A DNA stretch of 64,000 nucleotides from the NCBI RefSeq assembly GCF_000177635.2, contig NC_014836.1:787501-851500 (forward strand), given 5' to 3'. The notes below the pieces were generated by a model. It worked only from the letters and a program-made list of their open reading frames with translations. It was not told the DNA's origin and ran no database searches. Positions 1 to 64,000 of this stretch are shown here, piece by piece; the first letter of the stretch is position 1; each line of letters starts with the position of its first letter. The translations under genes were made by a program, and so were the position numbers. This DNA is from Desulfurispirillum indicum S5 (GTDB lineage Bacteria > Chrysiogenota > Chrysiogenetes > Chrysiogenales > Chrysiogenaceae).

Positions 1-629
1 TCCACGCGCTCATCGGTGATGATGATGGTCACGCCGGCGTTGAGGAAGGCCTGCTCCCGTAATCGGTTGGAAAGTATTTCATAGCTGAATTCGGTGGTTT
101 CGAAAATCTGAGAATCGGGAAGGAAGCGAATCTTTGTGCCTGTACTGCGCGTTTCGCCGACCACTTCAAGGGGCTGCTGGGGGAAACCGCGACGGTAGGA
201 TTGGCGGTGAATTTTTCCATCACGCTTGATTTCCAGCTCCAGTTCTTCGGAGAGGGCGTTGACGACGGAGATACCAACGCCGTGCAGGCCACCGGAAACC
301 TTATAGGAGGAGCTGTCGAACTTTCCGCCGGCATGCAGAACCGTGAGGACCACCTCTGCTGCTGAGCGGTTCTGCTCCTTGTGGAACTCAGTGGGAATGC
401 CCCGCCCGTTATCCGTTACCGTTATGCTGTTATCGGTGTGGATTACCACTTCGACGGTATCGCAGTGTCCTGCCAGAGCTTCATCAATGGAGTTGTCAAC
501 GACTTCGTAGACCAGGTGGTGCAAGCCCGTTATTCCCGTTGAGCCGATGTACATCCCGGGACGCTTGCGAACGGCCTCCAGACCTTCGAGAACTTTGATG
601 CTGTCGGCGCCGTATGCCTGCTGGGTCAT
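1..629 (-). CDS. gyrB: DNA gyrase subunit B, N-terminal part (runs off the left edge)
   Basis: Encodes the first ~209 residues of the ATPase subunit of type II topoisomerase, which drives negative supercoiling. The leftward reading starts at the ATG at 627-629, preceded by a GAAGAGG ribosome site. It shows the GHKL ATPase hallmarks in order: the N-terminal ATP-lid region ([14 protein letters not shown]), [10 protein letters not shown] with the Mg-coordinating Asn, [10 protein letters not shown], and the [15 protein letters not shown] glycine loop. The early [11 protein letters not shown] segment and spacing suit GyrB rather than ParE, although the two are hard to separate from this part alone. 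The gene is divergent from groES-groEL. No frameshift is seen; the C-terminal toprim region lies outside the window. Confidence 0.95.
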
Positions 630-670
630 CCAGATACCTCTTCTGTGTAAATCTTTTTTGTGAACACTCT

Positions 671-699
671 ATCATATAGCAGTCCTGTGTTTTTTGCCA
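671..699 (-). promoter_or_regulatory. Candidate sigma-70 promoter for gyrB
   Basis: On the minus strand TGGCAA (694-699) and TATGAT (671-676) are separated by 17 bases, about 40 bases ahead of the gyrB start. The -10 box is good and the -35 box is weak, so this is a prediction only. Confidence 0.4.
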
Positions 700-759
700 G
701 CGAAGATGTCTCTCCCCTGTTAAAGGGAGTTGCGGTGCGTGGGGTCGGCAATTTTTCCC

Positions 760-788
760 TTGCATTTGCCCCTGGATTTTATTATATC
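760..788 (+). promoter_or_regulatory. Promoter of groES-groEL
   Basis: TTGCAT (760-765) and TATATC (783-788) are 17 bases apart. This places the transcription start close to or inside the CIRCE inverted repeat just downstream, the usual arrangement for HrcA-repressed chaperonin operons. Confidence 0.55.
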
Positions 789-792
789 AGTG

Positions 793-819
793 CTGGCACT
801 CGCCGTGGTTGAGTGCCGA
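793..819. promoter_or_regulatory. CIRCE element (HrcA operator)
   Basis: CTGGCACTC (793-801), a 9-base spacer, then GAGTGCCGA (811-819). This matches the CIRCE consensus TTAGCACTC-N9-GAGTGCTAA closely, including the exact 9-base spacer. It lies between the promoter and groES. Established knowledge: HrcA binds CIRCE and represses groESL, with GroEL acting as the thermometer. No hrcA gene is in this window. Confidence 0.92.
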
Positions 820-862
820 TAATCGGAACTCATTATCATATCTTCATTCAGGAGGCATACGA

Positions 863-1153
863 ATGAATATTCGTCCATTGCAAGACCGAATCATCGTCAA
901 GCGCATCGAAGCAGAAGAGAAGACTGCCAGCGGAATCATCATTCCCGATACGGCCAAAGAGAAGCCCATGGAAGGCAATGTCATGGCAGTTGGCCCCGGC
1001 AAGGCACTTGATAATGGCAATACCATTGTTCCTACGGTAAAAGCTGGTGACAAGGTGCTCTTCAGCAAGTACGCCGGCACCGAAGTGAAAATCGACGGCC
1101 AGGAGTACATCATCATGCGTGAAGACGATATCCTGGGCGTTATTGAAGGCTGA
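863..1153 (+). CDS. groES: Co-chaperonin GroES
   Basis: A 96-residue GroES/Cpn10 that forms the heptameric lid of the GroEL folding chamber in the cytoplasm. The start at 863 is chosen because a strong GGAGG site lies at 851-855 and the protein then begins [14 protein letters not shown], the family N terminus; an upstream in-frame start would add an unconserved tail reading through CIRCE. The mobile-loop region ([18 protein letters not shown]) and the [15 protein letters not shown] roof segment are present. It is 50 bases ahead of groEL, in one operon under the CIRCE-controlled promoter. Confidence 0.98.
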
Positions 1154-1197
1154 TCAGCCATCACATTCTTCGTACACTCCATTCTATTTTGAGGTGA

Positions 1198-2853
<1,656 letters not shown>

Positions 2854-2885
2854 TCCCCTTTGTCTGCCCCTGACTCATAATTGGT

Positions 2886-2919
2886 AAAGGCCAGCCGGAG
2901 TGCTCCGGCTGGCCTTTTT
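2886..2919 (+). terminator. Rho-independent terminator after groEL
   Basis: A near-perfect GC-rich inverted repeat (arms 2889-2900 and 2903-2914, GGCCAGCCGGAG and its complement) runs straight into TTTTT. It closes the groES-groEL operon. Confidence 0.9.
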
Positions 2920-3005
2920 GCGTCCCTGCCATTGTACAGCAGGGGCAAGTCTGCTAAGCTGGGAGCCATTTCTGAAACAGGCATTTTCACGGGAAGGGTC
3001 GCCCC

Positions 3006-3698
3006 ATGCATGATATTAAGGAAACCATACACGAAGTTATTTTTGCGGTGCTGCCCATTGCCTGCGTGGTTATCCTGATGCAGTTCACCATCATCTGGCT
3101 TCCCATGGAAACCTTCCTGCAGTTTCTGGCGGGGCTGGTCATGGTGACCCTGGGGCTCATGTTCTTTCTGGTAGGTGTCCAGGTGGGTCTGCTGCCTGTC
3201 GGGGAGATGATTGGCTCGGCCCTGCCCCGCACCGGTAAGGCCAGTCTGGTGATAATCTTCGGCTTTATTCTGGGGTTTGTGGTGACGGTGGCGGAGCCTG
3301 ATGTACGCGTGCTGGCTATCCAGGTGGACATAGTCTCGGACGGTCAGATTGGCAAGAATCTGCTGATCTATACCGTGGCCCTTGGGGTAGCCTTTTTTGT
3401 CGGCCTGGCCATGTTGCGCATTATCCTGAATATTCCCATAACCTATCTGCTCGTCGGAGGCTACGGAGCAGTATTTCTGATGGCATCATTTACTCCGGCC
3501 CACTTTATCCCCATTTCCTTTGATGCCGGGGGAGTTACCACCGGCCCCATGACGGTGCCCTTTATTCTGGCTCTGGGCGTTGGTGTGGCATCGGTACTGC
3601 GGGGGAAAACCGCCTCCAGCGATGGATTTGGCCTGGTGGCCCTGGCATCCATTGGCCCCATCCTGGCGGTGATGCTGCTGGGGGTATTCTTCACATGA
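3006..3698 (+). CDS. DUF1538 integral membrane protein, first of a pair
   Basis: A 230-residue polytopic inner-membrane protein with about seven hydrophobic segments, of the DUF1538 family whose function I do not know. Visible family blocks are AEPDVRVLAIQVDIVSDGQI near residue 97 and FDAGGVTTGPMTVPFILALG near residue 174. The start follows a GGGAAGGG site. Its stop overlaps the start of the next gene by four bases (ATGA), so the two are translationally coupled and probably form a complex. The block structure shared with the next gene shows a duplication. The coupled P-II-like gene suggests a regulated transporter or channel; that is inference. Confidence 0.85.
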   Translation: MHDIKETIHEVIFAVLPIACVVILMQFTIIWLPMETFLQFLAGLVMVTLGLMFFLVGVQVGLLPVGEMIGSALPRTGKASLVIIFGFILGFVVTVAEPDVRVLAIQVDIVSDGQIGKNLLIYTVALGVAFFVGLAMLRIILNIPITYLLVGGYGAVFLMASFTPAHFIPISFDAGGVTTGPMTVPFILALGVGVASVLRGKTASSDGFGLVALASIGPILAVMLLGVFFT

Positions 3699-4429
3699 AT
3701 ATTCAGATCTTCGCCGGATTTTCTCACGTACTGACCGAAGTCGCCTTTGCCCTTATTCCCCTGCTGGTTCTGTTCATGATCTTTCAGTTTTTTTTCCTGA
3801 AATTGCCCATGCGTCGGCTGGTGGATATCTTCAAGGGCATGATACTGACCTTTATCGGCCTTGCCCTGTTCCTCCAGGGGGTACACATCGGCTTTCTGCC
3901 TACCGGAGAGTATATGGGCGCCATCATGGGGGCCTTCAGGCATAACTGGGTGCTGATTCCCATCGGGTTTGTGCTGGGGTTTGTGGCCACTTTTGCCGAG
4001 CCGGCCGTGCGCATTCTCAACATTGAGGTGGAAAAGGTCTCCAGTGGCTACATTCCCCGCAAGGTCATGCTCTATACCCTCTCCATTGGCGTTGCGCTTT
4101 CCATCGCCCTCTCCATGGCCCGCATGCTGTTGGGAATTCCCCTGTGGTACATCATTATTCCCGGCTACCTGCTGGCCCTGCTGATGATTCGCTATTCCAC
4201 CAAGACATTTACGGCGGTGGCTTTCGACTCTGGCGGCGTAGCCACGGGCCCCATGACCGTTACCTTTATTATGGCCATGTCCGTGGGAGCGGCCACGGTG
4301 ATGGAGGGGCGCGATCCCCTGCTGGATGGCTTTGGCATGATTACCCTGGTGGCCCTGGCCCCCATTCTTTCCGTTCTCACACTGGGACTGCTGTATCGTC
4401 GCAGTGAAAGGCAAGGAGACAAGGCATGA
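3695..4429 (+). CDS. DUF1538 integral membrane protein, second of a pair
   Basis: A 244-residue paralogue of the preceding gene with the same blocks: EPAVRILNIEVEKVSSGYI near residue 106 and FDSGGVATGPMTVTFIMAMS near residue 176. About seven transmembrane segments are visible. It overlaps its neighbours on both sides by four bases, giving a tightly coupled three-gene unit. The glycine/threonine-rich GGV.TGPMTV block in a membrane segment looks like a substrate or ion path, but no function is established from the sequence. Confidence 0.85.
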   Translation: MNIQIFAGFSHVLTEVAFALIPLLVLFMIFQFFFLKLPMRRLVDIFKGMILTFIGLALFLQGVHIGFLPTGEYMGAIMGAFRHNWVLIPIGFVLGFVATFAEPAVRILNIEVEKVSSGYIPRKVMLYTLSIGVALSIALSMARMLLGIPLWYIIIPGYLLALLMIRYSTKTFTAVAFDSGGVATGPMTVTFIMAMSVGAATVMEGRDPLLDGFGMITLVALAPILSVLTLGLLYRRSERQGDKA

Positions 4430-5127
4430 TTAACCATAAACTCCTGGTGACTATTGTCAAGAAGGGCCTGTCGCAGAAGGTCATCAAAGCCTCTAAACAG
4501 GCGGGTGCCGAAGGTGGGACCACCATCCCCGGCAAGGGCACGGGTCTGGCCCAGAAGAATTTTTTGGGTTTTTGTATTGAGCCGGAAAAGGAGATTATCC
4601 TGACCCTGATTTCAAAAGAAGTGATGAACGGGGCCCTGGAGGCCATTGCCCGGTCGGCTGAGCTGGATAAGACCGGAAATGGGATTGCCTTTGTGATTGA
4701 TGTGTGTCAGGTGATCGGCATTGCCCACCTGACGGAAGCGTGTGAGCTGAGCTGCAGTGCGGGAGGATGTATGAGTAATACCGGATATGAGCTTATTGTG
4801 ACGGTGGTCAACAAGGGCAATGCGGAAATCGTCGTGGATGCCACCAAGCGGGCAGGAGCTCAGGGTGGGACAATCATTTATGGACGTGGAACGGGAATTC
4901 ACGAGCAGGCGAAGCTCTTCTCCATTGCCATAGAACCGGAAAAGGAGCTGGTGTTGACCCTGATTGAACGGGCCAGGGTGCAGGATGTGCTGAGTGCCAT
5001 TCAGGAAGATGTGGCCATCAACGAACCTGGCAGGGGAATCTCCTTTGTGTTGCCTGTGGAGCAGACCATGGGCATCAAAAGCCATGCTGCCGCCCAGGTT
5101 GTTTCGGAGTGCAATGGCTCCGAGTGA
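4426..5127 (+). CDS. Tandem P-II-like signalling protein
   Basis: A 233-residue soluble protein made of two P-II-like ferredoxin-fold repeats, about residues 1-105 and 120-225. Each begins with a HKLLVTIV/YELIVTVV strand, followed by a Gly-rich GAEGGTTIPGKGTG or GAQGGTIIYGRGTG turn, an EPEKE(I/L) strand, and GNGIAFVIDV or GRGISFVLPV near the end. The glycine-rich turn sits where classical P-II proteins have the long uridylylated T-loop, so the loop is short here. Classical P-II proteins are trimers of single domains, so a fused pair is a variant. It overlaps the second DUF1538 gene by four bases, implying it gates or senses for that membrane pair. Confidence 0.8.
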   Translation: MINHKLLVTIVKKGLSQKVIKASKQAGAEGGTTIPGKGTGLAQKNFLGFCIEPEKEIILTLISKEVMNGALEAIARSAELDKTGNGIAFVIDVCQVIGIAHLTEACELSCSAGGCMSNTGYELIVTVVNKGNAEIVVDATKRAGAQGGTIIYGRGTGIHEQAKLFSIAIEPEKELVLTLIERARVQDVLSAIQEDVAINEPGRGISFVLPVEQTMGIKSHAAAQVVSECNGSE

Positions 5128-5147
5128 TGCGCCCTGGCCGTAGTCAC

Positions 5148-5483
5148 CTATGCTGACTTGCTCTGACGGCGAAGCTGGGTGAGCTTTTCAGCGTGCTCTT
5201 CATCAAGGAAGACCCGCGCGCAGGTGAAAAAATTCATGATGCAAGGATGCTTTACGCGATAGTAAATTCTGTGACCACACCTCTGAGCGGTGACAATGCC
5301 AGTAGAAGCCAGGATGCCGAGGTGGCGGGAAATGGTTGACTGGTCATAGGACGTCATATCCACTATATCCTGTACGCACACCCTTTTTCTGGCAATGAGC
5401 TCCAGGATAAACAGTCGTGTTGGGTGTGCAAGTGCCTTTGCCACTTCACCAATTAAAGTATACTGTCCTCGATACTCCTCCAT
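5148..5483 (-). CDS. ArsR/SmtB-family transcriptional regulator
   Basis: A 111-residue winged-helix regulator. The N-terminal ALAHPTRLFILELI helix, the DQSTISRHLGILASTGIV recognition helix and the HRIYYRV wing are typical. The alpha-3 metal box (ELCVCDL in ArsR/SmtB) reads RVCVQDI, so only one of its cysteines remains. Further cysteines sit near the C terminus (HPCIMNFFTCARVF). It could bind metal or metalloid differently, or sense redox/sulfur compounds. It faces the P-II gene tail to tail. Immediately upstream, where its promoter should be, lies a transposable element, which then abuts napH. Confidence 0.85.
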   Translation of the reverse strand: MEEYRGQYTLIGEVAKALAHPTRLFILELIARKRVCVQDIVDMTSYDQSTISRHLGILASTGIVTAQRCGHRIYYRVKHPCIMNFFTCARVFLDEEHAEKLTQLRRQSKSA

Positions 5484-5496
5484 ATTTCTCCTCCTT

Positions 5497-5856
5497 ACTC
5501 AACTTTCGCACCTTGTTGTCTTGGGTTAAGGTGTTGTTATCCCGGCGTTTATCGCGCGGAAACCGTATTGATTCTGAATGCTTGACTTATCTGGTATTCC
5601 ATTTTTCGTCTCCGGATATTGTCTTTTCTGACCGCGCAAAAAGGACACAAAAACGCGCCCCCGAACGCCCGTTTTTCCGGATCGCCTGCTCGCCTGTCCT
5701 GGAGATCCGGCAGCAGGCTGCTCAAAGAGGCCCATCTGCTGCGTTGCCGGGCATCGCTCGTCACTGCGACGTACAGGAAGTACGCCTTCTGCCATTCCAA
5801 TATGGTATCAGTGTCGACGCCGACAACCTGCCGTTTCGGGGGTGCGAAACTTCAGT
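5497..5856. mobile_element. Non-autonomous transposable element, copy A
   Basis: A 360-bp element with no convincing gene. Its ends are inverted: ACTCAACTTTCGCACC (5497-5512) against ACTGAAGTTTCGCACC (complement of 5841-5856), 14 of 16 identical. CCTT occurs directly on both sides (5493-5496 and 5857-5860), consistent with a 4-bp target duplication. About 215 bp from the left end is nearly identical to copies B (28989-29648) and C (52676-53013, inverted). The last ~50 bp match copy B; the centre differs. It fills the gap between napH and arsR, touching the napH stop codon. Confidence 0.75.
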
Positions 5857-5858
5857 CC

Positions 5859-6725
5859 TTAGTTTCCAGAACTTGTGCGTCTGCCCTGGGTTCCCATGGA
5901 AAAGAACAGGGCGCAGCTTTTGCCAGAGCTTTGTCTGCACACATCAATGCACTCACCACAGTTATGACACAAGGGATCGTGGCCCTGGCGACGGGGGTCC
6001 AGCCCCATGGGGCAGGCACTCTGGCACTGTCCACATTGCGTGCACTGGGTCGGATCCAGAGTAATGTGTATTCCGCGCTGGGTTTTAAAGGCACTCAGGC
6101 AGGTTCCCGTGGGGCAGAAAAGGCGGCACCAGAAGCGTGGCCGCAGCAGTTCAATCATGATCAGGGCGAAAATCAGCGCCATTTCAAAGGTTATATAGCC
6201 GAACTTCACCAGCACCAGTGCCTGGGAGGAAAGAATCCCCGGAGGGAGAATCAGATTCAGCACCGGTACCCCGGCGACTCCTACTAAGACCATTCCCGCC
6301 AGCAGGAAGCCAAAACGAAATGCATTGGCGCGCCGGGATGGGCACATGGTTGAAGCGTTGTGCTCTGGAAGGCCCAGTTTTCTTCTCAGGGCAGCAATGC
6401 CATCGCTGATGAGGTAGTAGGGGCAGGCCCAGCTGCACCAGACCCTGCCGAGGATTACCATGAGCAGCAGAGGAATGGCCAGGGAGGCCAGCATGGCAGC
6501 TGAAATGCTGGTGGATGCCAGCATGACCTGGAAGATGGCAATGGGATCAGCCATAGCCAGCTCCCCGATATCCAGTGAGTAGAAGGTGCCCTTGGCAAAG
6601 TGGATTTTGAGGGTGTTCAGAAAGGGGATCAAAAAGATGAAGAAGACCACGGAAAACTGCACCAGCCTTCTCCAGGTGGTAATATTGGACCAGTCGGGCA
6701 GTGCTGGCCGATAGTGAAATCTCAT
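5859..6725 (-). CDS. napH: Quinol dehydrogenase membrane subunit NapH
   Basis: A 288-residue inner-membrane iron-sulfur protein that, with NapG, passes electrons from the quinol pool toward periplasmic nitrate reductase. Four or more membrane segments are seen, with the family CxxxCP motifs CSWACP near residue 97 and CRLFCP near residue 201. Two 4Fe-4S motifs follow in the C-terminal cytoplasmic part (CTQCGQCQSACP and CHNCGECIDVC). It starts three bases after the napG stop. The reading frame ends three bases inside the edge of transposable element copy A, so the insertion sits exactly at the gene's 3' end without disrupting it. Confidence 0.93.
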   Translation of the reverse strand: MRFHYRPALPDWSNITTWRRLVQFSVVFFIFLIPFLNTLKIHFAKGTFYSLDIGELAMADPIAIFQVMLASTSISAAMLASLAIPLLLMVILGRVWCSWACPYYLISDGIAALRRKLGLPEHNASTMCPSRRANAFRFGFLLAGMVLVGVAGVPVLNLILPPGILSSQALVLVKFGYITFEMALIFALIMIELLRPRFWCRLFCPTGTCLSAFKTQRGIHITLDPTQCTQCGQCQSACPMGLDPRRQGHDPLCHNCGECIDVCRQSSGKSCALFFSMGTQGRRTSSGN

Positions 6726-6728
6726 GTC

Positions 6729-7493
6729 TTATTCCCACCCCTCGACGGATTCCTGAACCTGAAAGTCATATTCAAAGGTGGGCTTCTGCCCTTGAGGTGA
6801 GAGCTCCTGTTTGCGTTGCAGCAACTCTTCCCGATGGTAGATGCCGTCCGCTGGACCATGGGATGTGTCCGGGCTGGTACGGCGGCTGCGCAGGTGGTAC
6901 ATGCCGCTGCGCAGATCGTCCACCATGCCCTCTGTGATGATCTGCATGGATTTTGGCCTGGTGGGGCATTTCTCCACGCAGGCCCCGCAGCCAACGCATT
7001 CATCGGTAATGACAGGCAGGAGGCCATTCTTAAGGATAATGGCTGTGTCGCGCAGGGGACAGACGTTGAAGCAGACGTTGCAGATCATGGCGCTGCCATC
7101 GCGGGAAACGCCCTGCAGCTCATCCTGCTCATAGATATAGTTCAGGCAGGTCTTTTCGTTGATGCGGGCAATTCCCATGCGCACCTGCAGGGGCCTGATG
7201 ACGTGGGGGTCCAGCGCCCCCGTTGGGCAGACTGGTGGGCAGAGCATGCACAGGTAGCAGCCACGCTGCTGGGCGTACACATAGGGAGTGCCGATCTGCA
7301 GGCGATCATAGTAGCTGGAGCGCTGGATGGAGGAGTAGGGGCAGACCTCGATACAGCGGGCACAGCGAATACACAGCTCCATGAAACGCTCCTCTTCCAC
7401 GGCACCCGGCGGGCGCATGCGATCGGCAGCGAAGTCATCCTTAAAGGGGTTTTCGTTGAGCGCAGAGCGCAGCCACTGAACCAGTCCACTCAT
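6729..7493 (-). CDS. napG: Ferredoxin-type protein NapG
   Basis: A 254-residue protein with four 4Fe-4S motifs in order: CIRCARCIEVCP, CYLCMLCPPVCP, CNVCFNVCP and CVGCGACVEKCP. It partners NapH in quinol oxidation for nitrate reduction. NapG proteins usually carry an N-terminal Tat signal. Here the N terminus (MSGLVQWLRSALNENPFKDD) shows no twin-arginine motif, so export is unclear, or it may stay on the inner face. It shares one base with the napD stop, so the genes are tightly coupled. Confidence 0.92.
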   Translation of the reverse strand: MSGLVQWLRSALNENPFKDDFAADRMRPPGAVEEERFMELCIRCARCIEVCPYSSIQRSSYYDRLQIGTPYVYAQQRGCYLCMLCPPVCPTGALDPHVIRPLQVRMGIARINEKTCLNYIYEQDELQGVSRDGSAMICNVCFNVCPLRDTAIILKNGLLPVITDECVGCGACVEKCPTRPKSMQIITEGMVDDLRSGMYHLRSRRTSPDTSHGPADGIYHREELLQRKQELSPQGQKPTFEYDFQVQESVEGWE

Positions 7494-7765
7494 TAGATGG
7501 CCTGTTGATTCGCGCTGCAGAGTGCTTCCACGTCATCTTCAAAGTGAAAGGCGTGGTGGGCCACGTCGAGAACGCCTTCTTGTTTACTGATCTCTTCGTG
7601 CAGGCGCTCGATGTCCTTGCTGTCCTGGGCCTCGAATATGGCTACCAGCTGGAGCCTGTCGTCGGACACACCGTGGATCTCCACGCGTCCCGACTGGCAG
7701 AGGGCGCGTGCAATCTGTTCATTAAAGGGATTTTTCAGGCTGATAATGCATGCGGAAAGTACCAT
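7493..7765 (-). CDS. napD: Nitrate reductase maturation chaperone NapD
   Basis: A 90-residue ferredoxin-fold chaperone that binds the Tat signal of NapA and helps cofactor loading before export. It starts MVLSACIISLKNP, with the typical first beta strand, and has the right size and position between napA and napG. Its stop overlaps the start of napG. A strong GC hairpin lies between its start and the napA stop. Confidence 0.9.
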   Translation of the reverse strand: MVLSACIISLKNPFNEQIARALCQSGRVEIHGVSDDRLQLVAIFEAQDSKDIERLHEEISKQEGVLDVAHHAFHFEDDVEALCSANQQAI

Positions 7766-7784
7766 TGCGTCCTCCGGGGATAAT

Positions 7785-7810
7785 CCCGCCCCCCCCAGCC
7801 GGGGGGCGGG
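7785..7810 (-). other. Strong GC hairpin between napA and napD
   Basis: CCCGCCCCCC pairs with GGGGGGCGGG around a six-base loop (CCAGCC) inside the 52-base napA-napD gap. No T-run follows on the minus strand, so it is not a classical terminator. It could stabilise the 3' end of napA mRNA or attenuate transcription, making NapA more abundant than NapDGH. Confidence 0.6.
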
Positions 7811-7817
7811 AAAAGGG

Positions 7818-10199
7818 TTACATGAACCGGCTGTTCACGTCGCGGATGATGTAGCCGTCAGCCACATCCTGGGGGCCGCTGACGCGCTGAATTTTTACGG
7901 CAGCGATTTTGTACTCGGGTTCAGCTGATCCGGGGTCCACGGCGTCGTTGCACACAAAGTTGCACATACGGCTGATTGCCTGGTCGTGCATATGGGTAAA
8001 AAGCACGCCGGGCATGGTTCCGTCGGTAATCCTGGCGGGCAGGGTCACCTCGCCGCGACGGCTGACCACCTTTACCATGTCGCCCATGGCAATGCGGTTG
8101 CGACGCGCATCGTCGGGGTGGATTTCCAGATAGTCGTTGGGATGGGAGCGGGCAATTTCCGGAATACGCATGGTCATGGTTCCGGTGTGCCACTGCTCCA
8201 CCGTTCGACCGGTGGTGAAGAAGAAGGGATATTCGCGATCAGGCATTTCCGCCGCCTCCTGATAGGGGCGCACAAAGATGTTGGCCTTGCCTTCCTTGCG
8301 AGCGTCCTCATAAAAGTAGACGGTGGCTTCAGACGGGATGGTCCCTGCTTTCTGCAAACGCTCCATGTGGGGATCCATGCCCTTGACGTAGCGCTTGTAG
8401 GTGCCGGGGTGATCGATGCTGGGTACAGGCCACTGCAGGCCGGTTTTCGACTCACGCAGCCGCTGGTAGGTGGCGCCCAGGAGGGTGTGGCCAGTGTCCT
8501 TGGTTATCTGTACATAGTCATTCCAGGCCTTTTCGCCAGCTTTCATGGTGTCTGCCTCATTCCAGGGAAGCAGCTTCTCGTGGCCCATGCGTTTGGCCAG
8601 CTGGGCCACGATCCACAGATCGGCCCTGGCCTCTCCGGGAGGGTTGACCGCTTTCTCCGTGAACTGGCTGCGGCGTTCGGAGCAACCATAGACGCCGCCC
8701 TTCTCGTACAGGAAGGCCGCTGGCAGGATGACATCGGCAAACTGGGTGGTGCGGGTGGGGAAAATATCCAGCACCACCAGGAAGGCGTCATCCATGCCCT
8801 TCAGGTATTTGTTGAGGTTGGGCAGACTCTGGGCAGGGTTGGTGGTGCAGACCAGCATGGCTTTAATGGGCTTGTTCGGGTCGTTTTCTGCGCCCAGGCT
8901 TTCAAACATCTTCATGGTGGGGAAGCCGGGTTTGGGATCGATAGTGCCAGGGGGGACCTTCCACATTTTCTCCACATGGGCACGCCAGGCGTCGTTAGCC
9001 ACTGGCTTGGTGCCGGGCAGCAAGTGGGAAAGGGCACCAGCTTCGCGCACACCACCACAGGCATTGGGCTGACCGGTCATGGAGAAAGGATCCGCTCCCG
9101 GCTTGCCGATATTGCCCGTCAGCAGGTGCAGGTTGTGGATCAGGTTGTTGGCCCACACGCCACGGGTGCGCTGGTTCAGGCCCATGCACCAGACTGACAT
9201 GGAGGCACCACTGGTGGCAAACCACTGGGCGGCCTGGCGGATATTTTCGGCAGGGCAGCGGGTAATTTTCTCCACCGCTTCTGGATTGAACTGCTCCAGG
9301 AACTTGCCATACTCTTCTAAGGTCAGGGCCTTGCTGCCATCGGTAATGCGAGTGTGGCGCTCCACGAAGCCCTGGTCAATCCAGTTGTTCTTGATGATCT
9401 CGTGGGCCATGCTGTGGAAAACGGCCAGGTCTGTGCCCGGATCAACGGGAAGCCACAGATCGGCAATGCTGGCTGTTGAGGTCTTACGCGGCTCGCAGAC
9501 AATGATTTTCACATCAGGGTTATTGCGCTTGTGGCGCATGATGCGACGAAATCCCACGGGATGGCACTCGCTCATGTTGGAGCCAACAATGAACAGGCAC
9601 TTGGACTTTTCAAAGTCGGCATAGGCTCCGGCGGGCTCATCAGCTCCATAGGTACTGATGTAGCCGCCAACGGCGCTGGCCATACACAGGCGGGGATTTC
9701 CTTCTACCATGTTACTGCGGAAACCGGCTTTCCAGAGCTTGTTGAATGAGTAGGTCTCTTCGGTGGTGCACTGGCCCGAGCCGTAGTAGGCCACGGAATC
9801 CTTACCATGCTTTTCGTGGAAATATTTGAACTTGCTGGCGATCAGGTCGAGGGCCTCATTCCAGGAGGCGCGCTTGAAGTTGCCATCGCTCTGACGGATG
9901 AGGGGATGGGTCAGGCGGTCGGGATGGTACATGGACTTGTAGGCCAGGAAGCCCTTGACGCACAGGAAGCCGAAGTTGGTCTGGGCATCGGGGTTGCCCT
10001 TGATGGAGACAACCTTCTCGCCTTTGACGCCCACATAGACGCCGCAGCCGTAGCCGCAGAATCGGCACACGCCCTTGACCCACTTTTCCACGCCATCGTC
10101 CTGCATGGTCTGAGCCAAAGATGAAAAAGATACACCTGAAGCAGCAACCGCGCTGGCTGCCATGGACATCTTGAGAAAATCTCTGCGTTTCAGTGACAT
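7818..10199 (-). CDS. napA: Periplasmic nitrate reductase catalytic subunit NapA
   Basis: A 793-residue molybdenum enzyme reducing nitrate to nitrite in the periplasm. The start at 10199 follows AAGGAG and gives a Tat signal (KRRDFLK, residues 4-10, then a hydrophobic stretch ending at an Ala). The 4Fe-4S ligands are Cys45, Cys48, Cys52 and Cys80. The Mo-coordinating Cys is about residue 172 in NPRLCMASAVGG, separating it from Ser-ligated (DMSO reductase) and SeCys/Asp types. The bis-MGD binding domains are complete and the C terminus (EYKIAAVKIQRV) is normal. Close alternatives such as assimilatory NasA lack the Tat signal. It is preceded by napM and followed by napDGH. Confidence 0.95.
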   Translation of the reverse strand: MSLKRRDFLKMSMAASAVAASGVSFSSLAQTMQDDGVEKWVKGVCRFCGYGCGVYVGVKGEKVVSIKGNPDAQTNFGFLCVKGFLAYKSMYHPDRLTHPLIRQSDGNFKRASWNEALDLIASKFKYFHEKHGKDSVAYYGSGQCTTEETYSFNKLWKAGFRSNMVEGNPRLCMASAVGGYISTYGADEPAGAYADFEKSKCLFIVGSNMSECHPVGFRRIMRHKRNNPDVKIIVCEPRKTSTASIADLWLPVDPGTDLAVFHSMAHEIIKNNWIDQGFVERHTRITDGSKALTLEEYGKFLEQFNPEAVEKITRCPAENIRQAAQWFATSGASMSVWCMGLNQRTRGVWANNLIHNLHLLTGNIGKPGADPFSMTGQPNACGGVREAGALSHLLPGTKPVANDAWRAHVEKMWKVPPGTIDPKPGFPTMKMFESLGAENDPNKPIKAMLVCTTNPAQSLPNLNKYLKGMDDAFLVVLDIFPTRTTQFADVILPAAFLYEKGGVYGCSERRSQFTEKAVNPPGEARADLWIVAQLAKRMGHEKLLPWNEADTMKAGEKAWNDYVQITKDTGHTLLGATYQRLRESKTGLQWPVPSIDHPGTYKRYVKGMDPHMERLQKAGTIPSEATVYFYEDARKEGKANIFVRPYQEAAEMPDREYPFFFTTGRTVEQWHTGTMTMRIPEIARSHPNDYLEIHPDDARRNRIAMGDMVKVVSRRGEVTLPARITDGTMPGVLFTHMHDQAISRMCNFVCNDAVDPGSAEPEYKIAAVKIQRVSGPQDVADGYIIRDVNSRFM

Positions 10200-10231
10200 A
10201 GGGAACTCCTTGTAGATTTTCCTGGTGAGCG

Positions 10232-10588
10232 TCAGCGCAGGTAGTGGGTGCGGTGCGCCCTGTAGCTGTGAGTGGTGTGGCATGACGTGCAGTTTCGACG
10301 CTCCGGGGCGGTTGCTACCTCAGCCGGGTGACAGCCTCGGCACGACTGGACAGGTGGGCTGGATTGAAAATTCGCCTCGTCACCGTGACAGGTGGCGCAG
10401 GTGACTCCCGTCATTCCGTGGGCGCTGGTTTGCCATTCTTGTACCACCGCTGGTGAAGATTTCTCGTGGCAGCTCATGCAGTCCGTGCTGTTCATGGGGA
10501 CCGGGTGCCTGGAAGGGGTGCCTTGGGCCCATGCCATGCCTGCCGCGAGCAGTACAAGGGCACAGGCCAGTCCTACAGTCTTTCTCAT
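10232..10588 (-). CDS. napM: Small periplasmic tetrahaem cytochrome c NapM
   Basis: A 118-residue exported cytochrome. The start at 10588 follows a very strong AAGGAGGAG site and gives a signal peptide (MRKTVGLACALVLLAAGMAWA). Four CXXCH haem motifs occur at about residues 37-41, 64-68, 83-87 and 100-104. Extra histidines (HPVP, SAHGM, THSYRAHRTH) can serve as distal ligands. Size, haem number and position directly before napA match NapM of Desulfovibrio-type nap clusters, which is proposed to carry electrons to NapA. There is no napB or napC here, so NapM may take their place. Confidence 0.85.
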   Translation of the reverse strand: MRKTVGLACALVLLAAGMAWAQGTPSRHPVPMNSTDCMSCHEKSSPAVVQEWQTSAHGMTGVTCATCHGDEANFQSSPPVQSCRGCHPAEVATAPERRNCTSCHTTHSYRAHRTHYLR

Positions 10589-10843
10589 TATCTCCTCCTT
10601 GGAAACTGTGCATGCGCTTGGGAATGTGCATGCATTCACAGCCTGGTAGAGCATTTCTGATGCCAATTGAAGACGATACGCCCTGCCCTCGCCCATGAGG
10701 CTCTGGGAAAGCTTTCGCGATGGAAGGACCCTTGACGCTTGATGTCTGATGCGGGAGAAAATGTGGCAGGCGAGAAAAAAGGTGTCGGTGAATTTATTCA
10801 CAAGACCCATCGCGTTTTTTTCTTCATTGCGCTGGGGAAATTT

Positions 10844-10858
10844 TGTATACTGTATACA
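10844..10858. promoter_or_regulatory. Palindromic operator-like site TGTATAC-T-GTATACA
   Basis: A perfect 7-bp inverted repeat around one central base, in the 441-bp divergent gap (10589-11029) between napM and the atp operon. It contains a -10-like TATACT. GntR-family and other dimeric regulators bind sites of this shape, but I cannot name the regulator. The rest of the gap holds the candidate atp promoter and no gene I can support. Confidence 0.45.
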
Positions 10859-10951
10859 GGTATCTTCTTAAGCTGGCCATTTAGCAGGGGTAAGAGTGCT
10901 GTGTGTGCTCTGAAAGGGCCTGTGGTGGTATTCAATGGCTCTATTATGGGG

Positions 10952-10981
10952 TTGACAGTTTTTTTGCGGCTATGGTACAAG
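10952..10981 (+). promoter_or_regulatory. Candidate promoter of the F0 ATP synthase operon
   Basis: TTGACA (10952-10957, perfect -35) followed after 18 bases by TACAAG (10976-10981), about 50 bases ahead of the atpZ start. Confidence 0.5.
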
Positions 10982-11029
10982 CCGTATGTTTGTGAAGGAG
11001 AAGACAGGCTCTCAAAAGGTGGTTTTGTC

Positions 11030-11296
11030 ATGAATAAAAACCATCAGGGTTCAGGTCGGGGGGCATTCGCCAGGCAAATGGCCCAGGCCAGCTCCATTGG
11101 CATTTCCTTCATACTGGCATTCGCGCTCTGTGTTTTTCTGGGGTATCAGGCAGACCTGTGGTTTGGTTGGCATCCCTGGGGGAAAATCGCGGGTGTCCTT
11201 TATGGAGTGGCCGCGGGAGTTCGCAATATGTGGGTGCTGGCAAAGCGCTATGGCGGAATGGATGATCACAAGAATGAAACTCCCAAAGACCCTTGA
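11030..11296 (+). CDS. atpZ: AtpZ/AtpI-type small membrane protein of ATP synthase
   Basis: An 88-residue protein with two membrane helices (SSIGISFILAFALCVFLGYQ and about GKIAGVLYGVAAGVRNMWVL). This matches the AtpZ/ATPase gene 1 family found at the head of F0 operons and implicated in F0 assembly or Mg/Ca supply. The start at 11030 is preferred over an in-frame one 97 codons upstream, because AAAGGTGG sits 8 bases ahead and the upstream part is unconserved. It overlaps the next gene. Confidence 0.75.
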   Translation: MNKNHQGSGRGAFARQMAQASSIGISFILAFALCVFLGYQADLWFGWHPWGKIAGVLYGVAAGVRNMWVLAKRYGGMDDHKNETPKDP

Positions 11297-11669
11297 GGGG
11301 CAGGCGGAACTCTGGTTGTGGCTCAGTGCGCTGCCAGCTGGTGCGCTTCTTTTTTATTCGCCGCAGGCGGCCCTGAGTTTTGGTATAGGAGCCTATACCT
11401 TTACCTTCTTTTTTCGACAGATCCGGCTGCAGGTGCAGAAGGTGTTTGTCGATGAGGGGTGTGGCGCCGCCGAAGGGAAGGCCAGCCTGATCGGGGGTTT
11501 TTTGTTGCGGTACGCCCTGTTGGGGATTTTCCTGGTTGTGGTTCTTGTTACCAAGGTGGTTTCCATTGCATGGGTGCTCGCTGGCCTCTCTTTCTGTGTC
11601 GCTTTTTTGCTTTCATGGTCTGCATTGTATTTCTATAGAGAGAAAAATACGGTTAGGGGAGATGGTTAA
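11274..11669 (+). CDS. atpI: ATP synthase subunit I (AtpI)
   Basis: A ~131-residue hydrophobic protein with four predicted membrane segments (LWLSALPAGALLFY, SFGIGAYTFTFFF, FLLRYALLGIFLVVVLVTKV, WVLAGLSFCVAFLLSW). It fits the ATP synthase I chain, which helps assemble the c-ring. The start is uncertain: ATG at 11274 overlaps atpZ by 23 bases, and ATG at 11262 is in frame as an alternative; neither has a strong ribosome site. Its stop overlaps the atpB start by one base. Confidence 0.7.
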   Translation: MKLPKTLEGQAELWLWLSALPAGALLFYSPQAALSFGIGAYTFTFFFRQIRLQVQKVFVDEGCGAAEGKASLIGGFLLRYALLGIFLVVVLVTKVVSIAWVLAGLSFCVAFLLSWSALYFYREKNTVRGDG

Positions 11670-12340
11670 TGAAGGAATATCTCTTATTGCACAGTGAAGC
11701 TTTTCCCGCTTGGCTCAGCAAGGACGTCGTATATACATGGGCGGTTATGGTGATTGTCCTTGGGCTTTCCTGGCTTGCTACCAGAAAAATGGCGGAAGTT
11801 CCCCGTGGCATTCAGAACGTTTTTGAGACGGTTATTGAACTGCTGCAAGGAGCTGTGCGTTCCAGTATGGGTGCGCGCGGTGACTATTTCCTTCCTCTGA
11901 TAGCCGGTTTTGCCTTCTATATATTCACGTCGAATATTGTTGGCCTGCTGCCGGGCTTCCATCCCCCCACGGCTGGTCTGAATACCACGGCCTCGCTTGC
12001 CATTATCGTCTTTGTTCTTACCCACTACTATGGAGTGAAAACCCAGGGCGCGTGGAATTATATCAAGCACTTTGCGGGCCCTATTCCCGCCATGGCCCCT
12101 CTTATGTTCCCCATTGAAATTGTCGGGCATCTGACCCGCCCCGTCAGCCTGAGCCTTCGTCTGTTTGGTAACATGATGGGTAAAGAAAAAGTTCTGCTGG
12201 TTTTGCTTATGCTGGTGCCCTTTTTTATACCCATGATTATCATGGGCCTTGGAGTGCTGGTAGCTGTCATTCAGACCGTTGTTTTCTGTCTGCTGGCTAT
12301 GATATACATTGGCAGTGCCATGGAAGATGCCCATCACTGA
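11669..12340 (+). CDS. atpB: ATP synthase F0 subunit a
   Basis: A 223-residue polytopic membrane protein that forms the proton half-channels against the c-ring. The essential arginine is about residue 164 in RPVSLSLRLFGNMMG, and the conserved Gln is in AVIQTVVFCLLAMIYI near the C terminus. The start overlaps the atpI stop. It is followed by atpE after 63 bases. No F1 genes are adjacent, so this is a separate F0 operon. Confidence 0.96.
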   Translation: MKEYLLLHSEAFPAWLSKDVVYTWAVMVIVLGLSWLATRKMAEVPRGIQNVFETVIELLQGAVRSSMGARGDYFLPLIAGFAFYIFTSNIVGLLPGFHPPTAGLNTTASLAIIVFVLTHYYGVKTQGAWNYIKHFAGPIPAMAPLMFPIEIVGHLTRPVSLSLRLFGNMMGKEKVLLVLLMLVPFFIPMIIMGLGVLVAVIQTVVFCLLAMIYIGSAMEDAHH

Positions 12341-12403
12341 CAAATCAGTTTGTTATGCTTTGATCATAAAATCATTGATTATTTTTAAGGAGGACTTTTA
12401 TTT

Positions 12404-12742
12404 ATGCTGAAGCGAATTCTGTTTACCGTTGCTTTCGTAGCAATGGCCTCTTCTGCCGCCCTGGCCGGTGAAGGTGGAAGTGGAAGCGCCATGGTATTGA
12501 CGGCTATCATGATTGGCGCTGGTATTGGTATGGGTCTTGGTGCACTGGGTACCGGTATCGGTATGGGTAATGCTATTCAGGGTGCGACTGAGGGTATTGC
12601 GCGCAACCCCAATGCTTCCGGTAAAATCATGACTGCCATGATCATCGGTCTGGCCATGATCGAGTCTCTGGCGATCTATACTCTGGTTATCGCCCTTATT
12701 CTCCTCTTTGCCAACCCTTACTCAGCTGCATTTTTCGGTTAA
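12404..12742 (+). CDS. atpE: ATP synthase F0 subunit c
   Basis: A 112-residue c subunit with an N-terminal signal-like extension ([21 protein letters not shown]) ahead of the usual hairpin. Helix 1 has the glycine repeat [18 protein letters not shown]. The polar loop is ARNPNA. Helix 2 carries the ion-binding Glu87 in [17 protein letters not shown]. Ser88 and Tyr92 resemble the Na-binding set of Ilyobacter-type rings, but the helix 1 glutamine is Met54, which argues for proton coupling. A strong terminator follows. Confidence 0.95.
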
Positions 12743-12782
12743 TCTCTCATTTAGCCGTTTTAGTACAGGTCAGGGAAACATC

Positions 12783-12812
12783 AGCGACAGTGTTCACACT
12801 GTCGCTTTTTTT
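12783..12812 (+). terminator. Rho-independent terminator after atpE
   Basis: AGCGACAGTG (12783-12792), loop TTCA, CACTGTCGCT (12797-12806), then a T-run. It ends the atpZIBE operon and is immediately followed by the rex promoter region. Confidence 0.92.
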
Positions 12813-12815
12813 CTT

Positions 12816-12861
12816 TTGAAAATTCCCCGAACATTGTATTATTTGTGAATACATTAACCAA
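12816..12861 (+). promoter_or_regulatory. rex promoter with a probable Rex operator
   Basis: TTGAAA (12816-12821) and TATTAT (12837-12842) form a promoter with a short spacer. Directly downstream TTGTGAA (12843-12849), four bases, then TTAACCAA (12854-12861) resembles the Rex site TTGTGAA-N4-TTCACAA with one imperfect arm. Placed just ahead of rex, it suggests autoregulation by the NADH/NAD ratio. Confidence 0.6.
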
Positions 12862-12882
12862 GAGCAGGAGGGCCGCAGCATA

Positions 12883-13504
12883 ATGAAAATTCCCGAAGCC
12901 ACCATAAGACGACTCTCCACCTATATTCGAGTCCTTGATTCTCTGGAAAAAAAAGTCAACGGAAGTCATTTCCAGTGGGGAGCTCTCGACACTGTGTGGC
13001 TACAACTCTGCCCAGATTCGCAAGGATCTTGCGTATTTCGGTGAAATGGGAGTGCGTGGCGTTGGGTACTATGTCTCCGAACTCAAGCACGAAATTGAGC
13101 ACATCATGGGGCTGAAAAATATCTGGAATGTCGCCCTGATTGGCGTCGGTAATCTGGGTCACGCCCTGATTTCCTATAATGGTTTTCGGAAGTCCGGTTT
13201 CCACGTGCGGCTGGCCTATGACCGTGATGAGAACAAACTGACCGGGCTGCCCCCGGAAATTCAACCCGTGACCTGCATGGAGCAGCTGGGGGAAGCGCTT
13301 AAAAAGCAGAAAATTCAAATAGGCATTATTGCCGTTCCGCCCGACTCGGCCCAGAATGTGGCGAACCTTCTTACCAGCAATGGAATTCAGGGAATTCTGA
13401 ATTTCACGCCTATGCGCATCAAGGTTCCCGAAAATGTGAAAGTCAAGTACGTCGATTTTACCATTGAGCTGGAAACCCTTGCATTTTACCTGTCAAAGAA
13501 ATAG
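12883..13504 (+). CDS. rex: Redox-sensing repressor Rex, reading frame broken at an A8 run
   Basis: Rex represses respiratory and fermentation genes and is released by NADH. Starting at ATG 12883 the protein begins MKIPEATIRRLSTYIRVLDSLE, a classical Rex N terminus (winged helix). At the eight adenines 12947-12954 the frame is lost. One A fewer (or a +1 slip) would join it to STEVISSGELSTLCGYNSAQIRKDLAYFG and the rest: the Rossmann motif GVGNLGHAL and the C-terminal domain-swap helix ending LETLAFYLSKK. The joined product is 206 residues, the normal Rex size. As written, the ATG frame stops at about 13044. The second part could start only from TTG at 12935, giving 189 residues without the first DNA-binding helix. 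Sequencing error, mutation or transcriptional slippage are all possible. Confidence 0.85.
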
Positions 13505-13539
13505 AAATATGCCGTGAATTTCTCAGTAAAGGATATCCA

Positions 13540-14505
13540 TTGAAAACAATACCAGAACTTGTTATCGGAAAATTGCGTCCACGCTATCCCTTGCTTCAGG
13601 GTGGCATGTCGGTTCTCGTCTCGAATCCCTCGCTCGCCGCTGCTGTCAGTAATGCAGGCGGCATAGGTACACTTGGCGGGACCGGGGTCAGCCCCGAGCT
13701 TCTCTATAAAATGGTGCAGGAGACAAAAAAACTGACCAGCGGTATTGTCGCGGTCAACATCATGGTTGCAGCGAACCATTTTCTTGAGCTGGTGCAGGCC
13801 GCCATTAAAGGTGGTGTGGATATGGTGGTTGCAGGCGCAGGTATCTCCAAGCAACTGTTCCAGATCTGCCGTGAAGCCGATGTGGAAGTGGTGCCGATTG
13901 TGTCGAGCCTGCGTATTGGGCAGTTTGTGGAAAAAATGGGTGCCAGTGCCATTGTTGTGGAAAGTGTCGAAGCCGGTGGTCACCTGGGTACGGAACTGAC
14001 CCTGGACGAAATGTTTGCTGAAATCAAACAGGGAATGAAGATCCCCGTTATCGCTGCCGGTGGACTAACTGATGGCAAGGATGTTGCCCGCATGTTCCGA
14101 CAGGGTGCCGATGGGGTCCAGCTGGCAACCCGCTTTGTGCTCAGTGATGAATGCGACGTGCATGAAAACTATAAGAAAGTCTATCTGAATGCGCGCGAAG
14201 AGGATATTACGACGATTCTCAGCCCGGTTGGCTATCCGGGGCGGGCCATTATTACCCCCTTTGTCGAGCGTTTTCTGCGCGATGGCAAGGTACCGGTGAA
14301 ATCCTGCAACCAGTGTCTCAAAAGCTGCAGTCACACATTCTGTATACGGGATGCCCTGATCAAGGCGCGCGATGGAAATATTGAGGAAGGCCTTTTCTTC
14401 GCCGGGAAAAATGTGCACCGTATCAAAGAGATCAAGCCGGTTGCCCAGATCGTCGAAGAGATAATGGGCGAAGCTCGTGATATCCTCGCTGCCGAGGCGC
14501 AGTGA
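13540..14505 (+). CDS. Nitronate monooxygenase / 2-nitropropane dioxygenase-like FMN protein
   Basis: A 321-residue TIM-barrel flavoprotein of the NMO/FabK superfamily. The start is TTG at 13540 behind AAAGGA, beginning MKTIPELVIGKLRPRYPLLQGGM. FMN-binding signatures include GGIGTLGGTG, VVESVEAGGHLG, PVIAAGGLTDGKDVARM and GADGVQLATRFV. The family members are nitronate oxidases or enoyl-ACP reductases (FabK), and the exact substrate is not clear. A cysteine cluster near residues 262-274 (CNQCLKSCSHTFC) is not part of the classical NMO site and may bind a metal or iron-sulfur cluster. It is 36 bases after rex and likely cotranscribed. Confidence 0.8.
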   Translation: MKTIPELVIGKLRPRYPLLQGGMSVLVSNPSLAAAVSNAGGIGTLGGTGVSPELLYKMVQETKKLTSGIVAVNIMVAANHFLELVQAAIKGGVDMVVAGAGISKQLFQICREADVEVVPIVSSLRIGQFVEKMGASAIVVESVEAGGHLGTELTLDEMFAEIKQGMKIPVIAAGGLTDGKDVARMFRQGADGVQLATRFVLSDECDVHENYKKVYLNAREEDITTILSPVGYPGRAIITPFVERFLRDGKVPVKSCNQCLKSCSHTFCIRDALIKARDGNIEEGLFFAGKNVHRIKEIKPVAQIVEEIMGEARDILAAEAQ

Positions 14506-14596
14506 TTCAGAACCATTTTGGCTCTGGGGCAGCTGGCAAGCAATATTTTTGCTTTACAAAGATCTTCGTCTTTGCTAGCTTCCCTCTGTTTGCAAA

Positions 14597-14671
14597 GGGC
14601 GATTAACTCAGCGGGAGAGTGCTACCCCGACACGGTAGAAGTCACTGGTTCAATCCCAGTATCGCCCACCA
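14597..14671 (+). tRNA. tRNA-Val (anticodon GAC)
   Basis: The 75-base cloverleaf includes the encoded CCA. Acceptor GGGCGAT pairs with ATCGCCC, D stem ACTC/GAGT, anticodon stem CTACC/GGTAG, and T arm ACTGG-TTCAATC-CCAGT. The anticodon loop is CCGACAC, giving GAC (Val) with discriminator A. Position 33, almost always T, is C here, and position 32 is also C, where close tRNA-Val genes have TT. A terminator follows. Confidence 0.88.
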
Positions 14672-14682
14672 TGAAAGAAACA

Positions 14683-14716
14683 ACCGTTCACACGTTCTGT
14701 GTGGGCGGTTTTTTTA
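14683..14716 (+). terminator. Rho-independent terminator after tRNA-Val
   Basis: An 11-bp stem ACCGTTCACAC/GTGTGGGCGGT (two G-T pairs) with a five-base loop runs into seven T. Confidence 0.88.
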
Positions 14717-15049
14717 TTGCCGATACCCGAGGTTCAGCGCAAGCAAGTGCAGGCTGGAAAGCGTGTGGGTATATTTTGCACAGGTGTGCAAGGTGGAAAC
14801 AGGGTGTGCAGGCGGCAGATGCGCTTTGTGGTGTGTTTTTCAGCGGTTTCGTTTTGGCACGCAGTATGCAAATCAAGCATGGTATCTCTCTCCTTCTCTT
14901 CATAGATCTCCTTTTTCCCCCTTGCCTCGGCAAGGGGGCTGTTTTTTGGCGAAGCGCACTGACTGAGGCTAACTTCTGCTGGAATAGATGTCCCTTGTGC
15001 GGAGCTCATGGCGAGCGCTTGCGAAGCCACATTGGCGGGAATTATTCCC
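14717..15049 (+). other. Intergenic region with an orphan terminator
   Basis: These 333 bases hold no gene I can support. A second hairpin-plus-T signal (14917-14945: CCCCCTTGCC, TC, GGCAAGGGGG, then CTGTTTTTT) lies 200 bases past the tRNA-Val terminator with no gene in front of it. It may end an unannotated small RNA or be a backup terminator. I see no clear promoter for such a transcript. Confidence 0.4.
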
Positions 15050-15079
15050 TTGACACCCCCGTGCTGATTTGTATATAAA
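15050..15079 (+). promoter_or_regulatory. Promoter of tRNA-Phe
   Basis: A perfect TTGACA (15050-15055) and TATAAA (15074-15079) are 18 bases apart; an overlapping TATATA gives a 16-base spacer. Start is predicted about 20 bases before the tRNA. Confidence 0.8.
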
Positions 15080-15104
15080 GTCCCCCGAACGCTTGAACCG
15101 AGCT

Positions 15105-15180
<76 letters not shown>

Positions 15181-15339
15181 TTTTCTTTTTTTCCCCTCCC
15201 GTACGATATACGCCCATCATCTTAATGTTGATCGTTGGCATGACGATATAGATCTGGCTACGGCCTTCCACACTTCTGCAAATGCGCTTACTGGACTTCA
15301 AATCAGAACAGCTGAGCAAAATGCGCCTCAGAGGAAATT

Positions 15340-16476
15340 TTGAATCAACAACTTCTGCAGCTCAAGCCTTATCCAATGGAAGAGCTCAATCGACGCAAAC
15401 AGGAACTGCACTGCCAGGGTGTCAGGATTTTTGACTTCGGTACAGGTGATCCAACTCTTCCCACAGAGCCGTTTATTATCGATGCCCTGCGCGACGCGAT
15501 TCCTCGTGTAAGCCAGTATCCTACGGTCATGGGTGAGCCTGCTCTGCTTGATGCCTGTGCTTCCTCTTTATGGCGACGTTTTGGCGTTGTGCTCAGCGTT
15601 GAACAGATTCTGCCGACCGCAGGTTCCAAGGAAGCCGTGTTTCACTTTCCCCAGGTTTTCCTCAATGTCGACAGCAGCAGGCGGCACGTTATCTATCCCA
15701 CGCCTGGATATCCGGTATATGAGCGTGGCACACTCTTTGCGCAGGGCACGCCCTGGCCGGTGGTTTTGACCGAAGAAAATGGCTTCCAAATTGACTTTTC
15801 CACTCTTCCTGAAAGCGTTCTGCAGCAAACTGCCATTGTCTGGATAAACTCTCCCCATAACCCCACGGGCGCAGTGGCCAGTGGAGCTTATTTTGAAGAG
15901 ATTCTTGCCTATGCGCGAAAGTATGATTTTATCGTCTGCTCCGATGAGTGTTATTGCGATATCTATACCCATGAGCCGCCAGCCAGTATTCTGCAGCATG
16001 CCACAGAGGGGGTTCTGGCATTTTTCTCACTGTCTAAGCGCAGTGGCATGACCGGTTACCGCAGTGGCTTTGTGGCGGGTGACAGCAGCCTCATTGCCAA
16101 GTACCGCAAGTTCCGGGCTTCCATGGGAGTGGCTTCACCTGTGTTTATTCAGGCGGCGGCGACGGCTGCCTGGAGTGATGATGCCCATGTGCAAAGGCGT
16201 CGGTTGATCTTCCTGGAGCGCCGCAGGCTTTTTGAGCAGTTTTTTGCTGAGCATGGCCTGCACTGTGCCAGTGGCCCGGGAACATTCTTTCTCTGGGTAA
16301 GGGTGCCAGCCGGGTACGATGGCGAGTCCTATGCTCGCCTGCTGCTGGAGCAGGGGATTGTCGTCAGTCCCGGCAGCTTTTATGGTGAGGGATCCGAGGC
16401 GTATATTCGCCTGGCAATGGTTCCTGACCTTGAGGAGTGCCAGGAGGCGCTTTCAATCTGGAAAACTATTCTGTAA
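15340..16476 (+). CDS. dapC: PLP-dependent aminotransferase, probable N-succinyldiaminopimelate aminotransferase
   Basis: A 378-residue class I/II aminotransferase. The start is TTG at 15340 behind GAGG. Visible family motifs: FGTGDPTLPTEPF at the N terminus, NSPHNPTGA near residue 168, SDECYCDIY around 196, the PLP lysine in FFSLSKRSGMTGYRSGF, and RLAMVPDLEE at the end. The substrate assignment rests on the neighbour: dapD follows after 131 bases and makes the succinylated precursor that DapC transaminates in lysine/diaminopimelate synthesis. Other class I aminotransferases would look similar. Confidence 0.75.
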   Translation: MNQQLLQLKPYPMEELNRRKQELHCQGVRIFDFGTGDPTLPTEPFIIDALRDAIPRVSQYPTVMGEPALLDACASSLWRRFGVVLSVEQILPTAGSKEAVFHFPQVFLNVDSSRRHVIYPTPGYPVYERGTLFAQGTPWPVVLTEENGFQIDFSTLPESVLQQTAIVWINSPHNPTGAVASGAYFEEILAYARKYDFIVCSDECYCDIYTHEPPASILQHATEGVLAFFSLSKRSGMTGYRSGFVAGDSSLIAKYRKFRASMGVASPVFIQAAATAAWSDDAHVQRRRLIFLERRRLFEQFFAEHGLHCASGPGTFFLWVRVPAGYDGESYARLLLEQGIVVSPGSFYGEGSEAYIRLAMVPDLEECQEALSIWKTIL

Positions 16477-16607
16477 TTTCACGCCGCATCATGTTCCAGC
16501 AGCCCGCGCACACGCTCACTGCTGAATGATCAGCGTTTTTTATCCCCTATGCCTCGGGTTGCTTTGTGCAGCCGTGTCCCGATCCACCCTGAAGAAATAA
16601 AGGAGAA

Positions 16608-17438
16608 ATGATGAATTTGCAGTCCATGGAAAAACTGGTTACAGAAGCCTTTGGAGATCGTCAACTGCTCAAAAAGGATGCTTACGCTCAGGCCGTGCTG
16701 GATACCATTGCTGCGCTGGACAGTGGCATGGTTCGCGTGGCTGAGCCACAGCAGGGCCAGACCCAGTGGAAAGTGAATATCTGGGCCAAACAGGCCATTC
16801 TGCTCTATTTCTCTCTGACCCAGATGGAAGTCATGGAATCAGGGCCCTTCGAGTACTACGATAAAATGCCCCTGAAAAAAGGCTATCAGGCTGCTGGAGT
16901 GCGTGTTGTTCCTCCCGCCACGGTGCGCTATGGAGCGCATATTGAATCCGGCGCCATCCTGATGCCTTCCTATGTGAATATTGGTGGTTATGTCTCCGCA
17001 GGCTCCATGGTTGACACCTGGGCCACCGTTGGCAGCTGCGCGCAGGTGGGCAAGGGGGTGCACCTTTCCGGCGGTGTTGGACTCGGTGGCGTTTTGGAGC
17101 CCCCGTCAGCACTGCCCGTGATCATTGATGATGGTGCTTTCCTGGGATCACGCTGCATTGTGGTTGAAGGAGTGCATGTGGAAAAAGAGGCAGTGCTTGG
17201 GGCAAATGTCACCATTACGGCATCAACTCCTATTATAGATGTGACTGGACCTGAGCCTGTTACCTACAAAGGTCGTGTCCCCGCACGTTCGGTCGTTATT
17301 CCCGGCAGCATGACCAAGTCTTTTCCCGCTGGTGATTTCGGAGTGACCTGTGCCCTTATCATCGGCAAGCGCAAGGAATCAACGGACCAGAAGACCAGTC
17401 TCAATGACGTGCTGCGGGAATTCAATGTTCCCGTGTGA
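16608..17438 (+). CDS. dapD: Tetrahydrodipicolinate N-succinyltransferase
   Basis: A 276-residue left-handed beta-helix acyltransferase of the succinylase branch of diaminopimelate/lysine synthesis. Hexapeptide repeats run through the middle (about residues 100-230), including VRVVPPATVRYGAHIESGAI, SYVNIGGYVSAGSMVDTWAT and SRCIVVEGVHV. The C terminus (FPAGDFGVTCALIIGKRKE) is typical. Two ATG codons are adjacent. The second (16611) is better spaced from AAAGGAG and may be the real start. It follows the dapC-like gene and precedes a regulator gene by 28 bases. Confidence 0.94.
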   Translation: MMNLQSMEKLVTEAFGDRQLLKKDAYAQAVLDTIAALDSGMVRVAEPQQGQTQWKVNIWAKQAILLYFSLTQMEVMESGPFEYYDKMPLKKGYQAAGVRVVPPATVRYGAHIESGAILMPSYVNIGGYVSAGSMVDTWATVGSCAQVGKGVHLSGGVGLGGVLEPPSALPVIIDDGAFLGSRCIVVEGVHVEKEAVLGANVTITASTPIIDVTGPEPVTYKGRVPARSVVIPGSMTKSFPAGDFGVTCALIIGKRKESTDQKTSLNDVLREFNVPV

Positions 17439-17466
17439 TGAGCAGTACTAACGGAAAGGTGTCAAG

Positions 17467-18543
17467 ATGAGCACAGCCAATATCCTTATCCTTGATAGTG
17501 CCGATGCGCGACGACTTGATATGATGGTGAAGTACTTCAGCAAGTATGGCTATCATGCCCTGCCAGCTTCTTCCGCTCCCGAGGCGTGTCAGTCCCTGAA
17601 AAACAACGACAATCTGCAGATGGTCGTCTTTGTCGCGGTGTCTGATCCGGGCGATGTACGTGAGACCTACAACCTTTTCCAGGAAATTCGACCGGTACCG
17701 GTGGTGCTTCTGGAAAACCAGCCACGATCTGTCGATTTTATGTCGGAAATGGATGAAGTGGTAACAGGACCCCTCAAAATGAGTGAAGTTCTGCCAAACC
17801 TGGTGCAGAAAGTAAAAAATGTGTCTCGCAAATTGCGCTATGGTAGCCATTCCCTCATCCAGACAGCAGTAAAGGAGCGTAACGGAGCGCCAGAGGCGCT
17901 CACCCCCGTGCGTTCCGAAGAGCAACCCGCTGAACGGAAACCCCAGAACCGCAAGCAGTCAAAACAAAAGAGCGCTCCCGAAGCCAATTCCCCAAAACCG
18001 GTGTCGGCTCCTTCGGAGCTGCGTGGCGAGGGCAAGGGCAAAGGAAAAAAGGGAGCGGCGGCCCAGGTGCAGGTGGCGGAAGTGAAAAAGCCTTCATCAC
18101 CGCTGTACACAAAAAACAACACGCCAGCGCCGCAATCACCGGCAGCGGCGCCAGCGCCGCAGGTTGTCGATGATAAAGCGGAAGTTCCTCGCCAGCCGGA
18201 GCCCCAGCGCAAGGAACCGAAACTGATTCTGGTGGAGCAGATGAAGTTCGGCGACATGCGTGTGACCATGGATCGGCAGACCGAGCAGATCCTTGTCAAT
18301 GGGCAGGATGTCAGCTTCACCGCGTCGGAGTATATTCTCATGAAATACCTGCTGGAAAACCGCAATCGGCTGCTCAGTCGCGAAGATATAATTCAAAGCA
18401 GTAACGCCATGAGCAAGGAGACGTCAGCTCGCAGCGTGGACGCGGCCATACGAAAACTGCGCCGGAAAATTGGTGACGATGCCAAAGAGCCTGTTATCAT
18501 CAAGACGATCTGGGGCAAAGGCTATATTCTTGAAGAAAACTGA
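17467..18543 (+). CDS. Atypical OmpR-type response regulator with degenerate receiver and long disordered linker
   Basis: A 358-residue protein in three parts. Residues 1-125 resemble a receiver domain (starts ANILILDSADARRLDMMVKY), but where the phosphorylated Asp should follow the third strand it reads MVVFVAVSDPGD, so the acceptor appears lost. Residues ~130-255 are a Pro/Lys/Ala/Glu-rich low-complexity linker. Residues ~260-357 form a PhoB/OmpR winged helix (VNGQDVSFTASEYILMKYL, SREDII, ARSVDAAIRKLRRKIGDD, TIWGKGYIL). It probably binds DNA independently of phosphorylation. No kinase is adjacent. It may be cotranscribed with dapD. Confidence 0.8.
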   Translation: MSTANILILDSADARRLDMMVKYFSKYGYHALPASSAPEACQSLKNNDNLQMVVFVAVSDPGDVRETYNLFQEIRPVPVVLLENQPRSVDFMSEMDEVVTGPLKMSEVLPNLVQKVKNVSRKLRYGSHSLIQTAVKERNGAPEALTPVRSEEQPAERKPQNRKQSKQKSAPEANSPKPVSAPSELRGEGKGKGKKGAAAQVQVAEVKKPSSPLYTKNNTPAPQSPAAAPAPQVVDDKAEVPRQPEPQRKEPKLILVEQMKFGDMRVTMDRQTEQILVNGQDVSFTASEYILMKYLLENRNRLLSREDIIQSSNAMSKETSARSVDAAIRKLRRKIGDDAKEPVIIKTIWGKGYILEEN

Positions 18544-18682
18544 TGTTGCACCTGCTGGCAGCGGGTATGCACTACTGAAATCGGCTGCCATCTACCCCGC
18601 AATTCTCTCCTTCTGTTGAATAATGCTCGCAAACAAGGGCATTATGCGATTTTATCCTGTTATCTAACCTGGAGGTAATCCT

Positions 18683-19789
18683 GTGTGTCGAATTGGAGCT
18701 ATTAAATCGAAAGACTACCTGCACCCCAGCTGGGCACTGCGACTGATGCGGTCCCAGCAAAAAGGGCATGACAACTCCGGCTTTGCCATGGTTATGCAGG
18801 ATCTGGGGGGGGTGTTTGAAAACTACAAGAAATATCCCATCCTCTCCATGGCCTGCACCGAGCAGGGAATGAAAATTGCCGAAGACATCCTGCACTCCCT
18901 GGGATTCAGCCGCATTGGCCAGTGGAACCCGGAAATCCGCCCTTCTGATGACTTGAATATCGAACCCATGCCCCTCTACGTCTTTCAGCTCTTTCATTAT
19001 CCCAAGCATCTGCGTAACGCCACCGATGAGGAAAAAGAAGCCCTGCTGGTGGATACCCGCATCACCTTGCGCCGCGAACTGGAAAAAACCGGTGATGGCT
19101 ATGTCTACTCCTTCTGGCCCGATACCCTGACCCTGAAAGAGATCGGCGATCCCACTGATATAGGCACCTACTTTAACCTGTGGGAAGAATCTAAAGACTT
19201 CACTGCCCGTAATATCACCGCCCAATGCCGTCAGAATACCAACTATGATATCGTGCGTTACGCGGCGCACCCCTTCTTTCTCCAGGGCTATACCGTACTG
19301 GCCAATGGCGAGAATACCTTCTACGAAAAAAATCGTCATCTGCAGAAAAGCCTGAACAAAGGCTATATCGGTTTTGAATCCGACTCGCAGTGCTTTCTCT
19401 ATACACTCCACTATGTGCATCGTGAGCTGAAATGGCCACTGCAGTACTACAAGCACACCATCACTCCGCTGCCCTTTGAGGAGATTCAGCAGCGTGAGGA
19501 TCGCGATGTTCTGCTGCGTATCCGCTCTTCGCTGTCGCACCTGGAAATCAATGGCCCCAATACCATCATCGGCGTGCTGCCTGATGGCACCATGTTCACG
19601 TGCTGTGACTCCAAAAAACTGCGACCCGTTGTTATCGGCAAAACCGATGACATGGTGGTCATCAGCTCTGAAGTCAATGGTGTGAACGAGATCCTGCCCG
19701 ATCGTGACTGGAGGCAGGATATCTATCCCCATGAGCGTGAAACCATTGTCATCCATGACAGCCTGGAGGTGAGCCGATGGCAACAATGA
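18683..19789 (+). CDS. Glutamate synthase, glutaminase (class II amidotransferase) subunit
   Basis: A 368-residue protein corresponding to the amidotransferase domain of GltS as a separate polypeptide. The start is GTG at 18683 behind GGAGG. Residue 2 is Cys (MCRIGAIKSKDYLHPSWAL), which becomes the N-terminal nucleophile after Met removal. The substrate block QQKGHDNSGFAMVMQD follows near residue 27. It releases ammonia from glutamine for the synthase subunit encoded next, whose start overlaps this gene by 13 bases. This split arrangement is typical of archaeal-type glutamate synthases. Confidence 0.88.
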   Translation: MCRIGAIKSKDYLHPSWALRLMRSQQKGHDNSGFAMVMQDLGGVFENYKKYPILSMACTEQGMKIAEDILHSLGFSRIGQWNPEIRPSDDLNIEPMPLYVFQLFHYPKHLRNATDEEKEALLVDTRITLRRELEKTGDGYVYSFWPDTLTLKEIGDPTDIGTYFNLWEESKDFTARNITAQCRQNTNYDIVRYAAHPFFLQGYTVLANGENTFYEKNRHLQKSLNKGYIGFESDSQCFLYTLHYVHRELKWPLQYYKHTITPLPFEEIQQREDRDVLLRIRSSLSHLEINGPNTIIGVLPDGTMFTCCDSKKLRPVVIGKTDDMVVISSEVNGVNEILPDRDWRQDIYPHERETIVIHDSLEVSRWQQ

Positions 19790-21417
19790 GAGTCAACGCC
19801 ATTGCCAGGGATGACCTGTTCTGGCGCATAAACTACAAACATGATCGCTGCACCATGTGCGGCAAGTGCCTGGCCTCCTGCCCCTTTCGGGCTATCGAGG
19901 CTGGGGTGGAGAAGCGCCGCCGTGTCATCAGCGACCACCTGACCCCAAAACCCAAGGTGCTGTTTCAGACTGTGCCGGTCATCCGTCAGGTGCTCAACCA
20001 CCACGAAGCGTGCCGCGGATGCGGGATCTGCGAAAAAGTCTGCCCCAACGAGGCCATTGCCCCATACTTCAACAAGGACAATCGCCTGGCCATCAAGTAT
20101 CGCAGTGCCACTGCCGATGCCTACAAACGGGGTGGCCGCTCCAACCTCAATCCCATGGGCAGCACCCTGGATAAAATTACCGTGGGTCGCATCTCCCAGA
20201 TGACCGACCCCTCCCTGGACGCCCAGCGCCACACCTTCGATATTCTGGCGCCCCTGGGTCGCGTATTGCCGCCCCAGAGCCTGCCCCTGAGCATCAAGGA
20301 GGGTCGTCTGGATATCACCAGACCCCTGCCGCCCCTGAACTGGATGTACCCCATCATCATCGGCGACATGTCCATAGGTGCCCTTTCCACCCGCATGTGG
20401 GAAGCCCTGAGTATTGCCACGGCGTATCTGAACGAGGAAGCGGGTATTCCCATACGCATGTGTACGGGTGAGGGCGGAATTCCCGGCCGACTGCTGCGCT
20501 CACGCTATGTGCGCTATATGATCCTGCAGATCGCTTCCGGGCACTTCGGCTGGAACCGCATCGTCAACGCCATGCCCAGGATGCAGGATGATCCGGCTGG
20601 TGTACTCATCAAGATTGGTCAGGGAGCCAAGCCCGGCGATGGTGGCATGCTGCAGGCCAAGAAAGTGGCCCGCCACATTCAGGAAATCAGGGGTGTTCCC
20701 AAGACCGACCTGCTCAGCCCCCCCAACCACCAGGGCCTCTACTCCATTGAAGAGAGTGTGCAGAAGATGTTCCTCTCCTTCAATTCAGCATTCCAGTTCC
20801 GCGTCCCCGTGGCCATCAAGGTGGCGGCCAGCGCTACCAGCGTTTCGGTATACAACAATCTGCTGCGCGATCCCTATAATATTGTTGGCGGATTTTTCCT
20901 GGATGGTATCAGTGGCGGCACCGGCGCGGCTCAGGATATCTCACTGGATCACACCGGTCACCCCATCGTATCCAAACTGCGGGACTGCTATCTGGCGGCG
21001 GTGCACCAGGGCAAGCAGGGGCAGATTCCCCTGTGGGCCGGCGGTGGCATGGGCCAGGGCTGGAATCTGGCGGCCGATGCCTTCAAAATGATCTGCCTGG
21101 GCGCCAATGGTGTTTTCACCGGCAAGCTCATGCTGCAGTTGGCAGGATGTGTGGGGCTGGATAACGGCAAATGCAATGCGTGCAATACCGGTCTGTGTCC
21201 GGTGGGCATCTGTACCCAGAACCCGATTCTGGAAAAACGCCTGGATATCGACCGCGTGGCTGAGGGAATCGTCAACTACTTCATCGCCACTGACCAGGAA
21301 CTCAAGAAGCTCATGGCTCCCATCGGCAACAGCTCACTGCCTGTAGGACGTTCCGACGCCCTCATATCCACAGATACCGCTGTTGCTGAAAAACTCAACA
21401 TCCCCTATTCATGCTGA
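19777..21417 (+). CDS. Glutamate synthase, FMN-binding synthase subunit with N-terminal ferredoxin
   Basis: A 546-residue protein. An N-terminal 2x4Fe-4S ferredoxin domain (CTMCGKCLASCP near residue 26 and CRGCGICEKVCP near residue 75) precedes the FMN/3Fe-4S synthase domain. Motifs of the latter: MSIGALSTRMWEALSIA, GEGGIPGR, IKIGQGAKPGDGGML, DGISGGTGAAQ and the cluster cysteines CVGLDNGKCNACNTGLCPVG. It condenses 2-oxoglutarate with ammonia to glutamate. It overlaps the glutaminase gene and is ten bases ahead of the third subunit. Confidence 0.9.
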   Translation: MATMRVNAIARDDLFWRINYKHDRCTMCGKCLASCPFRAIEAGVEKRRRVISDHLTPKPKVLFQTVPVIRQVLNHHEACRGCGICEKVCPNEAIAPYFNKDNRLAIKYRSATADAYKRGGRSNLNPMGSTLDKITVGRISQMTDPSLDAQRHTFDILAPLGRVLPPQSLPLSIKEGRLDITRPLPPLNWMYPIIIGDMSIGALSTRMWEALSIATAYLNEEAGIPIRMCTGEGGIPGRLLRSRYVRYMILQIASGHFGWNRIVNAMPRMQDDPAGVLIKIGQGAKPGDGGMLQAKKVARHIQEIRGVPKTDLLSPPNHQGLYSIEESVQKMFLSFNSAFQFRVPVAIKVAASATSVSVYNNLLRDPYNIVGGFFLDGISGGTGAAQDISLDHTGHPIVSKLRDCYLAAVHQGKQGQIPLWAGGGMGQGWNLAADAFKMICLGANGVFTGKLMLQLAGCVGLDNGKCNACNTGLCPVGICTQNPILEKRLDIDRVAEGIVNYFIATDQELKKLMAPIGNSSLPVGRSDALISTDTAVAEKLNIPYSC

Positions 21418-21427
21418 GGAGTGAACC

Positions 21428-23767
21428 ATGACACAGAATACCTCCATTGCGCGTATCGACGGCATCGTAGATGGCAAACGCATCTCCACCCAGGAGCTGC
21501 TGCAGAATATCTATCGTGAAGTTGGCCGGGGTGTGCGCTCCTTCGAAATTCACGCTTCTGGTCAATACAATATCGGCGGACCCCTGTGGTGTGAGGGCGA
21601 TGACCCCATCCACTTTACCGTCATCAATCCCGGTCAGCGTCTGGGTTCCATGGGCATGAGCGGAACCACCATCGTCGTGGAAGGCTCCGCGCCTGCTGAT
21701 GTGGGCTGGCTGAATGCTGGTGCCGACATCACCGTCAGGGGCGACAGTGGTGATACCACCGCTCATTGCGCCGCCACTGGCAGCATTTATATTGGCGGGC
21801 GGGTGGGAACCCGTTCCGGTGCCCTCATGAAGCACGATCCCAAGTTCTCCGCACCCCAGTTCTGGGTTCTGGAGAGCACCGGCTCCTTCTCCTTCGAATT
21901 CATGGGCGGTGGTATCGGCGTGGTGTGTGGCTACGGCTGCGAACATCTGGAGTCCGTTCTGGGCCACCGCAGCTGCGTGGGCATGGTGGGCGGAACCGTG
22001 TATGTGCGAGGGCCCGTTGCTGATGTTGCCGATGATGTCTGGATCCTCGATCTTGATGACTCCGACCGGGCTTTTCTTCAGGAGGGCCTGCCGCGATTTG
22101 CCACCAAACTGGAGCGTCCGGAGATTCTTGATCAGCTCATGGATTTTTCCCAATGGCGCAAGATTGTCGCGAAAACCTATGAGGAGCGCATTGTCCGCTC
22201 CCTGATGCCCATTGCCCGCTTTCGCCAGGAGAAATGGGTTGAAGGGGGGATTTTTGGCGCCCTTTATGAAGACGACTACTTTGTGGCTGACTATGTGGAG
22301 CGCGATGAGCTTCGCCTGCGCAGCCCCCAGTGGCTCAATGCCACCTACAGTGCACCCTGTGAACACAATTGCCCGACCTATATCCCTACCCAAAAACGCA
22401 TCGCACTGTTGCGCCAGGGCAAGGTTCAGGAAGCCCTGGAAATGGTTCTGGACTACAGCCCCTTTCCGGCGTCAGTGTGCGGCCAGGTCTGCCCCAACCT
22501 CTGTATCGACGAATGCAACCGCCGCCATGTGGATATTCCCGTCAAAGTGGATGGGCTGGGCACCCTCAGCCGCCATATCAGTGTTTCCCCTCCCCGGGAG
22601 GAGCAGGAACAGCGCATAGCCGTCATCGGCAGCGGCGTGGGTGGCCTGACCGCTGCCTGGCATCTGCGCCGCAAGGGCTATGCGGTCGATGTCTTTGAGA
22701 AGGACAGCGCCATCGGTGGCAAGCTGCGCCAGGTCATTCCCGCTGAGCGCCTTGATCAGGATACCCTGGAGGCGGAACTGCAGCGTCTGCAGACCATCGG
22801 CATTGGCATTCACTGCAACAGTGCCGTCAATGCCCAGCGCTTTGCGGAAATCGTCAGTCAGTATGACGCGGTTGTCGTGGCTGTGGGGGCCCATAATCCC
22901 GTTGTGATCCCCTTCCAGGGTCATGAGCGCCTGGTCAGGGGACTGGATTTTCTCAAGGACATCAACCGGGGCAAGCAACCCGCCGTGGGTCGCAGCGTTG
23001 TCGTCATCGGAGCGGGCAATGCCGCCATGGACGTGGTGATCGGCGCCTACCAGTGCGGAGCAACTGAGGTTACTGCCATCGATATTCAGAAACCGGCCGC
23101 TTTTGACAAGGAAATCGAACATGTCACCGGGCTGGGTGCCCGAATCCTCTGGCCGGTGCATACCGAAAAAATCACGGAACAGGGCGTACACCTCAAGGAT
23201 GGACGCATTCTTGAAGCAGATACCGTTATCATCGCCGTGGGCGACCGCCCCGATTTCTCCTTCCTGCCTGACGACTACCGTGACGAAAAGGGCTTTGTGA
23301 AGCTCAACGACACCCTGCAGTGCCTGGAGAACCAGAAGGTCTTCGTCATCGGCGACGCGGTCAGGCCCGGCCTCTTTACCCATGCCATCGGCGATGGACG
23401 TAAAGCCGCCCTCAATATTCTGCGGCAGCTGGCAGGTCATCCCCTGGACACCTTTGCCAAGGCGCCCATGATTCCCCAGGATCGCGTCAGGGATGAGTAC
23501 TATCACCCCATGAATCCCCAGCGCGTCAGCGAGCAGGAGGCGGACGCTGAAGCAGATCGCTGCATGAGCTGTGGCTACTGTCGCGACTGTCACTTCTGTG
23601 AGGATATCTGTCCCGAGCAGGCCATCGTGCGCCGTGAGAATGGCGACGGTACCTTTGAGTACTGCAGTCTGGACGAAAAATGTATTGGCTGCGGTATCTG
23701 CGCCGGTGTCTGCCCTTGCGGCATCTGGGTCATGGAAGACAACCTGGAGAAGTACCTGGAAGACTGA
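21428..23767 (+). CDS. Glutamate synthase GXGXG domain fused to GltD-type NAD(P)H oxidoreductase
   Basis: A 779-residue fusion. Residues ~1-260 are the GltB C-terminal beta-helix (GQYNIGG, GSMGMSGTTIVVEGSAP, GGRVGTRSG, GGGIGVVCGYG). Residues ~300-390 hold the GltD N-terminal iron-sulfur region (CEHNCPTYIPTQ, CGQVCPNLCIDECNRRHVD). FAD (VIGSGVGGLTAAWHLRRKGY) and NAD(P)H (VVIGAGNAAMDVVIGAY) Rossmann motifs follow. The C terminus has a further 2x4Fe-4S ferredoxin (CMSCGYCRDCHFCEDICP and CIGCGICAGVCPCG). The protein thus carries the electron input half and the structural third domain. A terminator follows. Confidence 0.9.
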   Translation: MTQNTSIARIDGIVDGKRISTQELLQNIYREVGRGVRSFEIHASGQYNIGGPLWCEGDDPIHFTVINPGQRLGSMGMSGTTIVVEGSAPADVGWLNAGADITVRGDSGDTTAHCAATGSIYIGGRVGTRSGALMKHDPKFSAPQFWVLESTGSFSFEFMGGGIGVVCGYGCEHLESVLGHRSCVGMVGGTVYVRGPVADVADDVWILDLDDSDRAFLQEGLPRFATKLERPEILDQLMDFSQWRKIVAKTYEERIVRSLMPIARFRQEKWVEGGIFGALYEDDYFVADYVERDELRLRSPQWLNATYSAPCEHNCPTYIPTQKRIALLRQGKVQEALEMVLDYSPFPASVCGQVCPNLCIDECNRRHVDIPVKVDGLGTLSRHISVSPPREEQEQRIAVIGSGVGGLTAAWHLRRKGYAVDVFEKDSAIGGKLRQVIPAERLDQDTLEAELQRLQTIGIGIHCNSAVNAQRFAEIVSQYDAVVVAVGAHNPVVIPFQGHERLVRGLDFLKDINRGKQPAVGRSVVVIGAGNAAMDVVIGAYQCGATEVTAIDIQKPAAFDKEIEHVTGLGARILWPVHTEKITEQGVHLKDGRILEADTVIIAVGDRPDFSFLPDDYRDEKGFVKLNDTLQCLENQKVFVIGDAVRPGLFTHAIGDGRKAALNILRQLAGHPLDTFAKAPMIPQDRVRDEYYHPMNPQRVSEQEADAEADRCMSCGYCRDCHFCEDICPEQAIVRRENGDGTFEYCSLDEKCIGCGICAGVCPCGIWVMEDNLEKYLED

Positions 23768-23798
23768 GCCGGGAAATCTGATGCCGTACACAGAGCAA

Positions 23799-23834
23799 AA
23801 GGGGGAGCGCCATCGCATGATGGTGCTCCCCCTT
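23799..23834. terminator. Shared terminator between the glutamate synthase operon and clc
   Basis: A long stem (23799-23814 against 23819-23834; core GGGGGAGCGCCATC with a GCAT loop) lies between convergent genes. T-rich sequence follows on the plus strand and TTTT on the minus strand, so it can act in both directions. Confidence 0.88.
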
Positions 23835-23853
23835 CTTTATGGCTGAAAAGCCC

Positions 23854-25641
23854 TCACCCCTCCTGGAGGGCGATACGCTGGACTTCGTTGTTGTAGGCCT
23901 GCAGGATTTTCTGACGCGAAATCATACCGTGGAGCTTCCCTTCGTCATCAACGACAGGCAGATGGTCGAAGTCGCGGATGGTGAATTTCTCCAGGGCATC
24001 CTGCAGGTTGTCATTCACATGGACGGTGATCAGATCCGTGCTGGCAATATCACGGGCTACGATCAGGTCGTCAAGCCCCTCTTCAAAGATAACCTTGCGG
24101 ATATCCTGGAAAGAGATGATGCCCACCAGTTGCCCCTGGTGGTTCAGGACGGGAAAGTCCATCTGAGCGCTCTTGGCAATCAGCATCTGTATCTGCCGGA
24201 AGGGCAGCGACTCCGGGATGGCGTCGCAGTTGCGGGTTTCCACATCCCTGACGCTGAGGCGCTGCATGATGGTCACATCCTTGCCGCCGGAGAAGCGGTA
24301 CCCCTTGCGGGTCAGGGGAACCATGTCGATGGAATCCTGTTTGAGAATCTTCATCAAGGAGACGCTGATCATGCAGGCAAACATGGTTGGCAGCACGATG
24401 TTGAAGTCTCCGGTCATCTCGAAAAGCAGGAAGATAGCGGTCAGGGGAGCCTGACTGGCGGCGGCCACCATGGCACCCATGCCCACCATGGCATAGGAAG
24501 GCATATCGATGGTGCCGGGAAGCAGCATATTGGCGATGCTGGCGAAGGAGCCCCCCAGCATCAGACCGATGAACAGGGAAGGGCCGAAAACTCCACCCGA
24601 AAAGCCACTGCCCAGGGTAACCGCGGTGGCTACAATCTTCAGCAGCACCAGGCTGAGCATCAGGTACAGGGGAATGTGGCCCATGAGCGCTTCGTTCATC
24701 CACTTGTAGCCGATACCGAACACCTGTGGGAAGGCGACGCCAATGGCGCCCAGCAGCGCCGCACCTATGAGCAGCCTGACACCGATATGCACGTTCAGCC
24801 GTTCAAAACGGTCAGTAATATGATAGTACAGGCGAATATAGCCCACCGCCACCAGTCCGGCCACCAGCCCCAGCAGGCAGTACAGGTAGAACTCCTGCAG
24901 GGATACCATGGTGAAGGCGGGCAGGAAGAACTCCACCTCCTTTTCAAAAATTGCCCGGGTGGTAACGGTAGCGACGCCTGCCGAAATGACGATGGGACTG
25001 AAGCTGTATACGGCCAGATTTCCCAGAAGCATGATCTCCAGCGCGAACATGGCTCCGGCGATAGGGGCGTCGAAGGCAGCGGATATGCCACCGGCGGCCC
25101 CGCAGGCCACCAGGATGCGCATGCGGTTGCCACTGATTCTGAAGAGCTGGCCAAAGGCGGAACCGATAGCGGCGCCAATGGCGACAATGGGCCCCTCGCG
25201 ACCCGCGCTGCCACCGCTGCCCAGGGTCACGGAAGTGGTGAAGGTGCGCAGCAGGATCGTCTTGGGGGCGATGACGGCGTTCTTGAAAATGACATTTTCC
25301 AGCAGTCCCGGCAGCCCGTATCCGCTGGACTCCTTCGGATAGCGGATAATGACAGGCATGATGATCAGCGCGCCGATGATGGGGATGAAAAAGAGCAGCA
25401 GGCGTCCCGGGAAGTCGTAGGAGACACCAAAGTAGTGGAAGATATCTTCAAAGAAGAGTTTTTCCATGGCGGTAATGGAGATACGGAAAAAGGCATTGCA
25501 CAGGGCGCTGAAAACCCCGATGCCAGCAGCCATGAGAATCAGGAAGGTATTGTCATTCAGGTTGATGCGCTCAATGAGCTTGAGCAGGCCCATATGGCCC
25601 TTGCCCAGAATTTTCAGATAGGTGCGTTTGCTGTGTGGCAT
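23854..25641 (-). CDS. CLC-family chloride channel/antiporter with CBS domains
   Basis: About 595 residues from ATG 25641; a GTG at 25680 in frame would add 13 residues. It has ten or more membrane helices with CLC selectivity motifs GSGGSAGREGP (containing the gating Glu), GSGFSGGVFGPSLFIG and FLLFEMTGDFNIVLP. Two C-terminal CBS domains (about residues 460-590; LPFRQIQMLIAKSAQMDFPV and LQDALEKFTIRDFDHLPVV) probably bind adenine nucleotides. The gating Glu favours Cl/H exchange, as in bacterial ClcA. It is the last gene of the leftward rlmN-TPR-comEC-clc run. Confidence 0.9.
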   Translation of the reverse strand: MPHSKRTYLKILGKGHMGLLKLIERINLNDNTFLILMAAGIGVFSALCNAFFRISITAMEKLFFEDIFHYFGVSYDFPGRLLLFFIPIIGALIIMPVIIRYPKESSGYGLPGLLENVIFKNAVIAPKTILLRTFTTSVTLGSGGSAGREGPIVAIGAAIGSAFGQLFRISGNRMRILVACGAAGGISAAFDAPIAGAMFALEIMLLGNLAVYSFSPIVISAGVATVTTRAIFEKEVEFFLPAFTMVSLQEFYLYCLLGLVAGLVAVGYIRLYYHITDRFERLNVHIGVRLLIGAALLGAIGVAFPQVFGIGYKWMNEALMGHIPLYLMLSLVLLKIVATAVTLGSGFSGGVFGPSLFIGLMLGGSFASIANMLLPGTIDMPSYAMVGMGAMVAAASQAPLTAIFLLFEMTGDFNIVLPTMFACMISVSLMKILKQDSIDMVPLTRKGYRFSGGKDVTIMQRLSVRDVETRNCDAIPESLPFRQIQMLIAKSAQMDFPVLNHQGQLVGIISFQDIRKVIFEEGLDDLIVARDIASTDLITVHVNDNLQDALEKFTIRDFDHLPVVDDEGKLHGMISRQKILQAYNNEVQRIALQEG

Positions 25642-25733
25642 CTCAAACCCATTCTTCCCTATGCAAGTCAGTCGGAGCACCAGGTGCCTTCGGGTTACTT
25701 GTATGCCAAACTGCAGCGGGCTTCAATGCTTTC

Positions 25734-27089
25734 CTACTCGAAATTCGTATTCTCTGCCCGAATGTGTTGAAACCGGCTCTTTCCCGCATTGCGGATGTGC
25801 AGTTCGCCGACTTTGACTACCCCCCTCTGCAGAAGGGAGCGTTCGGCGTAGATGGTGTTCTGGGACTGATACTGTCGGTGTTCGAAGATCAGGCGATCCC
25901 TTTCGGGGTCGTACTCTATGCGGTAGTTGCGATTTTCCAGGGTGATCGCCTGAGGCGAAGCGTTCAGGGAGAAATACACCGCCACAGGGAGCAGGGCCAA
26001 GAGGGCTGGCCGATAGGGATGGACTTTTCGCCACAGTGCTGCTGTCAGCAGTCCGAATATCAGAAGCGTGGAGATGGTGCTGAAGCGCACGGGTACGACC
26101 CAGGTCACCTGATTGAGCCACCCCAGTGCCGTGTGAAGGGGGTCAATGATGAGAGCGGCGGGCAGCAGCAGGTGCAGAAAGAAACTGTAGAGCAGGGCCG
26201 AAAATACTGGTACTGCCGCAAGATTCACCAGGGCAGACAGGAGATTGACATAGCCGAAGTGCCACGCGGTGATCGGCAGGCTGGCAAAAAAACACAAAAA
26301 ACAAACCCAGACGTACTGCCAGCGGCGGAACAGCCCTGCAAAGAGGATGAGGGAGCCGGTTACCAGGTAGGAGAACTGAAAACTGGCTCCCATGATGGAG
26401 CCGGGCCAGATCAGCAGAGATATGGAAGCCGTGAGAAAAAACGTCTGCAGCGCATCGCCTTTACGACGGAACAGGTAGCCACCGGCATAAATCAAGGTAA
26501 AAATCATGGCACGGGTAGCCGGAATGGGAAATCCGACCATGGCGGTATGCAGCACCACCGTGAGCGTAGCCAGACCGATGCGGATTCCCATATTCCGCGT
26601 GAAAATGCCGGTCAGCAGCCATACCATCAGGAAAATGAAACCGATATGCAGGCCGCTGATGGCCAGCAGGTGGGCCGTACCGGCATAGGCGAAACCAGCG
26701 TGGTACTGGGGCGAGTACTCGCGGAACCCCGTAAACATACTGACAAACAGGGGGGCGACATCGGGGGGAAGCGTGTAGGAGCGTTCACGGATCCACTGGA
26801 GGTAGCGCAAACGCCAGGATGGCCCTTGCAGCGCGTCTGTGCTGATATAGAAGGGGTTGATAATGCCCTGATATCCCTGGGAGGCCAGCCAGGTCACATA
26901 ACCGGAGTTGTCCGCGCTCAGGCGAGGGAAGTAGACACTGCCACGCACAAAGAGCAGACCGCGATCCCCCTGACTGACCACCCGATGCATCTGTGCATTG
27001 GTGAGGTGCAGCAGATAGCGCCCGCCCTCTTCATCACGGACTTCAACCCGCCCGCCTGCGTAGCGCCAGTCCAGTTTGGTTATGTACAC
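25734..27089 (-). CDS. comEC: ComEC/Rec2-family DNA-uptake channel, start codon unresolved
   Basis: Encodes at least 451 residues from GTG 27089. The competence core is clear: GTAHLLAISGLHIGFIFLMV, GFPIPATRAMIFTLIYAGGY and many membrane helices. The C-terminal tail (~100 residues) has no metallo-beta-lactamase domain, so this is the short ComEC form. Coding sequence evidently continues 41 codons upstream of the GTG, to 27212: it encodes a membrane helix (about LVAAALFAGVALCAWIQFTI) and the beginning of the N-terminal domain. It contains no ATG, GTG or TTG and ends at the TAG stop of the TPR gene, which is in the same frame. CTG initiation, stop readthrough giving a fusion, or a lost start are the options. 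Confidence 0.85.
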   Translation of the reverse strand: MYITKLDWRYAGGRVEVRDEEGGRYLLHLTNAQMHRVVSQGDRGLLFVRGSVYFPRLSADNSGYVTWLASQGYQGIINPFYISTDALQGPSWRLRYLQWIRERSYTLPPDVAPLFVSMFTGFREYSPQYHAGFAYAGTAHLLAISGLHIGFIFLMVWLLTGIFTRNMGIRIGLATLTVVLHTAMVGFPIPATRAMIFTLIYAGGYLFRRKGDALQTFFLTASISLLIWPGSIMGASFQFSYLVTGSLILFAGLFRRWQYVWVCFLCFFASLPITAWHFGYVNLLSALVNLAAVPVFSALLYSFFLHLLLPAALIIDPLHTALGWLNQVTWVVPVRFSTISTLLIFGLLTAALWRKVHPYRPALLALLPVAVYFSLNASPQAITLENRNYRIEYDPERDRLIFEHRQYQSQNTIYAERSLLQRGVVKVGELHIRNAGKSRFQHIRAENTNFE

Positions 27090-27212
27090 ATGCGCTTCCA
27101 GGCTGCGCGAATAGGGCTCAGGGATGGTGAACTGGATCCACGCACACAGGGCTACCCCGGCAAAGAGTGCAGCCGCTACCAGATGGTGGCGGTACAGTTT
27201 CTGTTGGAAGGC

Positions 27213-27884
27213 CTATCGCTCCAGGGTTCTGAGCAAAGTACCCGCGGTGCGGTTGCCCGGGTCAATGCGAAGCACTTCCTGCAGCTGAACCCTGGCATCT
27301 TCTCGTAGATTGTTCTGGGCCAGCATACGGGCATAGGTCATGCGGTAATCCACATTGGCCGGTTCCATCTGTACGGCCCGCGCCAACGCGCCCATGGCCT
27401 CCTGGCGCTGGCCAAAGTCGTAGGCGATAACCCCGTAGCGATAAAATGCCTCGGAATTGGTCTGGTCGTATTGCAGTCCAAGCTGATAGGCTTCCATGGC
27501 ATCGCGGAATTCGCCAGACTGGTCATGCTCACGGGCTTTCTGGAAGTAGGCCCGTGCCAGGGCCGGGTCATAAGCCTGTTCCAGTGGGGGTTCCTCTGGG
27601 CGCTGGGGGGGAGTGGATGGAGTTCCGCGCAGCAGGTTGCCAGGACTGAAGGTGCGCGATGATTCCGGTCGTTCCGGTGCTGCTGTTGTACCATCCCGGT
27701 AGCGCTCCGGGATTTTCATGGTGGCGATGATCTCTTCCGGGGATTTGCTCACATGGTGGTCAATGAAGGCAAAGTTCCCACCGGACAGAAAATTCTTCAG
27801 GAACTCCCATTGGGTAATAGAGACAAGGGCAGAAAAAATGAAGAAGAGCAGTGCTCCAATGATGATTTTATGTTTACGCTCCAT
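27213..27884 (-). CDS. Membrane-anchored TPR protein
   Basis: A 223-residue protein with one N-terminal membrane helix (KHKIIIGALLFFIFSALVS) and a Pro-rich spacer around residues 70-105. Two or three tetratricopeptide repeats follow from ~107 (LARAYFQKAREHDQSGEFRD, SEAFYRYGVIAYDFGQRQEA, VDYRMTYARMLAQNNLREDA). The C-terminal part probably lies in the periplasm as a protein-binding scaffold; the exact partner is unknown. It starts 21 bases after rlmN. Its TAG stop directly borders the in-frame comEC coding sequence. Confidence 0.75.
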   Translation of the reverse strand: MERKHKIIIGALLFFIFSALVSITQWEFLKNFLSGGNFAFIDHHVSKSPEEIIATMKIPERYRDGTTAAPERPESSRTFSPGNLLRGTPSTPPQRPEEPPLEQAYDPALARAYFQKAREHDQSGEFRDAMEAYQLGLQYDQTNSEAFYRYGVIAYDFGQRQEAMGALARAVQMEPANVDYRMTYARMLAQNNLREDARVQLQEVLRIDPGNRTAGTLLRTLER

Positions 27885-27905
27885 GGTTGCCCCCTCGATA
27901 GGTTA

Positions 27906-28934
27906 TCAGGATGATTTTCCCGCCAGTTGACCGCAGGCTGCGTCAATGTCGGAACCACCACTTTTTCTGATAAATGTCATTACTCCTTTTTCGGCTAAAA
28001 TGCGTTGAAACTGGAGTACTCTTTTTTCGTCCGGAGCATGATAATCCGCATAGTCATGTGGATTGTAGACGATAAGGTTAACCTTGCAGCGTAATCCGCG
28101 CAGCAGTTGCAGAAGTTTCTTCGCATCATCAGTGCTGTCATTGAAGTCTCTGATGAGAAGGTACTCGATAGTGATAACTTTTTTGGAACTCAGGGGAAAT
28201 TCCCGCAGGGTCTGCATGAGGGCGTGGAGCCCGTCAGCACGATTGACCGGCATCAGGAAGCTGCGCTGTTCGTCATTGACGGCATGCAGGCTGATGGCCA
28301 GGTTGCAGGGCAGCTCTTCACGGGACAGGCGCCGGATTCCCTTCAGAATGCCACAGGTGGAGAGGGTGACGTGGCGGTGGCTGTAGCCCATCATCTGGGG
28401 GTGTATGATGGTTTTTATGGCAGCAATACTGTTCTCATAGTTATCCAGCGGCTCACCCATGCCCATGAAGACAAAATTTCCCACTCTCTCATGGGGCTCA
28501 ATGATTTCGCGGGCGGCAAAGGCCTGAGCCAGGATTTCCGAGACGGACAGATTGCGTTTGAACCCCATGGAGGCAGTGGCGCAGAAGGTGCAGCCCATCT
28601 TGCAGCCCACCTGGGTGGAAAGGCACTGGCTGAGTTTGCTGTGTACGGGAATCAGAACCGTCTCCACCGCGTGACCGTCGGGGAAGCGCAGGAGAATCTT
28701 GCGCGTGTTGTCGACGCGGGAGTGCTGGACAGACTCAATGGTATAACGGGGAAAGTGGATCGTCTCCCTCAGGAGCGAGCGCAGTTCTTTGGACACATTG
28801 GTATAGGCGTCCATGTCCAGGCATCCTTTGGCGTAAACCCATGCCAGGAACTGGTCTACACGGAATTTTGGCTGACCGAGATCGGCGAAGAGCCGCTGGA
28901 CCTGCTGATAGTTCAGTGAGCAAAAATCAATCAA
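27906..28934 (-). CDS. rlmN: 23S rRNA/tRNA adenine C2-methyltransferase RlmN
   Basis: A 342-residue radical SAM enzyme methylating A2503 of 23S rRNA and A37 of some tRNAs. The cluster motif CKMGCTFC is in the middle. The glycine-rich MGMGEPLDNYEN and the C-terminal FIRKSGGSDIDAACGQL, with the second methyl-carrier Cys, complete the family signature. The start TTG at 28934 is chosen because AGGAG lies eight bases ahead and the protein then begins MIDFCSLNYQQVQRLFADLG. A longer frame would read into transposable element copy B, which ends 55 bases upstream. Confidence 0.9.
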   Translation of the reverse strand: MIDFCSLNYQQVQRLFADLGQPKFRVDQFLAWVYAKGCLDMDAYTNVSKELRSLLRETIHFPRYTIESVQHSRVDNTRKILLRFPDGHAVETVLIPVHSKLSQCLSTQVGCKMGCTFCATASMGFKRNLSVSEILAQAFAAREIIEPHERVGNFVFMGMGEPLDNYENSIAAIKTIIHPQMMGYSHRHVTLSTCGILKGIRRLSREELPCNLAISLHAVNDEQRSFLMPVNRADGLHALMQTLREFPLSSKKVITIEYLLIRDFNDSTDDAKKLLQLLRGLRCKVNLIVYNPHDYADYHAPDEKRVLQFQRILAEKGVMTFIRKSGGSDIDAACGQLAGKSS

Positions 28935-28988
28935 GGAAATGACTCCTGAAGGGTGCTGATGTTGCCATATGGTAAATTGCAAGTTGGC

Positions 28989-29648
28989 TCTCAACTTTCG
29001 CACCTTGTTGTCTTGAGCTAAGCTGTTATTATACTAGTGTTTATTTCGCGGAAACCGTATTGATTTTGAATGCTTGACTTATCTGGTATTCCATTTTTCG
29101 TCTCTGGATATTGTCCTTTTTGACCGCGCAAAAAGGACACAAAAACGCGCCCCCCGAACGCCCGTTTTTCCGGCTCATTGCTCGCCTGTTCTGGAGATCC
29201 GGCAGACACTGCCTCCCTGCAGTGCTGCCGGACCACTCACTTCCTGTGAGTGTCCCGTTTGGGTCTTGCCAGCCAGGCGTCGCACTCACCGGACGGGCTC
29301 AGGGGGGACTCTCTGCTGTTCCCCCGTGTGCTGGCCCAGCCAGGACGCGCCGACTGGAACGCTATGGACCCGCAGGGTTGCCGCCACGAGGGCGGCAACC
29401 GCAAACCAAAAGCCACGGAGGGCGGTTGTTTGCGGTCCCCAGTTCCAGGCAAGCGGACGGCTGAAAAGGACAGCACTGGGGGCCGCTTCCCAGCCACTTT
29501 TTGCGGGTAAAAAGTGGCAAAAGAAACTCGTATCTATGGTGAGGATAATGTCAAGCGACGCCGTCTGTGTAGAACCATTTCGGCCATTGCAGCGTGACAT
29601 CAGGGTCAGCGCTGACAACCTGCCGTTTCGGGGATGCGAAACTTCAGT
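28989..29648. mobile_element. Non-autonomous transposable element, copy B (long)
   Basis: A 660-bp element of the same family as copies A and C. The left end is TCTCAACTTTCGCACC and the right end is complementary to ACTGAAGTTTCGCATCC. The first ~215 bp match A and C almost base for base. The next ~90 bp match C only, about 300 bp are unique to B, and the last ~50 bp match A. No direct repeat of four bases flanks it (TGGC versus TAAT), unlike A and C, so one end may have recombined. It contains no recognisable transposase. Confidence 0.7.
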
Positions 29649-29804
29649 TAATTATTCAGCTGACAGGGATTGCGTGAATATGCCACAAAATCCCGCGCCC
29701 TGGTTCGGGTAATTTGTCGCGGTGTACATGACTTTCGCCGGAAAAAAACTGCATTTCAGCGGAAAAGACATGTCGGTAAGCTGACAATATCATAGTATTC
29801 GTGG

Positions 29805-29938
29805 TGAAGGATATGATCCTTCCTCCCTCCCCCAAGGGAGCAACCCCGGTGACGCAACAGGTAAACCCTCCCCTGTACGTCAGCATAACCTCCTATTGAC
29901 CGTTGCCCGACCTCCCCCAAGGTCGGGCATTCTTTTTT
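29805..29938 (+). ncRNA. Candidate small RNA with CCUCC-type loops
   Basis: Predicted from structure only. Stem-loops: AAGGAT-ATG-ATCCTT (29807-29821); CTCCCT-CCCCCA-AGGGAG (29823-29840); a nested stem TGACG/CGTCA enclosing ACAGG-TAAACCCTCC-CCTGT (29850-29882); and the terminator GCCCGACCT-CCCCCA-AGGTCGGGC (29905-29928). Two loops share the string CCTCCCCCAAGG, the third has CCCTCC, and a single-stranded AACCTCCTATTG lies between. All expose anti-Shine-Dalgarno-like CCUCC. It lies downstream of copy B and converges with greA. The promoter is unclear. Confidence 0.4.
29905..29937 (+). terminator. Rho-independent terminator, plus strand
   Basis: A 9-bp stem GCCCGACCT/AGGTCGGGC with loop CCCCCA is followed by ATTCTTTTTTT. 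It points rightward, away from greA, and no protein gene precedes it on the plus strand, which supports a non-coding transcript. Confidence 0.8.
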
Positions 29939-30408
29939 TACTGACCGATCTTCAGGATTTCGTACTCCACGGCGCCTTTGGGCGCGTTGACGACCACTTC
30001 GTCCCCGACGCGTTTTCCGATAAGGCTCTGGGCCAGTGGGCTCGAAACGGCAATCAGATTGCTTTTATAGTCAGCTTCGTCGTCGCCGACAACCGTGTAT
30101 ACCACTTCGCTGTCAGTTTCCAGGTTCAGCAGAGTGACCTGTGAACCGAAGAGGACCTTGTCGCTAGCCAGGGTGGACGGGTCGATGACCTCGGCCCGCA
30201 GCACTTTGTCTTCAAGCTCAGCGATGCGCCCCTCAATAAAAGACTGCTTTTCACGGGCGGCATGGTATTCGGCGTTTTCTTTCAAGTCACCATGGGCGCG
30301 GGCAACGGCGATTTCTTCCTTCACCTGATGGCGTTCATTTTTTTTGAGGTGCTCCAGCTCTTTTCTGAGATTTTCCAGGCCGGTTTTGGTCATGGGAATT
30401 CGATCCAT
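29938..30408 (-). CDS. greA: Transcript cleavage factor GreA
   Basis: A 156-residue factor that rescues backtracked RNA polymerase. The N-terminal coiled coil carries the family block ARAHGDLKENAEYHAAREKQ with the acidic tip. The C-terminal FKBP-like domain (GSQVTLLNLETDSEVVYTVVG, VGDEVVVNAPKGAVEYEIL) is complete. The start follows TGGAGG. The gene begins 74 bases inside the 3' end of xseA, in another frame, an unusually long overlap. Confidence 0.95.
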   Translation of the reverse strand: MDRIPMTKTGLENLRKELEHLKKNERHQVKEEIAVARAHGDLKENAEYHAAREKQSFIEGRIAELEDKVLRAEVIDPSTLASDKVLFGSQVTLLNLETDSEVVYTVVGDDEADYKSNLIAVSSPLAQSLIGKRVGDEVVVNAPKGAVEYEILKIGQ

Positions 30409-31744
30409 CAGTATCCTCCAGAATATGCGTAATCGTAAGTTTCAATGTGCCCCGGTGCAGGATACCTGTCAGGGGTTCGCCCGGATGCAGATCGCGGGCG
30501 TTATGTGCCACGGTTCCGTCGGCTTGCAGCAGCACGCTGTAGCCCCGTTGCAGGACTTTTCGTGGCGAAAGGGTTTCCAGAAGATCGCAGCAGCGCCCCA
30601 GGCGGTGCTGCGATATATCCAGCGAGGCTTGCATCCGGTTTTCCAGCCGGTGACGCAGCAGGGAACACTGGTGTTCCAGGTGTTCGACCCTGCTTTGGGG
30701 GCTCAGGCGGTGCAGGTGATTCCCCAGGTATTCCGTTTTCTGCTGCAGGTGTGTCACACGTCTCTCCAGAATTTTATCGAGTTTGGCAGACAGGGATTCC
30801 AGGCCAAATGTGCTGCGGTCCAGTGTTCTGCGCAGAGCCAGGGTGATATCGCGTTCGTGGCGCTCCAGAATCGCTGTGTTGCGGGTCAGCTGATTCTGTT
30901 GTAGCCAGGTCATGCGCTGCTGTGCTCGTCGCAGTCTCTCCTGGATCTGGCGAAATGGGGTTGCCAGCAGGTGGCCAAAAGCCGTAGGGGTTTCCACACG
31001 CAGATCTGCCACCAGATCACAGATGCTGAGGTCAGTTTCATGGCCGACAGCCGAGATGACAGGCAGCCTGCTGCGGAAAATCGCTTCGGCAATCTCCTGG
31101 CTGTTAAACGGCTGCAGGTCAAGGGCTGAGCCTCCACCACGACACAGTACCAGCAGGTCGTAGTCTGCTGACTGTGCGGCTGCGATGGCCTCGCATATTT
31201 GGCCAACCGCCACCTGTCCCTGGACGCTGACATGGTGGATGGTGATGTCCAGACAATACAAAACATCGGATGCCGTTGACAGAATATCCTGCAGCGCGGC
31301 ACCCGATTCACTGGTAATTAACGCGATTCTTTGTGGGAAAGCCGGGATGGCTTTCTTATGTATCTTATCAAAGTAGCCTTTTTTTTCAAGCTCGGCTTTG
31401 AGTTTTGCAAAAGCTTCGAAGAGTCTGCCATCCCCCTGCACCTCTACGCGGCTGGCAACCATTTGAAACGTACTGTTATAGATATCCACATAGCCCTGAC
31501 ATTCCACCAGGTCTCCCCGGGAAATTTTTGCCAGGCCGTGGTGGTGGTTGCGGAAGTAGGCCACCTGGAGAGACTCATTGCCTTCCTTGAGGGTGATGTA
31601 CAGATGACCGGCCGCTGAGCCATTGCAGGCAAACACTTCTCCCCTGACCCGTATGTTGCGGAATTCGCGCTTCAGGCCGAAGCGTACCCGGGTGAGGAAA
31701 GCGCAGACGCTGTAGACACTGGTGGATTCAACGGATGGCAGCAT
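30335..31744 (-). CDS. xseA: Exodeoxyribonuclease VII large subunit
   Basis: About 469 residues. An N-terminal OB fold (IRVRGEVFACNGSAAGHLYI) is followed by the catalytic exonuclease VII domain (IALITSESGAALQDILSTA, VLCRGGGSALDLQPFNSQEIA, VISAVGHETDLSICDLVADLR) and a long coiled-coil arm. It degrades single-stranded DNA. ATG 31744 is chosen with GGAG 11 bases ahead; a GTG at 31756 directly abuts that site. Its last ~24 codons overlap greA. No xseB is adjacent. Confidence 0.94.
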   Translation of the reverse strand: MLPSVESTSVYSVCAFLTRVRFGLKREFRNIRVRGEVFACNGSAAGHLYITLKEGNESLQVAYFRNHHHGLAKISRGDLVECQGYVDIYNSTFQMVASRVEVQGDGRLFEAFAKLKAELEKKGYFDKIHKKAIPAFPQRIALITSESGAALQDILSTASDVLYCLDITIHHVSVQGQVAVGQICEAIAAAQSADYDLLVLCRGGGSALDLQPFNSQEIAEAIFRSRLPVISAVGHETDLSICDLVADLRVETPTAFGHLLATPFRQIQERLRRAQQRMTWLQQNQLTRNTAILERHERDITLALRRTLDRSTFGLESLSAKLDKILERRVTHLQQKTEYLGNHLHRLSPQSRVEHLEHQCSLLRHRLENRMQASLDISQHRLGRCCDLLETLSPRKVLQRGYSVLLQADGTVAHNARDLHPGEPLTGILHRGTLKLTITHILEDTDGSNSHDQNRPGKSQKRAGAPQKK

Positions 31745-31773
31745 GGCAGAATGCACTCCTGGAGGAGCGGGCC

Positions 31774-33159
31774 TCAGGGAGTCCTGCCTTCGCGCAGCAG
31801 CAGCTCGCTTATGCTGCGCGCGTCCACAACGCAGTCGTTGACGGAGATACCACGGTATGAGTTACCGGTGAAGTACAGCCGAGGTGTGTGGCGACGCAGC
31901 TCTTCAATGTCACTGAGTATCTGGCTGTGGCCCATGTTATACTGGGGGATTCCGGCATCCCAGCGGAAGATTTTGCGGTAGATGGGCTCTGCGGCAATGC
32001 CCATGGTGATGCGGAGTTCGTCGCGCACCAGCTGCACCAGAGCATCGTCATCCAATAGCGCCAGCTCAGGCTGGCGGGCTCCGCCCACCATGCACTGGGT
32101 CAGGAAGGTGCCTGCCGGGGCGCGATGCTGGAAGATGGAACTGCTCCACAGGGAACCCAGCAGTTTGCGTCCTTCCCGTCCTGGCACCAGAAAGCCAAAG
32201 CCGTTGGTGTCCACGCCGGATAAGGAAGGCGTATCATAGGCCAGAGCCACAACGGAAATGGGGGACGATTGAATTGCCCTGAGCTTCCCGGCCAGCTCGG
32301 CGAAGCCGGAGTGCAGGATGTCGGCGCTGTCCCAGGCTGGCGTGGCGCATACGACGGCGTCAAAGGTCTCTTTACCGGCGGAAGTCCAGACTTCCCACTG
32401 ACTGTCCTGGGAGCAGGTGAGGTTGAGCACAGGGCAGTTGGTGCGGATGGTGGCTCCACACTGCTCCTGCAGGGCTTCTATCATTTCGTAAAGTCCACCC
32501 TTGAAGGAGGTCAGCAGTCCGGCGGGCCCTGCCGGGCCGGAGGATGTTTCACCCTGCTGCTTTTTCTCTTTCTTAATGGCAAAGAGGGCGCGGGTCAGGG
32601 AACCATACTGCCGCTCCATCTGGTAGATTCTCGGGAAGCAGGATCTGACGCTCATGTGCGCGGGGTTTCCGGCATAGACACCGCTGGCCATGGGGTCGAT
32701 CAGCCGCTCAAAGGCTTCGCGACCGAGCTTGCGGCAGCCGAATTCCTCCAGGGTCTCATCCTCAGCCCGTGGCTTGGGGGCAAAGTGCTCCAGGCACAGG
32801 CGCAGCTTGCCAAGGGGGCTCAGCAGCGGACTTGCCATGAACTTCAGCGGGTGAGCGTGGATTTCATTGAGCCTGGCGCTGGAATAGATAAAGCGGCGGG
32901 CGCTGTTGGCGTTGGCGGGAAGCAAGGTTGCGGTCAGTCCCAGCTCGTGGCTGAGCTGGACGATCTCCGGTCGACTGTCCAGGAAGCCGTTGGGCCCGGA
33001 CTCACAGGTGAACTCCCCGCGGGATGTCTGTATCTTTCCGCCGGTTCTGGGTGCGGCTTCGAAAACGGTAATCCTGGCATCCGGTGCACCCTGATGCAGG
33101 TAATAGGCGGTACCAAGGCCGCTGAGGCCGCCGCCGATAATGGCAATACGTTCAGTCAT
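31774..33159 (-). CDS. hemG: Protoporphyrinogen oxidase (HemY-type)
   Basis: A 461-residue flavoprotein oxidising protoporphyrinogen IX to protoporphyrin IX. The N-terminal FAD motif IAIIGGGLSGLGTAYYL is followed by EAAPRTGGKIQTS, the substrate-region block SGPNGFLDSRPE, DPMASGVYAGNP, and the C-terminal LYFTGNSYRGISVNDCVVDA. It overlaps hemH by 8 bases, giving the last two haem-synthesis steps in one operon. The symbol hemY is also in use for this oxygen-dependent family. Confidence 0.93.
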   Translation of the reverse strand: MTERIAIIGGGLSGLGTAYYLHQGAPDARITVFEAAPRTGGKIQTSRGEFTCESGPNGFLDSRPEIVQLSHELGLTATLLPANANSARRFIYSSARLNEIHAHPLKFMASPLLSPLGKLRLCLEHFAPKPRAEDETLEEFGCRKLGREAFERLIDPMASGVYAGNPAHMSVRSCFPRIYQMERQYGSLTRALFAIKKEKKQQGETSSGPAGPAGLLTSFKGGLYEMIEALQEQCGATIRTNCPVLNLTCSQDSQWEVWTSAGKETFDAVVCATPAWDSADILHSGFAELAGKLRAIQSSPISVVALAYDTPSLSGVDTNGFGFLVPGREGRKLLGSLWSSSIFQHRAPAGTFLTQCMVGGARQPELALLDDDALVQLVRDELRITMGIAAEPIYRKIFRWDAGIPQYNMGHSQILSDIEELRRHTPRLYFTGNSYRGISVNDCVVDARSISELLLREGRTP

Positions 33160-34105
33160 GGTTGAGCTCCCGGCTGATCATGTGGGCAATAGCGTGGGCG
33201 AACAGGTCAGAGTCATTCAGGCACTCGACGACAGCATACTCCTTGACGCCCACCACTCCGGCCAGTTCCCGGTGCTCCATCTCAAGTTCGTAAACGGTTT
33301 CAACATTGTCACAGGTGAAGCTGACGGGCACCACCAGCATGTTTTCATGCCCCTCATCCACCAGCTCGGGCAGGCGGTGGTCGATATCCGGCTCCAGCCA
33401 CTTGCCACGGGTGGCGCGGCTCTGGAAGACCACATCGTGGGCGTAGTCGGGGTAGAACTCCAGCAGCGCCTGAACCGTGCGGTAAATGTGGTCGCGATAG
33501 GGGTCGCCACTGCGGATAAGCTTTTCCGGCAGGGAGTGGGCGCAGAAGAGCAGCAGGGGCTTGTGCTGGCATTTCTGCAGCGCCTGATCGATTTTCTGAC
33601 GCATGGCAGCGATATAGAAACGCTCGTCAGGGTAGGATTCCACCAGGTGGGTTTGGACGCCCTGAATGTCCTGTGTCGCCTGCTGGAAGTCTTCCACGCT
33701 GCTGCCCGTGGTGGAGAGGCTGTAGTGGGGGTACATGCTGAAACCGATTATCCGCGAGCAGCCCTTTTCCACCAGCTGCTGTACCGTTGCCGGTGTGCGG
33801 GGCTCCAGATAACGCATGCCCGCAGCCACCATGGCCTCAATGCCCAGCTGTGCCAGCTCCTGTTCCACCTTGGGGGCGAGCTTTTCCGTGTGCTCCAGCA
33901 GGGGGCTCTTGCCGCCGATGAGCTCATAGTGGCTGATGGCCGTAGGCAGGCGACGGGATATGATGTAGCTGGCCAGGGCCTTGCGCACCAGGCCATTGCG
34001 TATTCCAAGGATGCGCGGGTCGTTAAAAAGGCCGGTCAGAAAAGGCAGTACCTGCTCCAGGGAAGACGGGCCTCCCATATTCAGCAGTACGACTCCTGTT
34101 TTCAT
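33152..34105 (-). CDS. hemH: Ferrochelatase
   Basis: A 317-residue enzyme that inserts Fe(II) into protoporphyrin IX. The start at 34105 follows GAGGAG and gives MKTGVVLLNMGGPSSLEQV, the family N terminus. The catalytic His is in LLLFCAHSLPEKL and the metal-side Glu in VSFTCDNVETVYELE. It follows glmS by 66 bases and overlaps hemG. Confidence 0.95.
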   Translation of the reverse strand: MKTGVVLLNMGGPSSLEQVLPFLTGLFNDPRILGIRNGLVRKALASYIISRRLPTAISHYELIGGKSPLLEHTEKLAPKVEQELAQLGIEAMVAAGMRYLEPRTPATVQQLVEKGCSRIIGFSMYPHYSLSTTGSSVEDFQQATQDIQGVQTHLVESYPDERFYIAAMRQKIDQALQKCQHKPLLLFCAHSLPEKLIRSGDPYRDHIYRTVQALLEFYPDYAHDVVFQSRATRGKWLEPDIDHRLPELVDEGHENMLVVPVSFTCDNVETVYELEMEHRELAGVVGVKEYAVVECLNDSDLFAHAIAHMISRELNHD

Positions 34106-34171
34106 GAAGTACTCCTCGCGAAAATTTTTTGATACCAGATGCGCCACCTTTAAGGGGAGGAACGCTCAGAG

Positions 34172-35980
34172 TTATTCCACCGTAACCGACTTCGCCAGGT
34201 TGCGGGGCTGGTCCACGTCGCAGCCCTTGTAGTCGGCGATATGGTAGGCCAGGAACTGCATGGGAATGGCATTGACAAGCGGGCTCAGCTCTTCGTCGAC
34301 TTCCGGGACCACGAAGTTCTCCACGGCTCCGCTGAGCTGGTTGTCCGGATTCGTGATGGCGATGACCAGTCCGTTGCGTGCCATGACCTCCTCTATATTG
34401 GAGATGGTCTTTTCGTAGACCTCTGACGCGGTGGCGACCACCACCACGGGCATTTCCTTGTCTATCAGGGCGATGGGCCCGTGTTTCATTTCACCGGCAG
34501 CGTATCCCTCGGCGTGGATATAGGATATCTCCTTGAGCTTCAGCGCGCCTTCCAGGGCGATAGGGAAGTTATAGGAGCGGCCGAGAAAAAGGAAGTCCTG
34601 GTGATTATGAAAGTTGCGGGCGAACTCAGTGTACCTTGGCTCGTCGCTCAACACCTGTTCCATCTGCTCGGGCAGCGCCTCGATGGCTTTAAATTTGCGT
34701 TTGATGTCCTTGGCTTTGAGATGGCCGCACTTCTGCCCCAGGAACAGTGCCAGCAGGTAGAGGGCTGCCAGTTGTGTGGTGAACGCCTTGGTGGAGGCGA
34801 CGCCGATTTCCGGCCCGGCGTTGGTGTAGAGGACGCCGTGGGATTCGCGGGCAATGGAGCTGTCCACCACATTGCAGATGCAGATGACCTTGGCGCCGAG
34901 TTGCTTCGCATCCTTTAGTGCCGCCAGGGTATCGGCGGTCTCGCCGCTTTGACTGACGGGAACGACCAGGGTTGTGGGGTTGATGATTTTCGGGCGATAG
35001 CGATACTCGCTGGCAATATCAACCTCGACGGGAATCGCGGCATATTTCTCAATATAGTATTTTCCGATCATGGCGGCGTGCCAGCTGGTTCCACAGGCGA
35101 CCAGCTGAATGCGCTCCACCGCGGCCAGGTCTCCATCGCTGAGGTGAATGTCACTGAGGAGTATTTCACCATCATCGTGCTTCCCCATGAGGGTGTCGCG
35201 AATGGCCCGTGGCTGCTCGTATATTTCCTTGAGCATAAAGTGCTTGTATCCACCTTTTTCCGCAGCGGATGGGCTCCAGGATACGGTTTTCACCGGCCGC
35301 TCAACCAGGACTCCGTTGTGATAAATCTGCACGGAGCCGGGAGTGACCAAAGCGATGTCTCCGTCTTCGAGGAACTGGAAATCGCGGGTGTGGGAGAGTA
35401 CAGCGGGAATATCGCTGGCGATAAAGTGCTCATCTGCGCCTGTACCGATGACCAGAGGCGACTCTTTTTTGACGCAGACGATGGACTGGGGCGTCATGGT
35501 GTCCATGGCCACAATGGAAAAAGCTCCCTTGAGCTGTTTCACCGCAGCCATGACGGCTTCCAGAAAGTCGCCCTGATAGTGTTTGCGGATAAGGTGAGCG
35601 ATGACTTCTGTGTCAGTCTGAGAGAGAAAGGTGTAGCCCTCTTTCTCCAGAGATGCCTTGAGTTTTTTGTGGTTTTCAATTATGCCATTATGGACCAGGT
35701 AAATGTTGTCGGACTGGTGGGGATGGGCATTGCTGACCGAAGGTTTTCCGTGGGTGGCCCAGCGGGTGTGGCCGATTCCCATGGAGCCGGGAAGGTGGCT
35801 GCTGGCCAGGAGTTTCTCCAGGTTCATCAGCTTGCCCTTTTCCTTGATGGTGGAACAGTTGCCGTCCTGCATGGTGGCGATACCGGCAGAGTCGTATCCG
35901 CGGTATTCCAGGCGCTTGAGTCCTTCCAGTATAATGGGCATGGCCGCCCGCGAGCCGGTATATCCGACGATTCCGCACAT
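34172..35980 (-). CDS. glmS: Glucosamine-fructose-6-phosphate aminotransferase (isomerizing)
   Basis: A 602-residue enzyme making glucosamine-6-phosphate for peptidoglycan and LPS. The start at 35980 follows AAAGAGG and places the nucleophile Cys at residue 2 (MCGIVGYTGSRAA). The glutaminase domain has GIGHTRWATHGKPS and HNGIIENH. Two SIS domains follow (VACGTSWHAAMIGKYY, VPVSQSGETADTLAAL, FLGRSYNFPIALEGALKLKE), and the C terminus is PRNLAKSVTVE. No glmS ribozyme is evident upstream. It heads the leftward cluster glmS-hemH-hemG-xseA-greA. Confidence 0.97.
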   Translation of the reverse strand: MCGIVGYTGSRAAMPIILEGLKRLEYRGYDSAGIATMQDGNCSTIKEKGKLMNLEKLLASSHLPGSMGIGHTRWATHGKPSVSNAHPHQSDNIYLVHNGIIENHKKLKASLEKEGYTFLSQTDTEVIAHLIRKHYQGDFLEAVMAAVKQLKGAFSIVAMDTMTPQSIVCVKKESPLVIGTGADEHFIASDIPAVLSHTRDFQFLEDGDIALVTPGSVQIYHNGVLVERPVKTVSWSPSAAEKGGYKHFMLKEIYEQPRAIRDTLMGKHDDGEILLSDIHLSDGDLAAVERIQLVACGTSWHAAMIGKYYIEKYAAIPVEVDIASEYRYRPKIINPTTLVVPVSQSGETADTLAALKDAKQLGAKVICICNVVDSSIARESHGVLYTNAGPEIGVASTKAFTTQLAALYLLALFLGQKCGHLKAKDIKRKFKAIEALPEQMEQVLSDEPRYTEFARNFHNHQDFLFLGRSYNFPIALEGALKLKEISYIHAEGYAAGEMKHGPIALIDKEMPVVVVATASEVYEKTISNIEEVMARNGLVIAITNPDNQLSGAVENFVVPEVDEELSPLVNAIPMQFLAYHIADYKGCDVDQPRNLAKSVTVE

Positions 35981-36011
35981 AGTGAACCTCTTTCTGGTCA
36001 GTCTGGTGCGG

Positions 36012-36040
36012 AGTATAGCATTACGGTGTCTTTTCAGGAA
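36012..36040 (-). promoter_or_regulatory. Candidate promoter of glmS
   Basis: On the minus strand TTCCTG (36035-36040) and a strong TATACT (36012-36017) are 17 bases apart, about 30 bases ahead of the glmS start. Confidence 0.5.
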
Positions 36041-36176
36041 CAGCAAATCTCGGGATGGTGGGTGCATGTGTCCGGAGCCGCTCCGGGACTCTGTTTGCAG
36101 GGAGGCGGGCGTGAGGAAGATTGTGTACAATGGACACTTCCAGTAGAAACCCGTTTTATTTCTTCGGGATTTCCTG

Positions 36177-36206
36177 TTGACAACGCAACGGTTTTCTGAG
36201 TAAATA
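36177..36206 (+). promoter_or_regulatory. Candidate promoter of the acetyl-CoA hydrolase gene
   Basis: TTGACA (36177-36182) and TAAATA (36201-36206), spacer 18, about 70 bases before the start at 36275. Confidence 0.55.
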
Positions 36207-36274
36207 ACGAGATATTTTCGGCTTCTTCGAGTACTTATTCGAAAATATAACTTATTTTATTTTAAGGAGGCACC

Positions 36275-37834
36275 ATGTCTGACCTGAAGTCAAGAGTGCG
36301 CGACGCGTCCCTTCATCACCTCTTCATGAAGCCCGAGGACACCATTCCCTTTTTCAAGCAAGCTGAAACCAAGCCCATGAACCTGGGTTGGTCCGGTTTT
36401 ACTCCCGTTGGCTACCCCAAGGTGGTCCCCATTGCCATAGCCGAGCACGTAGAACGCAACAACCTGCAGGGGAAGTGGAAATTCAACCTGTTTATCGGTG
36501 CTTCCGTTGGTGCTGAAACCGAAGATCGCTGGGCAACCCTTGACATCATCGACCGCCGCTGGCCCTACCAGACCGGGAAAAACCTGGGCAAAGCCATCAA
36601 CACCGGCAAGATCCGCATGGGTGACAAGCACCTCTCCATGTTCGCTCAGGACCTGAAGTACGGATTCTACACCAAGGATTCCGGTGGAAAGCTGGACGTG
36701 GCCATTATCGAAGCCTCCGGTATCACCGAAGAAGGTCATATCATCCTGGCCGGCTCCATCGGTGCCGCCCCTGAAATCATTGACATCGCGGAAAAGATTA
36801 TCGTCGAAGTCAACACTGGCCTGCCCTCTTTTGAAGGTATGCACGATATCCTGATGACGGACCTGCCCCCCTACCGCAAAATTCTGCCTATTACTGACGT
36901 GCGTCAGCGTTGCGGCACTCCCTATGTTCCCACTGACAAGAGCAAAATCATCGCCATTGTCGAGTCAAAAATGCCTGATAACGGCCGTGCCCTGAAGGGA
37001 ACCGATGAAGTTTCCCAGGCCATCGCCGATCATATCGTCGATTTCTTCCAGGCCGAAGTGAAGGCTGGACGTCTGCCCAAAAACCTGCTGCCCCTGCAGT
37101 CCGGCGTGGGTAATATCGCTAACGCCGTTGTCGGCGGCCTGACCGCTTCTCCCTTTGAAGACCTGGTGGTATTCACCGAGGTTCTCCAGGACACCTTCCT
37201 GCCCTTCCTGGACTCCGGCAAGTGCAAGTTCATCAACTGTACATCCCTGTCCCTTTCCAACGAAGGCTTCGCGGAGTGGTGGAGCAAGTACGACAAGTAC
37301 AAGGAAATGGTTCTGATGCGTCCACAGCAGATATCCAACAACCCCGAGCTCATCCGTCGCCTTGGCGTTATCGGCATGAACACGCCGGTTGAGTTTGATA
37401 TCTACGCCCACGCCAACTCCACCCTGGTGGGCGGAACCCGCATGATCAACGGTATCGGCGGTTCTGGTGATTTCGAGCGCAACGCGTATATCTCCATGAT
37501 GCACTGCCCCTCTGTGCGCCCATCCAAGACCGACGAGTTCGGTATCTCCGGCGTGGTGCCCAAAGTACCCCACGTTGACCACACTGAGCACGATATTGAC
37601 GTCCTGGTTACTGATCAGGGTCTGGCTGACCTGCGTGGGCTGGCTCCCAAGGATCGTGCCCGCGAGATCATCAACAAGTGTGCCCACCCCACGTACAAAG
37701 ACTACCTCATGGAGTACCTGGAGCGCGCCGAAAAAACCACGGGCTACCACCACGAGCCCCAGCTCCTCGACGAGTGCTACAACATGCACATCAGCCTGGA
37801 GAAAAACGGAACCATGCGCTTCTGGGAAAAGTAA
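36275..37834 (+). CDS. Acetyl-CoA hydrolase / succinyl-CoA:acetate CoA-transferase
   Basis: A 519-residue class I CoA-transferase-like enzyme. It moves CoA between acetate, succinate or similar acids, linking acetate metabolism to the TCA cycle. The GASVGAETEDRWA block, the catalytic Glu in VVFTEVLQDTFLPF (around residue 302) and the glycine-rich GGSGDFERNAY are visible. AAGGAGG precedes the start. Hydrolase versus transferase activity cannot be told from sequence alone; acnA a few kilobases away makes a TCA role plausible. Confidence 0.88.
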   Translation: MSDLKSRVRDASLHHLFMKPEDTIPFFKQAETKPMNLGWSGFTPVGYPKVVPIAIAEHVERNNLQGKWKFNLFIGASVGAETEDRWATLDIIDRRWPYQTGKNLGKAINTGKIRMGDKHLSMFAQDLKYGFYTKDSGGKLDVAIIEASGITEEGHIILAGSIGAAPEIIDIAEKIIVEVNTGLPSFEGMHDILMTDLPPYRKILPITDVRQRCGTPYVPTDKSKIIAIVESKMPDNGRALKGTDEVSQAIADHIVDFFQAEVKAGRLPKNLLPLQSGVGNIANAVVGGLTASPFEDLVVFTEVLQDTFLPFLDSGKCKFINCTSLSLSNEGFAEWWSKYDKYKEMVLMRPQQISNNPELIRRLGVIGMNTPVEFDIYAHANSTLVGGTRMINGIGGSGDFERNAYISMMHCPSVRPSKTDEFGISGVVPKVPHVDHTEHDIDVLVTDQGLADLRGLAPKDRAREIINKCAHPTYKDYLMEYLERAEKTTGYHHEPQLLDECYNMHISLEKNGTMRFWEK

Positions 37835-37857
37835 CTCCCGCTTTGAGAACACACGGC

Positions 37858-37884
37858 AAGCCCCACGAAAGTGGGGCTTTTTTT
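37858..37884 (+). terminator. Rho-independent terminator after the CoA-transferase gene
   Basis: AAGCCCCAC, loop GAAA, GTGGGGCTT, then TTTTT. Confidence 0.93.
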
Positions 37885-38007
37885 ATTGCATATCAGGCGT
37901 GATGTTTTCGATATGACATGGCAGCTGGATTTTCCGGGAAAAAAGAGGTAGAAAGGAGCGTTGCAGAAGCCATATCCGGGTTCGTATTTTTTTTGGTGAA
38001 GGTTTGC

Positions 38008-39177
38008 ATGTATCTGAATGGCCAGCAGAGTATCGGGAAGCGACAGCAGTTTTTCATAGAGTTTTTTGGGCGTCTGGACTGGCTGCTGATATTTTTTACG
38101 CTCTCCCTTTGCGCCTATGGGATCCTGATGATATACACGTCATCCTATGACGCCCTGAATCAGCAGCCATCGGCGATGTTCTACAAACAGCTCACCTGGA
38201 TCTGCATTGGTATTGTCGTCATGTTCGTCATGGCTTTTGTGGACTACCACTTCCTGGTGCGCTATGCCTATATCTGGTATTTGATCCTCCTGCTGATCCT
38301 CCTCTACGTTCTGATTCACGGCAGTGTTGGCATGGGTGCGCAGCGCTGGATACGCATTGGCGGGATTGGCATTCAGCCCAGTGAAATCGGCAAGCTGGTC
38401 ATCGTGTTTACCATGGCCAAATATTTCTCCGATCTGCGCAAGGTTGGCAATCTCGCCCTCTTTGACCTGTGGAAGCCATTTGCCCTGGTGCTGATCCCCT
38501 TTCTGATGATCGCCAATCAGCCTGACCTGGGCACTTCCCTGATGTTTATCATGCTCTTTGCCATCATGGTTTTTGTGGCGGGCATTAACCTGAAACTGCT
38601 TTCGGCGGTGTTTGTCTTTACTCTGGCATCTCTACCGGTTTTGTGGAGCGCCATGAAACCCTATCAGAAGCGGCGTGTCCTGACGTTTCTCAACCCCGAG
38701 TCAGATCCCCATGGTGCGGGGTATCACATCATCCAGTCAAAAATTGCCATTGGTTCCGGCGGAATCTGGGGTAAAGGTTTGCTGGAAGGAACCCAGAGTC
38801 AGCTGCGCTTTTTGCCGGAGCGTCATACGGATTTCATCGGCAGCGTTATGGCGGAGGAGCTTGGGATGGTGGGTATGCTCATCTTTTTCGCGCTCTTTTT
38901 TCTGCTGATCCTGCGAGCCTTTGAGATAGCCCAGAGCTCCAAGGATCGCGAGGGGACCTTCCTGGCGGTGGGCATTATCTCTATTCTGGTGCTGCATGCG
39001 TTTGTCAATCTGGGGATGATCATGGGACTGCTGCCGGTGGTGGGAGTTCCCCTGCCCTTTATCTCCTATGGAGGCTCCAGTATGGTTGCGGTGCTGGCAG
39101 GCATCGGCATTCTGTTGAATATCCGCATCAGGCGCTTACGCCTGAATGCGGAAAGTGAAAAGTCACTGTTGATTTAG
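38008..39177 (+). CDS. rodA: SEDS peptidoglycan polymerase RodA
   Basis: A 389-residue polytopic glycosyltransferase of the elongasome. The start at 38008 follows GGTGAAGG; an upstream in-frame start would add a poorly conserved tail. Signatures are the invariant aspartate block ANQPDLGTSLMFI and the C-terminal FLPERHTDFIGSVMAEELG and PFISYGGSSM. Similarity to FtsW is high; absence of a division cluster and the N-terminal layout favour RodA. It is convergent with the nitrilase gene. Confidence 0.88.
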   Translation: MYLNGQQSIGKRQQFFIEFFGRLDWLLIFFTLSLCAYGILMIYTSSYDALNQQPSAMFYKQLTWICIGIVVMFVMAFVDYHFLVRYAYIWYLILLLILLYVLIHGSVGMGAQRWIRIGGIGIQPSEIGKLVIVFTMAKYFSDLRKVGNLALFDLWKPFALVLIPFLMIANQPDLGTSLMFIMLFAIMVFVAGINLKLLSAVFVFTLASLPVLWSAMKPYQKRRVLTFLNPESDPHGAGYHIIQSKIAIGSGGIWGKGLLEGTQSQLRFLPERHTDFIGSVMAEELGMVGMLIFFALFFLLILRAFEIAQSSKDREGTFLAVGIISILVLHAFVNLGMIMGLLPVVGVPLPFISYGGSSMVAVLAGIGILLNIRIRRLRLNAESEKSLLI

Positions 39178-39234
39178 TTCAGTGAGCCCTTGTCTTCCAT
39201 GGTATGGCCAAGCTCTTCTTGTATCGCACTCTTT

Positions 39235-40005
39235 TTACTGGTAGAGCTCAGGCTTGCGATCCCGGAAAACGGGGATCATCTGGCGCACTTCGTCGGATTT
39301 GGCGGGGTCTACCAGGCATATCAGCAACTCTTCCTGCTCTCCTGAGCCTTCAGCCAGCACCTTGCCCCAAGGGTCAACCACCAGAGAATGTCCCGCGAAC
39401 TGCATCTTCTCGTGCAGGCGCCCCACATTATTGCAGCTGATGAAAAAAGCCTGGTTTTCAATGGCCCGAGCGATGCACAGGGTTCTGAAGTGATCCAGGC
39501 GCTCCATGGGCCACTGGCTCGGCAGAAATATCATGGCAGCCTTATCTACGGCCAGGGCGCGGAACATCTCGGGGAAGCGCAGGTCGTAGCAGATTCCCGC
39601 GCCATAGATGCCATTATCAGGGCTGTGTGCCAGGCCGCGGCTGTTGCCGCCGATCAGGTAGCGCTCCTCGCGCAGCAGGGTAAAGAGGTGAATCTTGTTG
39701 TATTCCAGCTCCTTGACCCCCCGGTTGTAGGAGCTCAGGTGATTATGGATGCCGGCCGGGGATTTTTTGAGCATGCTGCCGATGATGGTGCAGTTGTGTT
39801 GTCGGGAAAGTTCCGCGATCTGTTCCTCGATTTCGTCACACACCGGTGCCAGTTCCGCGAACTGTTTATTACAGAAGCCAGTGCTCCATAATTCAGGCAG
39901 CACATAGATCTGACAGTCGTTGGTGCGCAGGATGTGGCGCACCTTTTCCAGATTCTGAAAGGGTTCGGCTGTAACCACTTCCATCTGAAAGACACCAATT
40001 TTCAT
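39235..40005 (-). CDS. Carbon-nitrogen hydrolase (nitrilase/omega-amidase-like)
   Basis: A 256-residue nitrilase-superfamily enzyme with the complete Glu-Lys-Cys triad: Glu38 in VLPELW, Lys104 in EYNKIHLF and Cys139 in GAGICYDLRFPE. The DLRFPEMFR context resembles omega-amidase (Nit2) and related amide hydrolases. It starts one base after the stop of an acylpyruvase-like gene, so both may act on 2-oxoacid derivatives. Substrate unknown. Confidence 0.85.
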   Translation of the reverse strand: MKIGVFQMEVVTAEPFQNLEKVRHILRTNDCQIYVLPELWSTGFCNKQFAELAPVCDEIEEQIAELSRQHNCTIIGSMLKKSPAGIHNHLSSYNRGVKELEYNKIHLFTLLREERYLIGGNSRGLAHSPDNGIYGAGICYDLRFPEMFRALAVDKAAMIFLPSQWPMERLDHFRTLCIARAIENQAFFISCNNVGRLHEKMQFAGHSLVVDPWGKVLAEGSGEQEELLICLVDPAKSDEVRQMIPVFRDRKPELYQ

Positions 40006-40006
40006 A

Positions 40007-40666
40007 CTACGCCTCCTGGATGGTCAGTTGAAGATCCGCGACGCCTGCCACCGCAGCGTACACCAGGTCACCGGGCACCAGGGTGCCGACTCCGGCCGGG
40101 GTGCCGGTCAGAAGTACATCACCGGGATGCAGGGTAAAGTAGGTGCTGGCATGGGCCACCAGTTTCGCGATATCGTGAATCATCTGCTGTGTCGTCCCCT
40201 GCTGGCGGCGCTGGCCATTGACGTCCAGGATCAGTTCCAGGGGAAAGTGCGGGTTCACCTCTGCTGCGCTGACAAAAGGGGAGAGCGCGCAGGAACCATC
40301 GTAGGCCTTGGCCTTTTCCCAGGGAAGCCCAGCGGCCTTAAGTGCGCGCTGCACATCACGGGCTGTGAAATCAAGACCCACAGCATAGCCGTCAACCATG
40401 GCGAGGGCCTTATCCACGTGGACGCGTGAGCACTGGTGTCCGATTCGCACTGCCAGTTCCACTTCGTGCTGCAGGTCGTTGGTCCAGGCGGGTTTGGGTA
40501 CTGCAGCCCCCGCTGGTACCAGTGCGGAGTTTGGTTTCAGGAAGAAGACGGGTTCTTCGGGCACGCCATCTCCCATCTCTTTGGCATGCTCCAGGTAATT
40601 TTTGGCAACGCAGAGGATTTTTTGCGGGATGAATGAGCGTCCGTCTTTCCAGTGGGCCGATATCAT
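40007..40666 (-). CDS. Fumarylacetoacetate hydrolase-family protein (acylpyruvase/oxaloacetate decarboxylase-like)
   Basis: A 219-residue FAH-fold enzyme with strong AAAGGAG. Metal-site and fold motifs: CVAKNYLEHAKEM, FFLKPNSALV, LQHEVELAVRIG (Glu ligands), GYAVGLDFTARDVQ and DVLLTGTPAGVG. Size and sequence fit the FAHD1 group (acylpyruvate hydrolase or oxaloacetate decarboxylase). It is coupled to the nitrilase gene. Confidence 0.86.
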   Translation of the reverse strand: MISAHWKDGRSFIPQKILCVAKNYLEHAKEMGDGVPEEPVFFLKPNSALVPAGAAVPKPAWTNDLQHEVELAVRIGHQCSRVHVDKALAMVDGYAVGLDFTARDVQRALKAAGLPWEKAKAYDGSCALSPFVSAAEVNPHFPLELILDVNGQRRQQGTTQQMIHDIAKLVAHASTYFTLHPGDVLLTGTPAGVGTLVPGDLVYAAVAGVADLQLTIQEA

Positions 40667-40700
40667 AGAAACTCCTTTCGGATAAGTATTTCAGGAAATC

Positions 40701-40727
40701 GAAAAAGCCCCCCGAAGCCGGGGGGCT
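40701..40727 (-). terminator. Rho-independent terminator after acnA
   Basis: On the minus strand AGCCCCCC, a six-base loop, GGGGGGCT, then TTTTT. It separates acnA from the downstream acylpyruvase gene. Confidence 0.9.
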
Positions 40728-40752
40728 CAGATGTACATGCACCTGTTGAGGC

Positions 40753-43410
40753 TTATCCCATACGGCGCAGGACATAGGTCAAAATACCGCCGGCCTGCAG
40801 ATACTCTACTTCGATCTGGGTATTTACCTTGGCGATGGCCTGGAATTCCTTGCGACTTCCATCGGGACTGACGGCAACCACGGTCAGTTCTTTTCCGGGG
40901 CTCAGGCTGGATATACCCAGAACAGAGCACACTTCATCGCCCTTCAGGCCCAGGCTGCTCCAGCTCTGACCCTCTTTGAAGACCATGGGCAGCACTCCCA
41001 TGCCCACCAGGTTGCTGCGGTGGATGCGTTCAAAAGACTCGGTGATGACGGCCTTGATACCCAGCAGCAGGGTGCCCTTGGCAGCCCAGTCGCGGGATGA
41101 TCCAGTGCCATACTCCTTGCCACCAAGGACGATCAGGGGGATGCCTTCCCACGCGTATTCCATGGCAGCATCGTAGACATAAGCCAGCTTTCCGTCAGGG
41201 TACTTGCGGGTCCAGCTGCCCTGCTTCTCGGGAGCCAGGGCGTTTTTGATGCGCACATTGGCAAAGGTTCCGCGCATCATGACTTCGTGGTTGCCGCGCC
41301 GTGAACCGTAGGAGTTGAAGTCCTCAAAGTCCACCCCATGGCTGATAAGATATTTTCCTGCCGGGTAATCCCTGGGGATGCTGCCGGCGGGAGAAATGTG
41401 ATCGGTGGTGACGGAATCTCCCAGGGCCAGCAGGATGCGGGCTCCCTCAAGGTCAGCCAGTCCCTGAGCAGCTTCACCCACATTATCAAAGAAAGTGGGT
41501 CGGCGGATGTAGGTGGACTTCTCATCCCATTGGAAGGTTTCGCCTTCTGGAACTTCCAGGGCGCGCCAGAAGTGGTCACCATCAAGAATCTGACTATACT
41601 CCTGTTCAAAAACAGCGGGGGAAACGGTGCCAGCCATGGCATCCTGGATCTCCTCGCTGGTTGGCCAGATGTCCTTGAGGTACACGGGCTGACCATTGCT
41701 GCCAGTGCCGATGGGCTCGGTGGTAATGTCCATATCCACCCGGCCGGTCAGCGCATAAACCACGACCAGAGGCGGTGAGGCGAGGAAATTGGCCTTGACG
41801 CTCTGATGGACCCGTGCTTCGAAGTTACGATTGCCAGAAAGCACGGAAGCCACCGCGAGATCCTTATCCTTGATGGCCTGCTCAATGTTCGCATCCAAGG
41901 GGCCGCTGTTGCCGATACAGGTGGTGCAGCCATAGGCAGTGACGCCAAAGCCCAGCGCTTCCAGGTGTGGCAGCAGGCCGCTGCTGCTCAGGTAGCGGGT
42001 CACTACTTTGGAACCGGGCGCCAGTGAGGTCTTGACATGGGGTTGAACCTTGAGCCCCTTTTCCACGGCTTTTTTGGCTACCAGCCCCGCGCCGATCATG
42101 ACCGATGGGTTGGATGTATTGGTGCAGGAGGTAATGGCGGCGATCACCACGCTGCCATTATCTATTACCGCCTTCTTGTCCTTGACGGTGAGTTCAACTG
42201 GCTTTTTCTCGCTGCCGAACACGTCGGCAAAACGCTGGGCAACACTTTCCAGGTTTACGCGGTCCTGGGGACGGGAAGGCCCGGCCATGGAGGGGACTAT
42301 GGTGTCCAGGTCCAGCTCCAGGGAAGAGCTGTACTCCGGCTGCTCATGCCCTTCATAGAAGAGCTTCTGGGTTTTCGTGTAGTACTCGGTGAGCAGAGCA
42401 GCTTCACTGCGGTTGGTGAGATGGAGGTATTCGATGGTCTTCTCGTCCACGGGGAAGAAGCCCATGGTAGCGCCGTATTCGGGGGCCATATTGGCGATGG
42501 TGGCCCGATCAACGACGGAAAGGGCTTTGACGCCAGGGCCATAAAATTCCACAAACTTCTCAACCACTTTGTGCTTGCGCAGCATTTCGGTAATGCGCAG
42601 CACCAGGTCCGTGGCAGTGACGCCTTCGCGCAGGCTGCCGTGGAGCCTGACGCCCACCACTTCGGGAATGGGCATGTAATAGGGTTGACCCAGCATGACC
42701 GCTTCCGCCTCGATGCCACCCACGCCCCAGCCCATGACGCCGATGCCGTTGATCATGGTGGTATGGGAGTCGGTGCCCACCAGGGAGTCAGGGAAAACCT
42801 CTGTCTCGCCAGCGTTGTTGGTCTTGGTCATGGCCACCCGACCCAGGTATTCCAGGTTCACCTGGTGGCAGATGCCTGAGTTGGGCGGGACGATGCGGAT
42901 ATTCTTGAAGGCTTTCTGGGCCCACTTCAGCAGACGGTAGCGCTCGGAGTTGCGCTCGTACTCCTTGGCAACATTTTTTTCCAGGGAGTCATCTTCACCA
43001 TAGTAGTCAATCTGTACAGAGTGGTCGACGATCATCTCTACGGGAACTATGGGGTTGATCAGGGAAGGATCTTTGCCCAGGCTCTTCATGGCGTCGCGCA
43101 TGGTAGCCAGGTCGACAATGCCTGGTACGCCGGTGAAATCCTGCATCAGGACGCGACCGGGGTAGTAGGCGATTTCACGCGGCGTCTCGTAAGCGGGTTT
43201 CCAGTTGACGATATCCCGCAGCGCTTCTTCGTCAATGGTCTTGCCATTATCGTAGTTGCGCAGGAGGTTTTCCACCAGAATACGAATCGAGAATGGCAGG
43301 CGATCCAGTGAGCCGATTCCGGCGGCTTCCAGATCTCTGATGCCATACATGACGTAGCTTTTGCCTTCAACCTGAAAATGTTTCTTCATGGATGCGTAGT
43401 TGATGCCCAT
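40753..43410 (-). CDS. acnA: Aconitate hydratase A
   Basis: An 885-residue 4Fe-4S enzyme converting citrate to isocitrate. It belongs to the AcnA/IRP group: SDSV-type loop [20 protein letters not shown], cluster cysteines in [14 protein letters not shown] and [13 protein letters not shown], and the fourth domain with [15 protein letters not shown] and [17 protein letters not shown]. The start follows AGGAGG. The product of the gene upstream (higher coordinates) is a small haem-type membrane protein; no other TCA gene is adjacent. Confidence 0.97.
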
Positions 43411-43461
43411 AGTCTGACCTCCTGAGGAAAGTGTAGAGTGTGATATGCTTTCAGCGTACTG

Positions 43462-44154
43462 TCAGGTCCATGTCAGCTTGCCACCCTTGTAGCCGATGGC
43501 TGCGGAAAAGGGAATCTGTCCGAAGAACAGCAGCATGTAGATCCAGAAGAGTCCGTCGCGGTTCAGGGCGATGTCCGGTACGCTCAGACGCAGGAAAACC
43601 ACCAGCGTGGCGAGGATAAACAGAATCGCGGTGCAGATGATTTTCACGGCGAAGATGCTGTTCCAGGCACTGTTGTAGTTGATCTTCCAGCTGAACCAGC
43701 CTGCCGCGCTGGTGGGGATAATGCTCAACACCATCACTGCCATGGCATGGAAGGCGGTGGTTTCAAAGGTGGGCTGTCCGGTGACCAGAAAGAGCAGCTG
43801 CATGAGGATGGCGAAGTTCAGCAGGCCGATAGGGAAGTGGATGAGCATAGGGTGGGGATGGTATTTCCGGTACCACTGCTGCCACTGGGCCAGGGGGTCC
43901 GCACTGCCGGAAACCGTTGATGCCGGCGGAGCTCCTTCCAGGGAGTCCACCTCCGTAAAGCGTTTCAGGACTTCGGCACCGTGGGGGGCGTTTTTCATGG
44001 CTTCGGTGAGGTCTTCTCCCGCCTTGTGGACGCGGGCGTGGACGCCGTTTTTCCACATGCGGCTTGTGCTGACGTCGTAAATTTTCCCGTCATACGCCAC
44101 ATAGGCCGGCTTGCCATCTTTGCCGTCATATTCCTGGAGCTTCTGTTGTTCCAT
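43462..44154 (-). CDS. Cytochrome b5-like domain fused to DUF2231 membrane domain
   Basis: A 230-residue protein. The start at 44154 follows AAGGAGAACCG. Residues 1-75 resemble bacterial cytochrome b5-like haem domains (YDGKDGKPAYVAYDGKIYDV, HARVHKAGEDLTEAM, APHGAEVLKRF) with histidines where haem ligands are expected. A short linker leads to the DUF2231 part (~105-230; HPHPMLIHFPIGLLNFAILM and four membrane helices). It may be a b-type electron carrier in the inner membrane. It ends 51 bases before acnA, which reads the same way. The 238-bp gap to ppdK contains no gene. Confidence 0.8.
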   Translation of the reverse strand: MEQQKLQEYDGKDGKPAYVAYDGKIYDVSTSRMWKNGVHARVHKAGEDLTEAMKNAPHGAEVLKRFTEVDSLEGAPPASTVSGSADPLAQWQQWYRKYHPHPMLIHFPIGLLNFAILMQLLFLVTGQPTFETTAFHAMAVMVLSIIPTSAAGWFSWKINYNSAWNSIFAVKIICTAILFILATLVVFLRLSVPDIALNRDGLFWIYMLLFFGQIPFSAAIGYKGGKLTWT

Positions 44155-44392
44155 TCGGTTCTCCTTGCGGGAAATAGTTCCTGATGCCGAATATACATCA
44201 GATTCCATGTCAGGTAAACGAAAGCTGTCGAAATTCCTGTTTCGGGTCAATGGTACATATTGGCGACAAATAGCAAATATCAGCTCGCCAGATGCGCAAT
44301 TCTCCTTTACGTCTCCGATGAAAAGTTCTAAGGTTGAGGCACGTCCTGCCAGGCGCAGGCGTGACAGACATGATTGATGCCGGGGAGGTTTC

Positions 44393-47017
44393 ATGGCACA
44401 CAAATACGTATTCTTTTTTGGTGATGGCAAAGCGGAAGGCGACGGTTCCGACAAGGGACTGCTGGGTGGCAAGGGTGCCGGGCTGGCGGAAATGACCAAC
44501 CTGGGTATTCCCGTTCCTCCGGGATTTACCATCTCAACAGAGGCCTGTATCTCCTATTATACCAATAACTCACAGTATCCTGCGGGCATGTGGGATCAAC
44601 TGCTGGAAGCGTTGAAGAAGCTGGAAGTGGCTACGGGAAAGGGTTTTGGCCGTGTGGAAAATCCCCTGCTGGTATCCGTGCGCTCCGGCGCCCGTGCCTC
44701 TATGCCCGGTATGATGGATACGGTTCTGAATCTGGGTCTCAACGACGAGACCGTTCTTGGTCTGGCGAAAAAGTCAGGGAATGAACGCTTTGCCTGGGAT
44801 TCCTACCGCCGCTTTATCTCCATGTTCGGCGATGTGGTGCTCGACGTTGCCCACCACCACTTCGAGGCCATTCTGCGATCCATGAAAAGCGAACGCAATG
44901 TGCAGGTGGATACCGACCTGACGACAGCGGACCTCAAGGAGCTGGTGGGCAGGTACGAAGACCTTGTCAAAAAAGAGACCGGCGCCCCCTTTCCCCAGGA
45001 GCCGCTGGAACAGCTCAAATACTCTATCAATGCCGTGTTCGGTTCCTGGAACAACCCCCGTGCCAAAACCTACCGCCGTATCAATAAAATCCCCGACGAC
45101 TGGGGCACCGCTGTCAATATTCAGGCTATGGTCTTTGGGAACATGGGTGATACTTCCGGCACCGGCGTCGCCTTTACCCGGAACCCCTCCACCGGTGAGA
45201 AGGCATTTTTCGGGGAGTACCTCATCAATGCCCAGGGAGAGGACGTGGTGGCCGGCATTCGCACTCCCGAACCCATTGCCAGCCTCAAGGACAAGATGCC
45301 CGAAGTCTATGGGCAGCTCGAAGAAGTCTATCTGCGTCTGGAAGCCCACTACAAAGACATGCAGGATATCGAGTTCACCGTGGAGCAGAATGTGCTCTAT
45401 ATGTTGCAGACCCGCACCGGAAAGCGCACGGCACGCTCTGCTATCAAGATAGCCCATGACATGTTCAACGAAGGTCTTATTGATAAGAAAACCGCCGTGC
45501 TGCGGGTGACCCCTGAACAGGTGGACCAGCTGCTGCACCCCATGATCGACCCCAACGTGCAGTATACCGCCCTGGCCAAGGGGCTGCCCGCCTCTCCCGG
45601 TGCGGCAGTTGGGAAAATAGTCTTTCAATCTGAACATGCCGAAGACTGGGCCGGGCGTGGCGAAAAAGTCATCCTCGTGCGGGTGGAAACTTCGCCCGAT
45701 GATATCGGTGGCATGAACGTGGCCCAGGGCATTCTGACCGCTACCGGCGGTATGACCAGTCACGCCGCCGTGGTCGCCCGTGGCATGGGCAAGTGCTGTG
45801 TTGCCGGCTGTGGCGCGCTGCAGATTGATGCCGCGAAAAAGGAACTGCGCATCGGCGACACGGTGCTCAGGGAGGGAGATTTCATCACCATTAACGGTAC
45901 CACCGGTGAAGTAATCAACGGCCAGGTGGATCTGGTGGAGCCGGAGCTCTCCAGTGAATTTGCCGATATTCTCGACTGGTCCGATGAATACCGACGCCTG
46001 GGTGTGCGCACCAATGCTGATACGCCCCATGATTCCACCGTGGCCCGTGAATTCGGAGCCGAAGGCATCGGCCTGTGTCGCACCGAGCATATGTTCTTTG
46101 AAGGAGACCGCATTGACGCTGTGCGCGAGATGATTCTGGCCGAAAGCCCCGATGCCCGTCGCCGTGCTCTGGCGAAAATCAAACCATATCAGAAGGAAGA
46201 TTTCCTGGGCCTCTTCCGCGCCATGGATGGCCTGCCCGTGACCATTCGCCTGCTGGACCCCCCCCTGCACGAATTTCTGCCCCACACCGAGCAGGATATT
46301 CAGAAAGTGGCCAACGCCACAGGGCTCTCCGCAGCCCAGCTCAAGCGCAAGGCTGAGGAACTCCACGAGTTCAACCCCATGCTGGGCCACCGTGGCTGCC
46401 GCCTGGGCATCTCCCACCCCGAAGTCTATGAGATGCAGGTGGAGGCCATCATGGAAGCCGCCTGTGAGCTCAAGAAAGAGGGTCTTGACGTGAAGCCCGA
46501 AATCATGATTCCCCTGGTGGGCCATGTGAAGGAACTGGCAGAGCTGCGGGAGATGACCGTCAGCGTCAGCGATGAAATCATTGCCCGCTACGGCGTGGAA
46601 ATGCAGTACCTGGTCGGTACCATGATTGAGCTGCCCCGCGCCGCCATCACGGCCGATGAAATCGCCCGCGAAGCAGACTTTTTCTCCTTTGGCACCAACG
46701 ACCTCACCCAGACCACCCTGGGCATCAGTCGTGACGATTCCGGCAAGTTCCTGCCCCTCTACGTGGAGAAGAAGATCTTCCCCGAAGACCCCTTCGTTTC
46801 CATTGACGAAGCCGGTGTGGGCGTGCTGGTGCAAATGGGTGTTGACAAGGGGCGTCAGACGCGGCCCGATATCAAGACCGGCATTTGTGGTGAGCACGGC
46901 GGAGATCCTGCTTCTGTCTTTTTCTGCCATCGCATTGGCCTTGATTACGTCAGCTGTTCGCCCTACCGTATACCCATAGCGAGGTTGGCTGCGGCCCACG
47001 CGGCCTTGAGCGAATAA
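44393..47017 (+). CDS. ppdK: Pyruvate, phosphate dikinase
   Basis: An 874-residue enzyme interconverting pyruvate + ATP + Pi and PEP + AMP + PPi. N-terminal ATP-grasp ([42 protein letters not shown]), the swivelling domain with the phospho-His (about residue 457, [19 protein letters not shown]), and the C-terminal PEP/pyruvate barrel ([31 protein letters not shown]). GGGGAGG precedes the start. It gives reversible glycolysis/gluconeogenesis, common in anaerobes. A terminator follows directly. Confidence 0.97.
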
Positions 47018-47020
47018 TCA

Positions 47021-47051
47021 AAAATCCCCCTCCCATCGGGAGGGGGATTTT
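47021..47051 (+). terminator. Rho-independent terminator after ppdK
   Basis: AAAATCCCCCTCCC (47021-47034), loop ATC, GGGAGGGGGATTTT (47038-47051). Confidence 0.93.
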
Positions 47052-47077
47052 GCTTGGATCGACTCGTGAGGGAACCC

Positions 47078-47875
47078 ATGCCCCTTGTCATTGTGTATCG
47101 CGATGATCATCTGATTGCTATCCATAAACCCGCTGGACTGCTGGTGCATCGCAGCTCCATAGATCGCCATGAAACCCGCTTTGCCATGCAGCTGCTGCGA
47201 GATCAGATCGGACAGCCGGTCTATCCGGTTCACCGCTTGGACAAGCCCACATCCGGGGTGCTGCTTTTTGCCCTGAATCCTGAGGTAGCCCGCCTGCTCG
47301 GGGCACTGTTTGTCAGTGCAGCTGTGGCAAAAACCTATCTGGCCGTGGTGCGGGGTGTGCCGCCCCGGTCCGGTATTATTGATTCCCCTTTGCGGGAGGA
47401 GCGCAACCGTTATGACGACCAGCGCACGGCTTTGGAGAAAGCACCTCAGTCCGCAGTGACCCGCTTCCAGACGCGGGCAACCGTGGAACTGCCCTTTGCT
47501 GTCGGGCCTTACCCCACCAGCCGTTACGCTTTGGTGGAAGTGCAGCCGCAAACGGGCCGCAGGCACCAGATACGCCGCCACTTCAAGCACCTGTGCCACC
47601 CCCTGATTGGTGATACAAAGTATGGCGAAGGGCGGCACAACCGGTTTTTCCGCGATCATTTCGGCTGCCAGCGCCTGCTGCTTGCCGCCGTTGAGTTGCA
47701 GCTGAATCATCCGGTCAATGGCATGCCTCTGGTTATCACGTCCCCGCTGGAAGAGAATTTTCGGGAATTAGTGACGGCCCTTGGTTGGGATGGAGCAGTG
47801 GCGTCGCCCTGCCGTGATGGCGTCGCGGCGAGTGAAAGGTGCCTGGACAACCGTCGCGATTTCTCCATACTCTGA
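47078..47875 (+). CDS. truC: RluA-family pseudouridine synthase, TruC-like
   Basis: About 265 residues from ATG 47078 (GAGGGAA ahead); a TTG at 47054 is rejected because it sits in the ppdK terminator tail. The catalytic aspartate is in HRLDKPTSGVLLFA (about residue 55), with QPQTGRRHQIRRHFKHL and HPLIGDTKYG typical. TruC modifies U65 of tRNA-Asp/Ile; related RluA members act on rRNA, so the target is inferred. Confidence 0.82.
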   Translation: MPLVIVYRDDHLIAIHKPAGLLVHRSSIDRHETRFAMQLLRDQIGQPVYPVHRLDKPTSGVLLFALNPEVARLLGALFVSAAVAKTYLAVVRGVPPRSGIIDSPLREERNRYDDQRTALEKAPQSAVTRFQTRATVELPFAVGPYPTSRYALVEVQPQTGRRHQIRRHFKHLCHPLIGDTKYGEGRHNRFFRDHFGCQRLLLAAVELQLNHPVNGMPLVITSPLEENFRELVTALGWDGAVASPCRDGVAASERCLDNRRDFSIL

Positions 47876-47934
47876 TTGGTGAGAATTTCCTGTGAGGTGC
47901 GCGGAAGAAAGGCCATGACGCGGAGGACACTGCC

Positions 47935-50085
47935 ATGAATCTGTCTCATCTTTATCGACTGCAGCGCCGTATTCTGCTGCTGGCAACTATCGGCGTCATG
48001 ATCACTGGTCTGGTGGTGGGAATTGTCACCCTGGGACATCTGCACCTGCAGAGCCGCAATTATAATGAAAATGCCATGGCCCTTCAGGTACACGGGCAGG
48101 CGCAGGCAATGGCGCAGTTGCTGGACAGATATTGCGATGTTGCCCGGCAGATCAGCAGCCGCAGCCAGATCCGGGATCAGCTTGAACGCTATAACAGCGG
48201 TACCGCCAGCCTTGACAGCGTGCGGGATTTTTCTGTCCCTCGCCTTGTGGATGCTCTGGCCTATACGCCGGATCTTGCGGGAATGCTGCGCCTGAGTCGG
48301 GGTGGCGCTGTGGTGGCTTCACTAGGCGCGGTGCCCCTGGAGGAACTCTGGCAGTCCTGGCACTTTGATCCCTCCTGGGTGCAGATCACCGGTCCATACA
48401 CCTGGGAGGACACCCTGTTTGTTCTGGCAAGCAGTCCGATTGTGAATCGCGCAGGCGATGTGGTGGGTATGGATCTGGTCGCCTTTGATACCAGTGGCTT
48501 GTCGGAACTTATGGGAGCCCATGAAGCGTTTCATGATGATGACACTTTTCAATACCTTCTGCATCGTCAGGGGTCACTGCCCATGGTTCTGGGGCAGAGT
48601 TCGCGCCTTCAGGTGGCTGCGGGAGTGCCGGCGGCAGTGGAGTCGATTTCTCCCAGCTCCACTGTGCAATCCTTCCGGCTGCAGGAGGACGCTGGCCGTT
48701 TGGTGTATATTCAGCCTCTTCCCGGACAGGATCAGTGGGTGCTGGTGATCTCCATGCCTGTGCGCAGCATACATCCCCCCCTTTTTCCGCAGCTTGCGAC
48801 ACCGCTGCTTGCCGTGCTGCTGATGATGAGTCTTGGTGTGCTGGTCACCAGCAGTGTCATGCGTCCGCTTTTTCTGCGCAGTTCCAGGTGGTTGCAGCGT
48901 TTCGGCAGGCTTAACGAGGAACTTGACCGCTCCCACAGGCGTTTTACTGCAATACTGAACAGCCTGGATGCTGCGGTGTATGTTGCGGATATGCAGACCC
49001 ATGAACTCCTCTTTGTGAACGAATATATCAAACGGCAGCTCGGGGATGTGACTGGCCAGAAGTGCTGGCAGGTCCTGCAGGGGCTGCAGGAGCCCTGTGC
49101 CTTCTGCAATAATCATCGCCTGCTGACCGAAGATGGGCGCAGCGCGGGCGTGGTGCAGTGGGAGTTTCAGAACCTGTGGACGCAGCAGTGGTTTGACTGT
49201 CGCGACAATGCCATCCAGTGGACCGATGGCCGTTTTGTGCGCATGGAAGTGGCAACGGATATCAGCGAGCGCAAGCGCATTGAGCTTGAGCTGCAGCAGA
49301 CACTGGCCGGCATGCGCAGCGAAATTGAGGCGGGTATTGCCAAAGCCCGTGAGCAGGATGCCATTATCGCGGAGCAGAACCGGCGCGAATCGGTGACCCG
49401 GCTGCTGGTCAACCTGGCCCATCAGTGGCGCCAGCCACTCAATGTGGTGGGGATCATGGTGCAGAATACCGAAGAGCACATCGAAAACGGGGTCATAGAC
49501 AAGACCCAGGCGCTCGCTGACCTGCGCATGGCCATGGATCAGCTGCAGGAAATTTCCAGCGTGATTACCCGCCTGACACGGCTCTATCAGTCTGAAGCCC
49601 AGGCAAATCCACTGCGTGTGCTGGAGGCCTTTCACTTTGCTGCCCACTCCGTGCGGTTTGACTATCGCAAAAGAGCACGGATAGACGCGCGTATTTCGGA
49701 GGAACTTTCTTTTGAGGCAGTGGAGAGTGACCTGATCGAAATTTTCCATGAACTGCTCAGCAACGCTTTAGCTGCTGGCTTTGCCAGAGATATGTCCGAG
49801 GTGCGCATTGAGGTGGCAGCACATCCCATGAGCCCTGACGGGCTGCAGATCTGGTGTCGGGATAATGCTGGCGGCGTTGATGCTCAGCTGTTGCCTGTGA
49901 TCTTTGATCCCTATACTACCAGTGGTTTTCGTGGGCGGGGCAAGGGAATGGGGCTCTATCATATCAGGCGCCTGGTCGAGGAGCGTTATGGTGGCTCTGT
50001 CTCCCTGCAGAATGAAGAGGATGGTGTCCTGGTTATCGTCTGCCTGGCGAAGTATCGCGCCCATCCTCGCTATGGTTCGGTATGA
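47935..50085 (+). CDS. Membrane sensor histidine kinase with extracytoplasmic sensor and PAS domain
   Basis: A 716-residue kinase. One N-terminal helix (ILLLATIGVMITGLVVGIVT) leads to a ~250-residue periplasmic sensor, probably Cache-like (SGMLRL.., VLASSPIVNRAGDVVGMDL), and a second helix near residue 290. A PAS domain follows (~340-450) with a Cys-rich QGLQEPCAFCNNHRLL. The phosphoacceptor His is about residue 495 (VNLAHQWRQPLNVVG), and the ATPase has ELLSNALAAG, DNAGGVD and GRGKGMGLYHI. No response regulator is adjacent, so it is an orphan kinase. Confidence 0.88.
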   Translation: MNLSHLYRLQRRILLLATIGVMITGLVVGIVTLGHLHLQSRNYNENAMALQVHGQAQAMAQLLDRYCDVARQISSRSQIRDQLERYNSGTASLDSVRDFSVPRLVDALAYTPDLAGMLRLSRGGAVVASLGAVPLEELWQSWHFDPSWVQITGPYTWEDTLFVLASSPIVNRAGDVVGMDLVAFDTSGLSELMGAHEAFHDDDTFQYLLHRQGSLPMVLGQSSRLQVAAGVPAAVESISPSSTVQSFRLQEDAGRLVYIQPLPGQDQWVLVISMPVRSIHPPLFPQLATPLLAVLLMMSLGVLVTSSVMRPLFLRSSRWLQRFGRLNEELDRSHRRFTAILNSLDAAVYVADMQTHELLFVNEYIKRQLGDVTGQKCWQVLQGLQEPCAFCNNHRLLTEDGRSAGVVQWEFQNLWTQQWFDCRDNAIQWTDGRFVRMEVATDISERKRIELELQQTLAGMRSEIEAGIAKAREQDAIIAEQNRRESVTRLLVNLAHQWRQPLNVVGIMVQNTEEHIENGVIDKTQALADLRMAMDQLQEISSVITRLTRLYQSEAQANPLRVLEAFHFAAHSVRFDYRKRARIDARISEELSFEAVESDLIEIFHELLSNALAAGFARDMSEVRIEVAAHPMSPDGLQIWCRDNAGGVDAQLLPVIFDPYTTSGFRGRGKGMGLYHIRRLVEERYGGSVSLQNEEDGVLVIVCLAKYRAHPRYGSV

Positions 50086-50133
50086 GGAGTTGGTGTCGGT
50101 TCATGCCAGGCGCTTGCGCGTTCGCAGGGCTTG

Positions 50134-51279
50134 TCAGCGATCCTGCCTGGATGCTGCGGGAAACACTGCCAGTGCCGTGCGCAGCTTCTCCTGACCAAAA
50201 CAGGCCATACGGGAAAATTCCAGACGAGAAACCGGTACGTGCTGGGTATCCACGCTGGTCTTCTGATCCTCTTCATCCACCTCCGGATCGTGCAGGTAGA
50301 TGAACTGCTCGTCCATGGCTGTCACCACCACCCAGTGGGGGCTCTTTTCACGGCTGAAGCGCCAGGAACTGATCAGCACCAGGGGAACTCCACCCGCCTC
50401 AAGTACCTGTTGCAGGTCAAACTGGGTGACTTCTGCCAGGTGCTCCCGCACCCCGGTTGCTTCCAGCTGCTCCTTGAAGTCCTGGTGTACCATGGTCAGG
50501 ACCTCTTTTTTCACGGGATTACGCACACCGTTGACGAAAAGGGGGCCCTCCACGTTCAGCCACAATTCCACATCAAAACCACGTTTCCAGGCTGACAGAG
50601 CCAGTCCGCGCGGCCCGCAGCCGCCGTGACCGGTGGTCATGAATATCGTCGTCGCCTCACGCCAGATCTGCAGTTCGTGCTGGCGCGTCATCTCTGTGCG
50701 CTCGTCCAGGGCCCGCATGGCCATCAGCAGCGATGCCGGCCCGCAGGTGAAGGGCAGGGTCTGCTGATAGTAGGGGACTTCGCGCACCTGGGTGGCAGGC
50801 GTTTTGCGCAGTCGCTTCTGAAAGCGCAGGGCATCGGTATGGTCTTCATAGTAGTCGGCATACTGGCCGAACTTGCGGTACCCCATTCGCTCATAAAGTT
50901 CGATGGCCCTGCTGTTGTCGGTACGCACTTCCAGCCGCAGGGTTGAACAGCCCTTGGACAGGGCCAGCGACTCCGCTTCCTGCATCAGGCGTTCACCAAA
51001 ACCGCACCCACGCCAGGCGGGATCGACGGCGATGGAGTAGATGCGCGCCAGGGCTGTTCCCCGGTGGAAGAGCAGCAGCAGATAGGCTGCCAGGGCGGGG
51101 CTGTCCGGTGGCGTGACTTCAAGGAGCTGGATTGCCGAATGGCCCTTCTGCATCAGCCAGCGGAGCTGGCGGCGGCTGAGTTTATCGGCAGTGAAACAGC
51201 GATTTTCAAGTTCAACCAGCGCGCTCAGATCGTCCAGATCGGCACGGCGCAGATGAAACGGCGGAATTGTTTTTCCCAC
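50134..51279 (-). CDS. GNAT acetyltransferase fused to a C39-like cysteine peptidase domain
   Basis: A 381-residue fusion read from GTG 51279 behind AGGTG. Residues ~5-155 are a GNAT domain with the acetyl-CoA loop IAVDPAWRGCGFGERLMQEA and ELYERMGYRKFG. Residues ~165-370 resemble C39-like papain-fold peptidases: catalytic Cys179 in LPFTCGPASLLMAM, His in SPHWVVVTAM and Asp in IYLHDPE. No signal peptide is seen, so it is cytoplasmic. Function is unknown; acetylation plus peptide cleavage could suit maturation or detoxification of a peptide. It is convergent with the histidine kinase. Confidence 0.82.
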   Translation of the reverse strand: MGKTIPPFHLRRADLDDLSALVELENRCFTADKLSRRQLRWLMQKGHSAIQLLEVTPPDSPALAAYLLLLFHRGTALARIYSIAVDPAWRGCGFGERLMQEAESLALSKGCSTLRLEVRTDNSRAIELYERMGYRKFGQYADYYEDHTDALRFQKRLRKTPATQVREVPYYQQTLPFTCGPASLLMAMRALDERTEMTRQHELQIWREATTIFMTTGHGGCGPRGLALSAWKRGFDVELWLNVEGPLFVNGVRNPVKKEVLTMVHQDFKEQLEATGVREHLAEVTQFDLQQVLEAGGVPLVLISSWRFSREKSPHWVVVTAMDEQFIYLHDPEVDEEDQKTSVDTQHVPVSRLEFSRMACFGQEKLRTALAVFPAASRQDR

Positions 51280-51544
51280 AAGACACCTGTATGAATGAAA
51301 TGCGCAGAGGCAACCTTTGCCAGGTTCAAGAGTATGCCAAAACAAACTGCTTGTCCACGGGGAGCTGACGTGGGGGGCGTCGTGATTCCTGGTTTCTGTC
51401 AGAGTCCAGCGTATCTGTGGTACCCTTTCCTGAGAGTTCGCGCCCCGGCAACGACAGTCTGTCGGGGCCGACCCTGATGTGGTGCAGGAGTGAAGGGGTG
51501 CTGCTGAAGGCAATATCGCATTTCTACAGGAAAATGGAGACCTT

Positions 51545-52657
51545 ATGAAACGGTGGCTTCGCTTTGGGATTATCGGACTGACACTGCTTGGTGGGGCCCC
51601 TGGCCCTGTTTCCGGCAGTGACATTTCCCTGGAACGGATGGTCGGGCAAATGGTGCTGGCTGGTTTTCGCGGACTGGAAGTGCAGCCGGACGATCCCATC
51701 ATGCAGGATATCTCCCATGGCTTTGTGGGCGGGGTGATTCTGTTCGATCGGGATGTGCTCACCGGCAGTCGGGAGCGCAATGTGCGTGACCGGGAGCAGC
51801 TTTCCCGGCTGATAGCTGATCTGCAGGAACATGCCTCCACGGTTCTGTTCATCGCCATTGATCAGGAAGGGGGGCTGGTCAGCCGTCTGAAGCCGGTTCA
51901 TGGTTTTGAGGCGCTGGCCTCCCACCGTGAGCTGGGCGAGGGGAGCCCGAGCAGCACCTTTGCGGCGGCCAGCGACATGGCACAGGCCCTGGCCGGGCTT
52001 GGTGTCAACCTGAACTTTGCACCGGTGGTGGATGTGAATATGAATCCGGAAAACCCGGTTATCGGCAGCCTGGGACGCAGTTTTTCCGCCGATGCTTCTG
52101 CGGTGGCGCGCCATGGGGAGCAGTTCGCCCGGGCCATGGATGCTGCTGGCGTGATTCCTGCCATCAAGCACTTTCCCGGGCACGGCAGCTCTCTGGCGGA
52201 TTCCCACCTGGGGTTTACGGATATTACGCAGACCTGGAATCCCCATGAGCTCCTGCCCTTCCGGGAAATGATCGCCAATGGATTTGGCGGCATGGTGATG
52301 ACCGGACACCTGTTCCACCGGGAGCTTGATGCAGAATATCCGGCAACGCTCTCCCGGGTGGTACTCCAGGATCTGCTGCGCCAGGAGCTGGGTTTTACGG
52401 GGGTGATTGTCTCCGATGATATGCAGATGAAGGCCATAACCGACCACTTCGGCTTTGAAGAGGCTCTGGAGCGGGCTGTTTATGCCGGGGTGGATATTCT
52501 GCTGCTGGGCAACAATCTGGAATATGACCCTCTGGTGGCCCGGCGGGCAGTCAAAGCCATTGTGGAGATGGTGGAGCGGGGAACTCTTCCCCGTGAGCGC
52601 ATTGAAGCTTCCTACGAGCGAATTCAGGCGCTGAAACGGCAGCTGGAAAAGCCGTGA
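51545..52657 (+). CDS. Glycoside hydrolase family 3, beta-N-acetylhexosaminidase-like
   Basis: A 370-residue GH3 enzyme with an N-terminal export signal (MKRWLRFGIIGLTLLGGAPG). Motifs: IDQEGGLVSRL, LNFAPVVDVN, GRSFSAD, the substrate/general-acid loop IKHFPGHGSS, and the nucleophile Asp in GVIVSDDMQMKAI. NagZ-type enzymes recycle peptidoglycan amino sugars in the cytoplasm; the export signal here points to an envelope location instead. The 265-bp gap upstream (51280-51544) holds a GC hairpin near 51442-51468 without a T-run. The gene ends 18 bases before transposable element copy C. Confidence 0.86.
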   Translation: MKRWLRFGIIGLTLLGGAPGPVSGSDISLERMVGQMVLAGFRGLEVQPDDPIMQDISHGFVGGVILFDRDVLTGSRERNVRDREQLSRLIADLQEHASTVLFIAIDQEGGLVSRLKPVHGFEALASHRELGEGSPSSTFAAASDMAQALAGLGVNLNFAPVVDVNMNPENPVIGSLGRSFSADASAVARHGEQFARAMDAAGVIPAIKHFPGHGSSLADSHLGFTDITQTWNPHELLPFREMIANGFGGMVMTGHLFHRELDAEYPATLSRVVLQDLLRQELGFTGVIVSDDMQMKAITDHFGFEEALERAVYAGVDILLLGNNLEYDPLVARRAVKAIVEMVERGTLPRERIEASYERIQALKRQLEKP

Positions 52658-52675
52658 ATATCCCCTGGACTCAAA

Positions 52676-53013
52676 ACTGAAGTTTCGCACCCTCCCCCCT
52701 GAGCCCGTCCGGTGAGTGCGACGCCTGGCTGGCAAGACCCGAACGGGACACTCACAGGAAGTGAGTGGTCCGGCAGCACTGCAGGGATGCAGCGTCTGCC
52801 GGATATCCAGTCCAGGCGAGCAAACGATCCGGAAAAACGGGCGTTCGGGGGGCGCGTTTTTGGGTCCTTTTTGCGCGGTCAAAAAGGACAATATCCAGAG
52901 ACGAAAAATGGAATACCAGATAAGTCAAGCATTCAAAATCAATACGCTTTCCTCGAGATAAGCGCCAGTATAATAGCGGTTTAACTCAAGGCAGCAAGGT
53001 GCGAAAGTTGAGT
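52676..53013. mobile_element. Non-autonomous transposable element, copy C (inverted relative to A and B)
   Basis: A 338-bp element. Its left end is ACTGAAGTTTCGCACC and its right end is the complement of ACTCAACTTTCGCACC. CAAA flanks both sides (52672-52675 and 53014-53017), consistent with a 4-bp target duplication. About 215 bp match A and B and ~90 bp more match B. It carries a conserved internal hairpin (TCCTTTTTG with CAAAAAGGA) and no transposase. It lies between the convergent GH3 and recJ genes. Confidence 0.78.
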
Positions 53014-53035
53014 CAAAAGACGGATCTGCTCCTGC

Positions 53036-54712
53036 TCAGTGGTAGCTGTGATCTTCAATTTGCATCTCCAGGGAGTCCTTTCCCCGGAAGTGGTTCACGC
53101 GCAGTTTGAAGCAGAGCTTCACCTGTTTTCCCACTGCCGCCTGCAGATTGTTGGAGAAGGCGATGGCCTGGTGGCGTTTTCCTTCGGAGTCCTGGATGGT
53201 CAGTCGGCAGTGGCTCCCTTCGCGACCGCACTGGTAGCTGTCCAGCACGGTGAAGTCACCGGAGAATAATGGTTCCGGGTTGCCATTGCCAAAGGGCTCA
53301 AGGCGGTTGATGGCATGGGCGGTATCCATGCTGAGCAGAGGTGCTGGCAGGCAGGCGTCGACAGTGCACTTTGCCTTGAAGAGATCTTCCGGAAACCGGG
53401 AGAGGTTTTTGAGCAGGTTCTGGCGAAAGGCCTCCAGGTTGCTCTGCTGTATCTGCAGGCCAGCGGCCATGGCGTGGCCACCGAATTTTACCAGGTGGTG
53501 GGCGCACTGCTGTAGTTCGTGGTGCAGGTCGATGCCGTCAACGGAGCGGCAGCTGGCCTTGAGCGTTCCGTCTTCAAGCTGACTGTAGACGATGCAGGGC
53601 CGGTGGTAGCGGGACTTGAGGCGACCGGCCACAATGCCGATCACCCCTTCGTTCCAGCCCCTGGAGCCGACGATGATAGCCCGCTGCTCATGCAGCTTGT
53701 GGCGCTGAATCTGCTCCCGGGCCTCTTCCACCATGGATTGCTCCACTTCCTGACGCTGGCGGTTGAGGTCGTCCAGCTGTCGGGCGATGGACAGGGCCTG
53801 CTCCCGTTGCGGCTCATCCAGCAGGAACAGCTCCACGCTGTCGCGGGCGTTTTCCATACGCCCGGCGGCATTGACGCGGGGCCCCAGCTGGAATCCCAGC
53901 CCGTACACAGACATTTTGCCGGGATCAATTCCGGCCACTTCACACAGAAGCCGCAGTCCGGTGACCGCCTTGTCGGCGAAGAGGCGCAGCCCCTGCTTCA
54001 CCAGTACACGGTTTTCGTGACGGATTTCCATGACATCGGCAACGGTGGCCAGGCTTGCCAGGGGCAGGTAGGGGGCCAGGCTGAGCTCAGCGCGCCCTAT
54101 GGTCCGGCGCAGGGCGGTGATCAGCTTCAGCACCACGGCGGCTCCGCAGATGGCATGGGGGTAAGGGCAGTCGGGCCGATGGGGATCCACGATGGCATCG
54201 GCTGGTGGCAGCTGGTTTCCGGGCAGGTGGTGATCAGTGATGATGACCTGCTTTCCCAGGGACTTGAGGAAGGCAACTTCATCAATGGCGGTGATGCCGC
54301 AGTCCACGGAAATCAGCAGGTGGAAGTCCTGGCTTCTGCTCTCCAGGGCGGCACGGTTCAGGCCGTAGCCTTCGGTGAAGCGGCTGGGGATAAAGTAGTC
54401 AACACGGGCTCCCAGTTCACGCAGAAAGCGTACCAGCATGGCGGTTCCCACCGTGCCGTCCACATCAAAATCGCCGTAGACAAGGATGGGAAGCGACTGC
54501 TGTATGGCAGCGTCAAGAAGCTCCACCGCTTTTGCCATATCCCGCAGCAGAAAAGGATCCGCCAGATGGCTGAGGTCAGCCTGCAGGAAGAGGTTACGGT
54601 CGTCGTCGCAGCGGTCTGACAGCAGGAGCTCAAGAAGTTCCTCACTGTTGGCGGGTCTGCTGGCATGGGCTATCTGCCACTGGTATCTGGCTCCCTGAAT
54701 GAGTCTGGTCAC
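53036..54712 (-). CDS. recJ: Single-stranded-DNA-specific exonuclease RecJ
   Basis: 558 residues from GTG 54712, well spaced from GGAGGG and overlapping the TGA of the upstream gene. DHH phosphoesterase motifs: VYGDFDVDGTVGTAML, LLISVDCGITAIDEV, VIITDHHLPGNQLPPADA; DHHA1 part VGSRGWNEGVIGIVAGRLKS and HLVKFGGHAMAAGL. It acts 5' to 3' in recombination and mismatch repair. Confidence 0.95.
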   Translation of the reverse strand: MTRLIQGARYQWQIAHASRPANSEELLELLLSDRCDDDRNLFLQADLSHLADPFLLRDMAKAVELLDAAIQQSLPILVYGDFDVDGTVGTAMLVRFLRELGARVDYFIPSRFTEGYGLNRAALESRSQDFHLLISVDCGITAIDEVAFLKSLGKQVIITDHHLPGNQLPPADAIVDPHRPDCPYPHAICGAAVVLKLITALRRTIGRAELSLAPYLPLASLATVADVMEIRHENRVLVKQGLRLFADKAVTGLRLLCEVAGIDPGKMSVYGLGFQLGPRVNAAGRMENARDSVELFLLDEPQREQALSIARQLDDLNRQRQEVEQSMVEEAREQIQRHKLHEQRAIIVGSRGWNEGVIGIVAGRLKSRYHRPCIVYSQLEDGTLKASCRSVDGIDLHHELQQCAHHLVKFGGHAMAAGLQIQQSNLEAFRQNLLKNLSRFPEDLFKAKCTVDACLPAPLLSMDTAHAINRLEPFGNGNPEPLFSGDFTVLDSYQCGREGSHCRLTIQDSEGKRHQAIAFSNNLQAAVGKQVKLCFKLRVNHFRGKDSLEMQIEDHSYH

Positions 54713-56019
54713 AGGTATCCCTCCACAGGTGTGCGTTGTCTCCAGCCGACCCACAGCAGCACGGCCACTTCAGCCAGTTCCCCCAGTATCAGCAGCGCCA
54801 CACCCAGCAGTGCACCATTGCCCTGAATGCCCAGGCTGAGCATGGCGAGGCTGGCAAGCATGACGCAGAGGATCTTTATGGTGCTTGAAGCGCCGATTCG
54901 CAGGGTTTTGAGTTCCCGGGTGGTGGTCGCCTTCAGCAGGTGGTTGGTGCAGTAAAGGATACCATATCCTGTGGTGAGCAGCACGGGCCAGCGCAGATAC
55001 TCCACCAGGTGCGCTTCTATGGCCATCCATCCGGTCAGCACCGTATGATGAAAGAGAAACTGGATGCTGAGCAGAGCCACGGAAAGCCCTGCCAGCAGGG
55101 CGATGGCAAAGAGAACGATCCGGCGCAGGGTTTCGCGGTTTTCTGCCAGGGTGATGACGGTCTGCTGCAGGCTCTGGAAGGGGCCGTAAAAAAGGAAGAT
55201 AAACCCCCGGACGATGGTGAAGGCGGCCAGGCCCAGGGCGCTGTCGGAAAGCCGTGCCACCATGCCGTTGACCAGCAGGGTGCTCAGGTGCTGCATACTC
55301 ATGGAGTACATGAGGGGCAGGGCGAACCCAATGAGCCGACCGTAACCCATGGGGTCACCTTCCTCAAGGCGGTTCAGCCTGCGCGCAGGCTGCCAGCAGA
55401 ACAGGACAATGGCTGCAGACTCAATGGCTATGCCACCCAGGAGGCCCAGGGCTCCCACGGCGACACCGTCCAGAAAGTGCAGCAGCATTGGCAGCAGTAC
55501 CAGCAGGGACCCGATGCGGATGATGACCCCTACAGTGATCAGGGTCGGTTTGCGGCTTTTGGCCAGAATACCCTGCAGGCTGCCGCGCAGCGACGTGAAG
55601 AGGGAGAGGGGAATCAGGTAGAGCATGGTATGTACAGCGTATTCGGCGATGTGCCATGGCACCTGGAAGACTTCCACAAAGAGAAAGTTCGCGATTCCCG
55701 AAATACTGATCAGACTGACGATGGCGGCAATGAAGACGCCCAGCAGTATCGAGAAGCTCAGCACTGTGCGCAGGCTCTGCCGTCCCCGCACGTAGCTGGC
55801 GGCAATATGGGAGTTTGCATAGCTCAGCGACGCGATGAACAGGTAGAGAGTGATGCCCAGGCCGAAACCGGCCAGGATCTCCACCTGGTTCTCCTGGCGT
55901 GCCAGAAAAGCGTTGATGAGCGTGTGGCTGATGCTCATGAACTGCGTGGTGAAGAGCAGGGGTATGGAGAAGAGAATGATTTCCCGATAGGATACGGTTT
56001 TTTGCGTCTGGGGATTCAT
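54709..56019 (-). CDS. MATE/MOP-superfamily membrane transporter
   Basis: A 436-residue protein with about twelve hydrophobic helices in two homologous halves (starts SYREIILFSIPLLFTTQFMS). The pattern fits MATE efflux pumps or polysaccharide flippases of the MOP superfamily; no residue seen here decides between them. Its stop overlaps the recJ GTG start by four bases. Confidence 0.7.
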   Translation of the reverse strand: MNPQTQKTVSYREIILFSIPLLFTTQFMSISHTLINAFLARQENQVEILAGFGLGITLYLFIASLSYANSHIAASYVRGRQSLRTVLSFSILLGVFIAAIVSLISISGIANFLFVEVFQVPWHIAEYAVHTMLYLIPLSLFTSLRGSLQGILAKSRKPTLITVGVIIRIGSLLVLLPMLLHFLDGVAVGALGLLGGIAIESAAIVLFCWQPARRLNRLEEGDPMGYGRLIGFALPLMYSMSMQHLSTLLVNGMVARLSDSALGLAAFTIVRGFIFLFYGPFQSLQQTVITLAENRETLRRIVLFAIALLAGLSVALLSIQFLFHHTVLTGWMAIEAHLVEYLRWPVLLTTGYGILYCTNHLLKATTTRELKTLRIGASSTIKILCVMLASLAMLSLGIQGNGALLGVALLILGELAEVAVLLWVGWRQRTPVEGYL

Positions 56020-56155
56020 GATTGTGTTATGCTGAGCGCTCCTGATTTTGTGCCGCTACGGCCAAATGTCAGCCATTGTGGAGCAAGGAAGGTTCTTTTG
56101 CAAGTCTGTGCTCTGGTCTTTTGCGGACCAGGAATTTCCCTTTGCAGGTGAATAT

Positions 56156-56797
56156 ATGATTTTTGCGCTGGATACCACGGGTGAAGTGTTCTCGGCCTGC
56201 CTGATGGAGAAAGCAGGTGGAGAGTACCTGCTGCAGGAAGTGGATACGCGCCGTAAACACGGAGAACTGCTGCCAGCTGCTCTGGAGCAGCTCCTCGCTT
56301 CGTCGCAATGCCAATGGGATGATGTCACCGCGGTAGCTCTGGTGAATGGTCCCGGCAGCTTTACCGGTGTGCGGGTGGGAGCGTCTTTTGTGAAGGGCCT
56401 GGTTTTCGGGGGTGCGAAGCCGGTATACACCTGCTCGCGCCTTGAGGCGATGCTCCACGGCCTTGATGAGCTGCCGGGGCCAGTGCTGGCTGCTGTGGAC
56501 GCCAAGCGTTCCCAGGTTTACTGCCGCGGTTTGCGTATTCATGGTCTTGAGGAAGACTGCGCCCTGGATGGCGCTGAGCTGGTGAGACGGACACCCTCCG
56601 AGTTTTTTTTCTCCGGTGAGTTGCCAGCAGCATTTCCTGCGGCACTCCGGGATAAACGCATCCACCGGGTTCCCAGCGTGCCGGCTGCCCTCAATGCGGC
56701 ACGGCTGGCAGTTGCCGGCCAGCTGCCCCGGTATGACGAGTCTGACAGTATTCCCCTGCACTATCTGCGCAAATCCCAGGCAGAGGAGGAGCGATGA
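56156..56797 (+). CDS. tsaB: tRNA threonylcarbamoyladenosine biosynthesis protein TsaB
   Basis: A 213-residue ASKHA-fold partner of TsaD in t6A37 synthesis. The start at 56156 follows AGGTG and gives MIFALDTTGEVFSACLME, with KHGELLPAALEQLL and VNGPGSFTGVRVGASFVKGL. An in-frame extension upstream is unconserved. It overlaps rimI by four bases, a frequent gene pair. Confidence 0.93.
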   Translation: MIFALDTTGEVFSACLMEKAGGEYLLQEVDTRRKHGELLPAALEQLLASSQCQWDDVTAVALVNGPGSFTGVRVGASFVKGLVFGGAKPVYTCSRLEAMLHGLDELPGPVLAAVDAKRSQVYCRGLRIHGLEEDCALDGAELVRRTPSEFFFSGELPAAFPAALRDKRIHRVPSVPAALNAARLAVAGQLPRYDESDSIPLHYLRKSQAEEER

Positions 56798-57231
56798 GCC
56801 TGAAGGTTCGCCTGCTGGATCAGAGTTTTCTGCGGGATATCCATGCCATCGAAGCCTCCCGCTTTACCCACCCCTGGAGCGAGCAGCAGATTGCCGAAGA
56901 GATGCGTCACCCCAGAATCATCGCCCTCGGAGCCTTTCATGGCGAATCACTGCTGGGGTACCTGTTTGCCTACCTGCTGCCGGAAGAGCTGCAGCTCAAT
57001 AATGTTGCGGTTCACAAGGAATTCAGCCGGATGGGCATCGCCACACTGCTGCTTGAGTATCTGGAGCAGCTGGGGAAGGGGGAGGGCTGCCGCGAGATCC
57101 TGCTGGAAGTCAACGAAAAGAACTCAGGCGCCATCGCTCTGTATGAGAAGCGCGGCTTCAAGGTCACGGGGCGTCGCCGCAAATACTACCGGGATGGCGG
57201 CGATGCGGTTCTCATGCAGAAGAAGCTGTGA
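56794..57231 (+). CDS. rimI: Ribosomal protein S18-alanine N-acetyltransferase-like RimI
   Basis: A 145-residue GNAT enzyme: IEASRFTHPWSEQQIAEEM, LQLNNVAVHKEFSRMGIATL (acetyl-CoA loop), LLEVNEKNSGAIALYEKRGF. Overlap with tsaB supports the RimI assignment over other GNATs. Confidence 0.9.
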   Translation: MSLKVRLLDQSFLRDIHAIEASRFTHPWSEQQIAEEMRHPRIIALGAFHGESLLGYLFAYLLPEELQLNNVAVHKEFSRMGIATLLLEYLEQLGKGEGCREILLEVNEKNSGAIALYEKRGFKVTGRRRKYYRDGGDAVLMQKKL

Positions 57232-57256
57232 CTGCCGGCGCGAAAGTGACGTTATA

Positions 57257-57272
57257 ACTGAAGTTTCACACC
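57257..57272. repeat. Solitary end of the transposable element family
   Basis: ACTGAAGTTTCACACC matches the right-type end of copies A-C (ACTGAAGTTTCGCACC) at 15 of 16 bases. No matching second end is visible nearby. On its inner side the sequence becomes phage tail-fibre coding remnant instead of element body. Confidence 0.65.
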
Positions 57273-57554
57273 TTGTCAGCCACCTGTATCGTGGCTCTTG
57301 CCGTGTTTTTGATTCTGAATATAGCCAGATAGTTCAGTGCCTCGTTGATGTCTGCATAGTCGGAAGGCACATTCAGCGTCATGTCCTCCGCAACAAATGG
57401 TGTACCCCCCCATAGGGATACTGCCTGCCGTGGCTCCGTCACCGATGTACAGTCTCTTTGTGTCGGTTGCGTACAGGAGTTCCCCTTCAGCGGGTATTAC
57501 CGCTGTCCTGTCTGCCTCAATAAGTCTTCTGTTCTGAATAAGCGATTCAGCTAT
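57259..57554 (-). pseudogene. Remnant of a phage tail-fibre/baseplate-type protein gene
   Basis: Leftward reading behind a strong AAGGAGG site begins at ATA (57552-57554) where an ATG would be expected: IAESLIQNRRLIEADRTAVI, then ELLYATDTKRLYIGDGATAG, a block common at the N terminus of phage tail and tropism-determinant proteins. A run of seven G (plus-strand C, 57405-57411) breaks the frame. Beyond it, in the next frame, comes DYADINEALNYLAIFRIKNT and ATIQVADKV before the solitary element end. So the gene lost its start, its frame and its distal part. Confidence 0.6.
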
Positions 57555-57737
57555 CTTTATCCTCCTTAAATCAGCACCTATTTGAATAGAGCGATGACGG
57601 ATATTACATGAAGAAGACGGCCGCTATGTTCCAGTATTTAAAACCTCTTGGATTTAATAAGAAAAAAAGAGAGCAGATTAAAGTGGGCCCAGTTGTCCAG
57701 ACATATTTCGAGGAAGTTTAAGTTTTCTTATTGCAGC

Positions 57738-58550
57738 CTATGCCGCAAGCTTTTCCTCCTTTATTCTAAATACTGACATGTACATTTTGTCTGGTGTTCT
57801 GTAGTCAAGAGACTGATGAAACCTTCTGCTATTGTAGAAGGTGAAGTATCGCTTTACTCCTTCCTTGAGTTCGGTCATGTTCTCATAGCATTTGATATAG
57901 ATGTTTTCGTATTTCACACTGCGCCAAAGGCGCTCTACGTAGACATTGTCAAGGGCTCTGCCTTTGCCGTCCATGCTGATTCTGATGCCGTGACTCTTGA
58001 GTCTTTGCGTAAATGCCTCTGAGCTATATTGGCTTCCCTGGTCGGTGTTGAATATCCCAGGGACTCCATAGCGTCTGATGGCTTCATCCAGTGCTTCGAG
58101 GCAAAAGCAGGTATCCATGGTGTTGGAGATGCGCCAGCTCAGTACTTTGCGGCTGAACAGATCTATGATAGCTGTCAGGTACACCGTCTTGGCGCCAAGC
58201 TTCAAGTACGTGATATCAGTGGCCCAAACCTGGTTGGGAAGCCAGATATTCAATCCTCGCAGCAAGTACGGATACTTCTTGTGCTGCTTGTTGGCCCGTG
58301 AAAGATTGGGTTTGGGGTAAATCGCACGCAGCCCATGCTTGTGCATAATGCGCCGCACCTGTTTGGAACTCACGGCCATATCATGTTCCTCATTGAGCTG
58401 TATGGCTATCTTGCGATAACCGAAGGTGGGAATGTCTTGCAGCACCCTGAGAACAACCTTCAGTATTTCAAGATCAGATTCCTCCAGCGCCGACGAACGT
58501 GACTGGTAATAGTAGGTCGAGTGGCTGATGCCAAGCAACTTGCACTGCAT
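57738..58550 (-). CDS. IS3-family transposase OrfB (copy 1)
   Basis: A 270-residue integrase-core protein: HTH_21-type N terminus (GISHSTYYYQSRSSALEESD), then DDE residues in VWATDITYLKLGAKTVYLTA, FNTDQGSQYSSEAFTQRLKS and ALDNVYVERLWRSVKYENIY. Normally made as OrfAB by -1 frameshifting on an A9 run near the end of orfA; the -1 frame is open from there into orfB. Confidence 0.93.
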   Translation of the reverse strand: MQCKLLGISHSTYYYQSRSSALEESDLEILKVVLRVLQDIPTFGYRKIAIQLNEEHDMAVSSKQVRRIMHKHGLRAIYPKPNLSRANKQHKKYPYLLRGLNIWLPNQVWATDITYLKLGAKTVYLTAIIDLFSRKVLSWRISNTMDTCFCLEALDEAIRRYGVPGIFNTDQGSQYSSEAFTQRLKSHGIRISMDGKGRALDNVYVERLWRSVKYENIYIKCYENMTELKEGVKRYFTFYNSRRFHQSLDYRTPDKMYMSVFRIKEEKLAA

Positions 58551-58579
58551 CCGTATGCTCAGGTTTTTATGGCCTGGCT

Positions 58580-58897
58580 CTATGGCATTTTTGGCTCGTG
58601 ACCGTAGAGTTGCACATACTTTTTTTTTAGGAAGTCCTTCTCAACCTGAAGCATGCCAATTTGCTTGTAAAGGGCGTCAACATTGCGATCCTCTTTGTCC
58701 TTGCCCTTCTTCTTGTTGGGACGATCGAATATATCAGGCATGGCTTCCAGAGCACGCTTCTTCCACTCCTTGATCTGCTGGGGATGAACCTCATACTCCT
58801 GAGCCAGCTCCTGAACAGTCTTTTCTTCACGCAGCGCCTCAAGGGCTACCTTGGCTTTGAACTCATTGGTAAATGTCTTACGTTGCACTATAGTCAC
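58580..58897 (-). CDS. IS3-family OrfA (copy 1)
   Basis: A 105-residue helix-turn-helix protein ([38 protein letters not shown]) with a leucine-zipper-like tail. GTG start; GTG at 58888 is better spaced from GGAG. The T9 on the plus strand (A9 in mRNA) is the likely frameshift site. Confidence 0.9.
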
Positions 58898-58989
58898 TCT
58901 CCAGGTGATGTTTGGATCAGGTCAATCTACGCCACTTCCGATGACTTTGCCAAACTTAAACCCCTGTCCGATTTACTGGGCCCATTATA

Positions 58990-59157
58990 GATATGCCGTG
59001 CTTGCGACATACCTCCTTCACCGGCAAACCGGATTCCACTTCCTTGAGAATAGACACTATCTGCGATTCACTGAAACGGGACTTTTTCATCTTGAGCCTC
59101 CTGGGGAATTCCAGAATACTCTAATTTCTACCTGTCGGGTATAGGGGGAAGCTTACA
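58990..59157 (-). pseudogene. 5' half of an IS407-like orfA with its left IS end, cut by IS3 copy 1
   Basis: Leftward from ATG 59090: MKKSRFSESQIVSILKEVES and GLPVKEVCRKHGI, the start of an IS407/IS51-group OrfA. It then runs into IS3 copy 1. The upstream part to about 59157 (TGTAAGCTTCCCCCTATACC on the minus strand) is probably the left terminus of that IS. The other half is at 62110 onward. Confidence 0.8.
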
Positions 59158-59296
59158 TCATCCTTATCAGTATGCAGAGTGCGGAAGATTATGCCAAAGG
59201 ACATATCCTCGGAACGATTAATATTCCTGGTGCTGATTTTTTAAACGGCGATAAGCGTCTTTTGCAGCTTCCGAAAGATAAAAAGATAACCGTTAC

Positions 59297-60600
59297 GGCT
59301 CTTCCGTATTGAGGATACATTGACAAAAAAGTGAGCATGGTGCCACTTATCGGGATTACAACCAAATAATTCCGGGAGAAGCACCATGCTCACCAGTGTT
59401 CTTTACCATGCCTACGGCCTTGCTGGCTACGATTACATCCGCACAGAGTATTGCGGCAATACCATCAATTTCCATGTCCGGCCCCGTAAAAAGCTGATTC
59501 GCTGCCCTGCGTGCCTTGGCCGTTCTGTCATATTACGCGGCAGTAGCATTCGTCGGTTACGAGGTTTGCCTTTGGGGATCAAGTCCACTTGGTTGCACGT
59601 CCACGTTCCACGCATCCAGTGCCTTCAGTGCGGTAGTGTCAGGCGGGTGAGTCTGAAAATAGCCTCTCCACGGTGTTCCTACACCCATGCATTTGCTCGG
59701 TATGTGGTCTCCCTTGCCCAAGCTATGACCCTCATTGATGTAGCACGGCTTCTTGGTATAGGCTGGGACCTGGTCAAGTCCATTTTCAAGCAGTATCTGC
59801 ATCATCACTACAGTAGCCCTTCACTTGCTGGGCTTGAGTATATCGCCATTGATGAGAAATACACAGGACGCAAACATGGCTTCATTACTCTCGTCATTGA
59901 CCTTGGTTCAGCCAGGGTCGTATACGTTGGAGCAGGCAAACAGGCAGAAGCGCTTGATGGTTTCTGGAAACGCCTTGGTCGTCGCAAGTCATCTATCAAA
60001 GCCGTTGCTGCTGACATGAGTCCGGCTTACCGGTCGGCAGTGCTCGAACACCTTCCATCTGCTGCGTTGGTGTTTGATCGTTTCCATGTCGTCAAGCTTA
60101 TGAATGAACGCCTTACCGATATTCGCCGCGAGCTGTACCATGAGCTCACAAGTCAGCATGACAAGAGCATTCTCAAAGGCACTCGCTGGATGCTTCTCAA
60201 AAATCCGCAGAGCATTGGCGAGCAAACCAGTGATCATGAACGCCTTGAACTTGCCCTGCAGGCCAATCGACCATTGGCGGTTGCCTATTACATGAAAGAA
60301 GATCTCCGCCAGATATGGCAACAAACTGACAAGGTAACTGCCACGGTATTCCTCGATGACTGGATCAACAGGGCTCAAGCATCAGCTATCAAAGGATTGA
60401 AGAAAATGGCCAAAACGCTGGAGAAGCACCGAGAGGGAATCCTGAACTGGTATGATCACCCCATATCAACAGGACCACTTGAGGGGATCAACAACAAAAT
60501 TGATACCCTCAAAAGGCAAGCCTATGGATACAGAGATATGGAATTCTTCGAGCTCAGAATAAAGGCCCTCCATAATTCAAAGTACGCTTTAACCGGATGA
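59297..60600 (+). mobile_element. ISL3-family insertion sequence (about 1,304 bp)
   Basis: Begins GGCTCTTCCG and ends at CCGGATGA. ACCGTTAC occurs directly on both sides (59289-59296, 60601-60608), matching the 8-bp duplication of ISL3 elements. The imperfect terminal repeats align best if the right ACC is counted as IS (GGCTCTTCCG versus GGTTCATCCG), so the exact right border is uncertain by 3 bp. Confidence 0.85.
59386..60600 (+). CDS. ISL3-family transposase
   Basis: A 404-residue transposase. N-terminal zinc-finger pairs CPACLGR and CLQCGSV; DDE core with GLEYIAIDEKYTGRKHGFIT, VAADMSPAYRSAVLEHLPS, VFDRFHVVKLMNERL and the late LEGINNKIDTLKRQAYGYRD. The stop codon is the last three bases of the element as drawn. 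Confidence 0.93.
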   Translation: MLTSVLYHAYGLAGYDYIRTEYCGNTINFHVRPRKKLIRCPACLGRSVILRGSSIRRLRGLPLGIKSTWLHVHVPRIQCLQCGSVRRVSLKIASPRCSYTHAFARYVVSLAQAMTLIDVARLLGIGWDLVKSIFKQYLHHHYSSPSLAGLEYIAIDEKYTGRKHGFITLVIDLGSARVVYVGAGKQAEALDGFWKRLGRRKSSIKAVAADMSPAYRSAVLEHLPSAALVFDRFHVVKLMNERLTDIRRELYHELTSQHDKSILKGTRWMLLKNPQSIGEQTSDHERLELALQANRPLAVAYYMKEDLRQIWQQTDKVTATVFLDDWINRAQASAIKGLKKMAKTLEKHREGILNWYDHPISTGPLEGINNKIDTLKRQAYGYRDMEFFELRIKALHNSKYALTG

Positions 60601-60890
60601 ACCGTTACCTGCTATCTTGGACACTACTCAAGTATGGGAGCGATGCTCCTTAACCAGATGAGTTATGAAGCCTACAGTCTTCGCTGGGGAGCATCCGGCT
60701 GGAATATAAATCTGACAGAAGATATTTCAGCTATGCTTACCGCAGGATTTGGGCTGGATGTAGAAAAACAGACTAAGGGTTAGAAAACAGGGTACATCTA
60801 TAATGGGCCCAGTAAATCGGACAGGGGTTTAAGTTTGGCAAAGTCATCGGAAGTGGCGTAGATTGACCTGATCCAAACATCACCTGGAGA

Positions 60891-61208
60891 GTGACTATAG
60901 TGCAACGTAAGACATTTACCAATGAGTTCAAAGCCAAGGTAGCCCTTGAGGCGCTGCGTGAAGAAAAGACTGTTCAGGAGCTGGCTCAGGAGTATGAGGT
61001 TCATCCCCAGCAGATCAAGGAGTGGAAGAAGCGTGCTCTGGAAGCCATGCCTGATATATTCGATCGTCCCAACAAGAAGAAGGGCAAGGACAAAGAGGAT
61101 CGCAATGTTGACGCCCTTTACAAGCAAATTGGCATGCTTCAGGTTGAGAAGGACTTCCTAAAAAAAAAGTATGTGCAACTCTACGGTCACGAGCCAAAAA
61201 TGCCATAG
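60891..61208 (+). CDS. IS3-family OrfA (copy 2)
   Basis: A 105-residue protein identical to OrfA of copy 1. The A9 run at 61160-61168 allows -1 slippage; the -1 frame then reads without stop through the gap into orfB. Confidence 0.92.
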
Positions 61209-61237
61209 AGCCAGGCCATAAAAACCTGAGCATACGG

Positions 61238-62050
61238 ATGCAGTGCAAGTTGCTTGGCATCAGCCACTCGACCTACTATTACCAGTCACGTTCGTCGGCG
61301 CTGGAGGAATCTGATCTTGAAATACTGAAGGTTGTTCTCAGGGTGCTGCAAGACATTCCCACCTTCGGTTATCGCAAGATAGCCATACAGCTCAATGAGG
61401 AACATGATATGGCCGTGAGTTCCAAACAGGTGCGGCGCATTATGCACAAGCATGGGCTGCGTGCGATTTACCCCAAACCCAATCTTTCACGGGCCAACAA
61501 GCAGCACAAGAAGTATCCGTACTTGCTGCGAGGATTGAATATCTGGCTTCCCAACCAGGTTTGGGCCACTGATATCACGTACTTGAAGCTTGGCGCCAAG
61601 ACGGTGTACCTGACAGCTATCATAGATCTGTTCAGCCGCAAAGTACTGAGCTGGCGCATCTCCAACACCATGGATACCTGCTTTTGCCTCGAAGCACTGG
61701 ATGAAGCCATCAGACGCTATGGAGTCCCTGGGATATTCAACACCGACCAGGGAAGCCAATATAGCTCAGAGGCATTTACGCAAAGACTCAAGAGTCACGG
61801 CATCAGAATCAGCATGGACGGCAAAGGCAGAGCCCTTGACAATGTCTACGTAGAGCGCCTTTGGCGCAGTGTGAAATACGAAAACATCTATATCAAATGC
61901 TATGAGAACATGACCGAACTCAAGGAAGGAGTAAAGCGATACTTCACCTTCTACAATAGCAGAAGGTTTCATCAGTCTCTTGACTACAGAACACCAGACA
62001 AAATGTACATGTCAGTATTTAGAATAAAGGAGGAAAAGCTTGCGGCATAG
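61238..62050 (+). CDS. IS3-family transposase OrfB (copy 2)
   Basis: 270 residues, identical to OrfB of copy 1, with the complete DDE integrase core. The reading frame is -1 relative to orfA. Confidence 0.94.
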   Translation: MQCKLLGISHSTYYYQSRSSALEESDLEILKVVLRVLQDIPTFGYRKIAIQLNEEHDMAVSSKQVRRIMHKHGLRAIYPKPNLSRANKQHKKYPYLLRGLNIWLPNQVWATDITYLKLGAKTVYLTAIIDLFSRKVLSWRISNTMDTCFCLEALDEAIRRYGVPGIFNTDQGSQYSSEAFTQRLKSHGIRISMDGKGRALDNVYVERLWRSVKYENIYIKCYENMTELKEGVKRYFTFYNSRRFHQSLDYRTPDKMYMSVFRIKEEKLAA

Positions 62051-62109
62051 GCTGCAATAAGAAAACTTAAACTTCCTCGAAATATGTCTGGACAACTGGG
62101 CCCACTTTA

Positions 62110-62735
62110 ATCAGATGCCACGTACTATAACTGGAAATCCAAGTATGGTGGCATGCAGGCGTCAGATCTTCGTCGTATGAAGGAGCTTGAGCGAGAACTT
62201 TCCAAACTTAAGCGAATGTATGCGGATATGGCTCTTGAGAATCACGCTCTTCGTGGCTTGATCGAAAAAAGCTCTGAGGCCGAGCGCGCAGCGTGATGCT
62301 GTAGAGCACCTTATCAGCGAACACCGTCTTTCTGTGCAGCGCAGCTGTCAGTGTGTCGGTCTGTCGCGCTCGGCCTGGTATTACAAGCCCAAAGAGAAGC
62401 CCTCTGATGATGCTGTGATCGAAGCTATTCATAAGGTATTGGAAAGCAAACAACAGTGGGGGTTCTGGAAAGTATGCCAGAGTCTTCGTAGAGAACACCC
62501 CTGGAACCATAAGCGCATTTACCGCGTATATCGCCTCCTGAAGCTGAACTTTCGAAACAAGGGGAAAAAGCGTCTGCCCGCTCGTGTGAAGATGCCACTG
62601 CTTGCTCCGCCACAGCCAAATCAGACCCGTCTGCTGATTTCATGAGCGATGCGCTGTGCTCTGGACGGCGTTTTCGGACATTGAATGTCCTTGACGACTG
62701 TAACCGCGAAGTGGTTCACATCGAAATTGATACCT
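62110..62735 (+). pseudogene. IS407-like element: 3' half of orfA and truncated orfB
   Basis: Starts DATYYNWKSKYGGMQASDLR, continues to a stop at 62294-62296. orfB follows in the next frame (AQRDAVEHLISEHRLSVQRS, CVGLSRSAWYYKPKEKP, KGKKRLPARV). It suffers a one-base shift near 62625 (resuming as SADFMSDALCSGRRFRTLNV) and stops being IS-like near 62735, about half way through a normal OrfB, where RHS sequence begins. Non-functional. Confidence 0.8.
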
Positions 62736-63294
62736 CAATAACTTTTCCACTCCCAAAACTTCCCCGCATCCCTTCAGCCGTATTTGTCGTGGCGTCCCAC
62801 ATGTAGGCATGGTTGCCAAAAAAGGGAAATCCGTCTACTTTGCGATTGCAGATAAGTACCTGTAACCCCATCGGATCAACCAGGCTCACCGGATTCCCGT
62901 TGACATACGAATACGTATTCAACCCACCCGCCAGCCCAATCGGGTCACTCTGAGTATATCTTCCAGTGGTGGCGTCATAGTAACGGTGCCAGTTGCACCA
63001 CAGTCCGCTTTCCTGATCGTAGTACTGGCCAGGAAAGCCCAGATACAGCCCGCCGATCTGGTCAATCTGCACGGTGCGGTCAAAGGCCCTGTTGTCAGCT
63101 TGCCAGACCACGGCTTTGCTGTTGTTGGTCACCACTTCGGGCCGGCCCAGGTGATCGTTGTGGATGAAGGAGAGTGTACTGCCCTTGATCAAGCCGATGG
63201 GCTGGCCGTGCAGCCCGATATACTGGGTGGTGAGTGCGGTGCCGTTGGCCGACGTCTCGCCCAGCAATGCGCCATGGACAAGAAGGACAATCAC
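62716..63294 (-). pseudogene. Orphan RHS/YD-repeat C-terminal fragment with toxin-like tip
   Basis: Leftward reading of ~190 residues. The RHS core end is clear: [61 protein letters not shown] ~55-residue variable tip follows ([31 protein letters not shown]). The N-terminal repeats of a full RHS protein are missing and the last residues overlap the IS407-like junction. No immunity gene is seen. The next 232 bp (63295-63526) are AT-richer and hold no supported gene. Confidence 0.7.
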
Positions 63295-63526
63295 CGCAAG
63301 ATAGCTATATAATTTTGTTTTGAATTGCTAATGATCTGCAATCGTATTGATCTACTGCAAAATGTCAATATATATTTCATATCAGGTCGCGCTTGCTCCA
63401 CGCAGACATTCTTGACTAATAGCTGCTGACACGGCATAGTTCGCAGATCGGTTCATGGAAACATATCGCTGCCGTGGCTGCCATATGTCTCCATGCTCAC
63501 CAGCACGCACTCCGGAGTATCTGAAT

Positions 63527-64000
63527 ATGACCACAACCAACCACGCCCTGGCGGTGCTGGAATACGCCAGGCTCAAAGAGCTGCTCAAGGAATTCACGGT
63601 TTCCAGCCTTGGCAAGCGGGAGCTTGATCGCCTGGAGCCTGCCCATTCCTATCTGGATGTGCGTTCGCGCCATGCCATCAGTCTGGAGTTCTATCTACTG
63701 AACCGCGACCACGGCGGTATTCCCTTTGGGCCTCTTTACGATCCACTGTGGTTGTGGGAGAAGATCGGGCAGAAGGGGGAGCTGCTGGAGCCGGGTGAGC
63801 TTTTGCAGGTGGCCCGTTTTCTGCTGGTGGTAAAGGGCGTCAAGGCCTTTCTGGCGGAGCTGGCGGGCGATACCTTTGTGCGCAGTCGCGAGATGGGGGG
63901 CGATCTGCATCCCTGCGCGGATCTGAAGAGCCGCATTGAGCTGTGCATCGAAGAGGGTGGCCAGATCAGCGACAGCGCTTCCCCCAATCTCAAGCGCATT
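63527..64000 (+). CDS. mutS2: Endonuclease MutS2, N-terminal part (runs off the right edge)
   Basis: 158 residues from ATG 63527 (CGGAG ahead): MTTTNHALAVLEYARLKELL, then LGKRELDRLEPAHSYLDVRS, GGIPFGPLYDP, LQVARFLLVVKGVKAFLAEL, ADLKSRIELCIEEGGQISDS and ASPNLKRI. This is the clamp/core start of MutS2, which lacks the mismatch-recognition domain of MutS. The C-terminal ATPase and Smr parts lie outside. Confidence 0.88.
   Translation, partial: MTTTNHALAVLEYARLKELLKEFTVSSLGKRELDRLEPAHSYLDVRSRHAISLEFYLLNRDHGGIPFGPLYDPLWLWEKIGQKGELLEPGELLQVARFLLVVKGVKAFLAELAGDTFVRSREMGGDLHPCADLKSRIELCIEEGGQISDSASPNLKRI

Follow-up and report, generated by a model that had tools for sequence, protein, structure and literature searches.

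An otherwise ordinary rex gene of Desulfurispirillum indicum S5 is split by a one-base homopolymer indel in the deposited sequence

Repressors of the Rex family bind operators of the form TTGTGAA-N4-TTCACAA in an NADH-sensitive manner, and the D. indicum sites reported below are operator-like by sequence alone. D. indicum respires selenate, arsenate and nitrate. Genes whose frame is interrupted at a poly-A tract have been described in other bacteria. The poly-A frameshifted genes of Blochmannia are thought to be rescued by slippage, with demonstrated cases cited (PMC3017870), and in Citrobacter rodentium the A11 run of tssM1 gives about 20% full-length protein (PMC4256274).

Here we describe the rex gene of D. 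indicum S5, in which the reading frame changes at an A8 run. The gene lies in a window of 64,000 nucleotides (genome 787501-851500), the whole stretch of DNA that was analysed, and its surroundings are as follows (window coordinates).

12404..12742, + strand: atpE, ATP synthase subunit c (PF00137), the upstream neighbour of rex
12783..12816, + strand: hairpin with a T run, resembling a terminator, in the atpE-rex interval
12843..12860, no strand assigned: Rex-operator-like palindrome TTGTGAATACATTAACCA in the rex leader, with 2 mismatches to TTGTGAANNNNTTCACAA
12883..13044, + strand: 5' fragment of rex, 24 correct codons and 29 out-of-frame codons (53 aa)
12935..13504, + strand: remainder of rex in the +1 frame, holding the end of the winged helix, the NAD(H)-binding Rossmann domain and the C-terminal helix
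12947..12954, + strand: A8 run; the equivalent codons of the nearer relative (G002) have A7, one base fewer
13046..13501, + strand: putative re-initiation product of 152 aa, Rossmann part only
13540..14505, + strand: nitronate monooxygenase-family gene (PF03060), the downstream neighbour of rex

The frame that starts at ATG 12883 opens MKIPEATIRRLSTYIRVLDSLEKK and then runs through 29 foreign codons to TGA 13042-13044. Owing to the A8 run at 12947-12954, where the local sequence is GG-A8-GTCA (12945-12958), the first 24 rex codons sit one base off the frame of the remainder. The initial annotation had described rex as split by one extra A, and the reading frames bear this out: the ATG frame is correct up to the run, and the remainder of Rex continues one base out of frame, open from 12935 to 13504. 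TTG 12935, at which the long frame begins, is merely a mechanical start. The claim that dropping a single A restores a 206-residue Rex also holds, since skipping one base of the run fuses the two parts without any further stop. An A9 version of the run leads into the third frame, which is closed.

Domain searches place the break within Rex itself. Residues 2-24 of the short product match positions 1-23 of the PF06971 (Put_DNA-bind_N) profile and the long frame matches positions 21-48 of 49, so the split falls inside one Pfam domain, and the winged helix is found in the rex gene as a whole and in neither frame singly. The NCBIfam Rex models are divided between the two frames in the same complementary way. 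Because the long frame scores 236.6 bits against the NCBIfam Rex equivalog model (cut-off 217), the split is beyond chance. This frame also carries the Rossmann-type nucleotide-binding domain (PF02629, E 7.3e-18) and aligns to the solved Rex structures 5zz5, 1xcb and 2vt2. In the deposited sequence Rex does not occur as a single uninterrupted frame, the frame changing at 12947-12954, and a search of the whole genome (2,928,377 bp, a single contig) found no second rex. The D. indicum locus is an ordinary Rex gene bearing a one-base homopolymer indel.

Among 60 genomes searched, a close rex was present in two, both from the same family as D. indicum. The nearer relative (G002) has 72% identity to the D. 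indicum rex and the more distant one (G001) 62%; in both the gene is intact and lies in the order atpB-atpE-rex-nitronate monooxygenase family, as in D. indicum. The nearer relative, too, shows a GC-rich hairpin of this kind with a T run between atpE and rex. At the site of the run this genome reads CTG GAA AAA AAG TCA, that is GG-A7-GTCA, in frame, and the more distant relative reads GAG CTA CAG GGC ACT, with no A run. Because the nearest genome carries an in-frame A7, the A8 is a derived or erroneous state.

Substitutions were polarised with the more distant relative serving as outgroup. Those assigned to the D. indicum branch fell at codon positions 1+2 versus 3 in the ratio 25:39, and those assigned to the branch of the intact sister in the ratio 29:36 (Fisher P 0.59). 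In a simple mixture, having more than about 20% of the D. indicum branch unconstrained fits poorly (P 0.036 at 20%, 0.013 at 30%), and comparison with the two intact relatives found no additional stop or indel in the D. indicum gene. As the codon-position bias equals that of the intact sister, we infer that the lesion either arose recently, does not exist in the living strain, or is bypassed. This speaks against an old pseudogene. Intact constraint separates neither recent mutation, error nor effective bypass from one another.

The palindrome in the rex leader suggests that rex may be autoregulated. Its significance was taken from a genome-wide count, in place of plain-shuffle probabilities: 13 sites as good as 12843-12860 were listed across the genome, and the number expected in the 122-base leader is 0.0005. 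No Rex-like site was found upstream of rex in either relative. The motif also resembles CRP-type sites, and the relatives lack sites at rex or atp. A second palindrome, CGGTGAATTTATTCACAA, with 2 mismatches to the Rex consensus, lies at window 10786-10803, with a c-type cytochrome/molybdopterin oxidoreductase pair of the - strand on one side and the atp genes of the + strand on the other; before the atp genes of either relative there is no site with fewer than four mismatches to that consensus. The best Rex-operator-like site of the genome, TTATGAAATATTTCACAA, with 1 mismatch, is at genome 914904-914921 (L047), between divergent genes, one of which codes for a protein of 457 aa that contains a CxxCH haem motif. 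In the same operator scan the palindromic word TTAGGAAGTCCTTCTCAA or its complement recurred at genome 730945, 846127, 848644, 1000985, 1003187 and 1041343, and this word may belong to a repeated or mobile element.

We also examined how the run in rex compares with others in the genome. There are 132 exact A8 runs, and within the window A8 runs exceed dinucleotide shuffles (10 matches versus a mean of 1.7). In a census of 107 distinct runs of at least 8 A or T, 54 lay inside frames that stay open for 40 codons or more on each side and for 130 codons or more in total, and a split-like layout was seen at 18 runs, rex included. Codon-usage scoring beside A8 runs proved too weak for frame changes, so open-frame and Pfam checks were used. 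Among the 18 split-like candidates, Pfam-scanned in part, only rex and an IS3-like element showed a Pfam-level split at the run. The Pfam scan was the sole check applied to the candidates; it left out L027, L099, L125, L141 and L144, took one fragment only for L024, L028, L030 and L100, and matched several fragments to no family. Because A8 runs within open frames are common in this genome, the run in rex is unremarkable and is no special switch. Homopolymer length is a classic weak point of 454 data. The S5 genome was built from 454 reads, and Illumina data at about 222x served to correct its consensus (PMC3368425).

Other repeats and tracts lie in the same window. Two identical 1328-base IS3-like elements (57676-59003 and 60785-62112) are inverted and 1781 bases apart, and a further copy is in L102. 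In the IS3-like element, orfA (HTH_Tnp_1) and orfB (rve) overlap at an A9 run at window 61160, in the -1 direction. A 404-aa open frame between the two copies (59386-60600, + strand) reads by eye like an ISL3-type transposase. G8/C8 tracts are classic slippage sites, and the window holds three such runs, at 7789-7796, 18805-18812 and 46258-46265, one of them just downstream of a molybdopterin oxidoreductase gene and the other two inside long open frames.

Our preferred explanation of the split gene is that strain S5 has recently acquired a replication-slippage mutation, with a probability of about 0.5. In this model, slippage during replication would have expanded A7 to A8 by a single base, perhaps during isolation or culture, and the culture that was sequenced would truly carry the extra base in fixed form. 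Translation from the ATG would then yield a peptide of 53 residues that has no functional DNA-binding domain and lacks the recognition helix. Beyond this, the cell would make at most low levels of full-length Rex or, from ATG 13046, of a fragment with the Rossmann part only, and NADH-responsive repression would be largely lost. The A7 and intact rex of the nearer relative, the constraint kept on the gene, the operator-like site in its leader, the Illumina correction and the census of A/T runs all speak for a recent slip. Against it, a single miscalled run is possible, and an error would equally show unrelaxed selection. The initial annotation had named loss of Rex or a sequence error as the plain alternatives to mixed output, and these are the likeliest readings. 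Most likely, the one-base split reflects either an error in the sequence or a slip that happened very recently, rather than a new control mechanism.

If the consensus is in error, rex would be normal in the living strain, with A7, and the deposited sequence would carry one A too many. This is possible, if somewhat unlikely: 454 data, with their weakness in homopolymer length, supplied much of the assembly, the nearer relative has A7 and the rest of rex looks functional, but the consensus was corrected with deep Illumina coverage. Wholesale miscalling of A8 runs is unsupported, as about half of those examined (54 of 107) sit in long open frames.

Phase variation and leaky slippage, taken together, are unlikely. 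Reversible phase variation would make A7 the Rex-on and A8 the Rex-off state, with the sequenced culture mostly off. A single homopolymer indel in a regulator that is otherwise intact, one slip distant from the A7 of the nearer relative, is what it would predict. However, contingency tracts are usually longer than eight bases, runs of this length occur often in the genome, many of them within open frames, and the run is absent from the more distant relative, which together make reversible switching improbable. The mixed output raised as a possibility in the initial annotation, by slippage or phase variation, is weakly supported: the A8 run that it relied on is present, but the run is unconserved and the flanking RNA structure is at chance level. 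Leakage at a low level or reversible slippage may nonetheless occur. We regard as unlikely the idea that NADH control works through a reversible A7/A8 switch or leaky rex slippage, with a mixture of Rex-on and Rex-off output.

A further proposal keeps the A8 and has the cell rescue it, enough full-length Rex being made from A7 or A10 transcripts or by a +1 ribosomal slip at AAA-GUC. Compensation of A8 does require one of these three events. The Blochmannia and tssM1 cases are precedents, the sequence constraint on rex persists, and a tRNA-Lys slip from AAA to AAG would give exactly E-K-K-S-T. Known rescued tracts, however, are mostly longer (A9-A12), and the slippery site is unconserved, being A7 in frame in the nearer relative and no run at all in the more distant one. 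In E. coli, transcription errors in homopolymers are mostly insertions, and uninterrupted runs are the starting point of fewer than 1% of deletions (PMC5574713); an insertion here would give A9 and lead into the closed frame. Bacterial polymerase slips only on runs of seven T or more, and for A the run must be longer still, above seven adenines (PMC6260861). Folding of the sequence before and after the run found no stimulatory RNA structure flanking A8 beyond chance (z -0.15, 0.31, -0.53). Nothing points to an efficient +1 slip of tRNA-Lys, and one at low level would restore the normal sequence. On this evidence we consider a rescue sufficient for Rex function highly improbable.

It is scarcely credible that the short frame and re-initiation at ATG 13046 serve a new function, producing an NADH-binding Rex fragment without the DNA-binding domain. 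TGA 13042-13044 of the short frame and ATG 13046, which is in the Rex frame, are indeed separated by one base, and in Pfam the 152-aa product matches the Rossmann-type domain only (PF02629, with no PF06971 match). But this methionine is present in both intact relatives, which makes the TGA-ATG adjacency a chance result of the frameshift; the winged-helix sequence is still conserved, and on reading, a Shine-Dalgarno-like sequence is not evident before ATG 13046. An old, decaying pseudogene was rejected, there being no relaxed constraint and no other lesion, as was a programmed -1 shift at A-AAA-AAG, which goes in the wrong direction into a closed frame.

S5 is the type strain of its species, and according to its genome paper the phylum has only three other cultured species (PMC3368425). 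If the A8 is real, the physiology of S5 may be that of a strain whose NADH-dependent repression does not work, and annotations that have Rex begin at a TTG or list it as missing mislead; if it is an error, the deposited entry needs correction. Real or error, general understanding is unchanged. A literature search found no proteome or transcriptome of D. indicum.

Compared with the described Rex repressors (PF06971 and PF02629; 1xcb, 2vt2, 5zz5), the two D. indicum frames together give the full domain order. The locus resembles known Rex in its winged-helix and glycine-rich nucleotide-binding sequences and in the Rex-like operator upstream, and differs from it in that the deposited gene holds the whole protein in no single frame. 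With the poly-A frameshifts of Blochmannia (PMC3017870) it shares one poly-A indel in a gene that is otherwise intact and shows no accelerated evolution; those genes, however, lie in AT-rich genomes, have tracts of 9 or more and have been shown to be rescued by transcriptional slippage, whereas the D. indicum rex has A8 at 56% GC. In tssM1 of Citrobacter rodentium (PMC4256274), as in rex, a poly-A run is out of register with the remainder of the gene, but there the run is A11 and insertion rescues it, with about 20% measured, while in rex a single insertion fails to restore the frame. The IS3-like orfA/orfB pair of D. indicum shares with rex an A run where two frames of one gene meet; that site, however, is an A9 with a -1 shift in a mobile element, where recoding is usual, and rex would need +1.
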